A stretch of DNA of 43,071 bases from Lutibacter sp. (GTDB lineage: Bacteria > Bacteroidota > Bacteroidia > Flavobacteriales > Flavobacteriaceae): NCBI RefSeq assembly GCF_013139515.1, contig NZ_WTAR01000034.1:1-43071 (forward strand). The letters run 5' to 3'. Below, in pieces: positions 1 through 43,071 of the stretch. Under the pieces are notes generated by a model, which saw nothing but the letters and a program-made list of their open reading frames with translations, did not search any database and had not been told where the DNA came from. The position numbers were made by a program, and so were the translations under genes. Each line of letters opens with the position of its first letter. Position 1 is the first letter of the stretch.

Positions 1-1112
1 TGATTACAATTAGCTATAAATCGAGTTGCTTTATCTGCTGAATCTGAATAGATTACACCGCCAAATTGCATTTCTTTTTTTGCATTTTTAACAACTTTGC
101 GTTGGTTCGCAACAATTCCTACAGCCCAACCATCTATGCGTGCATATCCACAAATAATTGTTTTTCCGTAGTCTTTTTTATATTCTTCAATTTCAGAATT
201 ATCAACTATTCGTTTTATAATTTCGTGCATATCATATTGCTCACTTCTAGAAGAGGGTAATATCCCAAAAATATCTTCAGGGTTTTCAGTTGGCTTTTCA
301 GCTTTAATTCTGTTAAAACCAGCTTTATCAAAATCACCAATTTTATCAACTATATTTCTAATTTTATCCAACGCATCATAATCGTCTTTTGCTTTGTAAT
401 CTGTAACCCCACTTACCTCACAATGTGTAGTTGCACCGCCTAAAGTTTCATTATCAATACTTTCTCCAATTGCTGCTTTTACTAAATAGCTTCCTGCTAA
501 AAAAATACTTCCTGTTTTATCAACAATCATCGCTTCATCACTCATAATTGGTAAGTAAGCTCCGCCAGCAACACAACTTCCCATAACCGCAGCAATTTGA
601 GTAATTCCCATACTACTCATAATAGCATTGTTTCTGAAAATTCGTCCAAAATGTTCTTTGTCAGGGAAAATTTCATCTTGCATTGGTAAATAAACACCAG
701 CGCTATCTACTAAATAAATTATTGGTAATTTGTTTTCTATAGCAATTTCTTGAGCACGTAAATTCTTTTTCCCAGTAATTGGAAACCAAGCTCCGGCTTT
801 TACAGTAGCATCATTTGCAACAACAACACATTGTTTTCCTTTTATATATCCAATTTTAACAACGACACCGCCAGAAGGACAGCCTCCATGTTCTTTATAC
901 ATATCATCACCTGCAAATGCGGCTATTTCTAATGCTTCACTATTTTTATCTAGTAAATAAGTAATTCGTTCTCTAGCAGTTAGTTTTCCTTTTGCTTTGT
1001 GTTTTTCTATATTTTTAGTTCCTCCACCTTTATAAATTTTTAAAAGTTTCTTTTTAAGATTACTAGAGAGTAGCTTATTAAAATCTTCGTTTTTATTGAA
1101 GTTGATATCCAT
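1..1112 (-). CDS. Acyl-CoA carboxylase, carboxyltransferase beta subunit (3' end outside window)
   Basis: Only the first 370 codons are present; the gene runs off the left edge. It starts at the ATG at 1112-1110, reading MDINFNKNEDFNKLLSSNLK. The translation carries carboxyltransferase hallmarks: TARERI, EHGGCPSGGVVVKIGY, VVVANDATVKAGAWFPIT, YLVDSAGVYLPMQDEIFPD, GSCVAGGAYLPIMSDE and GGATTHCEVSGVTDYKAKDD. The SAGVYLP and CVAGGAYLP stretches are the acyl-CoA and oxyanion-hole regions of the crotonase-like fold. Family members are about 540 aa, so roughly two thirds is seen. The enzyme transfers a carboxyl group from a biotin carrier to an acyl-CoA (propionyl-, acetyl- or methylcrotonyl-CoA) in the cytoplasm; the exact substrate cannot be read here. 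It is divergent from the FMN reductase operon. Confidence 0.93.
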   Translation of the reverse strand, partial: MDINFNKNEDFNKLLSSNLKKKLLKIYKGGGTKNIEKHKAKGKLTARERITYLLDKNSEALEIAAFAGDDMYKEHGGCPSGGVVVKIGYIKGKQCVVVANDATVKAGAWFPITGKKNLRAQEIAIENKLPIIYLVDSAGVYLPMQDEIFPDKEHFGRIFRNNAIMSSMGITQIAAVMGSCVAGGAYLPIMSDEAMIVDKTGSIFLAGSYLVKAAIGESIDNETLGGATTHCEVSGVTDYKAKDDYDALDKIRNIVDKIGDFDKAGFNRIKAEKPTENPEDIFGILPSSRSEQYDMHEIIKRIVDNSEIEEYKKDYGKTIICGYARIDGWAVGIVANQRKVVKNAKKEMQFGGVIYSDSADKATRFIANCN

Positions 1113-1188
1113 TATTTTTCGTGGTTTACTGAATGCTAAAGTACAAAATGAATGTTAAATTCTGTTAAATAATTACCGTAGTAATAAA

Positions 1189-1198
1189 TACCTAGGTA
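1189..1198. promoter_or_regulatory. Candidate MarR operator
   Basis: TACCTAGGTA is a perfect 10-bp palindrome. It lies 18 bases upstream of the -7 box at 1217-1224, so it covers the expected -33 position of the operon that encodes a MarR regulator. A further TTACC half at 1173-1177 pairs with GGTAA at 1195-1199 as a wider inverted repeat. Binding is inferred, not shown. Confidence 0.4.
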
Positions 1199-1216
1199 AA
1201 TAAAATATATTTTATG

Positions 1217-1224
1217 TATATTTG
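1217..1224 (+). promoter_or_regulatory. -7 promoter box of the FMN reductase-MarR-pirin operon
   Basis: TATATTTG matches the Bacteroidota -7 consensus TAnnTTTG exactly. It is 31 bases before the ATG at 1256, which leaves a leader of about 25 nt. No clear -33 TTTG is visible; that position is occupied by the palindrome at 1189-1198, as in a regulated promoter. Confidence 0.6.
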
Positions 1225-1255
1225 TACTATAAATTAAATAATCTAAACTAAAAAA

Positions 1256-1786
1256 ATGAAAAATATTATAACAATTGGAGGTAGTAATAGTAAAAATTCT
1301 ATCAATAAAATATTGGCTGAATACACGGGGAGTTTGTTAAATAATGTTCAATTAAGTAAAATTGATTTAAATGATTTTGAATTGCCTTTATTTTCTGTTG
1401 ATGTTGAAAATGAACAAGGTTTTTCAGAAGGTTTAAAAAAATTAAATACAATTATTGATGAAGCTGATGGATTTATAATTTCTTTGGCTGAACATAATGG
1501 TGCTTATTCTGTAGCATTTAAAAATGCATTTGATTGGTTGTCTAGAATTGAAGGAAAAGTTTGGAGAGATAAACCAATGTTACTGCTAGCAACCTCACCA
1601 GGAGAACGAGGAGGTGAAACAGCACTTAACATAGCATTAGGAAGATTTCCATATATGGGTGGAAATATTATTGGAAGTATGTCATTTCCTTCATTTTTTG
1701 AAAATTTTAAAGAAGATGAGATAACAAATGCGGAACTTAAAGCAACACATTTAAAACTGGTTAATAAATTTCAAAACGCCATATAG
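1256..1786 (+). CDS. NAD(P)H-dependent FMN reductase family oxidoreductase
   Basis: A 176-residue flavodoxin-fold protein of the NADPH-dependent FMN reductase (ChrR/YieF/azoreductase-like) family. The N-terminal strand is followed by the phosphate loop GGSNSKNSINK (about residues 8-18), which holds the FMN phosphate. The central HNGAYSVAFKNAFDWLSR and LLLATSPGERGG segments are typical of the family. Such enzymes reduce flavins, quinones or nitro/azo compounds with NAD(P)H in the cytoplasm. It is first in a three-gene unit; the MarR gene begins 1 nt after its stop and pirin follows 3 nt later. This context suggests a response to quinones, electrophiles or oxidants, but the natural substrate is not shown by sequence. 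Confidence 0.88.
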   Translation: MKNIITIGGSNSKNSINKILAEYTGSLLNNVQLSKIDLNDFELPLFSVDVENEQGFSEGLKKLNTIIDEADGFIISLAEHNGAYSVAFKNAFDWLSRIEGKVWRDKPMLLLATSPGERGGETALNIALGRFPYMGGNIIGSMSFPSFFENFKEDEITNAELKATHLKLVNKFQNAI

Positions 1787-1787
1787 T

Positions 1788-2225
1788 ATGGGAGATATTG
1801 CGAAAGATATAAATTCAAAGTTTTCAAATGAATGGATAAAAGCTTTAATTAATATAAAATATACAGCAAATTGGTTAGATACTATTGGAAGCGAAGTTTT
1901 AAAACCTTACCAAATATCAATTCAGCAGTATAATATTTTAAGAATTTTACGAGGTGCTGAAAAAGCTATTACTGTAAATTCTGTTAAAGACAGAATGATT
2001 CAAAAGTCGCCTAATTCTACACGATTAATGGATAAATTGTGTGATAAAGGATTTATTGAAAGAGCGCGATGTGAAAATGATAGAAGAGTAGTTTATGTTG
2101 AAATTTCAGATAAAGGATTAAAATTATTATCAAAAATTAATATTGAAGAATTTGATAGTCATCTAAAATCTATAACTGAAGAAGAAGCAAAAATACTCAA
2201 CAAAATTTTAGATAAAATTAGATAA
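1788..2225 (+). CDS. MarR family transcriptional regulator
   Basis: A 145-residue protein with a MarR-type winged helix. The segment QYNILRILRGAEKAITVNSVKDRMIQKSPNSTRLMDKLCDKGFIERARCENDRRVVYVEISDKGLKLL (about residues 46-115, shown here only as family landmarks QYNILRILRG, SPNSTRLMDKL and DRRVVYVEIS) covers the recognition helix and wing. The DRR wing motif is typical of MarR proteins. It starts one base after the reductase stop, so translation is probably coupled. It is likely an autoregulator of this operon through the palindrome at 1189-1198. No conserved cysteine pattern points clearly to an OhrR-type thiol sensor, so the ligand is unknown. Confidence 0.88.
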   Translation: MGDIAKDINSKFSNEWIKALINIKYTANWLDTIGSEVLKPYQISIQQYNILRILRGAEKAITVNSVKDRMIQKSPNSTRLMDKLCDKGFIERARCENDRRVVYVEISDKGLKLLSKINIEEFDSHLKSITEEEAKILNKILDKIR

Positions 2226-2228
2226 GCA

Positions 2229-2954
2229 ATGAAAAAAATAATACAAAGAGCCAATGAAAGAGGAACTGCAAATCACGGGTGGTTAAAGGCGAACTTTTCG
2301 TTTAGTTTTGCAAATTATTACAATCCAGATAAATTAAATTTTGGAGCATTAAGAGTTTTAAATGATGATACTATTGAGCCAGCAATGGGTTTTGGAAAGC
2401 ATCCACATGATAATATGGAAATTATTACCATTCCGTTAGAAGGCGCTTTAAAACATAGAGATTCTATGAGTGATACTTGGCTTACTTTAGAAACAGGTGA
2501 AGTTCAAATTATGTCGGCTGGAAGCGGTTTAATGCATTCTGAAATGAATAACTCAACTACAGAACATTTAAATTTGTTTCAAATATGGATAGTACCAAAT
2601 AAGAATGAAGTAACGCCACGTTACGATCAAAAAAGGTTTGATGCATCAGCCAGAAAAAACATATTACAAGTGTTAGTTTCTTCAATTGATAAGAATGAAT
2701 CTACAGAGAGTCTAAAAATACATCAAGATGCTCAAATTTCAAGAATAGATTTAAGTGAGAATGCGGAATTTAATTATCAAATAAAATCGGAAAATCATGG
2801 AGTTTTTGTAATGGTTATTAGTGGTGAAATTACAATTGATAATGAAGTTTTAATAAAACGTGATACTGTTGAAATTTCACAAACTAAAACTATAAACTTC
2901 AAAGCTAAAAAGAACTCGGAACTTATTTTCATTGAAGTCCCAATGTTATTTTAA
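2229..2954 (+). CDS. Pirin family protein (YhhW-like bicupin)
   Basis: A 241-residue pirin with two cupin halves. The N-terminal cupin keeps all four predicted metal ligands: H58 and H60 in GKHPHDNME, and H103 and E105 in GLMHSEMN. Bacterial YhhW-like pirins of this size can show quercetin 2,3-dioxygenase activity with a bound metal. The C-terminal cupin (about 150-241) is degenerate, as usual. It is the last gene of the FMN reductase-MarR operon, a common pairing of redox enzymes with pirin in flavobacteria. Its stop overlaps the stop of the convergent carboxypeptidase gene by 4 bases. The physiological role is inferred only. Confidence 0.9.
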   Translation: MKKIIQRANERGTANHGWLKANFSFSFANYYNPDKLNFGALRVLNDDTIEPAMGFGKHPHDNMEIITIPLEGALKHRDSMSDTWLTLETGEVQIMSAGSGLMHSEMNNSTTEHLNLFQIWIVPNKNEVTPRYDQKRFDASARKNILQVLVSSIDKNESTESLKIHQDAQISRIDLSENAEFNYQIKSENHGVFVMVISGEITIDNEVLIKRDTVEISQTKTINFKAKKNSELIFIEVPMLF

Positions 2955-4195
2955 TCTCTTTTATTTAAGATTTTCATCATTTCAATAGCGGCCACTTTTC
3001 CTTTTTCTTTTACAAAATCTCTTGGTGTTTCATCACCTATTTCGTAAGTAATTGCAGTCGCATTAAAAGTTCTTAAAAACCAACCTTTTGAAACAGGTTG
3101 CGTACTGTCGTCTCTAATTTCATTAGGTTTATAATTAGGGAAAGTTGTATCAATTGCACCAAACCAATCATCATAAAAATTTGGAATTGTTGTTCCTTCA
3201 ATAGTATGACTTGTATAATATAAATCTTCTTGAGTTGAATGAAAATCAATTCCTAAAATAATTTTTCCTTTAGATGTTTTAGCGGCTTTTACAATAGCTT
3301 TTGTAACAGCTTTCACTTCTGGCTGTTTATAAAATCCCCAATCTCTATTTAAGTCTATTCCGTTTGCATTGTGCCTCCAATGTCCTAAATCTACACCATC
3401 AGGATTTACAATTGGAAATACTAAAACTCTATACTTTAAAAAAAAGGCTTTTGATTCTTCGGTGTTCATTAACATTGTTTCTAAAAAACTTTGAAATGCC
3501 ATAAAGCCAGATATTTCTGGAGGATGTTGGCGAGAAAGTAACACTATAATTTCCTTATTTTTAGAATCTCCAATATATAAATCTAACATAGGAATTGGTT
3601 TTTTTAAAACAGATTTCCCAATAGTTTTATAATGAATCAAGTTTGTGTTTGAATTTATGAGTTCTGAATACCAATTTTTAGTATCGGTTGAAGTAATAAT
3701 TTCTTGTGCAGCAACTGTTAAAGGCTTTTTAGTTAATGTTAATTTAATAGTATTAATGGAATCTAATAAAAATACATTTTCAGTTGAAATGGGTTTCCAT
3801 TCAGTTGTTGAAGTTTTTAATTTTGGAATATATCTATGCTCATAATCTTTAGGATATTTAAACTGAACATACATGTTTTTACTAGTTTCAGCCCAAATTT
3901 TAAAAGCATAATGTGCGCTATTATTTATAGGTGCATTTTCAGGATAAATTGAAACTGCAATTATTGTATCATTTATTTTTTCAACATTATTTAAACGAGC
4001 ACCATCAAATTTATTAGACAATTTAATACCTATAGTTTCTAAGTTATAATCTTTTTTAGGTTGAGTAAATATCTTTTTATTACTAGTATCAAAAGGCTTT
4101 TCAACAATTACCGGTTTAACAATAGAACAATTTGTAAATAAAAAGCTTAAAAATAAAAAAGAAATAAACTTTAAGGTTGATTTGGATATATTCAT
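2951..4195 (-). CDS. M14 family zinc carboxypeptidase, probable lipoprotein
   Basis: A 414-residue protein when started at the ATG at 4195. An upstream in-frame ATG at 4228 exists, but the 4195 start puts a clean lipoprotein signal (hydrophobic FISFLFLSFLFTNC, lipid-modified Cys at residue 23) at the N terminus. A beta-rich N-terminal region (about 35-150) precedes the M14 domain, resembling the cytosolic-carboxypeptidase-like subgroup. Predicted zinc ligands are H224 and E227 in HPPE and H319 in GIDFHS. NPDG, RHNANGIDLNRDW and the likely catalytic glutamate E385 (TYEIGDE) follow. It should remove C-terminal residues from peptides at the cell envelope; specificity is unknown. It is convergent with pirin. 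Confidence 0.87.
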   Translation of the reverse strand: MNISKSTLKFISFLFLSFLFTNCSIVKPVIVEKPFDTSNKKIFTQPKKDYNLETIGIKLSNKFDGARLNNVEKINDTIIAVSIYPENAPINNSAHYAFKIWAETSKNMYVQFKYPKDYEHRYIPKLKTSTTEWKPISTENVFLLDSINTIKLTLTKKPLTVAAQEIITSTDTKNWYSELINSNTNLIHYKTIGKSVLKKPIPMLDLYIGDSKNKEIIVLLSRQHPPEISGFMAFQSFLETMLMNTEESKAFFLKYRVLVFPIVNPDGVDLGHWRHNANGIDLNRDWGFYKQPEVKAVTKAIVKAAKTSKGKIILGIDFHSTQEDLYYTSHTIEGTTIPNFYDDWFGAIDTTFPNYKPNEIRDDSTQPVSKGWFLRTFNATAITYEIGDETPRDFVKEKGKVAAIEMMKILNKRD

Positions 4196-4324
4196 TTTAA
4201 AATAGATGTGAAGTTGATTTATATGCAATATAATTAAATTTAATTTTAAAATGTACTAATGATTTATACATTCTAATTAATAGTTGTTGAAAATTTGATT
4301 TAAAATTATCTTAATAAATCTGTT

Positions 4325-4357
4325 TTTGGGGTTTTCATTTTATATTTACGATATTTG
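4325..4357 (+). promoter_or_regulatory. Promoter of the small membrane protein-ettA unit
   Basis: TTTG at 4325-4328, 21 bases, then GATATTTG at 4350-4357 (one mismatch to TAnnTTTG). This fits the flavobacterial -33/-7 layout and places transcription start near 4362. It therefore argues against the upstream in-frame ATG at 4326 and for the ATG at 4383. Confidence 0.5.
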
Positions 4358-4382
4358 CAATCAATTAATAAAATTGATAAAA

Positions 4383-4568
4383 ATGAGTTTGATGAATAAA
4401 AATACGGTATTGGCTTGGGCAACAGCAGTTATGATAATAGTTGGCTTGGCATTAATTGCTCTTGGAGCATTTAGATATGATGATGTTGCTGGTTGGGGGT
4501 TTGCATCCGTAGGAATTGGGTTTTTTGCAATTGCCTGGGTATTTAACGCTTTAAAAGGTAGAGTATAA
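4383..4568 (+). CDS. Small two-helix membrane protein (CAL67264-like family)
   Basis: A 61-residue protein from the ATG at 4383 (a second ATG at 4392 is also possible). Two hydrophobic segments are visible: VLAWATAVMIIVGLALIALG (about 9-28) and WGFASVGIGFFAIAWVF (about 37-53). A short polar FRYDD loop lies between them and a basic KGRV tail follows. It matches my memory of a short flavobacterial membrane family found beside ettA. No catalytic or binding motif is seen, and the function is unknown. It is 53 bases upstream of ettA and probably cotranscribed with it. Confidence 0.75.
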   Translation: MSLMNKNTVLAWATAVMIIVGLALIALGAFRYDDVAGWGFASVGIGFFAIAWVFNALKGRV

Positions 4569-4621
4569 TTAAATTTTAGGTTTCTAAATCAACTAAATAA
4601 TAAAAAAATATATAATTAACA

Positions 4622-6313
4622 ATGGCTGACGATAAGAAAGTTATTTTTTCAATGTCTGGTGTAAGTAAAACATACCAAGACGCAAATAAACAGGTTTTAA
4701 AAAATATTTATTTAAGCTTCTTTTATGGAGCTAAAATTGGAATTTTAGGGTTAAACGGTTCGGGAAAATCAACCTTACTTAAAATTATTGCAGGTCTAGA
4801 GAAAAATTATCAAGGAGATGTGGTTTTTTCACCAGGCTATTCTGTTGGATATTTATCTCAAGAGCCTCAATTAGATGAAACTAAAACTGTTTTAGATATT
4901 GTAAAAGAAGGTGTTGCTGAAACAGTAGCAATTTTAGATGAGTATAATAAAATTAACGACATGTTTGGCTTGGAAGAAGTATATTCTGATGCTGATAAAA
5001 TGGATAAGTTAATGGCTCAGCAAGCAGTGCTTCAAGATAAAATTGATGCTGCAAATGCTTGGGAGTTAGATACAAAACTTGAAATAGCAATGGATGCTTT
5101 ACGTACTCCTGAAGGTGATACGCCAATTAAAAACCTTTCAGGTGGTGAACGTAGAAGAGTAGCGTTGTGTAGATTGTTATTACAAGAACCAGATGTATTA
5201 TTATTAGATGAACCTACAAACCATTTAGATGCTGAGTCTGTACATTGGTTAGAACATCATTTACAACAATATAGTGGAACTGTAATTGCAGTAACTCACG
5301 ATAGATACTTTTTAGATAATGTTGCTGGTTGGATTTTAGAATTGGATAGGGGTGAAGGTATTCCTTGGAAAGGAAATTACTCATCTTGGTTAGATCAAAA
5401 ATCAAAACGTTTAGCACAAGAATCTAAAACAGCATCTAAACGTCAAAAAACGTTAGAACGAGAGTTAGAATGGGTGAGAATGGCGCCAAAAGGTCGTCAT
5501 GCAAAATCCAAAGCTCGTTTGGCTAATTATGATAAATTAATGAACCAGGATCAAAATAAGTTGGATGAAAAATTAGAAATCTACATTCCAAATGGTCCTC
5601 GTTTAGGAAATAATGTAATTGAAGCTAGTGGTGTTTCTAAAGCATTTGGTGATAAATTATTGTATGAAGATTTAAATTTTAATTTACCACAAGCAGGAAT
5701 TGTTGGAATTATTGGTCCAAACGGAGCGGGTAAAACCACAATTTTTAGAATGATAATGGGAGAGGAAACTCCAGATAAAGGAGAATTCAAAGTTGGTGAT
5801 ACAGCTAAAATAGCCTACGTAGATCAAAGCCATTCAAATATTGATGCAGAGAAAACTATTTGGCAAAATTTTGCAGATGAACAAGAACTGATTTTAATGG
5901 GTGGAAAGCAAGTGAATTCTAGAGCTTATTTAAGTCGATTTAATTTCTCAGGAAGTGAACAGAATAAAAAAGTGAGTGCACTTTCAGGTGGTGAACGTAA
6001 CCGTTTGCATTTAGCAATGACTTTACGTGAAGAAGGAAACGTTTTGTTATTAGATGAGCCAACAAATGATTTGGATGTAAATACGTTGCGTGCATTGGAA
6101 GAAGGTTTAGAAAATTTTGCTGGTTGTGCAGTTGTTATTAGTCACGATAGATGGTTTTTGGACAGAATTTGTACACATATATTGGCTTTTGAAGGAGATT
6201 CACAAGTATATTTCTTTGAAGGTTCTTTCTCTGATTATGAAGAAAATAAAAAAGCTAGACTTGGTGGTGATTTAATGCCGAAACGTATTAAATACAAAAA
6301 GCTGATTAGATAA
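4622..6313 (+). CDS. ettA: Energy-dependent translational throttle protein EttA (ABC-F)
   Basis: A 563-residue soluble ABC-F ATPase with two nucleotide-binding domains and no membrane segment. Domain 1 has Walker A GLNGSGKST (43-51), signature LSGGERRRV and Walker B LLLDEPTNHLD. Domain 2 has GPNGAGKTT (about 366-374), LSGGERNRL and LLLDEPTNDLD. The linker (about 255-320) is rich in Lys/Arg, with EWVRMAPKGRHAKSKAR as expected for the P-site tRNA interaction motif. EttA binds the ribosomal E site and gates the first elongation step according to ATP/ADP ratio. Length and the second-domain NDLD match EttA rather than Uup or YheS. A strong hairpin terminator follows at 6331-6352. Confidence 0.95.
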   Translation: MADDKKVIFSMSGVSKTYQDANKQVLKNIYLSFFYGAKIGILGLNGSGKSTLLKIIAGLEKNYQGDVVFSPGYSVGYLSQEPQLDETKTVLDIVKEGVAETVAILDEYNKINDMFGLEEVYSDADKMDKLMAQQAVLQDKIDAANAWELDTKLEIAMDALRTPEGDTPIKNLSGGERRRVALCRLLLQEPDVLLLDEPTNHLDAESVHWLEHHLQQYSGTVIAVTHDRYFLDNVAGWILELDRGEGIPWKGNYSSWLDQKSKRLAQESKTASKRQKTLERELEWVRMAPKGRHAKSKARLANYDKLMNQDQNKLDEKLEIYIPNGPRLGNNVIEASGVSKAFGDKLLYEDLNFNLPQAGIVGIIGPNGAGKTTIFRMIMGEETPDKGEFKVGDTAKIAYVDQSHSNIDAEKTIWQNFADEQELILMGGKQVNSRAYLSRFNFSGSEQNKKVSALSGGERNRLHLAMTLREEGNVLLLDEPTNDLDVNTLRALEEGLENFAGCAVVISHDRWFLDRICTHILAFEGDSQVYFFEGSFSDYEENKKARLGGDLMPKRIKYKKLIR

Positions 6314-6330
6314 ATAATTAATATGAATTA

Positions 6331-6352
6331 ACTCTCAATGAAAATTGGGAGT
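6331..6352. terminator. Bidirectional Rho-independent terminator
   Basis: ACTCTCAAT (6331-6339) and ATTGGGAGT (6344-6352) form a 9-bp stem with one T-G wobble and a GAAA loop, followed by a run of T on the plus strand. It ends ettA and lies just beyond the stop of the convergent DUF6122 gene. Confidence 0.8.
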
Positions 6353-6355
6353 TTT

Positions 6356-6670
6356 TTATATCCATAAGCAATCAGCCGCATCAGTAATTATATGAAATAA
6401 TAATCCAATAGCTATAATTCTTGTTTTTGGAAAAAACAGTAATCCAACATAAAGAAGTATAGCATAATAGGAGTGAAGTGGATGATAGTTGATACTGCAT
6501 CGTGTTGCATCGAAAATTGGATTTGCAATTAAATGATCTAAATCAATTAGCATTGTTAGTATAAAAACTAACCATACTTTTTCCCAATTATTTTTGAAAA
6601 ATAGATAAGCAATAATTCCAGGAACAACAAAATGCATTCCGTAATGTGTTATAAATCTTAAAGTTTCCAA
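6356..6670 (-). CDS. DUF6122 family membrane protein
   Basis: A 104-residue integral membrane protein. Histidine/aspartate motifs flank its helices: HYGMHF, IDLDHLIANPIFD, HPLHSY and FHIITDAADC. This pattern resembles small membrane-bound metal-dependent hydrolases of the YdjM/YbcI type, though activity is not demonstrated. The start is a TTG at 6670-6668, two bases after the stop of the WbqC-like gene. The only in-frame ATG is 11 codons later, inside the conserved HYGMH motif, so TTG is preferred. It is the last gene of the parA-dapB-lepB operon. Confidence 0.8.
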   Translation of the reverse strand: METLRFITHYGMHFVVPGIIAYLFFKNNWEKVWLVFILTMLIDLDHLIANPIFDATRCSINYHPLHSYYAILLYVGLLFFPKTRIIAIGLLFHIITDAADCLWI

Positions 6671-6672
6671 AA

Positions 6673-7287
6673 TTATAAGTTAACAGTTTGACTTTCCAAA
6701 TAATTTAAAGCATTTGGACCTTCCATAAATAATAAATCTAAGATGCTTAAATTTGAAATAAACCCATGATTTTGTTCAAAAACCTGAATATATCTATTAA
6801 AGTTAAATTCATTATTAGACTTGGCTATTACTAAATTTCGTGCATCTAAAAAATCGACTTCTTTATGATATTCTGTAGTTTTTGAAGTTGAAATTTCTAA
6901 TTGTAAAGCATCCATCATAAATTCATGGCACTTCAAATTTAAGTCTACTAAAAATAGATTTCTTTTTTCAAAAATAGGCAATAAATCATCTATATAAAAT
7001 TCAAAAAAAGGAGAAGAACTGTAAGCTGTTTGCAATGTTTTTACATGCAGTTTATGCCAATCATCTTTATAATCTATTTTAGTGTCTTTACTTTTTTGTT
7101 TAACGCCTTTATTATGTTGTACTGGAACATTTAATAAATGTTTACCATTGGCAGTAGAAATATAACAGCGATTTCTATAGGTTTGTTTTTGATAATTATC
7201 TTCTACTTCAAAAACAATTTCTTTAGATTTTGCAATTGCAACGTATTGAATTATTGGTGAAAAATATGTTGGTTGTATTAAAGTCAA
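6673..7287 (-). CDS. WbqC family protein
   Basis: A 204-residue protein of the WbqC-like family. Landmarks are QPTYFSPIIQYVAIAKS near the N terminus, YRNRCYISTANGKHLLNVPV and KTLQTAYSSSPFFEFY. Members occur in O-antigen or glycan loci and in this conserved Bacteroidota operon; the biochemical activity is not established. No in-frame ATG is found near the 5' end. The reading frame is the same as lepB and is separated from it by TAA CGT and then a TTG start, which is the only reasonable initiator. It follows lepB and precedes DUF6122. Confidence 0.85.
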   Translation of the reverse strand: MTLIQPTYFSPIIQYVAIAKSKEIVFEVEDNYQKQTYRNRCYISTANGKHLLNVPVQHNKGVKQKSKDTKIDYKDDWHKLHVKTLQTAYSSSPFFEFYIDDLLPIFEKRNLFLVDLNLKCHEFMMDALQLEISTSKTTEYHKEVDFLDARNLVIAKSNNEFNFNRYIQVFEQNHGFISNLSILDLLFMEGPNALNYLESQTVNL

Positions 7288-7290
7288 ACG

Positions 7291-8832
7291 TTATTCTAAT
7301 TTTTTACGTTTTCTATAAGAGCTAAATCCAAACCAAATTACAAGTGCTCCTAAAAAATAGTACAAGTACGAAACAGGTTTTCCGCTACCGTGAACAGTTG
7401 TAAAAACACGTTCCCATCTAATTTTTTCAGCCAAACCTTTACCGTTACTATTCCAACTAAACCATATAAATACTGGTTTACCAACTACATGGTCAAAAGG
7501 TACATAACCCCAAAAACGAGCATCTTCAGAGTTGTGGCGGTTGTCACCCATCATCCAATAATAATTTTGTTTAAAGGTGTATGAAGTAGCTAATTTACCA
7601 TTAATGTAAATTTCATCACCATTTACTGTAACATTATTTTTTTCGTATTCTCCAATAATTCTTTTATATAAAGGTATTGATGCAGCATTTAATTCAACAG
7701 TTTTACCTTCTTCAGGAATATAAATGGGTCCAAAATTATCTCTAGACCAAGCGTATTGTTCGCTATGTGGAAAAACAGATGAATCATAATTCCCTTTAGG
7801 GAAAATATCTTTCACAACACTTTTAACATATGGATTGTTTTTAAGTTTTTTAGCATTTGCATCGGTCAGATTTACAGTATATATTCCATTATTACCACCA
7901 CCTAATTCTGTAGAACCATATCTTGTAATTAAACTATTAGGGTTGAAACCTTCTTTAGCAGTTACAGTATTAAAATATTGTGGTTTTGCTCTGTCAGGTA
8001 GTTGTGTTCTATCACCATTAATATAAATATAACCATCTTTAATTTCTAATGAATCTCCAGGAATACCAACACAGCGTTTTACGTAATTAGATTTTTTATC
8101 AATTGGTTTATCTATATGAATACGTGATTGATCTCTAAAAAACCGAACGGTATCTGTAGGCCAGTTAAAAACTACAATTTCATTCCTTTTAATATTTTCA
8201 AACCCAGGAATTCTAAAATAAGGAAGTTGAGGTTTTTTCAAGTAAGATTTTGTACCAACAAATGGCAAAGAATCATGTACCATTGGTGCTGCAATAGTGG
8301 TCATAGGTGCTCTTGCTCCGTAATGAAATTTACTTACAAATAAGAAATCACCTACTAATAATGATTTTTCTAATGATGAAGTTGGAATGGTGTATGGTTG
8401 CATAAAATAAGTATGAACCAGTGTAGCAGCAACAATTGCAAAAACAATTGAACTTACCCATTCACCAAGTTCAGTTCTAGATTGTAAACTTCTATCTTCA
8501 ATATAGTTAGCATCACTTAAATAATTTATGTAATACGTATAAAAACCTAATGTGAGTACTGCTAAAAAAGAATCAATTGTTGAATTTTTACCAAAGCTTC
8601 TAATCGTTTCAATCCAAATAACAGGGAACATTAGTAAATTAATGATGGGAATAAATAATAAAATAACCCACCAAGTAGGTCGGTTTATTATTTTCATAAG
8701 TACAATTGCATTATAAATAGGAACTATTGCTTCCCATGATTTTCTACCTGCTTTTACATATAGTTTCCAAGTTCCTATAAAATGAACTACTTGAATTATC
8801 AGAAAAAATAAAAACCATTGAAACATTGTCAT
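7291..8832 (-). CDS. lepB: Signal peptidase I (long Bacteroidota form)
   Basis: A 513-residue membrane protease (or 511 if the ATG at 8826 is used). The first 110 residues form several hydrophobic segments (DUF5684-like: TWKLYVKAGRKSWEAIVPIY and then NRPTWWVILLFIPIINLL). A further membrane anchor near 125-143 precedes the peptidase domain. The catalytic serine is predicted at S153 (IPTSSLEKSLLVGD) and the lysine at K252 (NYVKRCVGIPGDSLEIKDG). Box E is MMGDNRHNSEDARFWGYVP. An insertion of about 150 residues between the boxes makes it much longer than E. coli LepB (324 aa), as usual in this phylum. It cleaves signal peptides of exported proteins on the outer face of the inner membrane. Confidence 0.95.
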   Translation of the reverse strand: MTMFQWFLFFLIIQVVHFIGTWKLYVKAGRKSWEAIVPIYNAIVLMKIINRPTWWVILLFIPIINLLMFPVIWIETIRSFGKNSTIDSFLAVLTLGFYTYYINYLSDANYIEDRSLQSRTELGEWVSSIVFAIVAATLVHTYFMQPYTIPTSSLEKSLLVGDFLFVSKFHYGARAPMTTIAAPMVHDSLPFVGTKSYLKKPQLPYFRIPGFENIKRNEIVVFNWPTDTVRFFRDQSRIHIDKPIDKKSNYVKRCVGIPGDSLEIKDGYIYINGDRTQLPDRAKPQYFNTVTAKEGFNPNSLITRYGSTELGGGNNGIYTVNLTDANAKKLKNNPYVKSVVKDIFPKGNYDSSVFPHSEQYAWSRDNFGPIYIPEEGKTVELNAASIPLYKRIIGEYEKNNVTVNGDEIYINGKLATSYTFKQNYYWMMGDNRHNSEDARFWGYVPFDHVVGKPVFIWFSWNSNGKGLAEKIRWERVFTTVHGSGKPVSYLYYFLGALVIWFGFSSYRKRKKLE

Positions 8833-8851
8833 AATTTGTAATTTTTTAATA

Positions 8852-9556
8852 TTATTTAATACCTAAAACGTCTTTCATTGTAAAAACACCCTTTTTATTA
8901 ACTAGCCATTCTGCAGCAATTACAGCTCCTAATGCAAAGCCATTTCTATTGTGAGCAGTATGCTTAATATCAACAGTGTCAACTTCAGATTTATATTCAA
9001 TTGAATGTGTTCCTGGTACATCAGAAATACGTTTTGCTACTATAGGTATTTCGGTATCGCTTTTTGTTACATTTAGCGCCCAATTATTTTTTGAAGTATG
9101 TTCTATAATTCCTTCAGCCAGTGTAATTGCAGTTCCACTAGGTTCATCTAGTTTTTTTGTATGATGAATTTCTTCCATTGAAATTTGATACTGACTTAAG
9201 TTTTTCATCATTTTAGCTAAATACTCATTTAATTCAAAAAAGATGTTTACTCCTAAACTAAAATTTGATGCATATATAAAACCACCATCTTTATCATTGC
9301 AAATTTTCTTAGCATCTTCAAATTTATTTAACCATCCAGTAGTTCCACTTACTACAGGAACATTGTTATTTAAACAAGTTGAAATATTTCTAAATGCTAC
9401 GGATGGGATACTAAAATCAATGGCTATGTCTGCTAGAGTTATATCGTAATTTTTGGTGTTTTCATCAACTTTTAACACAATTTCATGTCCCTTTTGTAAC
9501 GCAATTTGTTCAATTGTTTTACCCATTCTACCATAACCTAAGAGTGCTATTTTCAT
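8852..9556 (-). CDS. dapB: 4-hydroxy-tetrahydrodipicolinate reductase
   Basis: A 234-residue enzyme of the diaminopimelate/lysine pathway. It shows the N-terminal dinucleotide-binding loop LGYGRMGKTIE (about 6-16), VVSGTTGWL, the substrate-binding HHTKKLDEPSGTA and the closing domain with SVPGTHSIEYKSEVDTVDIKHTA-type landmarks. It reduces 4-hydroxy-tetrahydrodipicolinate with NAD(P)H in the cytoplasm, feeding peptidoglycan and lysine synthesis. It is shorter than E. coli DapB (273 aa) but of usual length for Bacteroidota. It lies between DUF5683 and lepB, a recurrent arrangement in this phylum. Confidence 0.95.
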   Translation of the reverse strand: MKIALLGYGRMGKTIEQIALQKGHEIVLKVDENTKNYDITLADIAIDFSIPSVAFRNISTCLNNNVPVVSGTTGWLNKFEDAKKICNDKDGGFIYASNFSLGVNIFFELNEYLAKMMKNLSQYQISMEEIHHTKKLDEPSGTAITLAEGIIEHTSKNNWALNVTKSDTEIPIVAKRISDVPGTHSIEYKSEVDTVDIKHTAHNRNGFALGAVIAAEWLVNKKGVFTMKDVLGIK

Positions 9557-9564
9557 GTGTATTT

Positions 9565-10143
9565 TTAAAATTTAAAATTAAGTTGCGCTCCAACAATTGT
9601 TCTGTTATTTGTTGTGTTTTTAATTAATTTAGGACTTATGGTTAAACTATTATCAACATTATGTTGTAATAAATGCGCATTAGTACTAGCTTCAATTATT
9701 TGTAAAACATATAAGCCAGCGGTTACTAGTAAAGATAAATCTCTATCTTTTTTATAACCTTTTTGAGCTGATATTAAAGCAGCTTCAGATAAAAATATAT
9801 TTCCATTTAAACCGTCAAATTCATAAGGTTTTCCTGCTTTCATTAATTTAAAAGCTGTTCTAACTCTATTGTAATTTTTATTGTTTGTACTATAAAAATA
9901 AACTCCGGATCCTAGTGCTGCATATACAAAAGGAATTTTCCAATATTTTTTATTGTAAGCTTGCCCTAAGCCAGGTAATATTGCAGAGTAAAAAGCTGCT
10001 TTTGATGGCGAAAGAGGATCATAACCCAGTGAATTACCAAATACAGTATCTTTAATTTTTAACACTGCACTTTCTTGAGAGAAACTAGCATTTATAGTTA
10101 AATATGTAAGTAGTAAAAATGTATATAACTGTTTTTTAAACAC
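9565..10143 (-). CDS. DUF5683 domain protein, exported/membrane
   Basis: A 192-residue protein with a signal peptide (KKQLYTFLLLTYLTINASFSQE). The conserved core is DPLSPSKAAFYSAILPGLGQ, AYNKKYWKIPFVYAALG and VYFYSTNNKNYNRVR. Two or three hydrophobic helices follow. The start is GTG at 10143-10141, whose G is the last base of the parB TAG stop (TAGTG), so translation is coupled to parB. Function is unknown; the gene is a constant partner of parAB and dapB in Bacteroidota. Confidence 0.85.
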   Translation of the reverse strand: MFKKQLYTFLLLTYLTINASFSQESAVLKIKDTVFGNSLGYDPLSPSKAAFYSAILPGLGQAYNKKYWKIPFVYAALGSGVYFYSTNNKNYNRVRTAFKLMKAGKPYEFDGLNGNIFLSEAALISAQKGYKKDRDLSLLVTAGLYVLQIIEASTNAHLLQHNVDNSLTISPKLIKNTTNNRTIVGAQLNFKF

Positions 10144-11042
10144 TATTCTAATAATTTTTTAAGCCTATTAAAGTCTTCTTCAGAATGGAAAGGTATTATA
10201 ATTTTACCTTTGTCTTTACCCGCTAATTTTATATCAATTTTATGACCAAAATATTCACTAAAACTTTTTAGACCTTTAGTAATAAATTTTGGAGTTTCAA
10301 CAAGTTCAACAGGTTGTTTTTGCGCAGTTGATGTTCCTTCTTTAAGTGTTTTAACTAATTGCTCAGTTTCACGAACTGATAATTTTTGCTGAATTATTTT
10401 TTCGTAAATACTTAATTGTTCTTCAGTTTTTTCAATAGCTATTAATGCACGTCCATGTCCCATAGATAAGAAACCATCTCGCATACCTGTTTGAATAATT
10501 GGATCTAATTTTAATAATCGTAAATAATTAGTAATTGTAGATCGTTTTTTTCCAACACGTTGACTCATTTTTTCTTGAGTTAAATCAATTTCATCAATTA
10601 AACGTTGATAAGAAAGTGCAACTTCAATTGGGTCTAAATCTTTACGTTGTATGTTTTCAACCAATGCCATTTCTAGCATTTCTTGGTCGTTTGCAATTCT
10701 TATGTATGCTGGTATTGTTGTGTTTCCAATTAATTTTGAAGCTCTAAATCTTCTTTCACCAGAAACTAGTTGAAATTTATTACCTGTTAATTTTCTAACA
10801 GTAATAGGTTGAATTACGCCTAATTCTTTAATTGAACTTGCTAGTTCATTCAATGCTTCTTCATTAAAGTAGCTTCTTGGTTGAAAAGGGTTTACATCAA
10901 TTAAGCCTAATTCAATTTCAACAATACTACCAACAATTTTATCAGCATTTTTGTCATTTGCTGAATTTATTTCAGAACTTGAATCGTTTAATAAGGCAGA
11001 TAATCCTCTTCCAAGTGCTTGTTTTCTAACTGCTTTTGCCAT
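10143..11042 (-). CDS. parB: Chromosome partitioning protein ParB
   Basis: A 299-residue ParB/Spo0J protein. The N-terminal RGLSALL segment binds or stimulates ParA. The CTPase/arginine-patch motifs GERRFRAS (95-102) and ENIQRKDLDPIE (129-140) are intact. A central helix-turn-helix (VGKKRSTITNYLRLLKL) reads parS, and the C-terminal region dimerises. It loads as a CTP-dependent sliding clamp around the origin region. Its 5' end overlaps the 3' end of parA by 17 bases. No convincing parS site was found in this window. Confidence 0.96.
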   Translation of the reverse strand: MAKAVRKQALGRGLSALLNDSSSEINSANDKNADKIVGSIVEIELGLIDVNPFQPRSYFNEEALNELASSIKELGVIQPITVRKLTGNKFQLVSGERRFRASKLIGNTTIPAYIRIANDQEMLEMALVENIQRKDLDPIEVALSYQRLIDEIDLTQEKMSQRVGKKRSTITNYLRLLKLDPIIQTGMRDGFLSMGHGRALIAIEKTEEQLSIYEKIIQQKLSVRETEQLVKTLKEGTSTAQKQPVELVETPKFITKGLKSFSEYFGHKIDIKLAGKDKGKIIIPFHSEEDFNRLKKLLE

Positions 11043-11808
11043 CCTTATTATGTTGTTTTAAAATTTCATTCGCTAAATTAAGATAATTTACAGCTCCTTT
11101 ACTCGTGGCATCATAAGAAATAATGCTTTCACCAAAACTTGGAGCTTCACTTAAACGAACATTTCGTTGAATTATAGTTTTAAAAACCATATTTTGAAAA
11201 TGCTTATTTACTTCTTCAACAACTTGGTTTGAAAGACGTAAACGAGAATCGTACATGGTTAATAATAAGCCTTCTATGTCTAATTCTGAATTGTGTATTT
11301 TTTGTACGCTTTTTATAGTATTTAATAATTTACCTAAACCTTCTAATGCAAAATATTCACATTGTATTGGTATAATTACTGAATCTGCTGCAACAAGTGC
11401 GTTTAATGTTATTAAACCTAGTGATGGTGCGCAATCAATTAAAATATAATCGTAATCATTTTTAATTTCTGCAAGTGCTTCTTTTAATTTGTATTCTCTT
11501 TTCTCTTTATCAACCAATTCAATTTCAATAGCAACTAAATCTATATGAGCAGGAATTATATCAACATTAGGTGAGTTTGTTGGTACTATTGCTTTTTTGG
11601 CTGAAATTGTATGTTCTAATAATTGGTAACTGCCATTTTCTACTTCTTCAACAATAATTCCAAGACCGGATGAAGCATTTGCTTGAGGGTCTGCATCAAT
11701 TAGCAATACTTTTTTTTCTAACACACCTAAAGAGGCCGCTAAATTAATAGTTGTAGTAGTTTTACCTACTCCACCTTTTTGATTCGCAATTGCAATAATT
11801 TTTCCCAT
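11026..11808 (-). CDS. parA: Chromosome partitioning ATPase ParA
   Basis: A 260-residue Walker-type ATPase. The deviant Walker A is KGGVGKTTTT (11-20), with the signature lysine at K11. LLIDADPQANASSG (switch) and YILIDCAPSLGL (Walker B) follow, with PIQCEYFALEGL and RNVRLSEAPSFG typical of chromosomal ParA/Soj. With ParB it positions and segregates the replicated origin on the nucleoid. It is first in the seven-gene minus-strand operon. The 81 bases upstream hold its promoter, although no consensus -7 box stands out there. Confidence 0.96.
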   Translation of the reverse strand: MGKIIAIANQKGGVGKTTTTINLAASLGVLEKKVLLIDADPQANASSGLGIIVEEVENGSYQLLEHTISAKKAIVPTNSPNVDIIPAHIDLVAIEIELVDKEKREYKLKEALAEIKNDYDYILIDCAPSLGLITLNALVAADSVIIPIQCEYFALEGLGKLLNTIKSVQKIHNSELDIEGLLLTMYDSRLRLSNQVVEEVNKHFQNMVFKTIIQRNVRLSEAPSFGESIISYDATSKGAVNYLNLANEILKQHNKDGKSS

Positions 11809-11889
11809 AAAAGAATATAGCGTTATATAAAGATGTAAAAATACAATTATTTATGGTTTTTAAAAGCTAATAATGTTAACAAAGAGATA

Positions 11890-11931
11890 AAAAGCAAAAG
11901 AGGTTGAAAATTTTCAACCTCTTTTGCTTTT
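11890..11931. terminator. 42-bp perfect palindrome, terminator of pepD
   Basis: Two 21-base arms meet with no spacer (AAAAGCAAAAGAGGTTGAAA followed by one A, then the exact reverse complement). It begins one base after the pepD stop on the minus strand. The transcript would form a long stem closed by a 4-nt loop and continue into a T run (GCTTTTTATC). It separates pepD from the parA promoter region. Confidence 0.8.
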
Positions 11932-11932
11932 G

Positions 11933-13390
11933 TTAGTTTTTAGAAGGAATATTTTCTAAAATTGTAAGTAAATATTTCCAAAATTTTTGAGCTGATTTAA
12001 TATTTGCTCTTTCATCGGGTGAATGGGCGCCTTGTATTGTTGGTCCAAATGAAATCATATCCATATCTGGATAATTTGTTCCTAAAATACCACATTCTAA
12101 ACCTGCGTGGCAAGCAACAACATCAGCTTTACTTTCAAATAATTTTTCGTAAGTTTCAGTTAAAACGTTTAATATTTGAGAATTTACGTTAGGTTTCCAT
12201 CCAGGATATGAACCTGAAAGTGTAACTTGGTAACCTCCTAATTCAAAAGCGGCTTTTAAAGTATTTGCTAAATCAGATTTTGAAGTTTCAACAGATGATC
12301 TTGTTAAACATAAAATGGTTATTTCTTCATCTTTAACAATTACACGAGCAACGTTATTTGAAGTTTCAACCAAGTCTTCCATATCATTACTCATTTTAAA
12401 CACGCCGTTGTGTGCTGCGTAAATTGTATTAAGTAATGTAATTTGACTTATAGTTGTCATTACTTTTTTTGGAACTGTAGTTTCTGTAATTGCAATATCT
12501 AAATCAGCTTCAACAGCTTTAAAATCATTTTTTATATCATTAATTATTGAAGTCACTTTCTTTAAAAAAGTATCTTTTTTAGCTTTATAAACTGATATAG
12601 TTGCAAAACTTTCTCTAGGAATAGCATTTCTAAGGCTTCCTCCGTTTATTTCTGAAACTCTAATAATTTCTTGAGTTTTGTATAATAAACGATTCATAAT
12701 TTTATTGGCATTTCCAAGTCCTTTATGAATATCCATTCCTGAATGTCCTCCATTTAAACCAGTTATAGCAATTGAATAACCAATACTATTTGAAGGTGTA
12801 TGAACTTCATGATATACGTTTTTAGCTGTAATATCAATTCCACCGGCGCAACCAATATCAATTTCATCATCTTCTTCAGTATCTAAATTCAATAATATTT
12901 CTCCATCTAAATAACCAGCTTGTAATCCCATAGCGCCTGTCATTCCAGTTTCCTCATCAATAGTAAATAATGCTTCAACAGCGGGGTGTTTTATTTCTTT
13001 TGAAGCCAAAACACTCATAATTGCAGCAACACCTAAACCATTATCAGCTCCAAGAGTTGTTCCTTCAGCTTTAACCCAGCCATCTACCACTTTCATTTTA
13101 ATACCTTCAGTATCGAAATTAAAAATAGTATCTGAATTTTTTTGATGTACCATATCTAAATGCGATTGCATTACAATGGTTTTACGACTTTCCATACCTT
13201 TTGAGGCAGGTTTTTTAATAATTACGTTTCCAACGTGATCAACAACTGTTTCTAGGTTTAGTTTTTTTCCAAAATCAACCATGAATTGAATCACTTTTTC
13301 TTCTTTTTTTGAACCTCTAGGAACTGCATTTAAATCTGCAAAATTATTCCAAAGTGTAGTTGGTTCAAGTAGTCTTATATCTTTATTCAT
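11933..13390 (-). CDS. pepD: Beta-Ala-His dipeptidase / aminoacyl-histidine dipeptidase (M20C)
   Basis: A 485-residue cytosolic metallopeptidase of family M20C. Metal and catalytic residues are in place: H77 and D79 (MQSHLDMVH), D116 (LGADNGLG), E146 and E147 (TIDEETGMTGA), then NLDTEEDDEIDIGCAGG. A dimerisation (lid) domain spans about 190-390, and the C-terminal ACHAGLECGIL and SFGPTIQGAHSPDER supply the remaining ligands. It hydrolyses Xaa-His and other dipeptides for amino-acid salvage. It sits 16 bases downstream of a nitroreductase gene and ends in a very strong hairpin. Confidence 0.94.
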   Translation of the reverse strand: MNKDIRLLEPTTLWNNFADLNAVPRGSKKEEKVIQFMVDFGKKLNLETVVDHVGNVIIKKPASKGMESRKTIVMQSHLDMVHQKNSDTIFNFDTEGIKMKVVDGWVKAEGTTLGADNGLGVAAIMSVLASKEIKHPAVEALFTIDEETGMTGAMGLQAGYLDGEILLNLDTEEDDEIDIGCAGGIDITAKNVYHEVHTPSNSIGYSIAITGLNGGHSGMDIHKGLGNANKIMNRLLYKTQEIIRVSEINGGSLRNAIPRESFATISVYKAKKDTFLKKVTSIINDIKNDFKAVEADLDIAITETTVPKKVMTTISQITLLNTIYAAHNGVFKMSNDMEDLVETSNNVARVIVKDEEITILCLTRSSVETSKSDLANTLKAAFELGGYQVTLSGSYPGWKPNVNSQILNVLTETYEKLFESKADVVACHAGLECGILGTNYPDMDMISFGPTIQGAHSPDERANIKSAQKFWKYLLTILENIPSKN

Positions 13391-13406
13391 TTCTTAATTG
13401 TTTTAA

Positions 13407-14039
13407 TTATTGTATTTCTAGTACGCTTTCACTTAAAGGTTTTCTTACTTTTTTTAACCCATTCATTACATCGTCTTCGGCTCTAAAACCGACAGGAAGC
13501 AATAATACGGATTTTAAATTTAAAGCATTTAAATTTAATAATTCATCAACTTTTTCAGGTATAAAACCTTCCATTGGGCAAGCATCAATTTTTTCAACAG
13601 CACAAACGGTCATTAAGTTTCCTAATGTTATATATGCTTGATGTTTAGCAGAAAGTTGAATTTCTTCATTAGATTTGTTTTTGTACATTCCAATTAGTTG
13701 ATCTCTAAATGTTGAAACAACTTCTTCAGAGGTTCCCCTAGTTTTAATTTCTAAATCAAAATATGCTTTAATATCATTAGTAGTTGTATTGTTTTCAATA
13801 CATAAAACTAATAAGTGGGAGGCATCTGCAACTTGACGTTGATAATACGAAGCTTCTACAAATTTTTCTTGAAGTTCTTTATTTTGAATAACAATTAACT
13901 TAAGTGGTTGTAAACCAAACGAAGTAGCTGTTAAATTAAATGCTTTTTTTAGAGTTTCAATTTGCTGATTTGAAAGTTTTTTTGAAGGATCAAATTTTTT
14001 AGTAGCATATCTCCATTCTAAACTGTTAAGTATGTTCAT
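13407..14039 (-). CDS. NAD(P)H-dependent nitroreductase family oxidoreductase (NfsB-like)
   Basis: A 210-residue flavoprotein. The start is taken at the ATG at 14039 (MNILNSLEWRYATKKFDPSK), which matches the usual N terminus; an upstream ATG at 14060 lies inside the -7 promoter box. RYATKKFDP contacts FMN phosphate; TATSFGLQPLKLIVIQN and the C-terminal LLLPVGFRAEDD complete the site. Such enzymes reduce nitro compounds, quinones or flavins with NAD(P)H. It is followed closely by pepD, a pairing without an obvious metabolic link. Confidence 0.88.
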   Translation of the reverse strand: MNILNSLEWRYATKKFDPSKKLSNQQIETLKKAFNLTATSFGLQPLKLIVIQNKELQEKFVEASYYQRQVADASHLLVLCIENNTTTNDIKAYFDLEIKTRGTSEEVVSTFRDQLIGMYKNKSNEEIQLSAKHQAYITLGNLMTVCAVEKIDACPMEGFIPEKVDELLNLNALNLKSVLLLPVGFRAEDDVMNGLKKVRKPLSESVLEIQ

Positions 14040-14059
14040 TTTATAAAATTGTTTGCTCA

Positions 14060-14067
14060 CAAAAATA
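14060..14067 (-). promoter_or_regulatory. -7 promoter box of nitroreductase-pepD
   Basis: On the minus strand the sequence is TATTTTTG, an exact TAnnTTTG match. It is 20 bases before the ATG at 14039. No -33 TTTG is seen at the ideal spacing. Confidence 0.5.
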
Positions 14068-14155
14068 ATTTAAAAATACTAAAAACCGAGTAATTTTAGT
14101 GTTCAATTTTCATAACTAAAAGTTAATTTTTACTTTTATGAAGTTAAAAACTGCT

Positions 14156-15427
14156 ATGAAAGAAAACTTACTTCAATTTATTTGGAAACTTAAACTGTTT
14201 TCATCTAAAAAAATGCGTATCACTAAAGGTAAATCTATTGAAATTATTTCAGTTGGAACTGAAAATTTGAATTCTGGTCCCGATTTTTTAAATGCTAAAA
14301 TTAGAATTAACAATCAACTTTGGGCTGGAAATGTTGAAATTCATATCAATTCATCAGATTGGTACGTACATAATCATGAAATAGATGAGCGTTATGATGC
14401 GGTTATTTTACATGTAGTTTGGGAACATGATATTGAAATTTTTAGGAAAGCAAATTTAGAAATTCCAACGTTAGAACTTAAAAATTATATTTCAAAAAAT
14501 GTATTGTATAAGCACTCACAACTTTTTTCAAAAGCTAAAAAATGGATTTATTGTGAAAATGATGTTACCGCAGTAGATTCATTTATTGTAAATCATTGGT
14601 TAGATCGTTTATATTTTGATAGGTTAGAGCAAAAAGCTATCCAAATTAAACAACTTTTGGCAAAAACTAATAATAATTGGGAGGCTACTTTATTTGTTTT
14701 GTTAGCCAAAAGTTTTGGTTTAAAAATTAATGCAGATGCATTTATAAATTTTGCTAATTCGTTTGATTTTTCATTAGTTAGAAAAGTTTCATCAAACAAA
14801 GAACAATTAGAAGCATTGTTTTTTGGACAAGCAGGTTTATTATCAAATAATCATGAATCGGAACATTTTAGGAAATTAAGACAGGAATATGATTATTTAA
14901 AGTTGAAGTTTAAGTTAACTCCAATTTCAACAGGACAGGTTCAATTTTTTAGATTGCGCCCAAATAATTTTCCAACTATTCGTTTATCGCAATTGGCTTC
15001 TTTATATAATTTACACCAAAGTTTATTTTCAAAAATAATAGAACTGAATACCATTGAAGAGTTTTATGAGTTGTTTTCAGTTTCAACTTCAATTTTTTGG
15101 GAAACACATTATACGTTTAATAAAACATCTAAGCGTAGCATAAAAAAAATAACAAAACCATTTGTTGATTTGTTGTTGATTAATACAATTATTCCTTTGA
15201 AATTCATGTATTTAAAAAGCATGGGGAAAGATGATTTCAGCTCTGTAATTAAAATTATTGAGCAAATTAAACCAGAAAAAAACACTATAATTTCTAAGTT
15301 TAAAGAACTCAAAATTAATTCATCAAACGCACTTCAAACACAATCTTTATTACAACTAAAAAATGAATATTGTAATAAACAACGTTGTTTGCAATGTTCA
15401 ATTGGTAAGGAATTACTTAAAAATTAA
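14156..15427 (+). CDS. DUF2851 family protein
   Basis: A 423-residue soluble protein from the ATG at 14156 (MKENLLQFIWKLKLF). An ATG at 14138 overlaps a possible -7 box (TACTTTTA, 14131-14138). The conserved N-terminal part reads NSGPDFLNAKIRINNQ, AGNVEIHINSSDWYVHNHE and YDAVILHVVWEHD. Its D43 and E61/H63 are spaced as in PD-(D/E)XK-type nuclease cores, which is only a hint. The C terminus has three closely spaced cysteines (CNKQRCLQC). Function is unknown. It is convergent with the small GGQ protein, with only 2 bases between the stops. Confidence 0.85.
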   Translation: MKENLLQFIWKLKLFSSKKMRITKGKSIEIISVGTENLNSGPDFLNAKIRINNQLWAGNVEIHINSSDWYVHNHEIDERYDAVILHVVWEHDIEIFRKANLEIPTLELKNYISKNVLYKHSQLFSKAKKWIYCENDVTAVDSFIVNHWLDRLYFDRLEQKAIQIKQLLAKTNNNWEATLFVLLAKSFGLKINADAFINFANSFDFSLVRKVSSNKEQLEALFFGQAGLLSNNHESEHFRKLRQEYDYLKLKFKLTPISTGQVQFFRLRPNNFPTIRLSQLASLYNLHQSLFSKIIELNTIEEFYELFSVSTSIFWETHYTFNKTSKRSIKKITKPFVDLLLINTIIPLKFMYLKSMGKDDFSSVIKIIEQIKPEKNTIISKFKELKINSSNALQTQSLLQLKNEYCNKQRCLQCSIGKELLKN

Positions 15428-15429
15428 GT

Positions 15430-15849
15430 TTATGATTTGTTAGAATTATAAAAATCTTTTACCCAAGCAACCATTTGATTTTCGGTTAATAGTTTTGAAT
15501 TAGAAACGCCTTTTAATTTTTTTGCTAATTGCATATTGTTTTTAATTTCTTTTTCAAAAATATTTTTCATTTTTGAAGGACCAAATAGCACCAATGAGTT
15601 GCAAGTTTCAACCTCTTTGAAAAGGTTTTTTATAAATTGATTGGTTTGCTCGAGCTTACGGTTTAGTTTATTTTTTTCATAAGTCAAATATTGACCTCCA
15701 AATCGGCCAAATTTTTTAGATTCTCCAGCTACACGTTCTCGAGTCTCAATGTTAGATTCAATAATTTTTACGTTGTGGTTATTATTGGAGAGTTTAATAA
15801 TAACAGCTTGTTTAGTGTCAATCCAAATTCCAATATTTCTTTCCATCAT
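15430..15849 (-). CDS. Small eRF1 domain-2-like protein with GGQ motif
   Basis: A 139-residue soluble protein. Start options are ATG at 15849 and 15846; a further ATG at 15870 is less likely because NIGIWIDTK should lie near the start. The strand IGIWIDTKQAVIIKL leads to SKKFGRFGGQYLTYEKNK (GGQ at 51-53, bases 15699-15691), a long basic helix and then SLVLFGPSKMKNIFEKEI. This order follows the middle domain of eRF1/aRF1 (IVID..., KKHGRGGQS, long helix, LVLAGSADFKTEL). It is related to the single-domain bacterial homologues sometimes called translational machinery proteins. In release factors the GGQ glutamine promotes peptidyl-tRNA hydrolysis. No stop-codon-reading or ribosome-binding domain is attached. 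A ribosome-rescue or peptidyl-tRNA role is inferred. Confidence 0.8.
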   Translation of the reverse strand: MMERNIGIWIDTKQAVIIKLSNNNHNVKIIESNIETRERVAGESKKFGRFGGQYLTYEKNKLNRKLEQTNQFIKNLFKEVETCNSLVLFGPSKMKNIFEKEIKNNMQLAKKLKGVSNSKLLTENQMVAWVKDFYNSNKS

Positions 15850-15943
15850 TGGTAATTTTATGTTAAACAATTAGTATTAAGTGTGTTAAAAATTGATATT
15901 ATAAAATTACGAAAAAAACTGCTAATTTTATTATGAAACTGAA

Positions 15944-15974
15944 AAAAGCTGTAACAATTTATGTCACAGCTTTT
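15944..15974 (-). terminator. Terminator of the fad operon
   Basis: AAAAGCTGT (15944-15952) pairs with ACAGCTTTT (15966-15974); an inner ACA/TGT extends the stem past one mismatch around an ATTTA loop. On the minus strand it is followed by TTTTTT. It lies 28 bases after the fadE stop. Confidence 0.8.
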
Positions 15975-16002
15975 ATAGTATAATTTAATTGATTGAATTT
16001 GT

Positions 16003-17796
16003 TTAGAAACAATAGCTAGTTTCAGCAATTACTTTTTCAGCAATAATTTTACGTAATGCTATTGGATTTGGATTGTTTACATATTTTGTAAAACGTTTTA
16101 AGCCCATAAGCATCATTCTTTGCTCATCTCCTTCAGAGAAGTAGAGTACAGCTTCTTTTCCAAAATTATTTATTTTTTCAATAGCATTATATAAATTTAA
16201 CTTTGCCATTGCTACTTGAATTTCTCCTTCTTTTTCAGAACTTAAACTAACAACTTTTTCAGCTTTTAAAATTGCAGATTCAGCCATGTAAATTTCAATC
16301 ATAACTTCTGAAGCTGCTAAAATTAATTGTTGGTGATTGTCTAAATCAGCTCCATAAGATTGTACCGCTTTTCCTGCAATCATTAAGAAAGCTTTTTTCA
16401 ACTTTTCAATCATTGCTTTTTCTTCTGATAATAATTCAGAAAAATCTGGAGTATCAAATGATGGTATTCCCATTAAACTATTTCCAACTTCCATGGCAGG
16501 TGTAATTAAATCAATTTCACCTTTCATTGCTTTTTTAAGCAGCATTCCAACAGTTAAAAGTCTGTTTATTTCATTAGTTCCTTCATAAATTCTTGTGATA
16601 CGAGCATCTCTCCAAGCACTTTCCATTGGTGTATCTTTAGAGAATCCCATTCCTCCAAATATTTGAATACCTTCATCAGAAACATATTGTGATACTTCAG
16701 AACCAAATACTTTTATAATAGCACATTCAATTGCATATTCACTAAAAGCAGTTAACTCAGCTTCTTGATGAGATTTACCATCAACCAATAAAGTATCAAT
16801 CATATTTTGAATATCTTTTGCAGCTCTATAAGATCCAGCATCAAGTGCGAATGTTTTGGTGCTCATTTCAGCATATTTTTTCTGAATAGCTCCAAAATTT
16901 GAAATTGCTGTTTTAAATTGTTTACGCTCATTACCATATTTAACAGACTCGGTAATAATTCTTCTACTTGCATCTAAACAAGCTGCGCCCAATTTAATAC
17001 GACCAACATTTAATGAGTTTAAAGCTATTTTAAAACCTTCACCTCGGCCAGCTAACATATTTTCAACAGGCACCAAAGTATCATTAAAAAATACTTGACG
17101 AGTTGAAGATGATGAAATACCAAGTTTGTGTTCTTCTTCACCTAATGTTACGCCGTTTGGATTGTTTTTATCAAATTCTAAAATAAATGCAGTGATATTT
17201 TTATCATTTTCTATACGCCCAAAAACGATGAAGATTTCAGCAAAACCTGCATTTGAAATCCACATTTTTTGTCCGTTAATTTTATAATGTTTACCATCAG
17301 CAGTTAATTCAGCAGTTGTTTTTCCTGAATTTGCATCACTACCAGCGCCAGGTTCAGTTAAACAATAAGCTCCAAATTTTTCACCTGAAGTTAGATAAGG
17401 TAAATATTTTAATTTTTGTTCTTTAGTACCGTATAAGAAAATTGGCATAGTTCCAATACCTGTGTGTGCACCAAAAGCAGTTCCTAGTGAACCTGTTGCA
17501 GCTGAGATGTAGTCTGTAACTAACATTGTTGAAACAAATCCCATTCCTATTCCACCATATTCTTCAGGAATTGAAACACCTAAAAATCCCATTTCACCAG
17601 CTTTACGCATTACCTCTTCAGTTAAAGCATAATCTTTATTTTCAAAACGTTCTTTTAAAGGCCAAACTTCACGGTCAATAAATTCAATAACCGCATCTTT
17701 CATCATTTTTTGTTCTTCATTGAACTCTTCAGTGATAAATATATCTTCAGCTTTAATTTCTTTAATTAGGAATTCTCCTCCTTTTATTGTTGCCAT
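16003..17796 (-). CDS. fadE: Acyl-CoA dehydrogenase FadE-like (597 aa, extended C terminus)
   Basis: A 597-residue flavoenzyme. It has CLTEPGAGSDANSGKTTA and INGQKMWISNAGFAEIFIVFG for FAD and acyl-CoA binding, GERKQFKTAISNFGAIQKKYAEM, and GGMGFSKDTPMESAWRDARITR-type landmarks. The catalytic glutamate is the E in IYEGTNEINRL (about residue 403). Roughly 170 further residues follow the core, as in VLCAD-like and B. subtilis FadE-type dehydrogenases, suggesting long-chain acyl-CoA substrates. It performs the first oxidation of beta-oxidation. It is the last gene of the MarR-fadN-fadA-fadE operon, 29 bases after fadA, and a hairpin terminator follows. Confidence 0.92.
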   Translation of the reverse strand: MATIKGGEFLIKEIKAEDIFITEEFNEEQKMMKDAVIEFIDREVWPLKERFENKDYALTEEVMRKAGEMGFLGVSIPEEYGGIGMGFVSTMLVTDYISAATGSLGTAFGAHTGIGTMPIFLYGTKEQKLKYLPYLTSGEKFGAYCLTEPGAGSDANSGKTTAELTADGKHYKINGQKMWISNAGFAEIFIVFGRIENDKNITAFILEFDKNNPNGVTLGEEEHKLGISSSSTRQVFFNDTLVPVENMLAGRGEGFKIALNSLNVGRIKLGAACLDASRRIITESVKYGNERKQFKTAISNFGAIQKKYAEMSTKTFALDAGSYRAAKDIQNMIDTLLVDGKSHQEAELTAFSEYAIECAIIKVFGSEVSQYVSDEGIQIFGGMGFSKDTPMESAWRDARITRIYEGTNEINRLLTVGMLLKKAMKGEIDLITPAMEVGNSLMGIPSFDTPDFSELLSEEKAMIEKLKKAFLMIAGKAVQSYGADLDNHQQLILAASEVMIEIYMAESAILKAEKVVSLSSEKEGEIQVAMAKLNLYNAIEKINNFGKEAVLYFSEGDEQRMMLMGLKRFTKYVNNPNPIALRKIIAEKVIAETSYCF

Positions 17797-17825
17797 TTTA
17801 AGTACTATTTAGATTTTTAGATGAT

Positions 17826-19010
17826 TTATTTTAATAATTCGTAAACTCCAGCTGCACCTTGTCCGGTTCCAACACACATGGTAACAATACCATATTTGTT
17901 TTTTCTCCTGCGCATTTCGTTAAATAGTTGAACAGAAAGTTTTGCACCAGTACAACCTAGCGGATGACCTAATGCAATAGCTCCACCATTTACATTTACA
18001 ATGTCTTGGTTAATACCAAGTTCTCTCATTACTGCTAAAGATTGAGACGCAAATGCTTCATTTAACTCAATTAAATCAATATCATTTAATGTAAGATTTG
18101 CTTGTTTTAATGCTTTAGGAATTGCTTTTACAGGTCCAATTCCCATAATGCGAGGTTCAACACCAACGGCAGCAAAAGAAACCATACGAGCAATAGGCTC
18201 AATGTTTAGTTCTTTCACCATTTCTTCACTCATTACTAAAACAAATGCAGCTCCATCACTCATTTGAGAAGAATTACCAGCAGTAACGCTTCCACCATTT
18301 GCAAAAACTGGTCGTAACTTCGCTAAAGCTTCAATTGAAGTTCCTTTACGTGGACCTTCATCAGCAGAAACAATGTAATTTTTTGTTTGTTTTTTTCCAT
18401 TACCATCTAGAAAAATATTTTCAACAGTAATTGGTACAATGTCATCATCAAAAGTTCCGTTTGCTTGCGCTTCCAAAGCTTTCATATGTGATTTGAAAGA
18501 AAATTCATCTTGATCTTCACGAGAAACTTTAAATTGTTGTGCAACTGCTTCAGCAGTTAATCCCATTCCCCAATAATAATCTTCGTGGCCTTCTTTTGCC
18601 GATTTGTAGTTTGGAACTGGACGATAACCACCCATTGGAATATAACTCATACTTTCTACGCCACCTGCAATAATACAGTCGGCCATTCCAGATTGAATTT
18701 TAGCCACCGCAATACTTACAGTTTCTAATCCTGATGCGCAATATCTATTCACTGTCATTCCAGGAACATCTTCAACTTTTAATCCCATTAATGAAATTAA
18801 ACGCCCTATATTTAAACCTTGTTCGGCCTCAGGCATTGCATTACCAACAATTACATCATCAATTCTATGTTTATCTAATTGTGGAACATCTTTTAATAAA
18901 TGCTCAATTGTTTCAGCGGCTAATTCATCGGGTCTTTTAAATCGAAAAACACCTTTTGGAGCTTTACCAACTGCAGTTCTATATCCTTGTACTATATATG
19001 CTGTTTTCAT
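17826..19010 (-). CDS. fadA: Acetyl-CoA C-acyltransferase (3-ketoacyl-CoA thiolase)
   Basis: A 394-residue thiolase. The nucleophilic cysteine is C91 in VNRYCASGLETV; the C-terminal GGAIALGHPLGCTGA and MCVGTGQGAAGVYEL provide the His and second Cys of the active site. NEAFASQSLAVMRELG is also conserved. It cleaves 3-ketoacyl-CoA with CoA to release acetyl-CoA. Only 4 bases separate it from fadN, consistent with a FadN-FadA functional pair. Long-chain degradative rather than biosynthetic thiolase is inferred from this context. Confidence 0.94.
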   Translation of the reverse strand: MKTAYIVQGYRTAVGKAPKGVFRFKRPDELAAETIEHLLKDVPQLDKHRIDDVIVGNAMPEAEQGLNIGRLISLMGLKVEDVPGMTVNRYCASGLETVSIAVAKIQSGMADCIIAGGVESMSYIPMGGYRPVPNYKSAKEGHEDYYWGMGLTAEAVAQQFKVSREDQDEFSFKSHMKALEAQANGTFDDDIVPITVENIFLDGNGKKQTKNYIVSADEGPRKGTSIEALAKLRPVFANGGSVTAGNSSQMSDGAAFVLVMSEEMVKELNIEPIARMVSFAAVGVEPRIMGIGPVKAIPKALKQANLTLNDIDLIELNEAFASQSLAVMRELGINQDIVNVNGGAIALGHPLGCTGAKLSVQLFNEMRRRKNKYGIVTMCVGTGQGAAGVYELLK

Positions 19011-19014
19011 TTTT

Positions 19015-21414
19015 TTAGTTTCTTAAAGGTTTACCAGTTTTTAACATGTGCTCAATACGCTCTAATGTTTTGCGTTCAGTAAATAAACTCATTATTGCTT
19101 CACGCTCAATATCTAATAAGTATTGTTCAGATACGTATGTTGGTTCAGATAAATCTCCACCAGCCATTACATAACCCAATTTATTAGCTATTTTTTTATC
19201 GTGTTCAGATGCATAACGTCCTTTTTCTAAACTATCAGTTCCAACTAAAAACATTCCTAATGCTTGTTGTCCGTAAACCAACGCTTTTTTAGGAGCAGGT
19301 TGTGTATAACCATCTTCTAATAGTTGAATTGCATGACGTTTTGCTGTTGCAATTTGTCGGTCTTTATTAACTACAACTAAATCTTTATGTTCTTTCAAGA
19401 AGCCTAAATCAAAGGCTTCATGAGCTGAAGTTGCAACTTTAGCCATTGCTATATTTATAAAATAATCTCGTAATTTATTTAGTTTTACATCATCTTTTAA
19501 AACTCCTTCTGAAGCTCTTAAAGCCATTTCTTTTGAACCAGCACCTCCAGGAATTATTCCTACACCAAATTCAACCAAGCCAATGTAAGTTTCAGCAGCA
19601 GCAACTACTTTATCTGCATGCATACTCATTTCACAAGCGCCCCCAAATGTATATCCGTGTGGAGCAATAATGGTTGGACACGATGAATAACGCAAACGCA
19701 TTACCGTATCTTGAAAATATTTTACAGACATGTTTAACTCATCATATTCTTGCTCAACAGCCATCATAAATGCCATTGCTAAATTTGCTCCAACTGAAAA
19801 GTTTGGTGCTTGATTTCCTAATATAACCGCCTCGTATTCAGTTTCTGCTAAATCAATTCCTTTATTAATAGCTTGTAAAACTTCACCACCTAAAGTGTTC
19901 ATTTTAGATTGGAATTCTATATTTAAAACTCCTTTCCCTAAATGTTGAATTGAAGCGCCTGCATTTGACCAAATTGTTTTTGCTTCTCTAATATTGTTAA
20001 GAATGATAAAACTATCTTGTCCAGGAATTTTTTCTTGTTTTTTTGAAGGAATTGAATAGTAATATTTAGCTCCATCTTGCACAGAATAGAAATTTTTATG
20101 ACCATTTTCAAGCATTTCAGTTACCCAACTTGCTACAGAAATATTTTCGGCTTGGATTAACTCAATACCTTTTTCAATTCCAATGGAATCCCAAATTTCA
20201 AAAGGACCGTGTTCCCAACCAAAACCAGCTTTCATTGCGTCATCTAAACGATACAATTCATCTGAAATTTCAGGGATACGATTTTGAACATACCCAAACA
20301 TTGCAGCAAAGTTTTTTCTGTAAAATTCACCTGCTTTGTCTTTTCCTTTTATCAATACTCTAAATCTATCAATAACATTATCAATAGTTTTAGTCATTTC
20401 AAGCGTTGCAAATTTTGCTCTTTTCTTTGGACGATATTCTAGCGTATCTAAGTCTAACGATAGAATTTCTTTTTTACCGTTTTCAACAACTCTTTTATAA
20501 AAACCTTGTTTAGTTTTACTTCCCAGCCATTTGTTTTCCATCATGGTACTGATGAATTTAGGAAGTTTAAACAAGTCATGAGATTCATCTTCAGTACAAT
20601 TCTCATAAATCCCGTTTGAAACATGGACTAAGGTGTCTAAGCCAACAACATCAACAGTTCTAAAAGTTGCAGATTTTGGGCGACCAATAACAGGGCCGGT
20701 TAATTTATCAACTTCTTCAATAGTTAAACCTAGCTCTTTTACTTGGTGAAATAAACTCATTATTCCAAAAATACCAACTCTATTTCCAATAAATGCCGGT
20801 GTATCTTTAGCTAAAACGGAGGTTTTCCCTAAGAATTTTTCACCATACATCATTAAAAAGTCAGTAACTTCTTGTTTGCAACCTGGCCCTGGTACAACTT
20901 CAAATAATTTTAAATAACGTACTGGGTTAAAAAAGTGAGTAACAGCAAAATGTTGTTTAAAATCTTCACTTCTGCCTTCGCTCATAAATTTGATAGGAAT
21001 ACCAGAAGTATTTGATGAAACTAATGTGCCAGGTGTACGATATTTTTCAACTTTTTCAAAAACTAATTGTTTAATATCAAGTCGTTCAACAACAACTTCA
21101 ATAATCCAATCTACATCTTTAATTTTAGAAATATCATCTTCTAAATTTCCTGTAGTAATTCTACTTGCAAATTTTTGATTGTAAATAGGCGATGGTTTAG
21201 ATTTTAATGATGCTTTTAAACTACCATTAACTATCCTGTTTCGTACTACTTTACTTTCTAGTGTAAGTCCTTTTGCTTTTTCTACTGCGGTTAATTCACG
21301 AGGAATAATATCGAGTAACAAAACTTCTACACCAATGTTTGCAAAATGACAGGCAATACCTGATCCCATAATACCGGAACCAATTACTGCAACTTTTTTT
21401 ATTGGTCTTTTCAT
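19015..21414 (-). CDS. fadN: 3-hydroxyacyl-CoA dehydrogenase / enoyl-CoA hydratase (FadN type)
   Basis: A 799-residue bifunctional enzyme. The dehydrogenase comes first (VIGSGIMGSGIACHFANIG, about 9-27; SSNTSGIPI; THFFNPVRYLKLFEVVPGP; TGPVIGRPKSATFRTVDVVG). The crotonase-like hydratase comes last (GNQAPNFSVGANLAMAFM; HGYTFGGACEMSMHAD; EFGVGIIPGGAGSKEMALRA). This order is opposite to E. coli FadB and matches B. subtilis FadN, including the final HMLKTGKPLRN. It hydrates enoyl-CoA and oxidises 3-hydroxyacyl-CoA with NAD+ in the cytoplasm. It follows the MarR gene by 20 bases. Confidence 0.94.
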   Translation of the reverse strand: MKRPIKKVAVIGSGIMGSGIACHFANIGVEVLLLDIIPRELTAVEKAKGLTLESKVVRNRIVNGSLKASLKSKPSPIYNQKFASRITTGNLEDDISKIKDVDWIIEVVVERLDIKQLVFEKVEKYRTPGTLVSSNTSGIPIKFMSEGRSEDFKQHFAVTHFFNPVRYLKLFEVVPGPGCKQEVTDFLMMYGEKFLGKTSVLAKDTPAFIGNRVGIFGIMSLFHQVKELGLTIEEVDKLTGPVIGRPKSATFRTVDVVGLDTLVHVSNGIYENCTEDESHDLFKLPKFISTMMENKWLGSKTKQGFYKRVVENGKKEILSLDLDTLEYRPKKRAKFATLEMTKTIDNVIDRFRVLIKGKDKAGEFYRKNFAAMFGYVQNRIPEISDELYRLDDAMKAGFGWEHGPFEIWDSIGIEKGIELIQAENISVASWVTEMLENGHKNFYSVQDGAKYYYSIPSKKQEKIPGQDSFIILNNIREAKTIWSNAGASIQHLGKGVLNIEFQSKMNTLGGEVLQAINKGIDLAETEYEAVILGNQAPNFSVGANLAMAFMMAVEQEYDELNMSVKYFQDTVMRLRYSSCPTIIAPHGYTFGGACEMSMHADKVVAAAETYIGLVEFGVGIIPGGAGSKEMALRASEGVLKDDVKLNKLRDYFINIAMAKVATSAHEAFDLGFLKEHKDLVVVNKDRQIATAKRHAIQLLEDGYTQPAPKKALVYGQQALGMFLVGTDSLEKGRYASEHDKKIANKLGYVMAGGDLSEPTYVSEQYLLDIEREAIMSLFTERKTLERIEHMLKTGKPLRN

Positions 21415-21434
21415 TGTTTATTGGATTTATATTT

Positions 21435-21887
21435 TTATTTAGACGAATTAATACCAAAAACTTTTTTATCAATTATCAGCTTATTTATTGTTTCTGTAAC
21501 TTCAAAAAAGTTTTTTATTTTTTCTTTAGAGATATTTTTTTTCACGGTTTCATTAAATTGAATCACATGTTCACGTGATGTTGTTCTTTTTTCAATGCCT
21601 AATTTTGTGAGTTTTATTAGAACGCTTCTGCCATCTTCAGGATTTTTTTCTCTATAAATAAATCCTTTTTCATCCATGTTTTTAAGAATACGAGAAAGGC
21701 TAGTTGGTTCCATTCCCATTAACGGACCTAAAGCTGTTGAAGGCGTTCCTTGCTCAATATCAACGTTTAACAAAACAAAAGCACTTGCCATTGTGCTATC
21801 AAATTTCCCCGCTACTTCATTGTACATTTTTGCAACTGCTTGCCATGTAGCTCTTAACGCATGATCTATGGTTTGTTCTTTTTGCAT
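21435..21887 (-). CDS. MarR family regulator, first gene of the fad operon
   Basis: A 150-residue MarR protein started at the ATG at 21887; a TTG two codons upstream is less likely. The winged helix covers MGMEPTSLSRILKNMDEKGFIYR (recognition helix) and NPEDGRSVLIKLTKLG (wing). It lies 20 bases upstream of fadN on the same strand, so it is probably both autoregulator and repressor of the beta-oxidation genes, perhaps responding to acyl-CoA; the ligand is inference. An inverted repeat sits over its own -33 promoter position (21910-21921). Confidence 0.88.
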   Translation of the reverse strand: MQKEQTIDHALRATWQAVAKMYNEVAGKFDSTMASAFVLLNVDIEQGTPSTALGPLMGMEPTSLSRILKNMDEKGFIYREKNPEDGRSVLIKLTKLGIEKRTTSREHVIQFNETVKKNISKEKIKNFFEVTETINKLIIDKKVFGINSSK

Positions 21888-21890
21888 TTT

Positions 21891-21921
21891 CAAATATATA
21901 AAAAAATACTATGCACGCATA
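21891..21921 (-). promoter_or_regulatory. fad operon promoter with overlapping operator-like repeat
   Basis: On the minus strand TATG (21921-21918), 19 bases, then TATATTTG (21898-21891) gives a near-consensus flavobacterial promoter. The inverted repeat TATGC-AC-GCATA (21910-21921) covers the -33 element. The -7 box ends 3 bases before the ATG at 21887, so the transcript may have almost no leader. Confidence 0.5.
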
Positions 21922-22012
21922 ATAAATTAAAAAAATATTTGTGTAACGTTTTTACTTGTTTAATTAAAAAAAAAAGAATAAGTTTAAAATCACTTAACTT
22001 AAACTTAAATTT

Positions 22013-22702
22013 ATGGGAACTAGAGAACTTATTGGAAAAGTAATTTTGCAAGAAAATGTTGATACGGTTGATGGAAATAAAATTCCAAAAACTTTTGTTA
22101 TTAATGTTCCAGACCCATATAAATCATATTACAGTAGGTTTACAGATGTTGAAAAACCTATTTCGGTATTATTTGTTACTAAAAATCCAAATTCGTTTGA
22201 AAAAATATTGCGTGTTACACAAAAAATTAATGAGCAAAACAATTTAAAATTGTCTGGTGCGAAATGTGAAGTAACTATTAATTCAAGAAAATTAAATGCA
22301 ATTAGGGTAAAAGGGATTAATAGATTTACTGAAGTTGAGAAAGTACAACAATTGTATAAAGATTCAGGTTTTGAATTTGTTAAAAGCGAAAAATTTACAA
22401 ATACTGAAGCGGTTATAAGAGTAAATAGATTTTTTGAGATTAGTGAATTAGAAAAAGGGGTTTTTAAATCTGAAATTGAAGACGATGTTTTTTACGTTGA
22501 AACACCTAGATTTATTGAATGGAACGAATTTAAAAGAATTACAATTGAAGTAAAAAACAATATTACTGATAGTAATTATGATGTTGCAAAAGGTATATTT
22601 TACATAAATGGAAGTATAACTGAAATTATTCGTATTGTAAAACCAAAAGCTACTGTTGACTTTTTAAAAACAATTCAACAAAAATATATTGAAAGACTTT
22701 AG
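22013..22702 (+). CDS. Hypothetical protein, 229 aa
   Basis: I do not recognise this family. The ATG at 22013 is followed by a soluble, charged protein (MGTRELIGKVILQENVDTVD) with no signal peptide, no membrane segment and no nucleotide-binding loop. It has alternating predicted strands and helices and two loosely similar halves (about 1-115 and 116-229), the second beginning near EKFTNTEAVIRVNRFFE. Several short aromatic patches stand out, such as DPYKSYYSRF and VFYVETPRFIEW. It is divergent from the fad operon and 72 bases before a NatAB-type transporter, so a functional link to either is possible but unproven. Codon use looks like its neighbours. Confidence 0.7.
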   Translation: MGTRELIGKVILQENVDTVDGNKIPKTFVINVPDPYKSYYSRFTDVEKPISVLFVTKNPNSFEKILRVTQKINEQNNLKLSGAKCEVTINSRKLNAIRVKGINRFTEVEKVQQLYKDSGFEFVKSEKFTNTEAVIRVNRFFEISELEKGVFKSEIEDDVFYVETPRFIEWNEFKRITIEVKNNITDSNYDVAKGIFYINGSITEIIRIVKPKATVDFLKTIQQKYIERL

Positions 22703-22774
22703 TAATTTTAGTAAAAGTTTAAGTCAATTTTAATAAAATAAAATTATTTTCGTTCTTGAATTAAAAGCTATAGG

Positions 22775-23701
22775 ATGAAAAATATTTTAACCGTTGAGAA
22801 TGTTTGTAAAAATTATGGGAATTTTACAGCATTAAACAACGTTTCAATTGCTGTGCCTGAAGGAAGTATTTTTGGTTTGTTAGGTCCAAATGGCGCAGGA
22901 AAAACTTCATTAATAAGAATTATTAACCAAATTACTTTACCAGATAGCGGAACTATTTATTTAGGTGATGAAAAATTACAACCGCATCATATTCAGTCTA
23001 TTGGGTATTTACCCGAAGAACGTGGTTTGTATAAAAGTATGAAAGTTGGTGAACAGGTTTTATATTTAGCGCAACTTAAGGGAATGTCTAAAACTGAAGC
23101 TAAAAAAAAGCTACTGTATTGGTTTGAGAAATTTGAAATTACTGATTGGTGGAGCAAAAAAATTCAAGAACTTTCAAAAGGAATGGCTCAAAAAGTTCAA
23201 TTTATAGTTACAGTACTTCACAGTCCAAAATTATTAATTTTTGATGAACCTTTTAGTGGTTTTGATCCAATAAATGCAAATTTAATTAAAGATGAAATTC
23301 TAAAACTTCGTGATGAAGGCGCAAGTATTATTTTTTCTACACACAGAATGGAATCTGTTGAAGAATTATGTGAATATATTGCTTTGATTGATAAATCGAA
23401 TAAAATATTAGACGGTAAATTAAACGATATTAAGCAACAATTTAGAACCAATCAATTTGAAGTTGGATTGTTAAGTGATAATAAAGAAGTGTTATTTTCT
23501 GAAATTGAAACTAAATTTAAAGTTCAAAAATCAAAAGCATCAATTAATAATGATTTACGCCTTTTAATTGATTTAAAAAATGGAGAAACATCTACAGATT
23601 TGATTAATTATTTAAATAACAAATCGCAGATCACACATTTTACTGAGATTATTCCAAGTGCTAATGATATATTTTTAAAAGCCGTAGCAAACAATGGGTA
23701 A
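22775..23701 (+). CDS. ABC transporter ATP-binding protein (NatA-like)
   Basis: A 308-residue ABC ATPase. Walker A is GPNGAGKT (37-44), the Q-loop region is YLPEERGLYKSMKV, the signature is LSKGMAQKVQ (an atypical but family-consistent form), and Walker B is LLIFDEPFSGFDP. A C-terminal extension of about 90 residues follows, as in NatA/DUF4162-type ATPases. It should energise the permease encoded next; the two genes overlap by 8 bases. NatAB systems export Na+ or toxic compounds, but substrate cannot be read from sequence. Confidence 0.9.
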   Translation: MKNILTVENVCKNYGNFTALNNVSIAVPEGSIFGLLGPNGAGKTSLIRIINQITLPDSGTIYLGDEKLQPHHIQSIGYLPEERGLYKSMKVGEQVLYLAQLKGMSKTEAKKKLLYWFEKFEITDWWSKKIQELSKGMAQKVQFIVTVLHSPKLLIFDEPFSGFDPINANLIKDEILKLRDEGASIIFSTHRMESVEELCEYIALIDKSNKILDGKLNDIKQQFRTNQFEVGLLSDNKEVLFSEIETKFKVQKSKASINNDLRLLIDLKNGETSTDLINYLNNKSQITHFTEIIPSANDIFLKAVANNG

Positions 23702-25007
23702 ACTAAAACTAATTATAAAAAGAGAGTTTTTAGCAAAGGTTAAAAATAAATCGTTTATCATATTAACATTGTTAAGTCCTTTGTTAATGGCGGGTTTATT
23801 TTCGTTAATTATTTTTTTAAACGAAAAGAATAGTGAAGAGACAAGAACAATTGCTTTTGTTGATGAATCACATCAATTAGAAACTGTATTTACAGATTCT
23901 GAACATACAAAATATGTAAATTTAACAGCGTTAGGCTTAGAAATGGCTAAAGTTAAAACCAAAGAATTTTACTACGGTTTAATTTATATACCAAAAAATG
24001 ATAGTTTAATTAACCTTTCAAAAGGAGTTGCCTTTTATTCGGAAGATACACCTAGTTTATCATTGCTATCAGATATTGAAAGTAAATTAGAAAAGAAAAT
24101 AAGAAATCTAAAAATAGAACAACTTCATGTTGATGTTGAGAAGATAAAGGCCACTGAAACAAATGTAAATATAGCTTCAGAAAATTTCTCGGGAGAAAAA
24201 TCATCTAAAATTGGAAGTTTGTTGCGCATGGCTGTTGGTGGAGGATTTGGGTATTTAATTTTTATGTTCATTATAATTTACGGCACATCAGTAATGAGAA
24301 GTGTAATTGAAGAAAAAACAAGTAGAATTATTGAAGTCATTATTTCATCTGTAAAACCATTTCAATTAATGTTGGGTAAAATAATTGGAAATGCATTAGC
24401 TGGTATTTTACAATTTATTATTTGGATGATTTCAGCTGGATTTTTAATGCTTCTTGTAACTTCAATTTTTGGGATAGAAACTGCAAGTTCAGCTACAAGT
24501 GTTGGGCAAATGAATCCAGAAATAGTACAACAAGTACAACAAACTTCAGCTAGTGAATTACAATTAGTGCTTCAAGAAATAAAAAGTTTGCCAATTTTAA
24601 CGATGTTTTTTTCATTCATTATTTATTTTTTAGGAGGTTACCTAATTTACAGCTCAATTTATGCAGCAATTGGTGCTGCTGTTGATAGTGAAACAGACAC
24701 ACAGCAATTTATGATGCCGGTTTTAATGCCTTTGATTATTGCTATTTATGTTGGTTTTTCTGTAATTGAAAATCCACATGGCCCAATTGCCTTAGGGTTT
24801 TCATTATTTCCATTAACATCGCCAATAGTTATGTTAATGCGAATTCCATTTGGAGTGCCTTGGTGGCAAATTGTAACATCCATGTTATTGTTAATAATTA
24901 CCTTTATTGCAATTGTTTGGTTTGCTGCTAAAATTTATAGAGTAGGTATTTTAATGTATGGCAAAAAACCAAGTTATAAAGAGTTGTATAAATGGTTAAA
25001 ATATTAA
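23694..25007 (+). CDS. ABC transporter permease (NatB-like)
   Basis: A 437-residue ABC-2 type permease. One membrane segment lies near the N terminus (SFIILTLLSPLLMAGLFSLI), then an extracytoplasmic domain of about 130 residues, then five hydrophobic segments from about residue 180 onward. The motif MRSVIEEKTSRIIEVIISSV is the conserved coupling/gate region of NatB-like permeases. It overlaps the ATPase gene and forms one transporter with it. MscS and a response regulator follow 3 and 1 bases later. Confidence 0.88.
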   Translation: MGKLKLIIKREFLAKVKNKSFIILTLLSPLLMAGLFSLIIFLNEKNSEETRTIAFVDESHQLETVFTDSEHTKYVNLTALGLEMAKVKTKEFYYGLIYIPKNDSLINLSKGVAFYSEDTPSLSLLSDIESKLEKKIRNLKIEQLHVDVEKIKATETNVNIASENFSGEKSSKIGSLLRMAVGGGFGYLIFMFIIIYGTSVMRSVIEEKTSRIIEVIISSVKPFQLMLGKIIGNALAGILQFIIWMISAGFLMLLVTSIFGIETASSATSVGQMNPEIVQQVQQTSASELQLVLQEIKSLPILTMFFSFIIYFLGGYLIYSSIYAAIGAAVDSETDTQQFMMPVLMPLIIAIYVGFSVIENPHGPIALGFSLFPLTSPIVMLMRIPFGVPWWQIVTSMLLLIITFIAIVWFAAKIYRVGILMYGKKPSYKELYKWLKY

Positions 25008-25010
25008 GAT

Positions 25011-25841
25011 ATGGAAAAGCTTAGAAGTTTATTAAATTATACATTTCAATTAAGTGAAAATATTCATATTTCTGTAAAAACAATTTTAGTTTTAATAATT
25101 GCATTTTTTATAACAAGCGTGCTATTAAAAGTTGCACGAAGAATAATAAATAAACAACTAGAAGAAGAAGATAAGGGTAAGTTTAAAAGCATTTTTTCTT
25201 TTTTAAAATATTTTATATACCTACTTGTAATAATAATTGCCTTAGAATCTTCAGGAATTCAAGTAAGTGTGTTACTAGCTGGTTCTGCCGCATTACTTGT
25301 TGGTTTGGGATTAGGACTTCAAACATTATTTCAGGACATTATATCAGGTATTTTTATTTTATTAGATAAAACACTACACGTAAATGATATAATTGAAATT
25401 GAAGGAAAAGTTGGCAGAGTTTTTGAAATACGTTTAAGAACAACAAGAGCTGTAACGGTGAACGGTAGAGTTATAATAATTCCAAACCATAAATTTTTAA
25501 CAAATAGTTTATATAATTGGACTCAAAATGGGACTTCAACCGTTGAAGCAATTAATATTGGTGTAGCTTATGGTTCTGATGTTGAGAAAGTAAAAAAAGT
25601 ATTAATTGAAGTAGCACAAGCACACCCTAAGGTTTTAAAAACAAAAAAACCTGATGTGCTCTTTATGGATTTTGGGGATAGTGCTTTACTATTTAAGTTA
25701 CTATTTACAATTAATGATAGTTTTTCTCAGCTAAAAATAAAAAGCGATTTGCGTTACGAAATAGATAAGAAATTTAGAGTTAATAATATAGAAATACCAT
25801 TTCCACAAAGAGATGTACATTTAATACAAAACAAAGCATAA
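25011..25841 (+). CDS. Small-conductance mechanosensitive channel (MscS family)
   Basis: A 276-residue membrane channel. Membrane helices are visible at about 20-40 and 62-80, and the pore-lining helix is LLAGSAALLVGLGLGLQTLF, followed by QDIISGIFILLDKTLHVNDI. The Gly/Ala-rich pore helix and the beta domain (IEIEGKVGRVFEIRLRTTRA and VIIIPNHKFLTNSLYNWT) are the MscS signature. It opens on membrane tension to release osmolytes during hypo-osmotic shock. It is cotranscribed with the NatAB-like exporter and the sigma-54 activator. Confidence 0.92.
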   Translation: MEKLRSLLNYTFQLSENIHISVKTILVLIIAFFITSVLLKVARRIINKQLEEEDKGKFKSIFSFLKYFIYLLVIIIALESSGIQVSVLLAGSAALLVGLGLGLQTLFQDIISGIFILLDKTLHVNDIIEIEGKVGRVFEIRLRTTRAVTVNGRVIIIPNHKFLTNSLYNWTQNGTSTVEAINIGVAYGSDVEKVKKVLIEVAQAHPKVLKTKKPDVLFMDFGDSALLFKLLFTINDSFSQLKIKSDLRYEIDKKFRVNNIEIPFPQRDVHLIQNKA

Positions 25842-25842
25842 G

Positions 25843-27006
25843 ATGTCAAAAATATTAATTATTGAAGATGAAGCTGCTATTCGCAGAGTATTGAAAAAAA
25901 TAATTTCTGAAGAAAATGATACGTATCAAGTTGAAGAAGCTGAAGATGGTTTGAAGGGCATTGAAATGATTTCAAAATCAGATTTTGATTTGGTTTTATG
26001 CGATATAAAAATGCCAAAAATGGATGGTATTGAAGTTTTAGAAAAAATTAAAAAGTTGAAACCTGAAATTCCAATTGTAATGATTTCTGGTCATGGAGAT
26101 TTAGATACTGCTGTAAATACAATGCGTTTAGGCGCTTTTGATTATATTTCTAAACCACCAGATTTAAACCGTTTATTAAATACAGTTCGTAACGCTTTAG
26201 ACAAAAAAGAATTAGTTGTAGAAAATAAATTGTTAAAGAAAAAAGTAAGTAAAAAATATGAGATGATTGGTGAAAGTGAAGCCATTTCTCATATTAAAAC
26301 AATGATTGAAAAAGTAGCGCCAACTGATGCACGTGTCTTTATTACAGGTCCAAATGGAACCGGAAAAGAATTAGTTGCACATTGGTTGCATGAAAAAAGT
26401 GAACGAACAAAAGGGCCAATGGTTGAGGTTAATTGCGCTGCAATTCCTTCTGAATTAATTGAAAGCGAGTTATTTGGTCATGTAAAAGGTTCGTTTACAG
26501 GCGCTAATAAAGATAGAGCAGGTAAATTTGAAGCCGCTAATGGAGGTACTATTTTTTTAGATGAAATAGGAGATATGAGTCTTCCTGCTCAAGCTAAAGT
26601 TCTAAGAGCTTTGCAAGAAAATAAAATTTCAAGAGTTGGAAGTGATAAGGATATAAAAGTTGATGTTAGGGTAGTAGCAGCAACTAATAAAAATTTAAAA
26701 GAGGAAATTTCTAAAGGGAATTTTAGAGAAGATTTATACCACAGGTTAGCAGTAATTTTAATTAATGTGCCATCTTTAAATGAAAGAAGAGAAGATATTC
26801 CTTTGTTAATTAATTTTTTCGCACAACAAATAGCAAGTGAGCAAGGTACTGCTGTAAAATCTTTTTCATCACAAGCAATAAAATTATTGCAAAATTATGA
26901 TTGGACTGGGAATATACGTGAGCTAAGAAATGTAGTTGAAAGGCTTATTATTTTAGGAGAAAAGGAAGTCTCAGAAAGTGATGTAAAGCTATTTGCGAGT
27001 AAATAA
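25843..27006 (+). CDS. NtrC-type response regulator, sigma-54 activator without HTH
   Basis: A 387-residue protein with a receiver domain (phospho-acceptor D54 in VLCDIKMPKMDG; K104 in YISKPP) and an AAA+ domain. The AAA+ domain has Walker A GPNGTGKE (169-176), the sigma-54-contacting loop GSFTGA (216-221), Walker B FLDEIGD and GNIRELRNVVERLI. The chain stops about 20 residues after the AAA+ domain, so the C-terminal Fis-type DNA-binding helix-turn-helix of NtrC is missing. Such forms may activate sigma-54 holoenzyme from solution or through a partner. No histidine kinase gene is adjacent. It ends the NatAB-MscS unit and is followed by a strong terminator. Confidence 0.9.
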   Translation: MSKILIIEDEAAIRRVLKKIISEENDTYQVEEAEDGLKGIEMISKSDFDLVLCDIKMPKMDGIEVLEKIKKLKPEIPIVMISGHGDLDTAVNTMRLGAFDYISKPPDLNRLLNTVRNALDKKELVVENKLLKKKVSKKYEMIGESEAISHIKTMIEKVAPTDARVFITGPNGTGKELVAHWLHEKSERTKGPMVEVNCAAIPSELIESELFGHVKGSFTGANKDRAGKFEAANGGTIFLDEIGDMSLPAQAKVLRALQENKISRVGSDKDIKVDVRVVAATNKNLKEEISKGNFREDLYHRLAVILINVPSLNERREDIPLLINFFAQQIASEQGTAVKSFSSQAIKLLQNYDWTGNIRELRNVVERLIILGEKEVSESDVKLFASK

Positions 27007-27010
27007 AACA

Positions 27011-27036
27011 AAAAACCCAGCTTTAGCTGGGTTTTT
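27011..27036. terminator. Bidirectional Rho-independent terminator
   Basis: AAAAACCCAGCT (27011-27022) and AGCTGGGTTTTT (27025-27036) form a 12-bp perfect stem with a T-run on both strands. It separates the converging response regulator and E1 genes. Confidence 0.88.
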
Positions 27037-27039
27037 TAT

Positions 27040-29490
27040 TTAATATAATTTCTTGTATTTATTTGGGTCAACTTCTCGCATTATGCCATATATAGTTTCA
27101 AATATATCTTCAGCATTTGGTTTAGAAAAGTAATCTCCATCTGTGCCATAAGCTGCTCTATGTTCTTTAGCAGTTAAAGTTATTGGTTTACTATCTAAAT
27201 ATTCATAAGCATTCTGTTTTTCTAAAACCTCATTAAGCAAATATGCTGAAGCTCCTCCAGGAACATCTTCATCAATAACAATTAACCTATTTGTTTTTTG
27301 AATACTCTTTACAACATCTTGATTGGTATCAAAAGGAAGTAAACTTTGAGCATCAATAATCTCAATATTTATATCAACTTGTGCTAGGTTATTCACTGAA
27401 TCTTCAATTATTTTTAGTGTTGATCCATATGATAATACAGTAATATCTGTACCTTCTTTTACAGTTTCTACAACACCAATAGGTGTTTTAAATTCACCAA
27501 AATTGTTTGGTAATTTTTCTTTAAGACGGTAACCGTTTAAATTTTCAACAATTAAACCAGGTTCATCACACGCTAATAATGTATTGTAGAATCCGGCGGC
27601 TTTTGTCATATTTCTTGGAACTAAAATATTCATTCCTCTTAACAAATGTATAATTGCTCCCATTGGTGAGCCTGAATGCCAAATACCTTCTAATCTATGA
27701 CCACGAGTTCTAACAATTAATGGAGCTTTTTGTTTTCCTGCTGTTCTGTAATGAAGTGTTGCTAAATCGTCACTTAAAATTTGTAAACCGTATAATAAAT
27801 AATCTAAATACTGAATTTCAGCTATTGGGCGCAAACCTCTTAAAGCCATTCCAATGCCTTGTCCTATAATTGTTGCTTCTCTAATTCCAGTATCTGAAAC
27901 TCTTAGTTTTCCGTATTTTTCTTGAAGACCAACTAAACCTTGATTAACATCACCAATATTACCAGCGTCTTCTCCAAAAATAAATAAATTATGATGTTTT
28001 GAAAACAGCGTATCAAAATTATCTTTTATAATAATTCTTGCATCAACTAGTTCAGCATTGGAATTGTAAGTTGGTGAAATTTCCTCAGAAAGGCTAACTT
28101 TTTGGTCCGTTTCACTATATAAATGTGAACTATATTTAGGTTGTTTAGTTTTTATGTAATTTTTAATCCAGTTTTGTAACTGTTTCTTTTCAGATAAACT
28201 TTCATTTCTAACATAAACAGTTGCTTTTCTTGCAGTTGATAAAATATCTTTTCTTAAAGGCTCAAGAATTGAAGCTAAATCATTTTTTAATTTTAAAATA
28301 AAAGTTTTGTTATTGCTTTTTGCTGAAAGATTTTCAAGTAAGTTAACTAAAGTTTTTTGTTCTTCTTTTAATGGGTTTAAAAACGCGTTCCAAGCCTCTC
28401 TTTTAGCTTTGCTAACTTCTTTTTTAGCATCTTTTTCAATTTTAATTAATTCTTCTTCAGAATCAATAAATTGTAGCGTGTTGTTATTTTCATCTTTCAG
28501 ATCAAATTCTATAATCCAATCACGCATTTTAGCAATACAATCGTTTTGCTTTTCCCAAATTAAACGTTCCTTAGATTTGTAACGTTCATGTGATCCAGAA
28601 GTTGAATGGCCTTGAGGTTGTGTTAAATCTTTTACGTGAATTAAAACAGGAACATGTTCTTCGCGAGAAATTTTAGATGCTTTGTTGTATATATCTATTA
28701 ATTTAGGATAGTCCCAACCTTCAACAACAAAAATTTCATAACCATTAGCTTCATTATCACGTTGAAAGCCTTTTAGAATTTCAGAAATATTTTCTTTAGT
28801 TGTTTGATATTTTGCAGGAACAGAAATTCCATATGCATCATCCCAAACACTAATAATCATTGGTACTTGGAGAACACCTGCGGCATTAATTGTTTCAAAA
28901 AATATACCTTCGGAAGTACTTGCGTTTCCTATAGTTCCCCAAGAAATTTCATTTCCATTATTTGAGAATTTAGGGTTTTTAACTTCAGGTAATTCTCTAA
29001 ATAATTTTGAGGCATAGGCAATACCTAATAATCGTGGCATTTGACCAGCCGTAGGTGAAATGTCACCACTTGAATTGTATTGTTCAGTTAAATTTTTAAA
29101 ATGCCCATTTTCATCTAAACTATGTGTAGTAAAATGTCCGCCCATTTGACGTCCACCAGACATTGGATCAGCTTTAATATCTGCATGTGCATATAATCCT
29201 GCAAAAAATTGTTGAGGTGTTAATTCACCAATAGCCATCATAAATGTTTGATCTCTGTAATAACCAGATCTAAAATCACCTTTTTTAAAGGCTTTTGCCA
29301 TGGCTAATTGAGGTACTTCTTTACCGTCACCAAAAATTCCAAATTTCGCTTTTCCAGTTAAAACTTCTCTTCTTCCTAAAATACTACATTCTCTACTTAT
29401 TACAGCAATTTTATAATCGTGTAATACTTCTTTTTTAAATTGATTAAATGATAGGTTTTCTAGGTTTGTAGACGAAGATTTTACATTCAT
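27040..29490 (-). CDS. 2-oxoacid (branched-chain type) dehydrogenase E1, alpha/beta fusion
   Basis: An 816-residue fusion of E1 alpha (about 1-400) and E1 beta (about 480-816) joined by a Lys/Glu-rich linker. The alpha part has GYYRDQTFMMAIGELTPQQ, the ThDP/Mg region GTIGNASTSEG...VWDDAYGIS and the GHSTSGSHERY loop corresponding to the human BCKDH phosphorylation loop. The beta part has FIFGEDAGNIGDVNQG, RVSDTGIREATIIGQGIGMA and VIDEDVPGGASAYLL. It decarboxylates a branched-chain 2-oxoacid with thiamine diphosphate and passes the acyl group to a lipoylated E2 encoded elsewhere. The canonical Mg ligands are changed (N189 and D218). Confidence 0.92.
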   Translation of the reverse strand: MNVKSSSTNLENLSFNQFKKEVLHDYKIAVISRECSILGRREVLTGKAKFGIFGDGKEVPQLAMAKAFKKGDFRSGYYRDQTFMMAIGELTPQQFFAGLYAHADIKADPMSGGRQMGGHFTTHSLDENGHFKNLTEQYNSSGDISPTAGQMPRLLGIAYASKLFRELPEVKNPKFSNNGNEISWGTIGNASTSEGIFFETINAAGVLQVPMIISVWDDAYGISVPAKYQTTKENISEILKGFQRDNEANGYEIFVVEGWDYPKLIDIYNKASKISREEHVPVLIHVKDLTQPQGHSTSGSHERYKSKERLIWEKQNDCIAKMRDWIIEFDLKDENNNTLQFIDSEEELIKIEKDAKKEVSKAKREAWNAFLNPLKEEQKTLVNLLENLSAKSNNKTFILKLKNDLASILEPLRKDILSTARKATVYVRNESLSEKKQLQNWIKNYIKTKQPKYSSHLYSETDQKVSLSEEISPTYNSNAELVDARIIIKDNFDTLFSKHHNLFIFGEDAGNIGDVNQGLVGLQEKYGKLRVSDTGIREATIIGQGIGMALRGLRPIAEIQYLDYLLYGLQILSDDLATLHYRTAGKQKAPLIVRTRGHRLEGIWHSGSPMGAIIHLLRGMNILVPRNMTKAAGFYNTLLACDEPGLIVENLNGYRLKEKLPNNFGEFKTPIGVVETVKEGTDITVLSYGSTLKIIEDSVNNLAQVDINIEIIDAQSLLPFDTNQDVVKSIQKTNRLIVIDEDVPGGASAYLLNEVLEKQNAYEYLDSKPITLTAKEHRAAYGTDGDYFSKPNAEDIFETIYGIMREVDPNKYKKLY

Positions 29491-29512
29491 ATTTTCGAAA
29501 TTTTTAGTTTTG

Positions 29513-29520
29513 CAAATATA
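29513..29520 (-). promoter_or_regulatory. -7 promoter box of the E1 fusion gene
   Basis: The minus strand reads TATATTTG (29520-29513), an exact consensus, 22 bases before the ATG at 29490. No matching -33 TTTG is seen. Confidence 0.55.
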
Positions 29521-29582
29521 CGAATTTTAAACGATATTTAAAAATAGTGCGAAGTAGTTGAATAATTGTGAAAATAAAATTG

Positions 29583-29663
29583 AAAAACCTCTTTATTATT
29601 AAGAATTGTTTAATAATGTTGATTTGCCTTAAGAGGTTTGTTAAATTAATAAAAACCTCTTTT
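29583..29663. terminator. Two alternative hairpins at the end of the pseudo-M1 gene
   Basis: AAACCTCTT occurs at 29585-29593 and 29653-29661, and its reverse complement AAGAGGTTT at 29631-29639. The middle copy can pair with either flank. Pairing with the distal copy encloses an inner ATTATTAA/TTAATAAT hairpin and is followed on the minus strand by TTTTTCAATTTT, as in a terminator. Pairing with the proximal copy involves the last codons of the gene and has no T run. Confidence 0.5.
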
Positions 29664-32447
29664 CACAAAATTATAAATTCGTTTTGGTTTTATTACAAGA
29701 ACAAATCTAATTTTAGAGCTATAATTTGGTTGAGATATTTCCCAACCTAAATTTGAATGTACTGGAAAATAAAGTTCTAAAATATCTTGTATAAAGTTTA
29801 GTCTAATACCATTTTCATGTGCAAAATAAGCTTTCTCATTTCGGTTTTTAATAAGCCCAATATCATTATAAACTTCAAGCCAACGCCATAATCCAACACT
29901 TGTGTTAAAAGTAGTAAGCCATTGATTTGCAAAGGCAACAGGAAGTTTAGATTTAAAACCACCTTCATTAATAATTATTTGTTGGCTAAAAAACCCAGAC
30001 GTTTCTGATCTTCCCAAATAGTCGTATTTAAATAAATAATCACTTGGTCTATCTAAAGCGAAACTAAAAAAATCAGATTCAGTATTATTGGTTAAGAAAG
30101 CACCAGCAAAAAACCTAAAATCAAACTGCCTATTAGCATCAGTTAACTTTCTGTAATGTGCTGTTAGTGAAACTTTGCTAAATTTACTAGAAATTTGAAG
30201 GCCTGATGAAAAGCGAATATCTTCAATAATTTCAGGTTTGGCATAGCCATAACTTAAATTAAAAACTTTGTACTTATTAGTTTCAATATGGTCAGTTTGA
30301 GTTGGTGATTTTTCACGATTAACAAATGTGTAAGAAGCAGATAATGCATTTCTACTAACATCTCTTAAGTTTTTTCGTTTAAATTCAAGCATAGCGAATG
30401 GACTAAGTGCCGTGTAAGTTAAATTCTCAGCGTAATGGAAGTTGCTACCTATTAAACCAAATGCAAACCTATTTACTTTTTTATTTTCTGGAAGATGCTC
30501 ATACAATAATGAAAATACTCCTGAAAGTGTTTTACTTTTTGTACTGTATGAAGGTGTTATTTTATAGTTAAAACTCTTTTTTAGTAATGTTTTATTTGAA
30601 ATTGCCAATCCTAAAACTGCTCCGTCATAATAATTGAATCTGAATACAGGTGTGTAAAAAAATTGATTGTAATATGGGTTTTCAATATCTTTCATGAACT
30701 TTAGTTGAAGAGGTCTATTGAATAATTTTTTATCTACATTTTTCCAGTTGTTTCTTAAGTTATATTCAGGTAAAAACGATTCGTAATTTAATGAAAGTTT
30801 ATCAAAACCATTTGTAGGAATTGTAATGGTTGTTATAGAATCAATATTTGTTAACCACTTTTTAAATTTAATTTCTTTGCCTTTAATTCCGTAAAGTTGA
30901 ATAGGTGTTGTAAAATTTCTTTTATTTAAAATACTTACTTCAAGTGAATCGTTCTTTTTGGTAATTTTTTTAATGGTATAGTCTACCTTTTTTGTTGTTT
31001 TTAAATATTCATTTGTAAACCAAGAAATATCTTTAGTTGTTTTAATTTTTGTTAAAAATTGATTGCTATTTGTTTGTTGTTCTGAATTTTCTTTTGAAAA
31101 ATTAGTGATAGAATTACTAATTACGTCTTCACCTAAGTAGATTTCTAAATATTTTAACCCTAACCCAGCTTTGTATTTATTTACAATTTTTCGATTAAAA
31201 TTTGATAAAGAATCATTTTGAGATGTTAAAGCTTGATCTAAATTTTTACGGGCAGCAAATTGATAAACAAAAGGGTATTTATCATTAAAACTAATTTTAG
31301 CTAAGTTGAAATTTCTAATACCCCAAAGTTTTGAAACATTGCCTAGTGCTTTCATTTTAGGATAGTATTTTTCAATATATTTTATCATTAAATAGGTTTG
31401 TAAACCATCTGCAAGCCAAGCATCTTCTCTTTGATTAAACAAGAAAATAGAATGAATATATTTTTTTGAAAGTACTTTAAATAACTGTATGTCCCATTCA
31501 AAATTAGTATTGTAAGGAGCTAAAAATGAAGGGAGTTGATTAAAACCATAAACAGGGTTTTTATCATACTCAATTTTATTAATGAATAATTTTTCATGCG
31601 GAAATTCACCCAAGTATGATTTTATAAATTCTAGTTCTCTATTTAAAATGTCAGTTTTAATTGAAGTGCTTACATCTTCAGACGTTAAATTGGTAATTAT
31701 TTTAGGATTTGATTTGTACTCAATAAAGTCGTTTTGTTGAGTTATGTTTAGTTCTACGTCTAATTTATTTTTGCCAATTAATGTGTACTTATTAAAATTA
31801 GATGTGGTTTTTGAAATTATTAAATCACTATTTACAATATAATTTATTGGTACTTTAATATTAATATGATAATTTGTATAATCAATATACAAATCATCTA
31901 TATCTAAATTGTTATAAGTTTTCCATGAATTAGTGAAGATTGCTGGAGCTAAATACCAATAACGTAAATTATAGCTAACTGTGTTCACGCCGTACTTTGT
32001 GAATTTATCCTTAGGGATTTTTACAATATAAGTCGTTGTTATTCTAACAGAATCTTTAGGATTTAATTCTTGTGTTAAGTTTACTTTTAAAATATCAGGG
32101 TTTTCTTTAGTACTTTCCCAAGTGGTACTGTTTGAATTAATTGTTATATTTTTTATTGTTGAATTTCCTCTGTGTTTTTCGCTGGTGAAATGAAAAGATT
32201 TTGAATAATTTTCAATAAAACGTTTTGCTAAAGGTGTTTTTTTATCTTTATAAGCGTTAGCCCAATTATGAAAATAGACTTCATTTAATAAACTGTCAGA
32301 CTTGTTGTGAAAAGTAGTTTCTTGTTCTATTTTAAGTTCATTAGTAGCTGTATTTAAAATTACAGACATTTTAATAGTATTAGTTTGACTATATGTAGTT
32401 AAACTAATAATACAGATTAAAAGCGCAAAAAATATATTATTTTTCAA
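29646..32447 (-). CDS. Degenerate M1 aminopeptidase-like domain fused to a probable outer-membrane barrel
   Basis: A 933-residue exported protein (signal FFALLICIISLTTYSQ). Residues about 25-250 form the M1-type N-terminal beta domain; about 260-470 resemble the gluzincin catalytic domain. The position of the zinc motif HExxH reads KKYIH (328-332), and WLNEGF-type WLADGL (344-349) has D for E. Zinc binding is therefore probably lost. From about 590 the sequence becomes alternating aromatic and polar strands ending in a terminal aromatic residue, typical of an outer-membrane beta barrel. A substrate-binding or scaffold role at the cell surface is inferred. It lies 11 bases after the LOG gene. 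Confidence 0.75.
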   Translation of the reverse strand: MKNNIFFALLICIISLTTYSQTNTIKMSVILNTATNELKIEQETTFHNKSDSLLNEVYFHNWANAYKDKKTPLAKRFIENYSKSFHFTSEKHRGNSTIKNITINSNSTTWESTKENPDILKVNLTQELNPKDSVRITTTYIVKIPKDKFTKYGVNTVSYNLRYWYLAPAIFTNSWKTYNNLDIDDLYIDYTNYHINIKVPINYIVNSDLIISKTTSNFNKYTLIGKNKLDVELNITQQNDFIEYKSNPKIITNLTSEDVSTSIKTDILNRELEFIKSYLGEFPHEKLFINKIEYDKNPVYGFNQLPSFLAPYNTNFEWDIQLFKVLSKKYIHSIFLFNQREDAWLADGLQTYLMIKYIEKYYPKMKALGNVSKLWGIRNFNLAKISFNDKYPFVYQFAARKNLDQALTSQNDSLSNFNRKIVNKYKAGLGLKYLEIYLGEDVISNSITNFSKENSEQQTNSNQFLTKIKTTKDISWFTNEYLKTTKKVDYTIKKITKKNDSLEVSILNKRNFTTPIQLYGIKGKEIKFKKWLTNIDSITTITIPTNGFDKLSLNYESFLPEYNLRNNWKNVDKKLFNRPLQLKFMKDIENPYYNQFFYTPVFRFNYYDGAVLGLAISNKTLLKKSFNYKITPSYSTKSKTLSGVFSLLYEHLPENKKVNRFAFGLIGSNFHYAENLTYTALSPFAMLEFKRKNLRDVSRNALSASYTFVNREKSPTQTDHIETNKYKVFNLSYGYAKPEIIEDIRFSSGLQISSKFSKVSLTAHYRKLTDANRQFDFRFFAGAFLTNNTESDFFSFALDRPSDYLFKYDYLGRSETSGFFSQQIIINEGGFKSKLPVAFANQWLTTFNTSVGLWRWLEVYNDIGLIKNRNEKAYFAHENGIRLNFIQDILELYFPVHSNLGWEISQPNYSSKIRFVLVIKPKRIYNFVKRGFY

Positions 32448-32458
32448 GAGGGTTTTTA

Positions 32459-33169
32459 TTAAAAATTAGGGCTTAAACTGTATTTTTTATAGAAGGTGTC
32501 AATTACTTCTAAAACTTCCTCTTCAGTATCAACAATTGAAATTAAATCTAAATCTTTTGGACTTATTGTTCCTTCTTCAAGTAGTGTGTTTTTAATCCAA
32601 TCCATTAGTCCAGTCCAATATTTTCTTCCAACTAAAACAATTGGAAATTTACCAATCTTTTTAGTTTGAATTAGTGTAATTGCTTCAAAAAGTTCATCCA
32701 TAGTTCCAAACCCACCAGGCATTACAACAAAACCCTGAGAGTATTTCATAAACATAACTTTACGAACAAAAAAGTAATCAAAATCTAAACTCTTATCTGA
32801 ATCAATATATGGGTTGTCATGTTGTTCAAAAGGTAAATCAATATTTAAACCTACCGATATTCCTTTACCACGTGCAGCTCCTCTATTACCAGCTTCCATA
32901 ATTCCAGGTCCACCACCAGTAACAACACCATAACCACTTTGTGTTAATTCAAAAGCTATGCTTTCAGCTAATTTATAATGTTTATGACCTGGTTTTGTAC
33001 GTGCAGAACCAAAAATACTCACACAAGGACCAATTTTGCTTAAACGCTCAAAACCTTCAACAAATTCGGCCATAATTTTGAATATAGCCCAAGAATCATT
33101 TGTTTTAATTTCGTTCCAAGTTTTTTGCTTGAATTTTTCCCTTATTTTTCGATCTTCATTTGGTATCAT
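32459..33169 (-). CDS. LOG family protein (nucleotide 5'-monophosphate phosphoribohydrolase-like)
   Basis: A 236-residue Rossmann-like protein of the TIGR00730/LOG family. GSARTKPGHKHY (55-66), GGGPGIMEA (85-93), R136 in FFVRKVMF and PGGFGTMDE (151-159, with E159) form the nucleotide-monophosphate site and catalytic residues. Relatives cleave the N-glycosidic bond of AMP or cytokinin ribotides. The bacterial substrate here is unknown. It lies downstream of uvrA on the same strand with 55 bases between, and probably shares its transcript. Confidence 0.9.
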   Translation of the reverse strand: MIPNEDRKIREKFKQKTWNEIKTNDSWAIFKIMAEFVEGFERLSKIGPCVSIFGSARTKPGHKHYKLAESIAFELTQSGYGVVTGGGPGIMEAGNRGAARGKGISVGLNIDLPFEQHDNPYIDSDKSLDFDYFFVRKVMFMKYSQGFVVMPGGFGTMDELFEAITLIQTKKIGKFPIVLVGRKYWTGLMDWIKNTLLEEGTISPKDLDLISIVDTEEEVLEVIDTFYKKYSLSPNF

Positions 33170-33224
33170 AATTCTTTAAATCTCAATTTTAAGTTGCTAA
33201 ATAACAGTTTTTTTTAGTAGCTAA

Positions 33225-36050
33225 CTAATTTAATTCTTTTTTTAAAAATTGTGCAGTATAGCTTTTTTTATGCGTACTAATTTCTTCAGGTGTTCCAAAG
33301 CAAATTAGTTCTCCACCTTTTTTACCGCCTTCCATTCCAATATCAATAACATGGTCAGCTAGTTTTACAACATCTAAGTTATGTTCAATAACAAGTATTG
33401 TATTTCCTTTATTGGTTAATTTATTTAAAACGTCCATAAGTACTCTAATGTCTTCAAAATGAAGTCCTGTAGTTGGTTCGTCTAAAATATAAAAAGTATT
33501 TCCAGTATCTTTTTTTGATAACTCTGAAGCCAATTTAATACGTTGAGCCTCACCACCTGATAATGTTGTTGATTGTTGCCCTAAAGTAATATAACCCAAA
33601 CCAACATCGTGTATTGTTTTTAGCTTTCTAAATATTTTTGGAATAAGTTCAAAAAATTCAACAGCATCATCAATAGTCATATTTAATGCGTCAGAAATTG
33701 ATTTTCCTTTATATCTAATTTCTAATGTTTCTCTGTTAAAACGTTTACCTTGACACGTTTCACATTCTACATGAACATCAGGTAAAAAATTCATTTCAAT
33801 AACACGAACACCACCACCTTGGCAAGTTTCACATCTTCCGCCTTTTACATTAAATGAGAATCTTCCAGGTTTGTAACCTCTAATTGCAGCTTCACTTGTT
33901 TTAGCAAATAAACTTCGTATTTCGCTAAAAACACCTGTGTAAGTTGCTGGGTTTGAACGTGGAGTTCTACCAATTGGAGATTGGTTTATGGCAATTACTT
34001 TATCAATATTTTCTAATCCTTTAATAGTTTTATAAGGCATTGGTTTTTTAACGCCTCTATAAATATGCTTGTTTAAAATTGGGTAAAGAGTTTCGTTTAT
34101 TAAGGTAGATTTTCCGCTACCAGAAACACCCGTTACACAAATAAGTTTTCCTAAAGGGAAGTTGACAGTTAGGTTTTTTAAATTATTACCAGTTGCGCCT
34201 GTTAAAGTTATTTTTTTACCATTCCCTTTTCGTCTTTTTTTAGGAATTTCAATTTCTTTTGTGCCGTTTAAGTAATCTGCAGTTAGCGTATTGTGTTGTT
34301 TTAATTCTTCAAAAGTTCCTTCACTCACAATTTCACCACCAAAACGACCAGCGCCCGGACCAATATCAATCACATAATCGGCATGTTCAATCATATCCTT
34401 GTCGTGTTCCACAACAATAATTGAATTTCCAACATCTCTTAAATTAACTAATGAATTTATTAATTTCTGATTGTCGCGTTGGTGTAAACCAATACTTGGT
34501 TCATCTAAAATGTATAAGACACCAACTAATTGAGAACCAATTTGAGTTGCTAATCGAATTCGTTGTGCTTCACCACCCGATAAAGATTTTGAACTTCTAT
34601 CTAAAGTTAAATAATCTAGCCCAACATTTAATAAAAATTGAATTCTTGTTCTAATTTCTTTTAATATTTCTGAAGCTATTTTGAGTTGTTTGTCACTTAA
34701 TTTTTTTTCAATATTTGCAAACCATTCGGCAAGTTCTAAAATATCAAGCTGAGCTAATTCAGAAATGTTTTTTTTGTTTATTTTGAAATATAAAGCTTCT
34801 TTTTTAAGTCTTTTTCCCTCACAAGTTTCGCAATTTACTTCATCCATAAAATCTTTAGCCCAACGTTTTATGGAGGTAGATTCACTTAGTTTATATTGAC
34901 TTTCAATAAAACTAATAATCCCCTCAAAATCAATTTCATAAGTGCGGGTTACACCCATTGCTTTTGAATCTATTTTAAACTTTTCATTTCCACCGTTTAA
35001 AATAATATCTAACGCTTCTTTTGGAATTTTTGAAATAGGATCGGTCAATTGAAATTTATAGCGGTCAGCAATTAATTGAAGTTGTTTAAAAATCCAACTG
35101 CTTTTTTGTTCGCCAAGCGGTGCAATTCCACCACTTTTAATTGAAATTTTATTATTTGGAATTATTTTTTGAAGATTTACTTTGTTAATTTTCCCTAGTC
35201 CGTTACAAGTTGAACAAGCTCCTTTTGGTGAGTTAAATGAAAAATTATTAGGTTCAGGATTTGGATACGAAATACCAGTTTTAGGACACATTAAATCGCG
35301 ACTAAAATAGCGAGGAATATTAGTTTCGTGTTCTAAAACCATTAAAATATTTTCACCAGAATATAGTGCAGTTGTGATGGTTTCTTCTAATCTTTTTTCA
35401 GAAGAACTGTTTACTAATAATCTGTCAATTACAATTTCAATATCATGCATTTTGTAACGATCTAAACGCATTCCTTTTTCAATGTCTATAATTTCACCGT
35501 CAACACGAACTTTAACAAAGCCTTGTTTTGCAATTTGCTCAAAAAGTTCACGATAATGTCCTTTTCTAGATTTTATTATTGGCGCAAGAATTACAATTTT
35601 TTTATCTTTAAAATCTTTTAAAATCAACTCATTTATTTGCTCATCACTATAACTTACCATTTTTTTATTGGTGTTGTATGAATAAGCATCAGCAGCTCTT
35701 GAATAGAGTAAACGTAAAAAATCGTAAATTTCTGTAATTGTTCCAACGGTAGAGCGCGGACTTTTATTGGTGGTTTTTTGTTCAATAGAAATTACAGGAG
35801 AAAGCCCATCAATTTTGTCAACATCAGGTCGTTCCAATCCTCCTAAAAATTGACGTGCATATGCAGAAAAAGTTTCAATATATCTACGCTGGCCTTCAGC
35901 ATAAATGGTATCAAAAGCTAATGACGATTTCCCACTACCACTTAAACCAGTTATAACAACTAATTTTTCTCTTGGAATGCGAACGTCAATATTTTTTAAA
36001 TTATGAACACGAGCTCCAAGGACTTCAATATATTCTTCGTGTTTTGCCAT
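33225..36050 (-). CDS. uvrA: Excinuclease ABC subunit A
   Basis: A 941-residue protein from the ATG at 36050 (MAKHEEYIEVLGARVHNLKN); a TTG seven codons upstream overlaps the promoter. Two ABC modules are present: GLSGSGKSS and GVSGSGKST Walker A motifs and two LSGGEAQRI signatures. Zinc-finger cysteines are seen in CPKTGISYP, CSTCNGLG, CETCEGKR and the C-terminal CETCQGGG with CETCQGKR. UvrA with UvrB scans DNA for bulky lesions in nucleotide excision repair. A palindrome lies directly upstream. Confidence 0.97.
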   Translation of the reverse strand: MAKHEEYIEVLGARVHNLKNIDVRIPREKLVVITGLSGSGKSSLAFDTIYAEGQRRYIETFSAYARQFLGGLERPDVDKIDGLSPVISIEQKTTNKSPRSTVGTITEIYDFLRLLYSRAADAYSYNTNKKMVSYSDEQINELILKDFKDKKIVILAPIIKSRKGHYRELFEQIAKQGFVKVRVDGEIIDIEKGMRLDRYKMHDIEIVIDRLLVNSSSEKRLEETITTALYSGENILMVLEHETNIPRYFSRDLMCPKTGISYPNPEPNNFSFNSPKGACSTCNGLGKINKVNLQKIIPNNKISIKSGGIAPLGEQKSSWIFKQLQLIADRYKFQLTDPISKIPKEALDIILNGGNEKFKIDSKAMGVTRTYEIDFEGIISFIESQYKLSESTSIKRWAKDFMDEVNCETCEGKRLKKEALYFKINKKNISELAQLDILELAEWFANIEKKLSDKQLKIASEILKEIRTRIQFLLNVGLDYLTLDRSSKSLSGGEAQRIRLATQIGSQLVGVLYILDEPSIGLHQRDNQKLINSLVNLRDVGNSIIVVEHDKDMIEHADYVIDIGPGAGRFGGEIVSEGTFEELKQHNTLTADYLNGTKEIEIPKKRRKGNGKKITLTGATGNNLKNLTVNFPLGKLICVTGVSGSGKSTLINETLYPILNKHIYRGVKKPMPYKTIKGLENIDKVIAINQSPIGRTPRSNPATYTGVFSEIRSLFAKTSEAAIRGYKPGRFSFNVKGGRCETCQGGGVRVIEMNFLPDVHVECETCQGKRFNRETLEIRYKGKSISDALNMTIDDAVEFFELIPKIFRKLKTIHDVGLGYITLGQQSTTLSGGEAQRIKLASELSKKDTGNTFYILDEPTTGLHFEDIRVLMDVLNKLTNKGNTILVIEHNLDVVKLADHVIDIGMEGGKKGGELICFGTPEEISTHKKSYTAQFLKKELN

Positions 36051-36068
36051 TTGATTTTTGGAAAGTTG

Positions 36069-36097
36069 CAAAGTTAAAAAATTGTAACTACAATTTT
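36069..36097 (-). promoter_or_regulatory. uvrA promoter with 20-bp palindrome
   Basis: On the minus strand TAACTTTG (36076-36069) is an exact -7 box, 18 bases before the uvrA ATG. Immediately upstream is AAAATTGTAACTACAATTTT (36078-36097), an inverted repeat of 9-bp arms with a 2-base centre. It fills the spacer between -7 and -33, a usual place for a repressor operator. Confidence 0.5.
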
Positions 36098-36154
36098 GTT
36101 AAAGAGCTCTATCTTATTTTGGAAATTAGTATATTGCGTAAAAATTAGAGGCTT

Positions 36155-36382
36155 TTGAAGTGGATTGATTCTTTACGACATTATTTTGAAAAACATGGCT
36201 TTGCAGTTTCATCAAGATTTGCAGATAGATTGGGTATGCGTGTATCTAATGTGCGCTTGTTTTTTATTTATATTTCTTTTGTTACGTTTGGTTTTTCCTT
36301 CGGAATATACTTAACATTAGCATTTTTACTTCGATTGAAAGATATGATTTACACCAAAAGAAACTCTGTTTTTGATTTGTAA
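36155..36382 (+). CDS. PspC family protein, TTG start
   Basis: A 75-residue protein with a PspC-type domain. A short basic N-terminal part (RFADRLGMRVSNVRLFFIYI) is followed by one hydrophobic helix (SFVTFGFSFGIYLTLAFLL). No ATG precedes the conserved region; initiation is taken at TTG (36155), with AGAGG a few bases upstream. PspC proteins are inner-membrane parts of envelope-stress responses, but the rest of a psp system is not here. The K+ channel gene starts 6 bases after its stop. Confidence 0.75.
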   Translation: MKWIDSLRHYFEKHGFAVSSRFADRLGMRVSNVRLFFIYISFVTFGFSFGIYLTLAFLLRLKDMIYTKRNSVFDL

Positions 36383-36388
36383 TATAGT

Positions 36389-37384
36389 ATGGTTGTAAAA
36401 ACAAAATTATATATTTCGTTATTTCTGTTAGCCGTTGTGTTAATGATAGGAGTTGTTGGCTTCTTATTTATTTCAAATGAAACATTTATTGATTCATTAT
36501 ACATGACCATAATTACCATGTCTACAGTTGGTTTTGGTACGCTTCATGAATTAAATCAGACAGAAAAACTATTCACTATTGTTCTAATCATATTAAGTAT
36601 TGGAGTTTATGGTTATTCAGTAACAGCATTGACAGAATATTTAGCAAACGATAATTTTTTTCAACGTATAAAATATAAAAAAATGCAACAAAAAATTCAA
36701 AAATTACAGAATCATACTGTTGTGTGTGGCTACGGAAGAAATGGTAGGCAAGCAGTAGCAAAACTTAAGAAATTTAACATGCCATGTGTTGTAATTGAAA
36801 AAAGTAAAACTATTATTGAAGAACTAGAATTAAATAATATTTTATATGTTGAAGGTGATGGAACTGATGATAAAGCTTTAAATGAAGCTGCAATTACTAA
36901 TGCAAAAAGTTTAATTACAGCACTTCCTTCAGATGCTGATAATTTGTTTGTCGTGCTTTCAGCCAGACAAATAAATAAAGAGTTTATTATTATAAGCAGG
37001 GCCTCTAATGAATCTTCTTATAAAAAATTAAAAATTGCTGGAGCTACCAATGTTATAATGCCAAATAAAATTGGTGGTGAACATATGGCATCATTAGTTG
37101 TAACGCCAGATTTAGTTGAGTTTGTTGATAGACTAACAATTTCTGATGAATGTTCAACTAATTTAGAAGAAATTGCAATTGATGATTTACCCTCAGAATT
37201 TTTAAATAAAACATTATTAGATTTAGATTTAAGAAGAAAAACAGGTTGTAATGTAATTGGGTTTAAAACTTCTAAAAACGAATACATTATAAATCCTGAG
37301 GCTACTACAAAGCTTGAGCCGGGCACTAACCTTATTGTATTAGGTAGACCAAATCAGATTGAAAAATTACGTCAAATTTTATAG
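36389..37384 (+). CDS. Two-TM potassium channel with RCK (TrkA-N) domain
   Basis: A 331-residue channel. Two hydrophobic helices flank a pore loop (TMSTVGFGTLHEL) with selectivity filter TVGFG (46-50); most K+ channels have GYG, but GFG is known. The cytosolic part begins with VVCGYGRNGRQAVAKL, a nucleotide-binding Rossmann fold with YVEGDGTDDKAL, then a second RCK subdomain from about 240. The architecture matches MthK/Kch-like ligand-gated K+ channels. It is cotranscribed with the PspC gene. Confidence 0.9.
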   Translation: MVVKTKLYISLFLLAVVLMIGVVGFLFISNETFIDSLYMTIITMSTVGFGTLHELNQTEKLFTIVLIILSIGVYGYSVTALTEYLANDNFFQRIKYKKMQQKIQKLQNHTVVCGYGRNGRQAVAKLKKFNMPCVVIEKSKTIIEELELNNILYVEGDGTDDKALNEAAITNAKSLITALPSDADNLFVVLSARQINKEFIIISRASNESSYKKLKIAGATNVIMPNKIGGEHMASLVVTPDLVEFVDRLTISDECSTNLEEIAIDDLPSEFLNKTLLDLDLRRKTGCNVIGFKTSKNEYIINPEATTKLEPGTNLIVLGRPNQIEKLRQIL

Positions 37385-37394
37385 TAAATAAAAA

Positions 37395-37454
37395 GAGGTT
37401 AATTTCGGAATATCACAAGTTTAAAGTTAAAAATTTGTGGTAACCTCAATTTTT
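37395..37454 (+). terminator. Bulged hairpin, terminator of the K+ channel gene
   Basis: GAGGTT (37395-37400) pairs with AACCTC (37442-37447); inside it ATCACAAGTTT (37412-37422) pairs with AAATTTGTGGT (37431-37441) with two wobbles. An 11-nt asymmetric bulge lies on the 5' side. A run of T follows. It sits 38 bases before the symporter ATG, so it could also be a leader element of that gene. Confidence 0.55.
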
Positions 37455-37491
37455 TACCATATTGCAACTTATTAAAAAAACACCTATAAAT

Positions 37492-39099
37492 ATGAAGAGC
37501 AAATTTCTTTCCTTTTTATTACTAATTGCGCCTATTATTTCATATTCCCAAGAAATGACTATTGATGAAAAGATTGAGGCAAGATTTAAGCCTTTTGCAG
37601 ATTGGGTAAGTAGTATTGTTTTTTATCCAATATCAATAGTAGGGATAGATGTTCCTATTGTAATTATTATTTTGTTGTTAGGAGCACTGTTTTTTACGCT
37701 GTACTTCAATTTTGCGAATATAAGGCTGTTTGGAGTGGCTATTAAGGCTGCAAAAGGAAAGTATGACGATGTAGATCACCATTCAGTTGATGTTGTCGCA
37801 GGGGATTCAACTCCAGGAGGAGATGTTTTTGAGAGTGTTCAGTCAGAAGGTGTTGTAGGGGAAGTTACTCACTTTCAAGCTTTAACCGCAGCATTATCAG
37901 CTACCGTAGGTTTAGGAAATATAGCAGGAGTTGCAGTAGCTATTGCTATTGGTGGTCCAGGAGCAACAATTTGGATGATTTTAGCTGGGTTTTTAGGGAT
38001 GTCAACTAAGTTAGTTGAGGCAACTTTAGGTGTTAAATATAGAGAGGTTGGTGAAGATGGAAAGATATATGGAGGTCCAATGTATTACCTGAGAAAAGGA
38101 TTAAAAGAAAAGAATTTGACAGGTTTAGGAAAGGTCTTAGCTTTTTTATATGCAATATTTGTAGTTGGAGGATCTTTTGGAGGAGGAAACATGTTTCAAT
38201 CCAATCAAGCGGCAGCACAATTTAAATTGCTGTTTGGCTTAGATTCTGGGTTTATTTTCGGTGTTTTAATGGCGATACTAGTTGGTGTTGTAATTATAGG
38301 AGGTATTAAAAGAATAGGTCGTGTTACAGAGAAAATAGTACCTTTTATGGGAATCATGTTTGTAGGAGCTTCCTTAGTTATTATTTTTATGAATATTGAT
38401 GTGATACCAGCTGCATTAGTTCAAATATGGGAAGGAGCTTTTGCTAGTAATTCTATTATGGGTGGTGTAATTGGAGTAATGATTGTTGGGTTTCAAAGAG
38501 CGGCATTTTCTAATGAGGCAGGAGTTGGTTCAGCTTCAATTGCTCATGCGGCAGTGAAAACAAAATTTCCTGCAAGTGAAGGAATAGTTGCTTCTATTGG
38601 TCCATTTGTAGATACGGTTGTCATTTGTACAATGACTGCTTTGGTGATTGTAGTTACAAATCTTAAAAGTAATTTATTTGAATATTCTAATTTAGATGCT
38701 AGCAATAATGTAATAATGAACGGAACAGGAGAGCATTTAGGAGGTGTAGATTTAACATCAATAGCCTTTGATTCAGCTATTCCTAATTTTTCCATATTAC
38801 TAACAATTGCTGTTATTTTATTTGCTTTTTCTACTATGTTATCTTGGTCTTATTACGGTATTCAAGGTTGGAAATATTTATTTGGAAAAAGTAAAATAGT
38901 TGATATTTCTTACAAAGCATTATTTTTAATATTTGTTGTGATTGGAGCTTCATCAAGTCTAGGATCGGTTATTGAGTTTTCAGATGCTATGATTTTTGCA
39001 ATGGTATTTCCAAACATTATAGGGCTACTGTTGTTGGCTCCAAAAGTGAAAGTTGAAATGTCTAAATATTTATCAGCTATAAAATCTAGCAAAGAATAA
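37492..39099 (+). CDS. Alanine/glycine:cation symporter family protein (AGCS)
   Basis: A 535-residue transporter from the ATG at 37492. A TTG at 37462 is rejected because it would sit beyond the terminator T-run. The N terminus (KFLSFLLLIAPIISYSQE) looks like a cleavable signal peptide, common in Bacteroidota members. About ten membrane helices follow, with family motifs ATVGLGNIAGVAVAIAIGGP, YGGPMYYLRKGL and AFSNEAGVGSASIAHAA. It imports alanine or glycine with Na+ or H+. It is probably transcribed separately from the K+ channel. Confidence 0.93.
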   Translation: MKSKFLSFLLLIAPIISYSQEMTIDEKIEARFKPFADWVSSIVFYPISIVGIDVPIVIIILLLGALFFTLYFNFANIRLFGVAIKAAKGKYDDVDHHSVDVVAGDSTPGGDVFESVQSEGVVGEVTHFQALTAALSATVGLGNIAGVAVAIAIGGPGATIWMILAGFLGMSTKLVEATLGVKYREVGEDGKIYGGPMYYLRKGLKEKNLTGLGKVLAFLYAIFVVGGSFGGGNMFQSNQAAAQFKLLFGLDSGFIFGVLMAILVGVVIIGGIKRIGRVTEKIVPFMGIMFVGASLVIIFMNIDVIPAALVQIWEGAFASNSIMGGVIGVMIVGFQRAAFSNEAGVGSASIAHAAVKTKFPASEGIVASIGPFVDTVVICTMTALVIVVTNLKSNLFEYSNLDASNNVIMNGTGEHLGGVDLTSIAFDSAIPNFSILLTIAVILFAFSTMLSWSYYGIQGWKYLFGKSKIVDISYKALFLIFVVIGASSSLGSVIEFSDAMIFAMVFPNIIGLLLLAPKVKVEMSKYLSAIKSSKE

Positions 39100-39109
39100 C
39101 ATATAAAAT

Positions 39110-39982
39110 ATGAAATTTTTTAAATCCCATTTTAGCTACAATAAACGTCAGCGAAATGGGATTTTCTTTTTATTAATAATTATAGTCTCACTTCAGGTAG
39201 TTTTCTTTTTTGTTGATTTTTCTTCTGAAGAAATTATTAATTTTTCAAGCAAAGAGATTGCTTTATTTCAAAAAGAAATAGATTCTTTAAAAACTGTTGA
39301 AATAGAAAATAGAAAACCAAAAAGATATCCTTTTAATCCAAATTATATAACAGATTATAAAGGCTATCAACTAGGAATGAATACTGACGAAATTGATAGG
39401 CTTTTGGTGTTTAGATTAAAAGGAACATTTGTTAATTCAGCCAAGGATTTTCAAAAAATCACAAAAATTAGTGATAGTTTACTTCAAGTGATTAGTCCGT
39501 ACTTTAAATTTCCAGATTGGGTAACTTCAAAAGTTAAGTCTTCAATTAAAAATTCAAAAAAAATAATTCATAAACCGTTAATTAAACGAGATATAAACCA
39601 AGCAAGTGCTTCAGATTTAAGAATTGTGAATGGTATTGGTGAAAAATTATCAGAAAGAATACTAAAGTATAGAGATAAGTTACAAGGGTTTTCTAACAAT
39701 AATCAATTATATGAGGTTTGGAATTTGGAAAAAGAAGTGGTTGATAAAGTTTTACTTCATTTTAAAGTAATAGAACTTCCAATAATTTCAAAAATAAATG
39801 TAAACGAAGCAACTTTTAAACAAGTATTAGCAATTGTTTATATAGATTATGAATTGACCAAAAAAATATTTAATTATAGAGATGAAGTTGCTGAAATTCA
39901 ATCTCTTGAAGAATTGAAAAAAATTGATGGATTTCCTATTGAAAAATTCGACAGAATAGCCTTATATTTGGTAGCTGAATAA
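39110..39982 (+). CDS. Helix-hairpin-helix (ComEA-like) protein with N-terminal membrane anchor
   Basis: A 290-residue protein with a basic N terminus, one membrane helix (GIFFLLIIIVSLQVVFFFVD) and then tandem helix-hairpin-helix regions. The best is DINQASASDLRIVNGIGEKL (about 161-180); INVNEATFKQVLAIVYIDYE (about 230) is a second, and a third weaker one lies near YQLGMNTDEIDRLL. HhH domains bind DNA backbone; anchored forms are linked to DNA uptake (ComEA), but no com genes are next to it. It follows the symporter by 10 bases. Confidence 0.85.
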   Translation: MKFFKSHFSYNKRQRNGIFFLLIIIVSLQVVFFFVDFSSEEIINFSSKEIALFQKEIDSLKTVEIENRKPKRYPFNPNYITDYKGYQLGMNTDEIDRLLVFRLKGTFVNSAKDFQKITKISDSLLQVISPYFKFPDWVTSKVKSSIKNSKKIIHKPLIKRDINQASASDLRIVNGIGEKLSERILKYRDKLQGFSNNNQLYEVWNLEKEVVDKVLLHFKVIELPIISKINVNEATFKQVLAIVYIDYELTKKIFNYRDEVAEIQSLEELKKIDGFPIEKFDRIALYLVAE

Positions 39983-40011
39983 TTATCATTAATTTTAAGA
40001 TGCTACCCATA

Positions 40012-41178
40012 ATGAATAGTATGTATTTTACTGAAGAACATCAAGCATTTAGAGAGAGTTTTAGAGATTTTTTGCATAAAGAAGTAGTTCCTTATGTTGA
40101 TACCTGGGAGAAAAATGGAACTATAGATCGTTTTATTTGGAATAAATTTGGAGAAATGGGTTATTTTGGGTTGAATTCACCAGAAGAATATGGCGGATTG
40201 AATTTAGATATATTTTATACAATTATATTTTTAGAAGAACTTCAAAAAATTAATTCAGGTGGTTTTGCAGCCGCTATGTGGGCGCATGTGTATTTGGCAA
40301 TGACTCATGTTGATAAAGAGGGTGATGATAGTATAAAAAAGCAATACTTAGCGCCAAGTATAAATGGTGATAAAATTGGTTGTTTATGTATTACGGAACC
40401 ATTTGGAGGGTCAGATGTTGCAGGTATGAGAACTACAGCTGTTAAAAAAGGAAATACCTATGTAATTAATGGTTCAAAAACATTTATTACCAACGGTGTA
40501 TATTCAGATTATTTAGTGGTAGCGGCAAAAACAGATACAACTTCTAGAAATAAAGGGATTAGTATTTTTATGATTGATAGAGACACAATTGGGGTTTCAG
40601 CAACTAAACTTGATAAATTAGGTTGGAAAGCATCTGATACTGCTGAAATTGCTTTTGATAATGTAATAATTCCTGCAAGTAATTTATTAGGAGAAGAAGG
40701 TAAAGGGTTTCCTTATATTATGAGTCATTTTGCGCTAGAGCGTTTAGTTATGGGGGTAAATGCACATGCTAGAGCTGAATATGCATTAGAATATGCAATT
40801 AATTATATTTCAGAAAGACAAGCTTTTGGGAAATCATTAGATAAATTTCAAGCGTTAAGGCATAAAGTAGCAGATATGGCAAGTGAGGTTGAAATGTGTA
40901 AAGAGTTTAATTATTCTATTGCAAAAAGATTAAAAGAAGGACAATATATTGTAAAAGAAGCAAGTATGTCCAAATTACTTTCAACAAAAATGGCAGACTC
41001 AGTGATTAATGATTGTTTGCAGTTATTAGGTGGATATGGCTATATGGAAGAATATCCAATGGCCAGACTTTTAAGAGATAGCAGGCTAGGACAAATTGGT
41101 GGTGGAACATCTGAGATTCTAAGAGAAATAATTGCTAAAATGGTTATTGATAAAAAAGAATACAAGCCAGCAACTTAG
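40012..41178 (+). CDS. Acyl-CoA dehydrogenase (isovaleryl/short-branched type active site)
   Basis: A 388-residue enzyme from the ATG at 40012; ATGs at 40000 and 40021 are also in frame. CITEPFGGSDVAGMRTTAVK and INGSKTFITNGVYSDYLVVA are FAD/substrate regions; ERQAFGKSLDKFQALRHKVADMA is also typical. At the usual MCAD base position it has GGGTSEI instead of YEGT. The likely catalytic glutamate is E243 in FALERLVMG, as in isovaleryl-CoA and long-chain dehydrogenases. Together with the branched-chain E1 in this window it may serve leucine/valine catabolism, an inference. Confidence 0.9.
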   Translation: MNSMYFTEEHQAFRESFRDFLHKEVVPYVDTWEKNGTIDRFIWNKFGEMGYFGLNSPEEYGGLNLDIFYTIIFLEELQKINSGGFAAAMWAHVYLAMTHVDKEGDDSIKKQYLAPSINGDKIGCLCITEPFGGSDVAGMRTTAVKKGNTYVINGSKTFITNGVYSDYLVVAAKTDTTSRNKGISIFMIDRDTIGVSATKLDKLGWKASDTAEIAFDNVIIPASNLLGEEGKGFPYIMSHFALERLVMGVNAHARAEYALEYAINYISERQAFGKSLDKFQALRHKVADMASEVEMCKEFNYSIAKRLKEGQYIVKEASMSKLLSTKMADSVINDCLQLLGGYGYMEEYPMARLLRDSRLGQIGGGTSEILREIIAKMVIDKKEYKPAT

Positions 41179-41197
41179 TTTTTAGATAGTCTAAAAA
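41179..41197 (+). terminator. Weak AT-rich hairpin after the acyl-CoA dehydrogenase
   Basis: TTTTTAGA (41179-41186) and TCTAAAAA (41190-41197) form an 8-bp stem directly after the stop codon. No G+C core and a poor T-run make it a weak terminator at best. Confidence 0.35.
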
Positions 41198-41237
41198 TAA
41201 TTTCAATAAAAAAAACACTGAATAAGATAATTAATTA

Positions 41238-41245
41238 TATCTTTG
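41238..41245 (+). promoter_or_regulatory. -7 promoter box of rpsU
   Basis: TATCTTTG is an exact TAnnTTTG match, followed by CAGTCC. The ten bases TTTGCAGTCC are identical to those in the tRNA promoter at 42811-42820. The leader to the rpsU ATG is about 43 nt. Confidence 0.65.
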
Positions 41246-41275
41246 CAGTCCAAAATTTAAAAAGGAACAAGTTTG

Positions 41276-41285
41276 AAAGGAGGTG
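41276..41285 (+). promoter_or_regulatory. rpsU: Strong Shine-Dalgarno sequence of rpsU
   Basis: AAAGGAGGTG is complementary over nine bases to the 3' end of 16S rRNA, with GGAGG 9 bases before the ATG. It is the only such site noticed before a gene here. In flavobacteria the anti-SD is normally masked by ribosomal proteins including bS21, and rpsU retains a strong SD for autoregulation. Confidence 0.85.
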
Positions 41286-41292
41286 CCAAAAT

Positions 41293-41490
41293 ATGTTAAT
41301 TATACCAGTTAAAGACGGAGAAAACATCGATAGAGCGTTAAAACGTTACAAAAGAAAATTTGATCGTACGAAAACAATGAAGAACTTACGTAACCGTAAA
41401 CAATTCAATAAACCTTCAGTAGTGAAGCGTGCGCAAAACATAAAAGCTCAATATGTTCAAAAATTAAGAACAGCTGAAGAGCAAGGTTAA
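41293..41490 (+). CDS. rpsU: 30S ribosomal protein bS21
   Basis: A 65-residue very basic protein: MLIIPVKDGENIDRALKRYK, then KFDRTKTMKNLRNRKQF and a helical tail. This is the bS21 pattern, of normal length. It binds the platform of the small subunit near the anti-Shine-Dalgarno region. In Bacteroidota it helps sequester the anti-SD, consistent with the unusual SD of its own gene. It has its own promoter and a strong terminator and precedes xerC and hpf. Confidence 0.96.
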   Translation: MLIIPVKDGENIDRALKRYKRKFDRTKTMKNLRNRKQFNKPSVVKRAQNIKAQYVQKLRTAEEQG

Positions 41491-41510
41491 ATTATTTAAC
41501 CAAAAAAGTT

Positions 41511-41567
41511 AAACCGTTAGTAAATACAATTTACAATTTGTAAATTTGTATGCTAACGGTTTTTTTT
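41511..41567 (+). terminator. rpsU terminator, abutting the xerC start
   Basis: AAACCGTTAG (41511-41520) pairs with CTAACGGTTT (41553-41562); inside, ATACAATTTACA (41524-41535) pairs with TGTAAATTTGTAT (41539-41551) with one bulged T. A run of T follows to 41567, and the xerC ATG is at 41568. Confidence 0.85.
41541..41548 (+). promoter_or_regulatory. Candidate -7 box of xerC inside the rpsU terminator
   Basis: TAAATTTG matches TAnnTTTG exactly and is 19 bases before the xerC ATG. It lies in the 3' arm of the terminator hairpin. No TTTG -33 is present at ideal spacing (TTAG at 41517-41520 is the closest). Confidence 0.4.
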
Positions 41568-42455
41568 ATGCCTATTAATTCCTTCTTAAATTACTTAATA
41601 TTAGAAAAAAAATATTCAAAGCACACTACAACTGCTTATTTGAATGATTTAAATTCGTTTCAGATGTTTTGTAATATTACGTATAGCAGCCAAAGCATTG
41701 TTGAAGTTAATTATGCTCAAATTAGAAATTGGATTGTTAGTTTAGTTGAAAGTAAAGTTTCAAACCGTACAATTAATAGGAAAGTTTCTTCATTAAAATC
41801 ATTTTACAAATTTCTTCAAAAAATAAAAGAAATTGAAAGTAATCCTTTAGCAAAACACAAAGCTTTAAAAGTTCCTAAACAAGTGCAAATACCTTTTTCT
41901 GAAAAGGAAATTAAAAACGTTCTTCATTTGTTAGATGATGAAGTTAATTTTGAATCACTTCGAAATAAATTAATTGTTGAATTATTTTATTCAACAGGCA
42001 TTAGAAGAAGTGAATTAATAAATATTAAAATTTCGGATATTGACTTTGCAAATGAGACCGTTAAAGTGTTAGGGAAAAGAAATAAAGAAAGATATATCCC
42101 GTTATTAAAATCAGTTCTGAAATCAATAGTAAATTACATTGAAGTTAGAAAAGAGATTACCACAAATGAAACTTATTTATTTCTCACTAAAAAAGGAAAA
42201 ATAATATACGATACACTTGTATATCGAGTAATAAATAATTATTTTAGTACTGTGTCGTCAAAAGTTAAAAAAAGTCCTCACATTATAAGACATTCTTTTG
42301 CAACACATTTATTGAATGAAGGCGCTGATTTAAACTCAGTTAAAGAATTACTTGGACATTCTAGTTTGGCGTCTACACAAGTTTATACCCACAGCAGTTT
42401 GGGGAAGTTAAAGGAAGTATATAATCAAGCTCACCCAAGGAGCCAAAAAAACTAA
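41568..42455 (+). CDS. xerC: Tyrosine recombinase XerC
   Basis: A 295-residue site-specific recombinase from the ATG at 41568; the earlier in-frame ATG at 41550 lies in the rpsU terminator. The N-terminal SAM-like domain (FLNYLILEKKYSKHTTTAYL) precedes the catalytic domain. The catalytic set is complete: R146 (STGIRRSEL), K170 (LGKRNKERY), H238 and R241 (SPHIIRHSF), H264 (LLGHSSLASTQ) and the nucleophile Y273 (VYTHSSL). With XerD it resolves chromosome dimers at dif. Its stop is 6 bases before hpf. Confidence 0.93.
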   Translation: MPINSFLNYLILEKKYSKHTTTAYLNDLNSFQMFCNITYSSQSIVEVNYAQIRNWIVSLVESKVSNRTINRKVSSLKSFYKFLQKIKEIESNPLAKHKALKVPKQVQIPFSEKEIKNVLHLLDDEVNFESLRNKLIVELFYSTGIRRSELINIKISDIDFANETVKVLGKRNKERYIPLLKSVLKSIVNYIEVRKEITTNETYLFLTKKGKIIYDTLVYRVINNYFSTVSSKVKKSPHIIRHSFATHLLNEGADLNSVKELLGHSSLASTQVYTHSSLGKLKEVYNQAHPRSQKN

Positions 42456-42461
42456 TTTATT

Positions 42462-42761
42462 ATGAAAGTAAACGTACAGTCTGTAAATTTTAATGCCGAT
42501 GCAAGTCTTATTGAATTTGTTGAAAAAAAAATAAATAGTTTAGAAAAATTTTATGACAAAATAGTTGATTCAGAAGTGTTTTTAAGAGTTCAGCAAACAA
42601 GTGATAAAGAAAATAAATTTGTAGACATTAAATTAAATATACCAGGGAATGATTTGGTTGTGAAAAAACAATGTAAAACTTTTGAGGAAGGTGTTATGCA
42701 GGCAGCGGATTCGTTGAAAAGACAGTTGACAAAAAAGAAGGAAAAAATAAGAGTGAAATAA
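42462..42761 (+). CDS. hpf: Ribosome hibernation-promoting factor (short HPF/RaiA family)
   Basis: A 99-residue protein with the beta-alpha-beta-beta-beta-alpha pattern of HPF/YfiA: VQSVNFNADASLIEFVEKKI, LEKFYDKIVDSEVFLRV and the basic C-terminal helix ADSLKRQLTKKKEKIRVK. It binds between the A and P sites of the 30S subunit and stores inactive ribosomes in stationary phase. The long-form dimerisation domain is absent. It is cotranscribed with xerC and precedes a tRNA cluster. Confidence 0.92.
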   Translation: MKVNVQSVNFNADASLIEFVEKKINSLEKFYDKIVDSEVFLRVQQTSDKENKFVDIKLNIPGNDLVVKKQCKTFEEGVMQAADSLKRQLTKKKEKIRVK

Positions 42762-42783
42762 ATTAAAAAAAAATTAAAAAAGT

Positions 42784-42814
42784 TTTGTTTAAAATTAAAA
42801 CTTTAATACATTTG
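42784..42814 (+). promoter_or_regulatory. Promoter of the tRNA cluster
   Basis: TTTG (42784-42787), exactly 19 bases, then TACATTTG (42807-42814): a full match to the Bacteroidota -33/-7 consensus, the best in this window. Transcription should start at about 42818. Confidence 0.8.
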
Positions 42815-42815
42815 C

Positions 42816-42837
42816 AGTCCGTTAGAAATAGCGGACT
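42816..42837 (+). promoter_or_regulatory. Hairpin at the 5' end of the tRNA precursor
   Basis: AGTCCGTTA (42816-42824) and TAGCGGACT (42829-42837) form a 9-bp stem with one wobble and a GAAA tetraloop, followed by TCTTTTAT. It lies at the predicted transcription start, 18 bases before the first tRNA. It could be an early terminator, an end-protecting structure or a processing signal. Confidence 0.55.
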
Positions 42838-42855
42838 TCTTTTATGGAGTAAAAT

Positions 42856-42929
42856 GCCGATGTAGCTCAGCTGGCTAGAGCAGCTGATTTGTAATCAGCA
42901 GGTCGTGGGTTCGAGTCCCTCCATCGGCT
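42856..42929 (+). tRNA. tRNA-Thr (anticodon TGT)
   Basis: A 74-nt cloverleaf. The acceptor GCCGATG (42856-42862) pairs with CATCGGC (42922-42928), with discriminator T at 42929. The anticodon stem GCTGA/TCAGC holds the loop TTTGTAA with TGT at 42890-42892, and the T loop is GGTTCGAGTCC. No CCA is encoded, so it must be added enzymatically. Confidence 0.95.
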
Positions 42930-42947
42930 CAGGTCTTTGAAAATAAT

Positions 42948-43028
<81 letters not shown>

Positions 43029-43071
43029 CAATTTATTTATAGAGATATAAATAAGTTAGGAATTGAAAAAA

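Follow-up and report, generated by a model that had tools for sequence, protein, structure and literature searches.

The locus

The window analysed here is a stretch of 43,071 nucleotides from Lutibacter sp. (contig NZ_WTAR01000034.1), within an assembly of 2.83 Mb in 157 contigs. Its minus strand carries a small open reading frame, 15849..15430 with its stop, which encodes a protein (here P0001) resembling the middle domain of the release factor eRF1 (Table 1). An earlier note on this DNA had proposed a 139-residue frame at this place without giving its strand. The frame is real, and 139 is the length counted from the first of two adjacent ATG codons; of these two positions its relatives have methionine just at the second, which suggests a protein of 138 amino acids. 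The closest relatives found are Lutibacter records, and the earlier note was right to speak of a flavobacterium.

Upstream, on the same strand and 153 bp away, lies an acyl-CoA dehydrogenase-like gene that closes a run of three genes. P0001 is flanked on one side by what we take to be fatty-acid genes and on the other by an unrelated convergent ORF; the names used for ORFs of the window (acyl-CoA dehydrogenase, thiolase, FadB-like, nitroreductase, M20, DUF2851) are likewise our assumptions. The gap to the upstream gene holds a terminator-like stem, one of two such sites in 671 bases scanned, where shuffled sequences predict 0.1. Since this stem separates the two ORFs, P0001 probably has a transcript of its own.

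Both flanking genes, the acyl-CoA dehydrogenase-like gene and the convergent ORF, are conserved. In several relatives a gene for a metallo-beta-lactamase fold, sometimes with a further large gene, stands between the P0001 homologue and the convergent ORF. Here, only 2 bp separate the 3' end of P0001 from that ORF (15427-15430), so those intervening genes are missing. A search for an operon partner in Lutibacter found the metallo-beta-lactamase-fold gene, next downstream in several relatives, to be absent from the window.

Table 1. Positions, within the window, of P0001, its parts and two further features
Feature	Position	Strand	Basis or remark
P0001, stand-alone eRF1-middle-domain-like protein	15430..15849	-	139 codons plus stop; likely true start 15846
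W9-x-D11-x-x-x-A15 signature, end of strand 1	15805..15825	-	alignment A2
Loop KKFGRFGGQ, residues 45-53	15691..15717	-	sequence
GGQ, residues 51-53	15691..15699	-	sequence
Long basic helix after the loop	15607..15699	-	model residues 51-81
F89-G90-P91, end of strand 4	15577..15585	-	model and alignment
Terminator-like stem between the upstream acyl-CoA dehydrogenase-like ORF and P0001	15944..15974	-	13 pairs, 4 of them G-C, T-rich tail
HPF/RaiA-type hibernation factor	42468-42752	+	PF02482, E 2.4e-17

Predicted fold and homology

The AlphaFold model of P0001, built with an alignment of 20 rows, has a mean pLDDT of 84 and a pTM of 0.74. Its elements follow the order b-b-b-loop-long helix-b-a-b-a, so that the predicted model contains the long loop between strand 3 and the next helix that characterises the aeRF1 superfamily. 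This loop is the weakest part of the model, with a mean pLDDT of about 50 over residues 41-50 and of 68 over residues 51-60.

Used as a query in Foldseek, the model gives 31 matches at E<=1e-3, the best at 6.5e-7. As far as their titles tell (rows 1, 3, 9, 16 and 30 do not name the factor), all are structures of eRF1, aRF1, Pelota or Balon. The middle domain of human eRF1 alone (2hst) is covered at TM 0.60/0.61. The eRF1/aRF1 middle-domain fold claimed in the earlier note is therefore backed by model and structure search together, and the loop is placed as is the catalytic loop of eRF1. The segments on which that claim had been based, IWID (residues 8-11), the long helix and SLVLFGP (residues 85-91), are all present. 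The suggested check by structure prediction also came out in its favour: GGQ is neither buried nor misplaced in the model; it comes after strand 3 and before the long helix, on the border of the least confident stretch. The protein is, as was said, free-standing; its 139 codons leave out the N and C domains, and with them any domain for reading codons or binding ribosomes.

Relatives were aligned and counted in a set of 70 of 94 distinct proteins, mostly near-copies being dropped. W9, D11, A15 and G90 are invariant in all 70 rows of alignment A2.

Sequence searches with P0001 alone pass no cut-off of Pfam or NCBIfam. PF03464 (eRF1 domain 2) does not match P0001, nor anything in its own genome at E<=0.01. 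The best bacterial model is PF18854, baeRF_family10 (12.7 bits, E 0.15), far below its cut-off of 27.1 bits. Other names that single-sequence searches of Pfam, NCBIfam and the PDB returned (torovirus spike, alpha-glucosidase, DNA polymerase beta, gp41-5) were set aside as mostly at chance level. PHROGs offered no informative family for P0001, and a plasmid search gave one match, in Pseudanabaena, at 28.7%.

The relatives do match, below threshold, the models that the fold would lead one to expect: eRF1_2 in 6 of 70 rows at E<=0.01 (best 4.1e-4), baeRF_family10 in 4 of 70 at the same limit (best 3.5e-4), pelota in 5 of 70 (best 1.2e-4), and the NCBI ribosome-hibernation-factor model in one of 70 (E 0.0026). 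An unrelated model, that of phenylalanyl-tRNA ligase (pheT), is matched by four of the 70 rows with a best E of 1.3e-4, as good as pelota, so such weak matches are not specific by E-value alone. When the A2 profile is compared with three-domain family-10 proteins, their middle domain is picked out at E 4.8e-4, although with a probability of only 32%; the controls (a reversed one and six unrelated neighbour families) do no better than 0.021. The narrower alignment A1 gives 0.008 against 0.024 for its control, a small contrast. Profile searches of PDB sequences place eRF1 and Pelota at E 0.08-0.92, with unrelated chains alongside at similar E. No single sequence match being significant, the claim of homology rests on structure and on many weak matches. 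To go by the predicted fold, P0001 belongs to the middle-domain superfamily of aeRF1 (eRF1/Pelota/Balon) as a protein of one domain, of the stand-alone baeRF kind.

At the loop, a HMMER alignment to a eukaryotic eRF1 chain, weak overall (E 0.41), is ungapped. With respect to eRF1 KKHGRGGQ the two GGQs are then offset by one residue, and this residue is the extra phenylalanine that had been described before GGQ. The bacterial GGQ domain of RF1, RF2 and ArfB (PF00472) does not match P0001, whose fold matches eRF1-type structures instead; its separateness from the RF1/RF2 domain, also noted earlier, is thus upheld. Three PF00472 matches do occur in the genome, each on another contig.

The loop within Lutibacter

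The basic loop KKFGRFGGQ, ending in GGQ, is indeed found at residues 45-53 of P0001. The earlier note had taken this GGQ to be the intact catalytic triad of peptide release, a reading that is weak, since a conserved triad is not supported. Among 33 distinct proteins of the same genus type, 13 are without GGQ: it is present in 20, the others having DGH (4), GNQ (3), GGH (3), GSQ (1), EGH (1) and a GPQ type (1). The alignment of homologues that had been proposed as a check gives GGQ in 20 of 33 in the genus and in 0 of 95 loci in other genera of the family, an outcome that the note itself had named as refuting its reading. The invariant GGQ of class-1 release factors (eRF1/aRF1) is therefore not a trait of these proteins. 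The states aligned with GGQ elsewhere include GPQ, GDQ, GNQ, GSQ, GKQ, GTQ, VAQ, GGH, DGH and EGH, or the loop is lost.

What precedes GGQ is more constant. In 27 Lutibacter-type rows drawn from the 33 proteins, K45, K46, G48, R49 and F50 are invariant (27/27), while G51 and G52 are each retained in 23 rows and Q53 in 21. Four codons are used at the invariant G48 and four at R49 in these rows. In a tree of 91 proteins, the seven included proteins with H for Q (the xGH proteins) share a clade of eight rows (99/76) with one GGQ row, and this clade is nested among other GGQ rows. Five of the eight proteins with H for Q have D or E for G51, which suggests that G51 and Q act together.

That tree holds 91 of the 94 proteins (L007, which contains an N, L016, a near-copy, and L104, which has a deletion, were left out); a second holds 46 picked by hand. 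The deep forks are poorly resolved in both.

The loop outside Lutibacter and its length

Outside Lutibacter, 95 flavobacterial loci were counted, these being the family matches at E<=1e-12 minus those of four genomes. Three of the four (G191, G160 and G187, with loci L135, L139 and L140) were excluded because the models for universal stress proteins (USP), ATP-cone and beta-CASP had been built from them; the fourth, G353, is in alignment A2 only. Two genomes contribute two loci each. Across the 95, Q is present in 88 and G51 in 85. The residue between them is P in 75 and D in 4, with T, A, K or H in others. The nearest outside group, joined at a node of 94/95 in the 46-protein tree, is a GRFG[DKT]Q set whose members belong to other flavobacterial genera and to two metagenome bins of Bacteroidales type. 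The idea that KKxGR...GGQ was inherited unchanged from an eRF1 ancestor was considered and rejected, as the closest relatives show GRFGDQ, GRFGKQ or SRFGTQ, and GPQ is the form of most of the rest. In f32, another family of the phylum, the loop is of a different kind and ends in VAQ in all 26 distinct rows fetched. Thus, three loop types retain a glutamine at the same place.

The length of the loop goes with the glutamine. Measured from S32 to G90, the length is 59 in all rows of the Lutibacter type (27/27), the Bacteroidales type (2/2) and f32 (14/14), and 58-59 in 5 of 5 GPQ rows; it is thus 58-59 in all 48 rows of the four clades with a loop Q, or its H derivative. In clades without a loop Q it is 39-51 in 15 of 16 rows (51, 39-48 and 47-50 in three clades; L086 has 54). 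Six exceptional rows (f22, f18b, L058) measure 59-62, and five of these are without Q. Over the 95 loci, by a slightly different measure, Q-bearing rows span 74-79 and the seven rows without Q have 66, 66, 66, 73, 74, 78 and 82. A loop of nearly fixed length where Q is present, and mostly shorter where it is not, probably serves a function for which the glutamine is important. Burroughs and Aravind give a fixed loop length with Q as a sign of active loops (PMC6514570).

As far as the alignments go, then, the conserved feature is G-x-Q in a loop of almost fixed length, and not GGQ. eRF1, of course, demands a strict GGQ, and substitutions in GGQ inactivate the human factor. Residues P, D or N at the second position, and H at the third, do not fit this demand and leave classical release chemistry unfavoured. 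The chemistry of the loop is probably not of the classical eRF1 type.

A finding that points the other way comes from ten three-domain family-10 proteins of the phylum. One of them, L118, has GGQ directly before the same helix, and eight are without G-x-Q. L117 and L118, close relatives of three-domain length, have GTGH and GGGQ in the same loop, the alternation of Q and H that is also seen inside Lutibacter. GGQ therefore appears, and changes to H, in at least two branches of the superfamily.

Distribution and selection

A match is present in 33 of 36 other genomes of the genus and absent from three. Two of the 33 stand apart: that of G025 is partial and contains two stops, and that of G004 is of another, GPQ type. 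In a sample of the family, a homologue occurs in 100 of 397 genomes and 79 of 237 genera at E<=1e-12; in a sample of the phylum, profile matches occur in 84 of 395 genomes at E<=0.001. None of 23 genomes from other families matched the single P0001 sequence at E<=1e-3.

Ten pairs were tried for dN/dS. Nine of these, two including an xGH protein, gave 0.085-0.174, and the tenth was saturated. Fifteen pairs among six of the eight xGH proteins gave 0.13-0.24. Both the GGQ and the xGH forms are under purifying selection, the pairs being drawn from these forms without GNQ and GSQ proteins.

The partial match (L116, G025:C13:282715-282843) is a remnant of 43 residues, interrupted by two in-frame stops; the gene next to it is again the acyl-CoA dehydrogenase-like one. 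This remnant in one genome of the genus suggests that a gene of the P0001 type is dispensable. The GPQ-type copy (L115, on G004:C4) has 32% identity and replaces the Lutibacter type in a genome labelled as the same genus; the contig neighbours differ (L145), so misbinning or transfer is possible.

Gene neighbourhoods

Most flavobacterial relatives have a stress neighbourhood. A USP frame lies within 2 kb in 71 of the 95 loci, and 69 loci have one on the same strand no more than 300 bp away; in none is it on the opposite strand only. An ATP-cone frame is within 2 kb in 52 and a beta-CASP frame in 50, and in 47 all three are. (Distances were taken between frames that run from stop to stop and so somewhat exceed the genes in length.) Pfam confirmed the names of these neighbour families on example loci.

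The Lutibacter type is placed elsewhere. Loci L001-L020 (18 of Lutibacter type, two of Bacteroidales type) have no USP, ATP-cone, beta-CASP or HPF frame in flanks searched up to 6 kb, several of them shorter. Six GRF-group loci have no USP, ATP-cone or beta-CASP frame either. These absences are useful as an internal control, limited by the shortness of several flanks.

Linkage to a hibernation factor (HPF) was tested and is rare, with HPF within 5 kb in 6 of 95 loci. HPF is present in all 50 genomes searched; it stands beside the homologue only in G316, and within 15 kb of it in G281, G450 and G191. The HPF/RaiA-type gene of the window, the sole one found in the genome of P0001, is 26.6 kb from it.

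Some other arrangements deserve mention. In L135, L140 and their relatives (for example L135 2424-7735), a recurring cluster surrounds a GPQ protein, with several USPs, a protein that joins an ATP-cone to an Mrr-like nuclease domain, and a beta-CASP/RMMBL protein. Relatives without the loop (L132, L133, L134) accompany genes for KaiC-like ATPases, confirmed by Pfam in L132 and by look in the others; a divergent further HPF is near loop-less relatives in three genomes, adjacent, at 8.5 kb and at 14 kb. In a genome of the same class and another family (G207), the homologue adjoins a ferritin-like gene.

Likeness to known systems

With domain 2 of eRF1/aRF1 (PF03464) P0001 shares the fold, the position of the loop and, in Lutibacter, the letters KKxGR and GGQ. 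Unlike eRF1/aRF1, it has no N domain to read stop codons and no C domain, and its GGQ is not invariant.

Balon (NF052287) likewise combines an aeRF1-type middle domain and a stress-gene neighbourhood with the lack of a conserved GGQ. Its middle domain binds the peptidyl-transferase centre (PTC) without GGQ, and its genes are in stress operons (PMC10901736). Balon, however, has three domains, with contacts to the decoding centre and EF-Tu, whereas P0001 is the middle domain only.

The stand-alone families of the baeRF-1 clade (PMC6514570) also consist of a single RNase H-fold domain of the aeRF1 superfamily in bacteria and also have stress or dormancy neighbours. Here too a single aeRF1-type domain occurs alongside RF1 and RF2, if the two full-length PF00472 frames of the genome are taken as these factors. 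There are differences. Versions that lost their flanking domains are said to be usually without the loop glutamine (PMC6514570), whereas 88 of the 95 loci outside Lutibacter have it, and the main neighbours here are USP, ATP-cone and beta-CASP instead of HPF. The P0001 family could be one of these stand-alone families.

The same authors report a conserved Q in baeRF_family10, and accept non-GGQ catalytic loops with a conserved Q (GxuQ) for the Vms1/VLRF-1 clade (PMC6514570). Ten examples of PF18854 above cut-off in this phylum have frames of 392-608 amino acids, about three domains, where P0001 has one. The bVLRF1 model had no match in the genome of P0001, a result that is uninformative because control genomes gave none either. 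Open-licence PMC literature on baeRF, Balon and eRF1-like bacterial factors yielded no study of this single-domain family.

Proposed function and its alternatives

P0001 resembles a factor that binds ribosomes in times of stress more than it does a release factor in miniature. On balance we lean to the view that it is a stand-alone baeRF-type protein that docks near the PTC of the large ribosomal subunit under stress. Here, stress or slow growth would lead the domain to dock in the A site of the large subunit, near the PTC, by its basic loop and its long basic helix, as the middle domain of Balon does. The docked domain would then occupy or protect this site, blocking or shielding resting ribosomes. 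Its G-x-Q tip might contact RNA or peptidyl-tRNA, with no obligatory hydrolysis of the eRF1 type. We infer the binding to ribosomes, the docking site, the absence of hydrolysis and the role under stress in Lutibacter itself, whose copy lies outside the stress cluster. That Q can be lost is indicated by the eight xGH proteins, with purifying selection in the six compared. Against docking stands the single domain, without the N and C domains that aid the docking of Balon, as do the place of the Lutibacter copies outside the stress cluster, the rarity of HPF nearby, the GGQ of L118 and the imperfect separation by loop length.

The family, uncharacterised and tied mostly to USPs and in about half of cases to ATP-cone and beta-CASP, may be a further component of ribosome dormancy. 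A domain of 138 residues that is naturally free of codon-reading and GTPase-binding parts would also allow the chemistry and docking of the aeRF1 middle domain to be tested alone, with natural variants to hand: GGQ, GNQ, GSQ, GGH and DGH in Lutibacter and, elsewhere in the family, GPQ and GDQ.

The high conservation of Q and G over the 95 loci could, of course, equally mean catalysis. P0001 might then be an active peptidyl-tRNA hydrolase, a minimal rescue or release factor whose GGQ or G-x-Q places water at the ester bond, in a stalled 70S ribosome or a split 50S subunit with peptidyl-tRNA, like factors of the Vms1 type. This role is possible and not favoured; we would give it a distinctly lower chance than docking. 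Fold and loop position agree with eRF1, GGQ is perfect in 20 of the 33 proteins of the genus type and recurs in the same loop of one of the ten three-domain family-10 proteins, and a Q kept at near-fixed loop length is the pattern by which Burroughs and Aravind call families active (PMC6514570). The middle residue, however, is P in 75 of the 95 loci, with D, T, A, K or H elsewhere among them, and N or S in four Lutibacter-type proteins; H stands for Q in eight more, with purifying selection in the six tested; and the tract K-K-[FY]-G-R-F is more constrained than GGQ. The genome has, moreover, two full-length RF-1-family frames of 361 and 368 codons (presumably RF1 and RF2), one of 134 codons that is ArfB-like by length only, and tmRNA. 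With these there is no need for another rescue factor, though one may exist; some versions, those with GGQ above all, might also hydrolyse peptidyl-tRNA.

A variant confined to Lutibacter, which we regard as doubtful, is that a stress-linked, free-standing domain turned its older G-x-Q loop into a full KKxGRFGGQ, left the stress island and became a one-domain release or rescue factor with eRF1-type chemistry, and then lost Q in one sub-clade. If true, this would provide a natural on/off series within one genus.

It is rather improbable that P0001 is an RNA-binding or regulatory protein of the stress cluster that does not act at the PTC, for example by binding tRNA or mRNA or as a partner of the USPs, the ATP-cone protein and the ribonuclease-like protein of beta-CASP type. 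Such a role would suit the recurrent neighbours (71, 52 and 50 of 95 loci within 2 kb, all three in 47) and the rarity of HPF linkage. Yet the closest solved folds named in Foldseek titles act in the ribosomal A site, and the Lutibacter copies lie outside the cluster, so that clustering with these genes is not required there.

An RNase H-like nuclease, with an active site that includes D11 (where strand 1 ends) and the acidic helix residue 58, is very unlikely. D11 is found in 70 of 70 A2 rows and 93 of 95 other loci, and residue 58 is D or E in 67 of 70 and 93 of 95. A third conserved acid is missing, however: what is conserved at the end of strand 4 is F-G-P. Foldseek, moreover, ranks the best matches of RNase H-type nuclease kind (Yqgf, Argonaute) at E 7.5e-3 to 9.7e-3, whereas the best aeRF1-type chain reaches 6.5e-7.

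Finally, a chance GGQ in a decaying ORF, for which one might cite the remnant in G025, the three of 36 genomes of the genus without a match and the drift of GGQ, is hardly credible and is refuted by conservation: 33 of 36 genomes of the genus, dN/dS of 0.085-0.174 in nine pairs, and 100 of 397 genomes of the family.
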